From: Deltaproteobacteria bacterium
GTDB lineage: Bacteria > Desulfobacterota > Desulfobacteria > Desulfobacterales > JAFDDL01
NCBI GenBank assembly: GCA_019310865.1
Contig: JAFDDL010000218.1
Span: 1-8,711, forward strand
Length of the DNA stretch: 8,711 nucleotides
Reading direction: 5' to 3'
Each line of letters starts with the position of its first letter. Position 1 is the stretch's first letter. The position numbers and the translations under genes are program-made. Shown here in pieces: positions 1 to 8,711 of this stretch. Under the pieces are notes generated by a model, which was not told the origin of the DNA, did not search any database, and was given only the letters and a program-made list of their open reading frames with translations.

Positions 1-1
1 A

Positions 2-1108
2 GCCTTTGGCCGGAAGATGCCCGTGGTGCAGAAGATTCTTGAAAATGACACCTTCAACGAAGAGTGGAAAAAGATTCAGCTTTTCGAAGAGGACTTTAAA
101 AAGATCGATCTGCCGGTCATGCACGTGACCGGGTGGTTTGACGGCGACCAGGTCGGCGCCATGCATTATTACCTGAACATGATCGAGCATTCCCCCAACG
201 CCCAGGAGCAATATCTGCTCATAGGACCCTGGGACCACCCGCAGACCTTTTTCGGCGGGATACCCTCTTTGGGAGACATGAAATTCACCGAAGACTCGGT
301 AGTTGACAACAACCTTTTGCATCTTCAGTTTTTCGATCATTATCTGAAGGGAACCGCGCCCACCTTCGAGCACCCAAAGGTTCGTATTTACATTACGGGA
401 ATTAACGAATGGCGCGAAAGCGACGCCTTCCCCTTCCCCACCAACGAAGAAAAAAGGCTGTATCTTACAAGTGGCGGCAACGCGGGGGCCAAGGATAGCG
501 ATGGGAAGCTCTCTTGGGAAGCTCCGGGGGAAGAGCCCACGGACCACTTTGTGTTCGACCCCAAAAACCCGGCACCGGGCATGCTCCATAAGCCGGGTGC
601 TCCGTCCGCGCTATGCTTGGGCGTGGATATTAGTGAGCACGTGGAAGCCCGTGACGATGTTCTCACCTACACCAGCGAGGTCCTGGAAGAAACGCTAATC
701 ATCGCAGGGCACGTGGAGGTGGAGCTTTACGCCGCCACGGACGGCTCGGACACCGATTTTGTGGTGTGGCTGACGGATGTGCACCCGGACGGCAAATCTG
801 TGAACCTGGGGCCCGCGAGCTTCGGGATTTTGCGCGGGCGTTTCCGGGAAGGGTATGAAAAAGAAGTCTTGCTCACTCCGGGAAAACCTGAAAAATACCG
901 CATCAAGCTGTGGCACATCGGTCATGCGTTTTTGCCGGGGCATAGAGTCCGCGTCCAAGTGACAAGCGGTGCTTATCCTGATATTGCCCCCAACCAGAAC
1001 ACAGGCAACCCCGTGCCCACAGACACCGAGTGGCGCATCGCCAACCAGACCATCTATCATGACACCTTGCGGCCCTCGGCGGTGATTTTGCCGGTGGTTA
1101 AAGCGTAA
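2..1108 (+). CDS. CocE/NonD family hydrolase (peptidase S15-like), 5' end outside window
   Basis: This is the C-terminal 368 residues of a serine hydrolase of the CocE/X-Pro dipeptidyl-peptidase S15 superfamily, whose members cleave esters or amides. The frame is open to the left edge, so ATG 17 is probably internal. Counting from that Met, the sequence shows the end of the alpha/beta-hydrolase domain. The catalytic Asp lies in VTGWFDG (D42, nt 140-142) and the catalytic His in IGPWDHP (H74, nt 236-238). The nucleophile Ser motif would lie upstream of the window. After the FFDHYLKG segment (about 105-112), the C-terminal jelly-roll domain begins at VRIYITGINEWRE and runs to the end. It includes YLTSGG, DGKLSW, a VHPDGKSVN strand, RGRFREG and the late LPGHRVRVQVTSG strand, and ends ILPVVKA. 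This order and extent are normal for the family. A stop and 27 nt separate it from the next gene, in the same frame. The family call is firm; the substrate is unknown, and secretion cannot be judged without the N-terminus. Confidence 0.93.
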   Translation, partial: AFGRKMPVVQKILENDTFNEEWKKIQLFEEDFKKIDLPVMHVTGWFDGDQVGAMHYYLNMIEHSPNAQEQYLLIGPWDHPQTFFGGIPSLGDMKFTEDSVVDNNLLHLQFFDHYLKGTAPTFEHPKVRIYITGINEWRESDAFPFPTNEEKRLYLTSGGNAGAKDSDGKLSWEAPGEEPTDHFVFDPKNPAPGMLHKPGAPSALCLGVDISEHVEARDDVLTYTSEVLEETLIIAGHVEVELYAATDGSDTDFVVWLTDVHPDGKSVNLGPASFGILRGRFREGYEKEVLLTPGKPEKYRIKLWHIGHAFLPGHRVRVQVTSGAYPDIAPNQNTGNPVPTDTEWRIANQTIYHDTLRPSAVILPVVKA

Positions 1109-1121
1109 AATCCTATATGCG

Positions 1122-1127
1122 AAAGGA
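1122..1127 (+). promoter_or_regulatory. Ribosome binding site of the chimeric ORF
   Basis: AAAGGA sits 8 nt upstream of ATG 1136. It shows that the rearranged ORF still has a normal translation start, the one expected for the amidohydrolase that donated its N-terminus. Confidence 0.7.
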
Positions 1128-1135
1128 ATTTTAAT

Positions 1136-1615
1136 ATGGCCGACAGATTGATTGTCCTGAAAGGCGGCAAACTCATTGATGGCACGGGAACCGAACCCAT
1201 CGAAGACGCCGATGTGGTTATCCGGGGAAGCAAAATAGAGGCAGTGGGCGCTGCGGGGACAGTCGAATGTCCCCCAGAGGTGCAGGTGCTGGGTGTGTAT
1301 CCGGATGGTCGTGCCTATAATATTCACGATGGCATCATTCGAACCCGTTACCGGGAGGGCATGCTGAAAAACGTGCGCATGACACCCGGTGAGGTGTATG
1401 AAGTGACCATCGATTTGCAGGCAACAGCCAATTATTTTGGGCCGGGTCATTGCATTCGCCTTGAAATATCCAGCAGCAATTTTCCCCGATTTGAACGGAA
1501 CCTGAATACCGGCGGAAACAACTATGACGAAACCGAGTGGATCGTGGCGGAAAATACGGTTTACCATTCGGAAAAACACCCGTCGCATATTTTACTGCCG
1601 ATAAGCAAAGGATAA
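1136..1615 (+). CDS. Chimeric ORF: amidohydrolase N-terminus fused to CocE hydrolase C-terminus
   Basis: This 159-residue ORF has two unrelated halves. Residues 1-52 are the small beta-sandwich start of an amidohydrolase (imidazolonepropionase/D-aminoacylase type), with GGKLIDGTG, DADVVIRG and KIEAVGAAG. The reading should continue to a PGLID-H-x-H metal motif, but it never gets there. From about residue 53 (nt ~1292) it becomes the end of a CocE-type jelly-roll domain: VYPDGRAYNI, RTRYREG, TPGEVYEV, FGPGHCIRLEISSSNFPR, LNTGG, TEWIVAENTVYH and ILLPISKG. This half aligns with the last ~110 residues of the upstream hydrolase, at roughly one third identity by eye. No catalytic residues of either parent remain: no metal-binding His pair, no Ser/Asp/His triad. 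The frame is intact with a good RBS, so a protein may be made, but it most likely behaves as a remnant or as a coupling leader for the aconitase X genes, which start 3 nt after its stop. It may be a pseudogene formed by an in-frame deletion. Assignment of both halves is confident; function is unknown. Confidence 0.85.
   Translation: MADRLIVLKGGKLIDGTGTEPIEDADVVIRGSKIEAVGAAGTVECPPEVQVLGVYPDGRAYNIHDGIIRTRYREGMLKNVRMTPGEVYEVTIDLQATANYFGPGHCIRLEISSSNFPRFERNLNTGGNNYDETEWIVAENTVYHSEKHPSHILLPISKG
1280..1300 (+). other. Fusion junction between amidohydrolase and CocE sequence
   Basis: The predicted protein changes family between V51-L52 and V54-Y55. Upstream residues (VECPPEVQVL) fit the strand just before the PGLID motif of amidohydrolases. 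Downstream residues (VYPDGRAYNI) fit the strand found about 110 residues before the end of CocE proteins. The exact base cannot be fixed because both parents have a hydrophobic strand here. No insertion sequence, target duplication or evident repeat marks the point. Confidence 0.7.
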
Positions 1616-1618
1616 CGC

Positions 1619-2908
1619 ATGCTTCTTACAAAGGCCGAACAAGACATTCTTGACGGAAAACACGGCCGGACGCTTCAAAAGATCATGAAAACCCTGGTAC
1701 TTTACGGTGAAGCGCTTGAGGCCGAAAAGCTTGTGGATATCGAATGGGGCGGACAATTTTCCATCCCCTTTGCCTTACCCGGGGTTGGGCCGCGCCTTGC
1801 GATGCTGAACGAACTGGTGGATGCGGGCCTTAAAACCACACTTCCTTTCACGTTGGATCCGCGGGCGCCGGTTGATTTTAAGGCCCTGGGCACCACGCCG
1901 GAGCAAATCGAATTATTTGGGAAAATGTTGGTGGATCAACCGGCCTATGACGGGGCCATGTTGAAATTGGGCCTCCGGGATAAGGATGCCTATACCTGCA
2001 CACCCTATTTACCGGAGGTGGGCAACATTCCCCCCAAGGGAACCGTGATGGCCTGGTCGGAATCGTCATGTGTTGTTTATGCAAACTCTGTTTTGGCAGC
2101 TCGAACCAATCGCAATGCCGCCATCCTGGATATTTTGTCCAATATCGTTGGGAAAACGCCATTGACCGGTCTTTTGACCGATGAAGGCCGCCGGGCGACA
2201 TGGCGTATCGATGTAAAAACCCGAAAACGGCCAAATCCGCAGCTGCTGGGCGGTGCCATCGGGATGAAAGTGATGGAAGATGTACCCTTCATTACCGGTC
2301 TGAATCGGTTTCTGTCTCCCGAGTTAAATCCGGAAACCATAGATTTTTTAAAAGAGATGGGGGCTGCCTGTGCCGCCATTGGGGCGGTGGGGCTCTACCA
2401 CATTGAAAACATAACCCCGGAAGCGGTGGAATCCGGAAGGGGGCTTTTAACATCCGATTACAAGACCTATACCATCGATGACGAGGTGCTCGATTCCATA
2501 TTTACTGCTTATCCGGTCATGTGGAAAGACAAGACCGCCAAACCGAAAAAATGCATGATCGGCTGTCCCCACTTAAGTCTCAGAGAGCTTTACTGGTGGA
2601 CCGAGGAAATCAGCAACGCCCTGACAGCAGCCGGACAAAATCAGGTGACGCTCGAAACCATCATGTGTGCCGCCCCCCAGGTCCTTGAAAAATTTCAATC
2701 GGATCAAGTGGCATATAACCGCCTCGAGCAAATCGGTGTAAAACTTAGCGATACCTGCATTGAATCCTATATGAACAATCCGTTGTGCGCCCAGGACGCC
2801 GTGGTTACAAATTCAAACAAATTTAGAGCATTTACCCCGGCCAGAATGTTTCTGGACGCCGAGCTCGTTCAAATTATTGTCAGCGGTGACCTGCCGGAAA
2901 GGGATTAA
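1619..2908 (+). CDS. Aconitase X large (catalytic) subunit
   Basis: This 429-residue protein is the catalytic domain of the aconitase X family (AcnX, former DUF521), cytosolic Fe-S dehydratases. Characterised relatives dehydrate cis-3-hydroxy-L-proline (bacteria) or mevalonate 5-phosphate (archaea). Family signatures appear in order: the start MLLTKAEQDILDG with GRTLQKIM; YTCTPY (C127); AWSESSCVVYANSVLAARTNR (145-165); LTDEGRR; GCPHLS (C316); SDTC (C380); and the late VTNSNK (396-401). C127, C316 and C380 are candidates for the cluster or active-site cysteines of the family; which of them bind iron is inferred from conservation. Length is normal for the split form. ATG 1619 follows the stop of the chimeric ORF by 3 nt, and its RBS AAAGGA (1607-1612) lies inside that ORF, so translation is probably coupled. 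The small subunit starts one base after this gene's stop. The substrate is not settled: no pyrroline-2-carboxylate reductase or proline racemase-like gene is next to it, so hydroxyproline use is only a possibility. Confidence 0.93.
   Translation: MLLTKAEQDILDGKHGRTLQKIMKTLVLYGEALEAEKLVDIEWGGQFSIPFALPGVGPRLAMLNELVDAGLKTTLPFTLDPRAPVDFKALGTTPEQIELFGKMLVDQPAYDGAMLKLGLRDKDAYTCTPYLPEVGNIPPKGTVMAWSESSCVVYANSVLAARTNRNAAILDILSNIVGKTPLTGLLTDEGRRATWRIDVKTRKRPNPQLLGGAIGMKVMEDVPFITGLNRFLSPELNPETIDFLKEMGAACAAIGAVGLYHIENITPEAVESGRGLLTSDYKTYTIDDEVLDSIFTAYPVMWKDKTAKPKKCMIGCPHLSLRELYWWTEEISNALTAAGQNQVTLETIMCAAPQVLEKFQSDQVAYNRLEQIGVKLSDTCIESYMNNPLCAQDAVVTNSNKFRAFTPARMFLDAELVQIIVSGDLPERD
2896..2904 (+). promoter_or_regulatory. 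Ribosome binding site choosing the small-subunit start
   Basis: GGAAAGGGA lies 5 nt upstream of ATG 2910. The frame is also open upstream to an ATG at 2877, but that start has no such site and would add 11 residues overlapping the large subunit. ATG 2910 gives the usual family N-terminus (MKQFKGRAILP). Confidence 0.75.
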
Positions 2909-2909
2909 C

Positions 2910-3350
2910 ATGAAACAATTTAAAGGAAGAGCGATTCTACCGGTTGAAATTGATGGTGTCGCCGTGGTTACCCATACCGGTTTCAACACCTTGGCTACCT
3001 ATTACAAATGCATTATTGACAACACCACCCGCGCTATTTGTGGTGACCAAAATAATCCAGAGCTTTTTGGCAATAATCTGACCGACAAGATCATCTGTCT
3101 TCCCAAAGGTATCGGTTCCACGTCCACCGGTGCCACCTGGGATGCGGTAGTCAAAATGAAAATCGCCCCCCGGGCCATGCTGTTTTCGGAGCGAATAGAT
3201 TCGCTCAGTGCTGCGGGGCTAGTCATGGCCGATGTCTGGCAGGGAAAACGAATCTGTACGGTTGACCAGCTGGGAGACGACTTTTTAAATCAGGTTCAAA
3301 CCGGGCAAAGCGTCCGCATCGATTTAAACGGGAACGTAACGATTGAATGA
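2910..3350 (+). CDS. Aconitase X small subunit (swivel domain)
   Basis: This 146-residue protein is the swivelling domain (former DUF126) that pairs with the large aconitase X subunit to close the active site. It opens with FKGRAILPVEIDG, as the family does with its G-x-A/V-L strand. It has a central LFGNNLTDKIICLPKGIGSTSTGATW segment (52-77 in part), in which the G-x-G-S turn carries the expected catalytic Ser (S70), followed by APRAMLFSERID and LSAAGLVMADVW. In aconitase-fold dehydratases this serine loop acts as the base; here that role is inferred by alignment. The C-terminus QVQTGQSVRIDLNGNVTIE fits the final strand of the domain. It starts one base after the large-subunit stop with its own RBS, so equal production of the two chains is likely. 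Length is normal for a stand-alone swivel subunit. Confidence 0.92.
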   Translation: MKQFKGRAILPVEIDGVAVVTHTGFNTLATYYKCIIDNTTRAICGDQNNPELFGNNLTDKIICLPKGIGSTSTGATWDAVVKMKIAPRAMLFSERIDSLSAAGLVMADVWQGKRICTVDQLGDDFLNQVQTGQSVRIDLNGNVTIE

Positions 3351-3362
3351 AAGGAAAAAGAG

Positions 3363-3776
3363 ATGAACATTAAACGAATCATTCATTTGGGTATCATGGC
3401 AAAGGCAATGGAGCCGGTCAAAAAGCTGTATCAGGACACATTGGGGCTGCCGCTTGGACATGAAGAATTGTATGAAGGAACGGTTGATATCAGCTTTTTG
3501 CCGGTGGGAGATTCATCCGTTGAGATCTTTGCGGATAATCCGGTCACCGGTACGGGCGATGTTACGCAAGAGATCGAAGAACTTGGCGGTGAAGGGATTC
3601 ATCACGTCGCCTTTGAAGTGGATGATCTGGACGGTGCCCTTGACGAGCTAAAGGCAAAAAATGTGCCCATCCGTGAAGGCGATCCCAGACCGGGGGCACA
3701 CGACACCCGTATTGCTTTTTTGGATATTTCGGCAACCCATGGCGTGCTAATAGAACTCGTTGAGTGTGCTGCATAA
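3363..3776 (+). CDS. VOC family protein, methylmalonyl-CoA epimerase/glyoxalase-like
   Basis: This 137-residue protein of the vicinal oxygen chelate superfamily has the usual two beta-alpha-beta-beta-beta modules. The metal-site positions are filled: H8 in IIHLGI, E54 in SVEIFA, H81 in GIHHVAFEVDD and E131 in VLIELVE. This H-E/Q-H-E pattern and the GIHHVAFEVDDLDGAL segment are closest to methylmalonyl-CoA epimerases, which interconvert the 2R and 2S thioesters. However, the family is broad (glyoxalase I, dioxygenases, isomerases) and no methylmalonyl-CoA mutase or carboxylase is in the window. In this operon it could epimerise or isomerise the product of aconitase X or of the downstream cleavage enzyme; that is inference. 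RBS AAGGA (3351-3355) starts directly after the stop of the aconitase X small subunit, 7 nt before ATG 3363. It is cytosolic, with no signal peptide. Confidence 0.85.
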   Translation: MNIKRIIHLGIMAKAMEPVKKLYQDTLGLPLGHEELYEGTVDISFLPVGDSSVEIFADNPVTGTGDVTQEIEELGGEGIHHVAFEVDDLDGALDELKAKNVPIREGDPRPGAHDTRIAFLDISATHGVLIELVECAA

Positions 3777-3825
3777 AAAAACTTGATAAAAAAGGGTAAA
3801 TGGCCCTTGATCTGGAGAAATACAC
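3777..3825 (+). promoter_or_regulatory. Spacer with weak hairpin and RBS before the transporter gene
   Basis: This 49-nt spacer is A-rich. It holds a 5-bp inverted repeat AAGGG/CCCTT (3792-3796 and 3804-3808, loop 7 nt) and a Shine-Dalgarno GGAG (3814-3817) 8 nt before ATG 3826. The hairpin lacks a following T-run, so it does not look like a terminator. It might lower transporter expression relative to the enzymes, but this is speculative. Confidence 0.35.
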
Positions 3826-5064
3826 ATGACAACAAACCGTAGCCTATCCCCATCGACCGTCTTGACACTGTTGATAAGCATGGGATTTATTGGCAGCTTT
3901 GCCATGATCGTCATGCCCCCGTTGTTTTCTGAAATTATAACTGACATCAATTTGACAAAGGCGCAAATGGGATCTCTCATGGGCATCACCATGCTCTCTG
4001 CGATTATTTTTGCACCCATTGGGGGCATGGTCGCCGATAAAATCGGTTGCCGTTGGACCATGGGAATCGGTACACTGGTGGTTGCTGTGGCCGGCGGGCT
4101 TCGCGGGGCAATGGTTACGCCTTTCGGGCTTATCGCCTGTATGTTTATTATCGGTGTGGGATTTAATTTCCTGATGCCCAGCATTCCGAAAGTCCTGGGT
4201 CAGTGGTTTACACCGGACAAACTGGCATTCACCAATGGTCTCAATGTGGCCGGCGCCGGAGTGGGAGGCGCCATCGGGGTGGCGACCGCTGCCAGTCTGC
4301 TGTCACCTGCATTTGGAGGATGGCGGGGCGTCATGGTGGCCACCTCCGTTTGTGTTTTTCTGACCGGGATTCTATGGGTGCTGATTTACCGGGATCCCAT
4401 CGCCGAAGACAGTGTCAAAGCGCAAAATACGTTGATGCTTGCCAATTTTAAACGGGTGGCAAAGCTGAAAAACATCCAATTGTTGGCCGCCATGGCGCTC
4501 TTTCAGTCCCTCGGATTTTTACCGGTGATGTCGTTTCTTCCCATCAGCCTCGAAGAAAGAGGGATTGCCCACGCCGGGGAACTCACCGGAATTGTCATGG
4601 CCACCGCGGTGGTATTCAATATTATCGGTGGTCGTATTTCGGACCGAATCGGCAAACGCAAACCGATAATCTTTTTCGGTACGGCCATCGCCGGTTTTTG
4701 TGTCTTGACCTACGCAAGCTTAAGCACCATTCCCCTGATTCTCGTGCTGATGATCACAGGCGCCGGCGTCGGTTCGCTCGCTCCCGTTATGCTCACGATT
4801 CCCATTGAAATGGAAGAGGTTGGGCCCGAACTGGCGGCAACGGCCGTTGGGTTTATATTGATGTTTCAAAGCATCTCCGGCTTTTTTGGGCCGATTCTGG
4901 CAGGAAAGCTGATTGACATAACCAGTTACACGGTTGGCTTTATCTTTATGGGCTGCGCCATTATCCTGAGTGCTTTGTTTGTTATTCCCATGAAAGAACC
5001 GGCAAGAGGGACGGGCAAGGTTGTTGCCGCCCCCGTGAAGGAAGCAGCAACCAGTTCGGAATAA
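3826..5064 (+). CDS. MFS transporter, 12 transmembrane helices
   Basis: This 412-residue inner-membrane carrier of the major facilitator superfamily is predicted to import or export a small organic solute by proton or anion coupling. A short N-terminus (1-10) is followed by hydrophobic helices through about residue 187, a hydrophilic central loop (about 188-215), then a second set to about 388. The A-type motif after helix 2 is clear (GGMVADKIGCRWT, 66-78) and is repeated in the C-terminal half (GGRISDRIGKRKP, 268-280), confirming both six-helix bundles. The GWRGVMVATS segment (165-174) and the Gly-rich stretch AGAGVGGAIGVATA (142-155) are typical of the nitrate/nitrite, cyanate (CynX/NimT) and organic-anion branches. 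The Ala/Val/Ser-rich tail (391-412) is likely cytoplasmic and unstructured. Its place between enzyme genes suggests it carries the pathway substrate, probably a carboxylate. RBS is GGAG at 3814-3817. The substrate cannot be assigned. Confidence 0.92.
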   Translation: MTTNRSLSPSTVLTLLISMGFIGSFAMIVMPPLFSEIITDINLTKAQMGSLMGITMLSAIIFAPIGGMVADKIGCRWTMGIGTLVVAVAGGLRGAMVTPFGLIACMFIIGVGFNFLMPSIPKVLGQWFTPDKLAFTNGLNVAGAGVGGAIGVATAASLLSPAFGGWRGVMVATSVCVFLTGILWVLIYRDPIAEDSVKAQNTLMLANFKRVAKLKNIQLLAAMALFQSLGFLPVMSFLPISLEERGIAHAGELTGIVMATAVVFNIIGGRISDRIGKRKPIIFFGTAIAGFCVLTYASLSTIPLILVLMITGAGVGSLAPVMLTIPIEMEEVGPELAATAVGFILMFQSISGFFGPILAGKLIDITSYTVGFIFMGCAIILSALFVIPMKEPARGTGKVVAAPVKEAATSSE

Positions 5065-5082
5065 AGTATAGGAGACAAGTTT

Positions 5083-6789
5083 ATGTATGATGTGTTGATT
5101 AAAAAAGGAAACCTCGCCGACGGAAGCGGGAAAGCATGCCATGTTGCGGACATCGCGGTCAAAGACGAAACCATTGTAGCCATTGGTTCGGATCTGCAAG
5201 GGGATGCCCAAAAGATAATCGATGCCGATGGGCTGATTGTGTCACCGGGGTTTATCGATAATCACAGTCATAGTGACTTCGGGATCGTGGGGAAATATCG
5301 ATTCGACAACATGGTCGAACAGGGAATCACGACAGAAGTTGTGGGACAGTGCGGTGCGACACTCGCGCCGGCGACATACGAAATCGTGAAACAATCAGCC
5401 CAAGAATTCGGGTTTACCGAGGAAGACGTAAAATTCTATTCGGAAAAACTGGGGACGTTCGAAGACTATTTGACATATCTCGACAGCATCGATCTTGGAG
5501 ATAACTGGGCTGTTTTCGTCGGACACGCAACTATCCGCGAATACGTGCTTGGATTTGAAAACAGACCCCCGTCGCCCAAAGAACTGGAGCAGATGAAGGA
5601 CCTGGTTCGACAGGCCATGGAAGCCGGCGCGCTGGGTGTTTCCGCAGGGCTGATTTATCCGCCAGGCGCTTTTGCAAATACGGATGAACTGGTAGCGCTT
5701 TTGAAAGTGGCCGCAGAATACGGCGGAAGTTACACCACGCATATGAGAAGCGAGGGGGGCACGATCCTTGAATCCATCGAAGAAGCTCTCGAGATTGGTG
5801 AGCGGGCTGGTGTGCCGGTGAACATTTCTCACCTTAAAGTTGGCGGTAAAGATAACTGGCATAAGTTGGATGCTGTTTTTGAACTGATCGAAAATGCGCA
5901 GAGCAAGGGCATGAAAGTGCGTGCCGACATGTACCCATACCTTGCGGGATCCACCGCATTAATGGCGGCACTTCCAAATAAGTTTGCAGCTGTGGGGCCT
6001 GAAAAGGCCGTTGAAAATTTGAAAAACCGTGATTTCAGAAAAGAGGTGTGGCAGGAGCTTCAAACCGGAACCGGTTTTGAAAATCTGATTGAATATTGTG
6101 GTTTTGAAGGGATTATGGTGGTGACGGCATCGGTTACCAAGGATCTGATTGGCCGGTATGGTGCGGACATCGCCGAGGAAAGAAAATCGGATCCCTTCGA
6201 TGTCTTCTGCGATATTATCGTTGAGAACAATGGGCAAACCTTTGCCGCATACTTCATGCGCCAAGAGGAACAGGTTACCAAGCAATTTGCACGGCCCTAT
6301 GTAATGGGCGGTACGGACGGCGGTATCGAATCGTCATCTTTCCCCATATTCCACCCCAGACACATCGGCACCTTTCCCCAGCAAATTGTCAGCATCGAGG
6401 AAGCAGTGCATAAATTTTCGTTTCTGCCGGCGGACATGGCCGGGCTGAAAACCAAAGGGCTCATCAAGGAAGGCTACGACGCAGACATCACCATATTTGA
6501 TCTGGACACCCTGACGGACCATGCGGATTATGTCAACCCTGGGGCAAAAAATGAAGGCATGAAATATGTCGTCATAAACGGCGTGATTGCTGTTGAGGAC
6601 GATCGCTTTACCGGAAGGCATGCCGGGAAAGTGCTCAGAACTGATAGCAACCCCTCCGGGCTTTACCGGAGATCAAAAGAGTTGAAAGGAACAAGAGATG
6701 AAAATACCGAAACTTATCGTACAGGTGGCCATTACCGGATCAGATACAACCCCGTCACAAAGTCCCTATATTCCCATTACCACAGATGA
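5083..6789 (+). CDS. N-acyl-D-amino-acid deacylase family amidohydrolase, with abnormal C-terminal extension
   Basis: This is a metal-dependent amidohydrolase of the D-aminoacylase group, which hydrolyses N-acyl-D-amino acids (relatives also act on N-acyl-D-glutamate/aspartate, dihydropyrimidine-like or dipeptide substrates). The start MYDVLIKKGNLADGSG is the usual small beta domain. The barrel carries every metal ligand expected: H61 and H63 (HSHSD), C90 (GQCG), H220 (TTHMRSE), H250 (ISHLK) and D412 (GGTDGG). The sequence HPRHIGTFP (424-432) and a late GYDADITIFD strand complete the fold. It should be cytosolic; no signal peptide is seen. RBS GGAG (5071-5074) is 8 nt before ATG 5083. The family normally ends near the GKVLR found at 515-519, but this frame runs on for 49 residues to 6789 and overlaps the next gene by 92 nt. 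Two adjacent stops (TGA 6642, TAG 6645) lie in another frame exactly at the expected end, so a 1-nt deletion or sequencing error near 6637-6641 is likely. The core enzyme should be intact; the tail is probably not native. Confidence 0.88.
   Translation: MYDVLIKKGNLADGSGKACHVADIAVKDETIVAIGSDLQGDAQKIIDADGLIVSPGFIDNHSHSDFGIVGKYRFDNMVEQGITTEVVGQCGATLAPATYEIVKQSAQEFGFTEEDVKFYSEKLGTFEDYLTYLDSIDLGDNWAVFVGHATIREYVLGFENRPPSPKELEQMKDLVRQAMEAGALGVSAGLIYPPGAFANTDELVALLKVAAEYGGSYTTHMRSEGGTILESIEEALEIGERAGVPVNISHLKVGGKDNWHKLDAVFELIENAQSKGMKVRADMYPYLAGSTALMAALPNKFAAVGPEKAVENLKNRDFRKEVWQELQTGTGFENLIEYCGFEGIMVVTASVTKDLIGRYGADIAEERKSDPFDVFCDIIVENNGQTFAAYFMRQEEQVTKQFARPYVMGGTDGGIESSSFPIFHPRHIGTFPQQIVSIEEAVHKFSFLPADMAGLKTKGLIKEGYDADITIFDLDTLTDHADYVNPGAKNEGMKYVVINGVIAVEDDRFTGRHAGKVLRTDSNPSGLYRRSKELKGTRDENTETYRTGGHYRIRYNPVTKSLYSHYHR
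6654..6671 (+). repeat. Small inverted repeat (6-bp stem, 6-nt loop)
   Basis: CTCCGG (6654-6659) and CCGGAG (6666-6671) are perfect inverted arms around a GCTTTA loop. They sit just after the out-of-frame tandem stops at 6642-6647 and before the RBS of the next gene. This is where an intergenic hairpin would be expected if the upstream gene really ended at 6644. There is no T-tract, so it is not a typical terminator; an RNA-stability or attenuating role is possible. Confidence 0.45.
6685..6690 (+). promoter_or_regulatory. Ribosome binding site of the BKACE gene
   Basis: AAAGGA lies 7 nt upstream of ATG 6698. It supports that start, even though it falls inside the extended reading frame of the upstream amidohydrolase. 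Confidence 0.7.
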
Positions 6790-7525
6790 AATTGTCGAAG
6801 AATGTTACCGGTGTAGGCAAGCCGGCGCATCGATGGTCCATCTGCATATACGAGATCCAAAAGACGGCAAACCGGTGGGTCGAATGGATCTGTGGGAAGA
6901 AACCCTGAAAAGAGTCAAACGCAAATGCGACGACCTCATTATCGGTGTCACCACCGGTGGTTTCTATGGTGCAACCATTGATGACCGTCTGGATGTGATT
7001 CGAAACTTCGAACCGGAAATCGCCTCTTTTACCCCGGAAAGTGTCACGATCTGTCACACGCACATTATTCCCAGGGTTCAGGAGTGGAAATACGATTGGG
7101 AAAAAGAATACTTGGAAAGTACCGCCTCGGCTACATTTTCAAATACCTGGGAGGAAATAGAGCTTTTCGCCAAGACCATGCGGGAGCACGGCACCAAACC
7201 GGAGTGCGAATTTTTCGGTTCCAGTGGTCTATACAATACACGAGAGCTTTGGCGTTCGGGTATCCTTGAAGCGCCCTTGGCGATTCAATGCGTCTTTGGC
7301 GCCAGGGGGGGGACCGGCGCATACCCGTCCGAGGTGGTGCATTTTCAGACAGAGGCCGTCAGGCATCTCGGGCCGGACACCTTCAACTGGTCGGTTATCG
7401 GTGTTGGCTATCCCCGCCAGTACACCCTGGGCGCTCTGGCCATCTCCATGATGGGACATGTGCGCGTCGGCATGGAGGACAACATCTACGTGAGACTTAA
7501 GGGCAGTGACAAAGTAAATTATTAG
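6698..7525 (+). CDS. Beta-keto acid cleavage enzyme (BKACE, DUF849; Kce-like), short C-terminus
   Basis: This 275-residue zinc enzyme belongs to the family founded by 3-keto-5-aminohexanoate cleavage enzyme (Kce). Members react a beta-keto acid with acetyl-CoA to give acetoacetate and a new acyl-CoA. The TIM-barrel start VQVAITGSDTTPSQSP is followed by IPITTDEIVEE, the zinc motif VHLHIRD (H48, H50), a VTTGG loop, a late GVGYPRQYTLG and GHVRVGMEDNIY. In that last segment E260 is the third zinc ligand, D261 the following conserved acid, and R256 matches a conserved catalytic arginine of Kce. The residue equivalent to Kce Glu14 is D16 here, which hints at a substrate other than 3-keto-5-aminohexanoate. 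Only 15 residues follow E260, against about 46 in Kce, so the usual last helix is missing. The protein reaches normal total length only because of extra residues near 129-145. Start ATG 6698 is backed by AAAGGA at 6685. It is likely cytosolic and co-transcribed with the DUF4438 gene. Confidence 0.88.
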   Translation: MKIPKLIVQVAITGSDTTPSQSPYIPITTDEIVEECYRCRQAGASMVHLHIRDPKDGKPVGRMDLWEETLKRVKRKCDDLIIGVTTGGFYGATIDDRLDVIRNFEPEIASFTPESVTICHTHIIPRVQEWKYDWEKEYLESTASATFSNTWEEIELFAKTMREHGTKPECEFFGSSGLYNTRELWRSGILEAPLAIQCVFGARGGTGAYPSEVVHFQTEAVRHLGPDTFNWSVIGVGYPRQYTLGALAISMMGHVRVGMEDNIYVRLKGSDKVNY

Positions 7526-7570
7526 AGATGAAAAACATGATCTAAGGGCTCGCGCATAAATAACTTCTAG

Positions 7571-7575
7571 GGAGG
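7571..7575 (+). promoter_or_regulatory. Strong ribosome binding site of the DUF4438 gene
   Basis: GGAGG, within a longer AGGGAGGAA, sits 6 nt before ATG 7582. It is among the best Shine-Dalgarno matches in the window and fixes the start. The rest of the 56-nt spacer (from 7526) has no hairpin or promoter that I can recognise; it has a 7-nt direct repeat TAAGGGC (7498-7504 and 7543-7549) shared with the end of the BKACE gene. Confidence 0.75.
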
Positions 7576-7581
7576 AATATC

Positions 7582-8478
7582 ATGCTGAAGACAAATGAAA
7601 AAAAAGTAGTTGAATTTTTACTTCCGTGTCAACCCGGCCCCCCACTGCTGTTGCCGGGATGGCAAGTGGATCATGAGGGAAGCCCTTTCAAGCTTCCGGA
7701 ATCCGGCGGAATTACCCTCAATGTGCAGGTGGGGGATCTTGCCTCAGGTTTTGAGGGAGATCATGTGGAACCGGGCGTCAGTTGCACTGCGAATGCTTTA
7801 AAACCCTTGGAATTTCCAAATAACATCCTGCAGCTTTATTCCTGTGTGGGGAATACGGCCAGGATCGTTTCCAGTCTGGACGAGAGTATAAAAGGCGCCA
7901 AAGGTGTGGTGACGGGTCAGCATGGTGGTTCCGAGCATGTGATGGTGTATTTTCCAAGAGAGGTGCGTGAAAAAATGACCTATGAGGACAAGATCATTAT
8001 TCAGGCCCGGGGCCAGGGACTGAAGCTGATCGATTATCCGGATATAAAATTGTACAACCTGGACCCTGATTTGCTGAAAAAAATGAAAATTGAGGAGAAA
8101 AACGGAAAACTTTCCGTTCCCGTAACCACTATAGTGCCTCCTGTCTGCATGGGCGCAGGTATTGGCATGTTGAATCCGGGCGCAGGTGATTATGATATCA
8201 GTACCAATGATTTGTATACGGTTAAAAAGTACAAACTGGATCAGATTCGTTTGGGAGATTTTGTTGCACTCACGGATCACGATAACTGCTATGGCCGTAC
8301 GTATAAAAAAGGGGCAATCACCATCGGGATTGTGTGCCACAGCGACTGCTATTTGGCGGGTCACGGACCCGGTGTCTGCACCCTGATTACTTGCGACAAA
8401 TCATTGATTGAACCGAAAATAGACCCTGATGCCAATATTGCCAACCGGTTGCAAATCGGGACTTGCCGAAAAGACTGA
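7582..8478 (+). CDS. DUF4438 domain-containing protein
   Basis: This 298-residue protein is recognised as a DUF4438 member, a family with no assigned reaction that I know of. Conserved-looking blocks run through the whole length: [11 protein letters not shown] (42-52), GDHVEPGVS (59-67), YSCVGN (86-91), [16 protein letters not shown] (107-122), ARGQGLKL (142-149), a middle [32 protein letters not shown] (225-239), [22 protein letters not shown] (244-265 in part) and a final [11 protein letters not shown]. It has many His, Asp and Cys residues within these glycine-rich turns (H61, H114, H233, C236, H253, C256, H261), a pattern that would fit a metal-binding or hydrolytic enzyme, but this is inference. 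There is no signal peptide or membrane segment. Length appears full. It follows the BKACE gene by 56 nt with its own strong RBS, so it likely serves the same pathway. Confidence 0.85.
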
Positions 8479-8506
8479 TCTACAAAGATTACCGATAATT
8501 GAAAAC

Positions 8507-8511
8507 GGAGG
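8507..8511 (+). promoter_or_regulatory. Ribosome binding site of the CocE C-terminal-domain ORF
   Basis: GGAGG lies 5 nt before ATG 8517. A stop codon in the same frame (TAA 8496-8498) closes the frame upstream, so this ORF cannot extend left to include a hydrolase domain. Confidence 0.75.
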
Positions 8512-8516
8512 TTTCT

Positions 8517-8711
8517 ATGACTACCAATAACAACACGCAACCACCCGCATTCGATCAGCCCAAAGCGCGCATCTACGTAACCGGCAGCAATGAATGGCGC
8601 GAGTATGACACCTATCCACCCCCGGCCATGGCGGAAAAATGGCTCTACCTGCACAGCCGCGGCAACGCCAACACCTTAAGCGGTGACGGCCGCCTCTCTT
8701 GGAAAAAGCCG
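8517..8711 (+). CDS. Stand-alone CocE-type C-terminal (jelly-roll) domain, 3' end outside window
   Basis: The visible 65 residues begin with a short polar leader (MTTNNNTQPPAF) and then match the start of the C-terminal domain of CocE/X-Pro dipeptidyl-peptidase proteins: PKARIYVTGSNEWREYDTYP, WLYLHSRGNAN and SGDGRLSW. The same blocks appear in the hydrolase at the left edge (VRIYITGINEWRESD, LYLTSGGNA, SDGKLSW), where they follow a full catalytic domain. Here the alpha/beta-hydrolase domain with its Asp and His is absent, and an in-frame stop at 8496 rules out an upstream extension. A clean RBS argues that the short form is translated. It may be a separately encoded binding domain, a decayed gene, or one half of a rearranged CocE gene; the right-hand end would decide. 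No catalysis is expected from what is visible. Confidence 0.85.
   Translation, partial: MTTNNNTQPPAFDQPKARIYVTGSNEWREYDTYPPPAMAEKWLYLHSRGNANTLSGDGRLSWKKP

Follow-up and report, generated by a model that had tools for sequence, protein, structure and literature searches.

Introduction

Deletions that fuse neighboring genes have been described in Pseudomonas fluorescens, where eight such events are reported at each of two loci, stated to be in frame, along with one further fusion (PMC4395868). There, a deletion links a gene to one lying downstream, the diguanylate cyclase domain of the latter is retained, and activation of that domain was selected (PMC4395868). The event proposed here for an open reading frame (ORF) at positions 1136–1615 would be of the same kind, but the downstream catalytic domain has been lost and nothing shows selection. 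The literature searched for fusions between CocE and amidohydrolase genes yielded nothing on point.

Two enzyme families are concerned. The first 52 residues encoded by ORF 1136–1615 resemble the N-terminal stretch of the amidohydrolase superfamily (PF01979/PF07969), to which molinate hydrolase (4wgx) and D-aminoacylase (1m7j) belong. Members of that superfamily contain a barrel with an H-x-H motif and other metal ligands; unlike them, ORF 1136–1615 lacks the whole barrel. The remainder of the protein aligns without gaps to a 74-member profile of the CocE/NonD hydrolases (TIGR00976; PF02129 plus PF08530; cocaine esterase, 1ju3), whose S15 catalytic domain and first half of PepX_C have no counterpart in ORF 1136–1615. 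The catalytic triad of CocE is presumably located in the S15 alpha/beta-hydrolase domain, outside the part represented here, which starts at cocaine esterase residue 468.

Results and Discussion

ORF 1136–1615 Is a Two-Family Chimera in a Same-Strand Gene Array

The window, the whole stretch of 8,711 nucleotides that was analyzed, carries a series of likely genes that are all on the plus strand and separated by short gaps. At its 5′ edge the boundary truncates a CocE/NonD hydrolase gene (2–1108, plus strand), which represents a second, different CocE copy. ORF 1136–1615 (plus strand, 159 amino acids) runs from ATG to TAA with an AAAGGA motif 8 nucleotides upstream of its ATG; the next ATG, at 1619, begins the gene immediately 3′, a full-length large part of aconitase X (1619–2908, plus strand). 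The other likely genes encode the small part of aconitase X, a glyoxalase-fold protein, an MFS transporter, a D-aminoacylase-like protein, a BKACE enzyme, a DUF4438 protein, and the start of a CocE fragment. A scan of ten window proteins revealed no domain of a transposase or another mobile element, none of the repeats of at least 16 nucleotides listed for the window touches ORF 1136–1615, and a scan of the window for tRNA-type and other RNAs (Aragorn; Rfam at gathering threshold) returned no match.

Profile comparisons confirmed that ORF 1136–1615 is a chimera of two families, with the amidohydrolase and CocE matches meeting without a gap at residues 49–52 and the family switch falling at residues 52–54. 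The head (residues 1–52, profile match 3–52; 1136–1291, plus strand) is an amidohydrolase N-terminal stretch that ends before the H-x-H metal motif. A junction zone of two residues (G-V, residues 53–54; 1292–1297, plus strand) leads into the tail (1295–1612, plus strand), which corresponds to the C-terminal 106 residues of a CocE/NonD hydrolase, with the second half of PepX_C. Because the head stops short of the H.H motif and the tail is half a PepX_C domain, neither active site should remain. These results bear out a first-pass annotation of the window, which had placed the switch near residue 53, noted the loss of both catalytic sites next to an intact start signal, frame, and stop, and remarked on the absence of mobile elements nearby. 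Searching the two parts separately, as that annotation had proposed, leads from the head to amidohydrolases and from the tail to CocE/NonD hydrolases.

The Head Resembles the Start of an Amidohydrolase

A profile built from 54 amidohydrolase ORFs matches residues 3–52 of the full ORF with 62.1 bits and the head alone with 65.4 bits, scores that are partly circular since the ORFs were themselves picked by similarity to the head. Among 500 shuffled heads, 319 were scored by this profile, the best at 4.1 and none near the real head. Support that is independent of the profile comes from structural databases and from genomic ORFs. In a PDB search up to E = 10, nine of ten matches to the head were chains of molinate hydrolase, D-aminoacylase, N-acyl-D-glutamate deacylase, or a PpOngB-type deacetylase, the last of which probably also belongs to the amidohydrolases; molinate hydrolase ranked best (E = 0.0022), followed by D-aminoacylases and related enzymes, and all nine align near the N-terminus of the respective chain. 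An H.H motif is present at residues 51–80, just past the matched part, in 57 of 59 head-matched genomic ORFs, which were taken from 60 fetched loci (tblastn match in 59 of 60).

Head matches at E ≤ 0.01 occur in 104 of 301 genomes from the phylum of an Anaerolineae metagenome-assembled genome (MAG) and in 193 of 297 from the phylum of an Aminicenantes MAG. Two results weigh against this assignment. A padded search with the head in a set of 5.8 billion proteins produced 25 candidates, none at E ≤ 10, so no close relative is known. Against curated Pfam and NCBIfam models the head gave sub-threshold matches only; no curated amidohydrolase profile passed its cut-off, and the H-x-H motif with the metal-binding barrel is absent, the ORF leaving the family at residue 52.

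The Tail Is an Undecayed Half of PepX_C

The CocE profile, built from 74 ORFs, matches residues 49–158 of ORF 1136–1615 with 188.4 bits; against the head alone it reported no match. Residues 50–152 align to positions 115–216 of 217 of PF08530 (PepX_C; E = 3.1e-26), and residues 51–158 align to positions 447–549 of 550 of TIGR00976, passing its cut-off (98.2 versus 66.3 bits). Solved structures of cocaine esterase are matched by the last 106 residues at positions 468–573. No match to PF02129, the S15 hydrolase domain, was found in ORF 1136–1615, and PepX_C is incomplete; the start at cocaine esterase residue 468 and the partial PF08530 match indicate that the protein retains only the second half of PepX_C and none of the hydrolase domain. 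The tail shows no sign of decay: all 33 near-invariant columns are kept (a single residue in at least 95% of the other 119 listed proteins, counting columns with at least 60 of them present), as would be expected if the fusion event is young.

Structure prediction was carried out with AlphaFold2 for ORF 1136–1615, aligned with 39 homologues, and for one of these homologues, P0002, which contains nearly the whole of PepX_C, as a control with the identical 39 rows. The chimera reached a mean pLDDT of 52.8 and a pTM of 0.46, compared with 79.4 and 0.80 for P0002, and the means for conserved tail blocks were 43–70 (from residue 51) versus 76–95 (from residue 131 in P0002). Of the 13 strands in the P0002 model, seven (those up to residue 139) precede the cut or fall on it. 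The chimera is thus predicted to fold poorly and its relative with a complete PepX_C to fold well, which, being a prediction from an alignment that has no real depth over the head, is moderate evidence only.

The Fusion Is Found Once, against a Background of Other CocE-Tail Joins

In a collection of about 5.8 billion proteins, ORF 1136–1615 forms a cluster with one member from one contig. The head does not occur in the 119 other proteins among the best 120 of 1465 matches to the ORF, which provides no second copy of the fusion that the first-pass annotation had suggested seeking in relatives; matches below the best 120 rank under 155 bits, where a fusion copy is not expected. The best match after the query itself is P0002 (210 bits), an ordinary CocE part, with the junction region reading TAKLVDVYPDGRAYN in P0002 compared with EVQVLGVYPDGRAYN in ORF 1136–1615. 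Neither the head nor aconitase X was detected at the best 80 of the 119 matched CocE loci in the genome collection (tblastn, E ≤ 1e-4).

A search for the intact parents found no CocE gene in 20 regions around head-matched amidohydrolases, and an amidohydrolase ORF of any kind is present at 5 of the 80 CocE loci; adjacency of the two parents is therefore not general. One locus, from a Steroidobacter MAG (L017), does contain two amidohydrolase frames with a CocE frame immediately downstream in the same orientation, these frames being read from stop to stop with gene starts that are not fixed.

The neighboring aconitase X gene provided another route to relatives. The nearest large part is 76% identical among the matches listed (best 120 of 8000 scored candidates), and the named matches listed come from Acidobacteriota (68 and 66%), Desulfatiglandales (66%), and Anaerolineae (60 and 59%). 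In the phylum of an Acidobacteria MAG, the large part was found in 31 of 297 genomes (best 47%), and neither CocE nor the head is present at the two best loci, each shorter than 4 kb. Among 400 genomes from the phylum of an Anaerolineae MAG, none matched at the strict cut-off of E ≤ 1e-100, and with no positive genome in the search this empty result carries no weight. An intact amidohydrolase and CocE arrangement before aconitase X was not found in the relatives searched.

Chimeras that involve a CocE tail are not rare in the protein set searched, contrary to the initial expectation that precise in-frame chimeras are uncommon. Nine of the 119 other CocE-tail proteins (CocE profile; best 120 of 1465 matches) begin with a stretch that is not CocE or jump internally along the profile: in seven the CocE match begins after residue 25 (P0003, P0040, P0048, P0055, P0071, P0097, and P0099), and in two there is an internal in-frame jump (profile position 122 to 521 in P0096 and 119 to 474 in P0010). 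The longest contigs of these nine proteins measure 835–2089 bases in seven cases, 6.4 kb in one, and 61 kb in one (P0096). The start of P0003 weakly matches a 23S rRNA intervening protein, below the curated cut-off, and residues 9–42 of P0048 give a weak, sub-threshold match to arginine repressor. P0048 changes family at GIEVT, a stretch possibly common to arginine repressor and CocE, which we take to be typical of a false join; the starts of P0055 and P0099 may simply be upstream sequence misread as part of the protein. The nine proteins reveal a visible background of joins, part of which is probably artefact. More generally, ORF 1136–1615 serves as a caution that a short, intact, family-switching ORF in a metagenome contig can be the scar left by a deletion or a join introduced in assembly.

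Deletion Is the Best-Supported Origin

The sequence comparisons favor, with a probability of roughly two in three, a model in which ORF 1136–1615 is the recent relic of one illegitimate in-frame deletion in a same-strand gene array. In that array, the aconitase X genes would have been directly preceded by an amidohydrolase gene and then a CocE gene. The deletion would have begun near codon 53 of the amidohydrolase and ended near position 520 of the 627 in the CocE model, the frame would have been kept by chance, and the start signal of the amidohydrolase would now serve a short protein that lacks catalytic residues. We infer that the parents were neighbors, that the event was a deletion and recent, and that the product is functionless. 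A deletion relic, one of two readings offered by the first-pass annotation, remains the best-supported interpretation, although no relative with intact parents was found.

The main rival to a deletion is an assembly or library artefact, in which two unrelated fragments were linked in silico or within a chimeric molecule and the ORF does not exist in any cell. Presence on one contig only, with no relative that has the fusion among the matches listed, would equally be given by an artefact, and the undecayed tail fits a join as well. The background described above points the same way, with 9 of 119 other listed CocE-tail proteins odd, seven of these nine having a longest contig of 835–2089 bases, and P0048 resembling a false join at GIEVT; repeated joins could also explain the three other genes on the contig that look shortened (see below). 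Nevertheless, we regard an artefact as unlikely, if deserving of serious consideration. The contig reads as a single array of genes on one strand, in which the large part of aconitase X is intact; the frame, start signal, and stop of the ORF are all kept; and inspection by eye of the junction DNA of 11 CocE and 4 amidohydrolase loci, which are homologues rather than the parents, revealed no long shared stretch.

Selection for a working small protein would account for the intact ORF and start signal and for the conserved tail residues, since an undecayed tail is also compatible with a protein under selection. Amidohydrolase strands would then replace the missing half of PepX_C, and the product would have a binding or scaffold role. 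The predicted fold argues against this proposal, given the low scores of the chimera relative to P0002 and the position of 7 of the 13 P0002 strands before or at the cut, as does the lack of relatives among the matches listed. We consider it very improbable, and the new small beta-sandwich protein that the first-pass annotation had offered as its second reading finds no support in half a PepX_C domain that is predicted to fold poorly next to a relative with the complete domain. Even more remote is a single-family protein whose head is a diverged CocE stretch. Many tblastn matches do reach back to query residue 19 or further; however, the CocE profile begins at residue 49 and leaves the head alone unmatched, whereas the amidohydrolase match of 62.1 bits ends at residue 52. 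On the basis of these separate profile matches, a single-family origin was rejected.

Other Genes in the Window Appear Shortened in Frame

Besides ORF 1136–1615, three apparent in-frame losses were observed on the same 8.7 kb. At 7478–7525, within the BKACE gene, 37 residues are apparently gone in frame just before the conserved C-terminal end, which reads DNIY-VRLKGSDKVNY in the window. Two genome relatives were compared: L079 has 37 more residues before TKGADKVNF, and the same 37 residues are present in L051. Likewise, the five best PDB relatives (310–334 residues) continue for 46 or 47 residues past the match, compared with 9 or 10 in the window protein; a BKACE family search in two genomes returned no match. 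At 6367–6390, the D-aminoacylase-like protein lacks 9 residues after GTFP relative to 1m7j, L114, and L005. Finally, a CocE fragment at 8517–8711, cut by the window end, has GGAGG before its ATG (with an alternative start at 8499), begins with MTTNNNT, and continues almost straight into PepX_C without a hydrolase domain. The aconitase X large part shows no gap of the kind seen in these neighboring genes.

Under a neutral one-third rule, the chance that four of four losses keep the frame is about 1 in 81, a figure that applies to a sample of four in which shortening was judged against genes of other organisms and an assembly fault is possible. Should these losses prove real, the contig would offer a natural example of operon genes that become smaller while keeping their frames. 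A speculative and improbable extension is that the contig comes from an uncultured lineage in which catabolic arrays are reduced by deletions that preserve the frame, perhaps because frame-breaking deletions would stop translation and transcription of the downstream genes. The frame of the D-aminoacylase-like protein also continues beyond its family match, which ends at residue 519 of 568, and overlaps the start of the BKACE gene by 92 bases (6698–6789).
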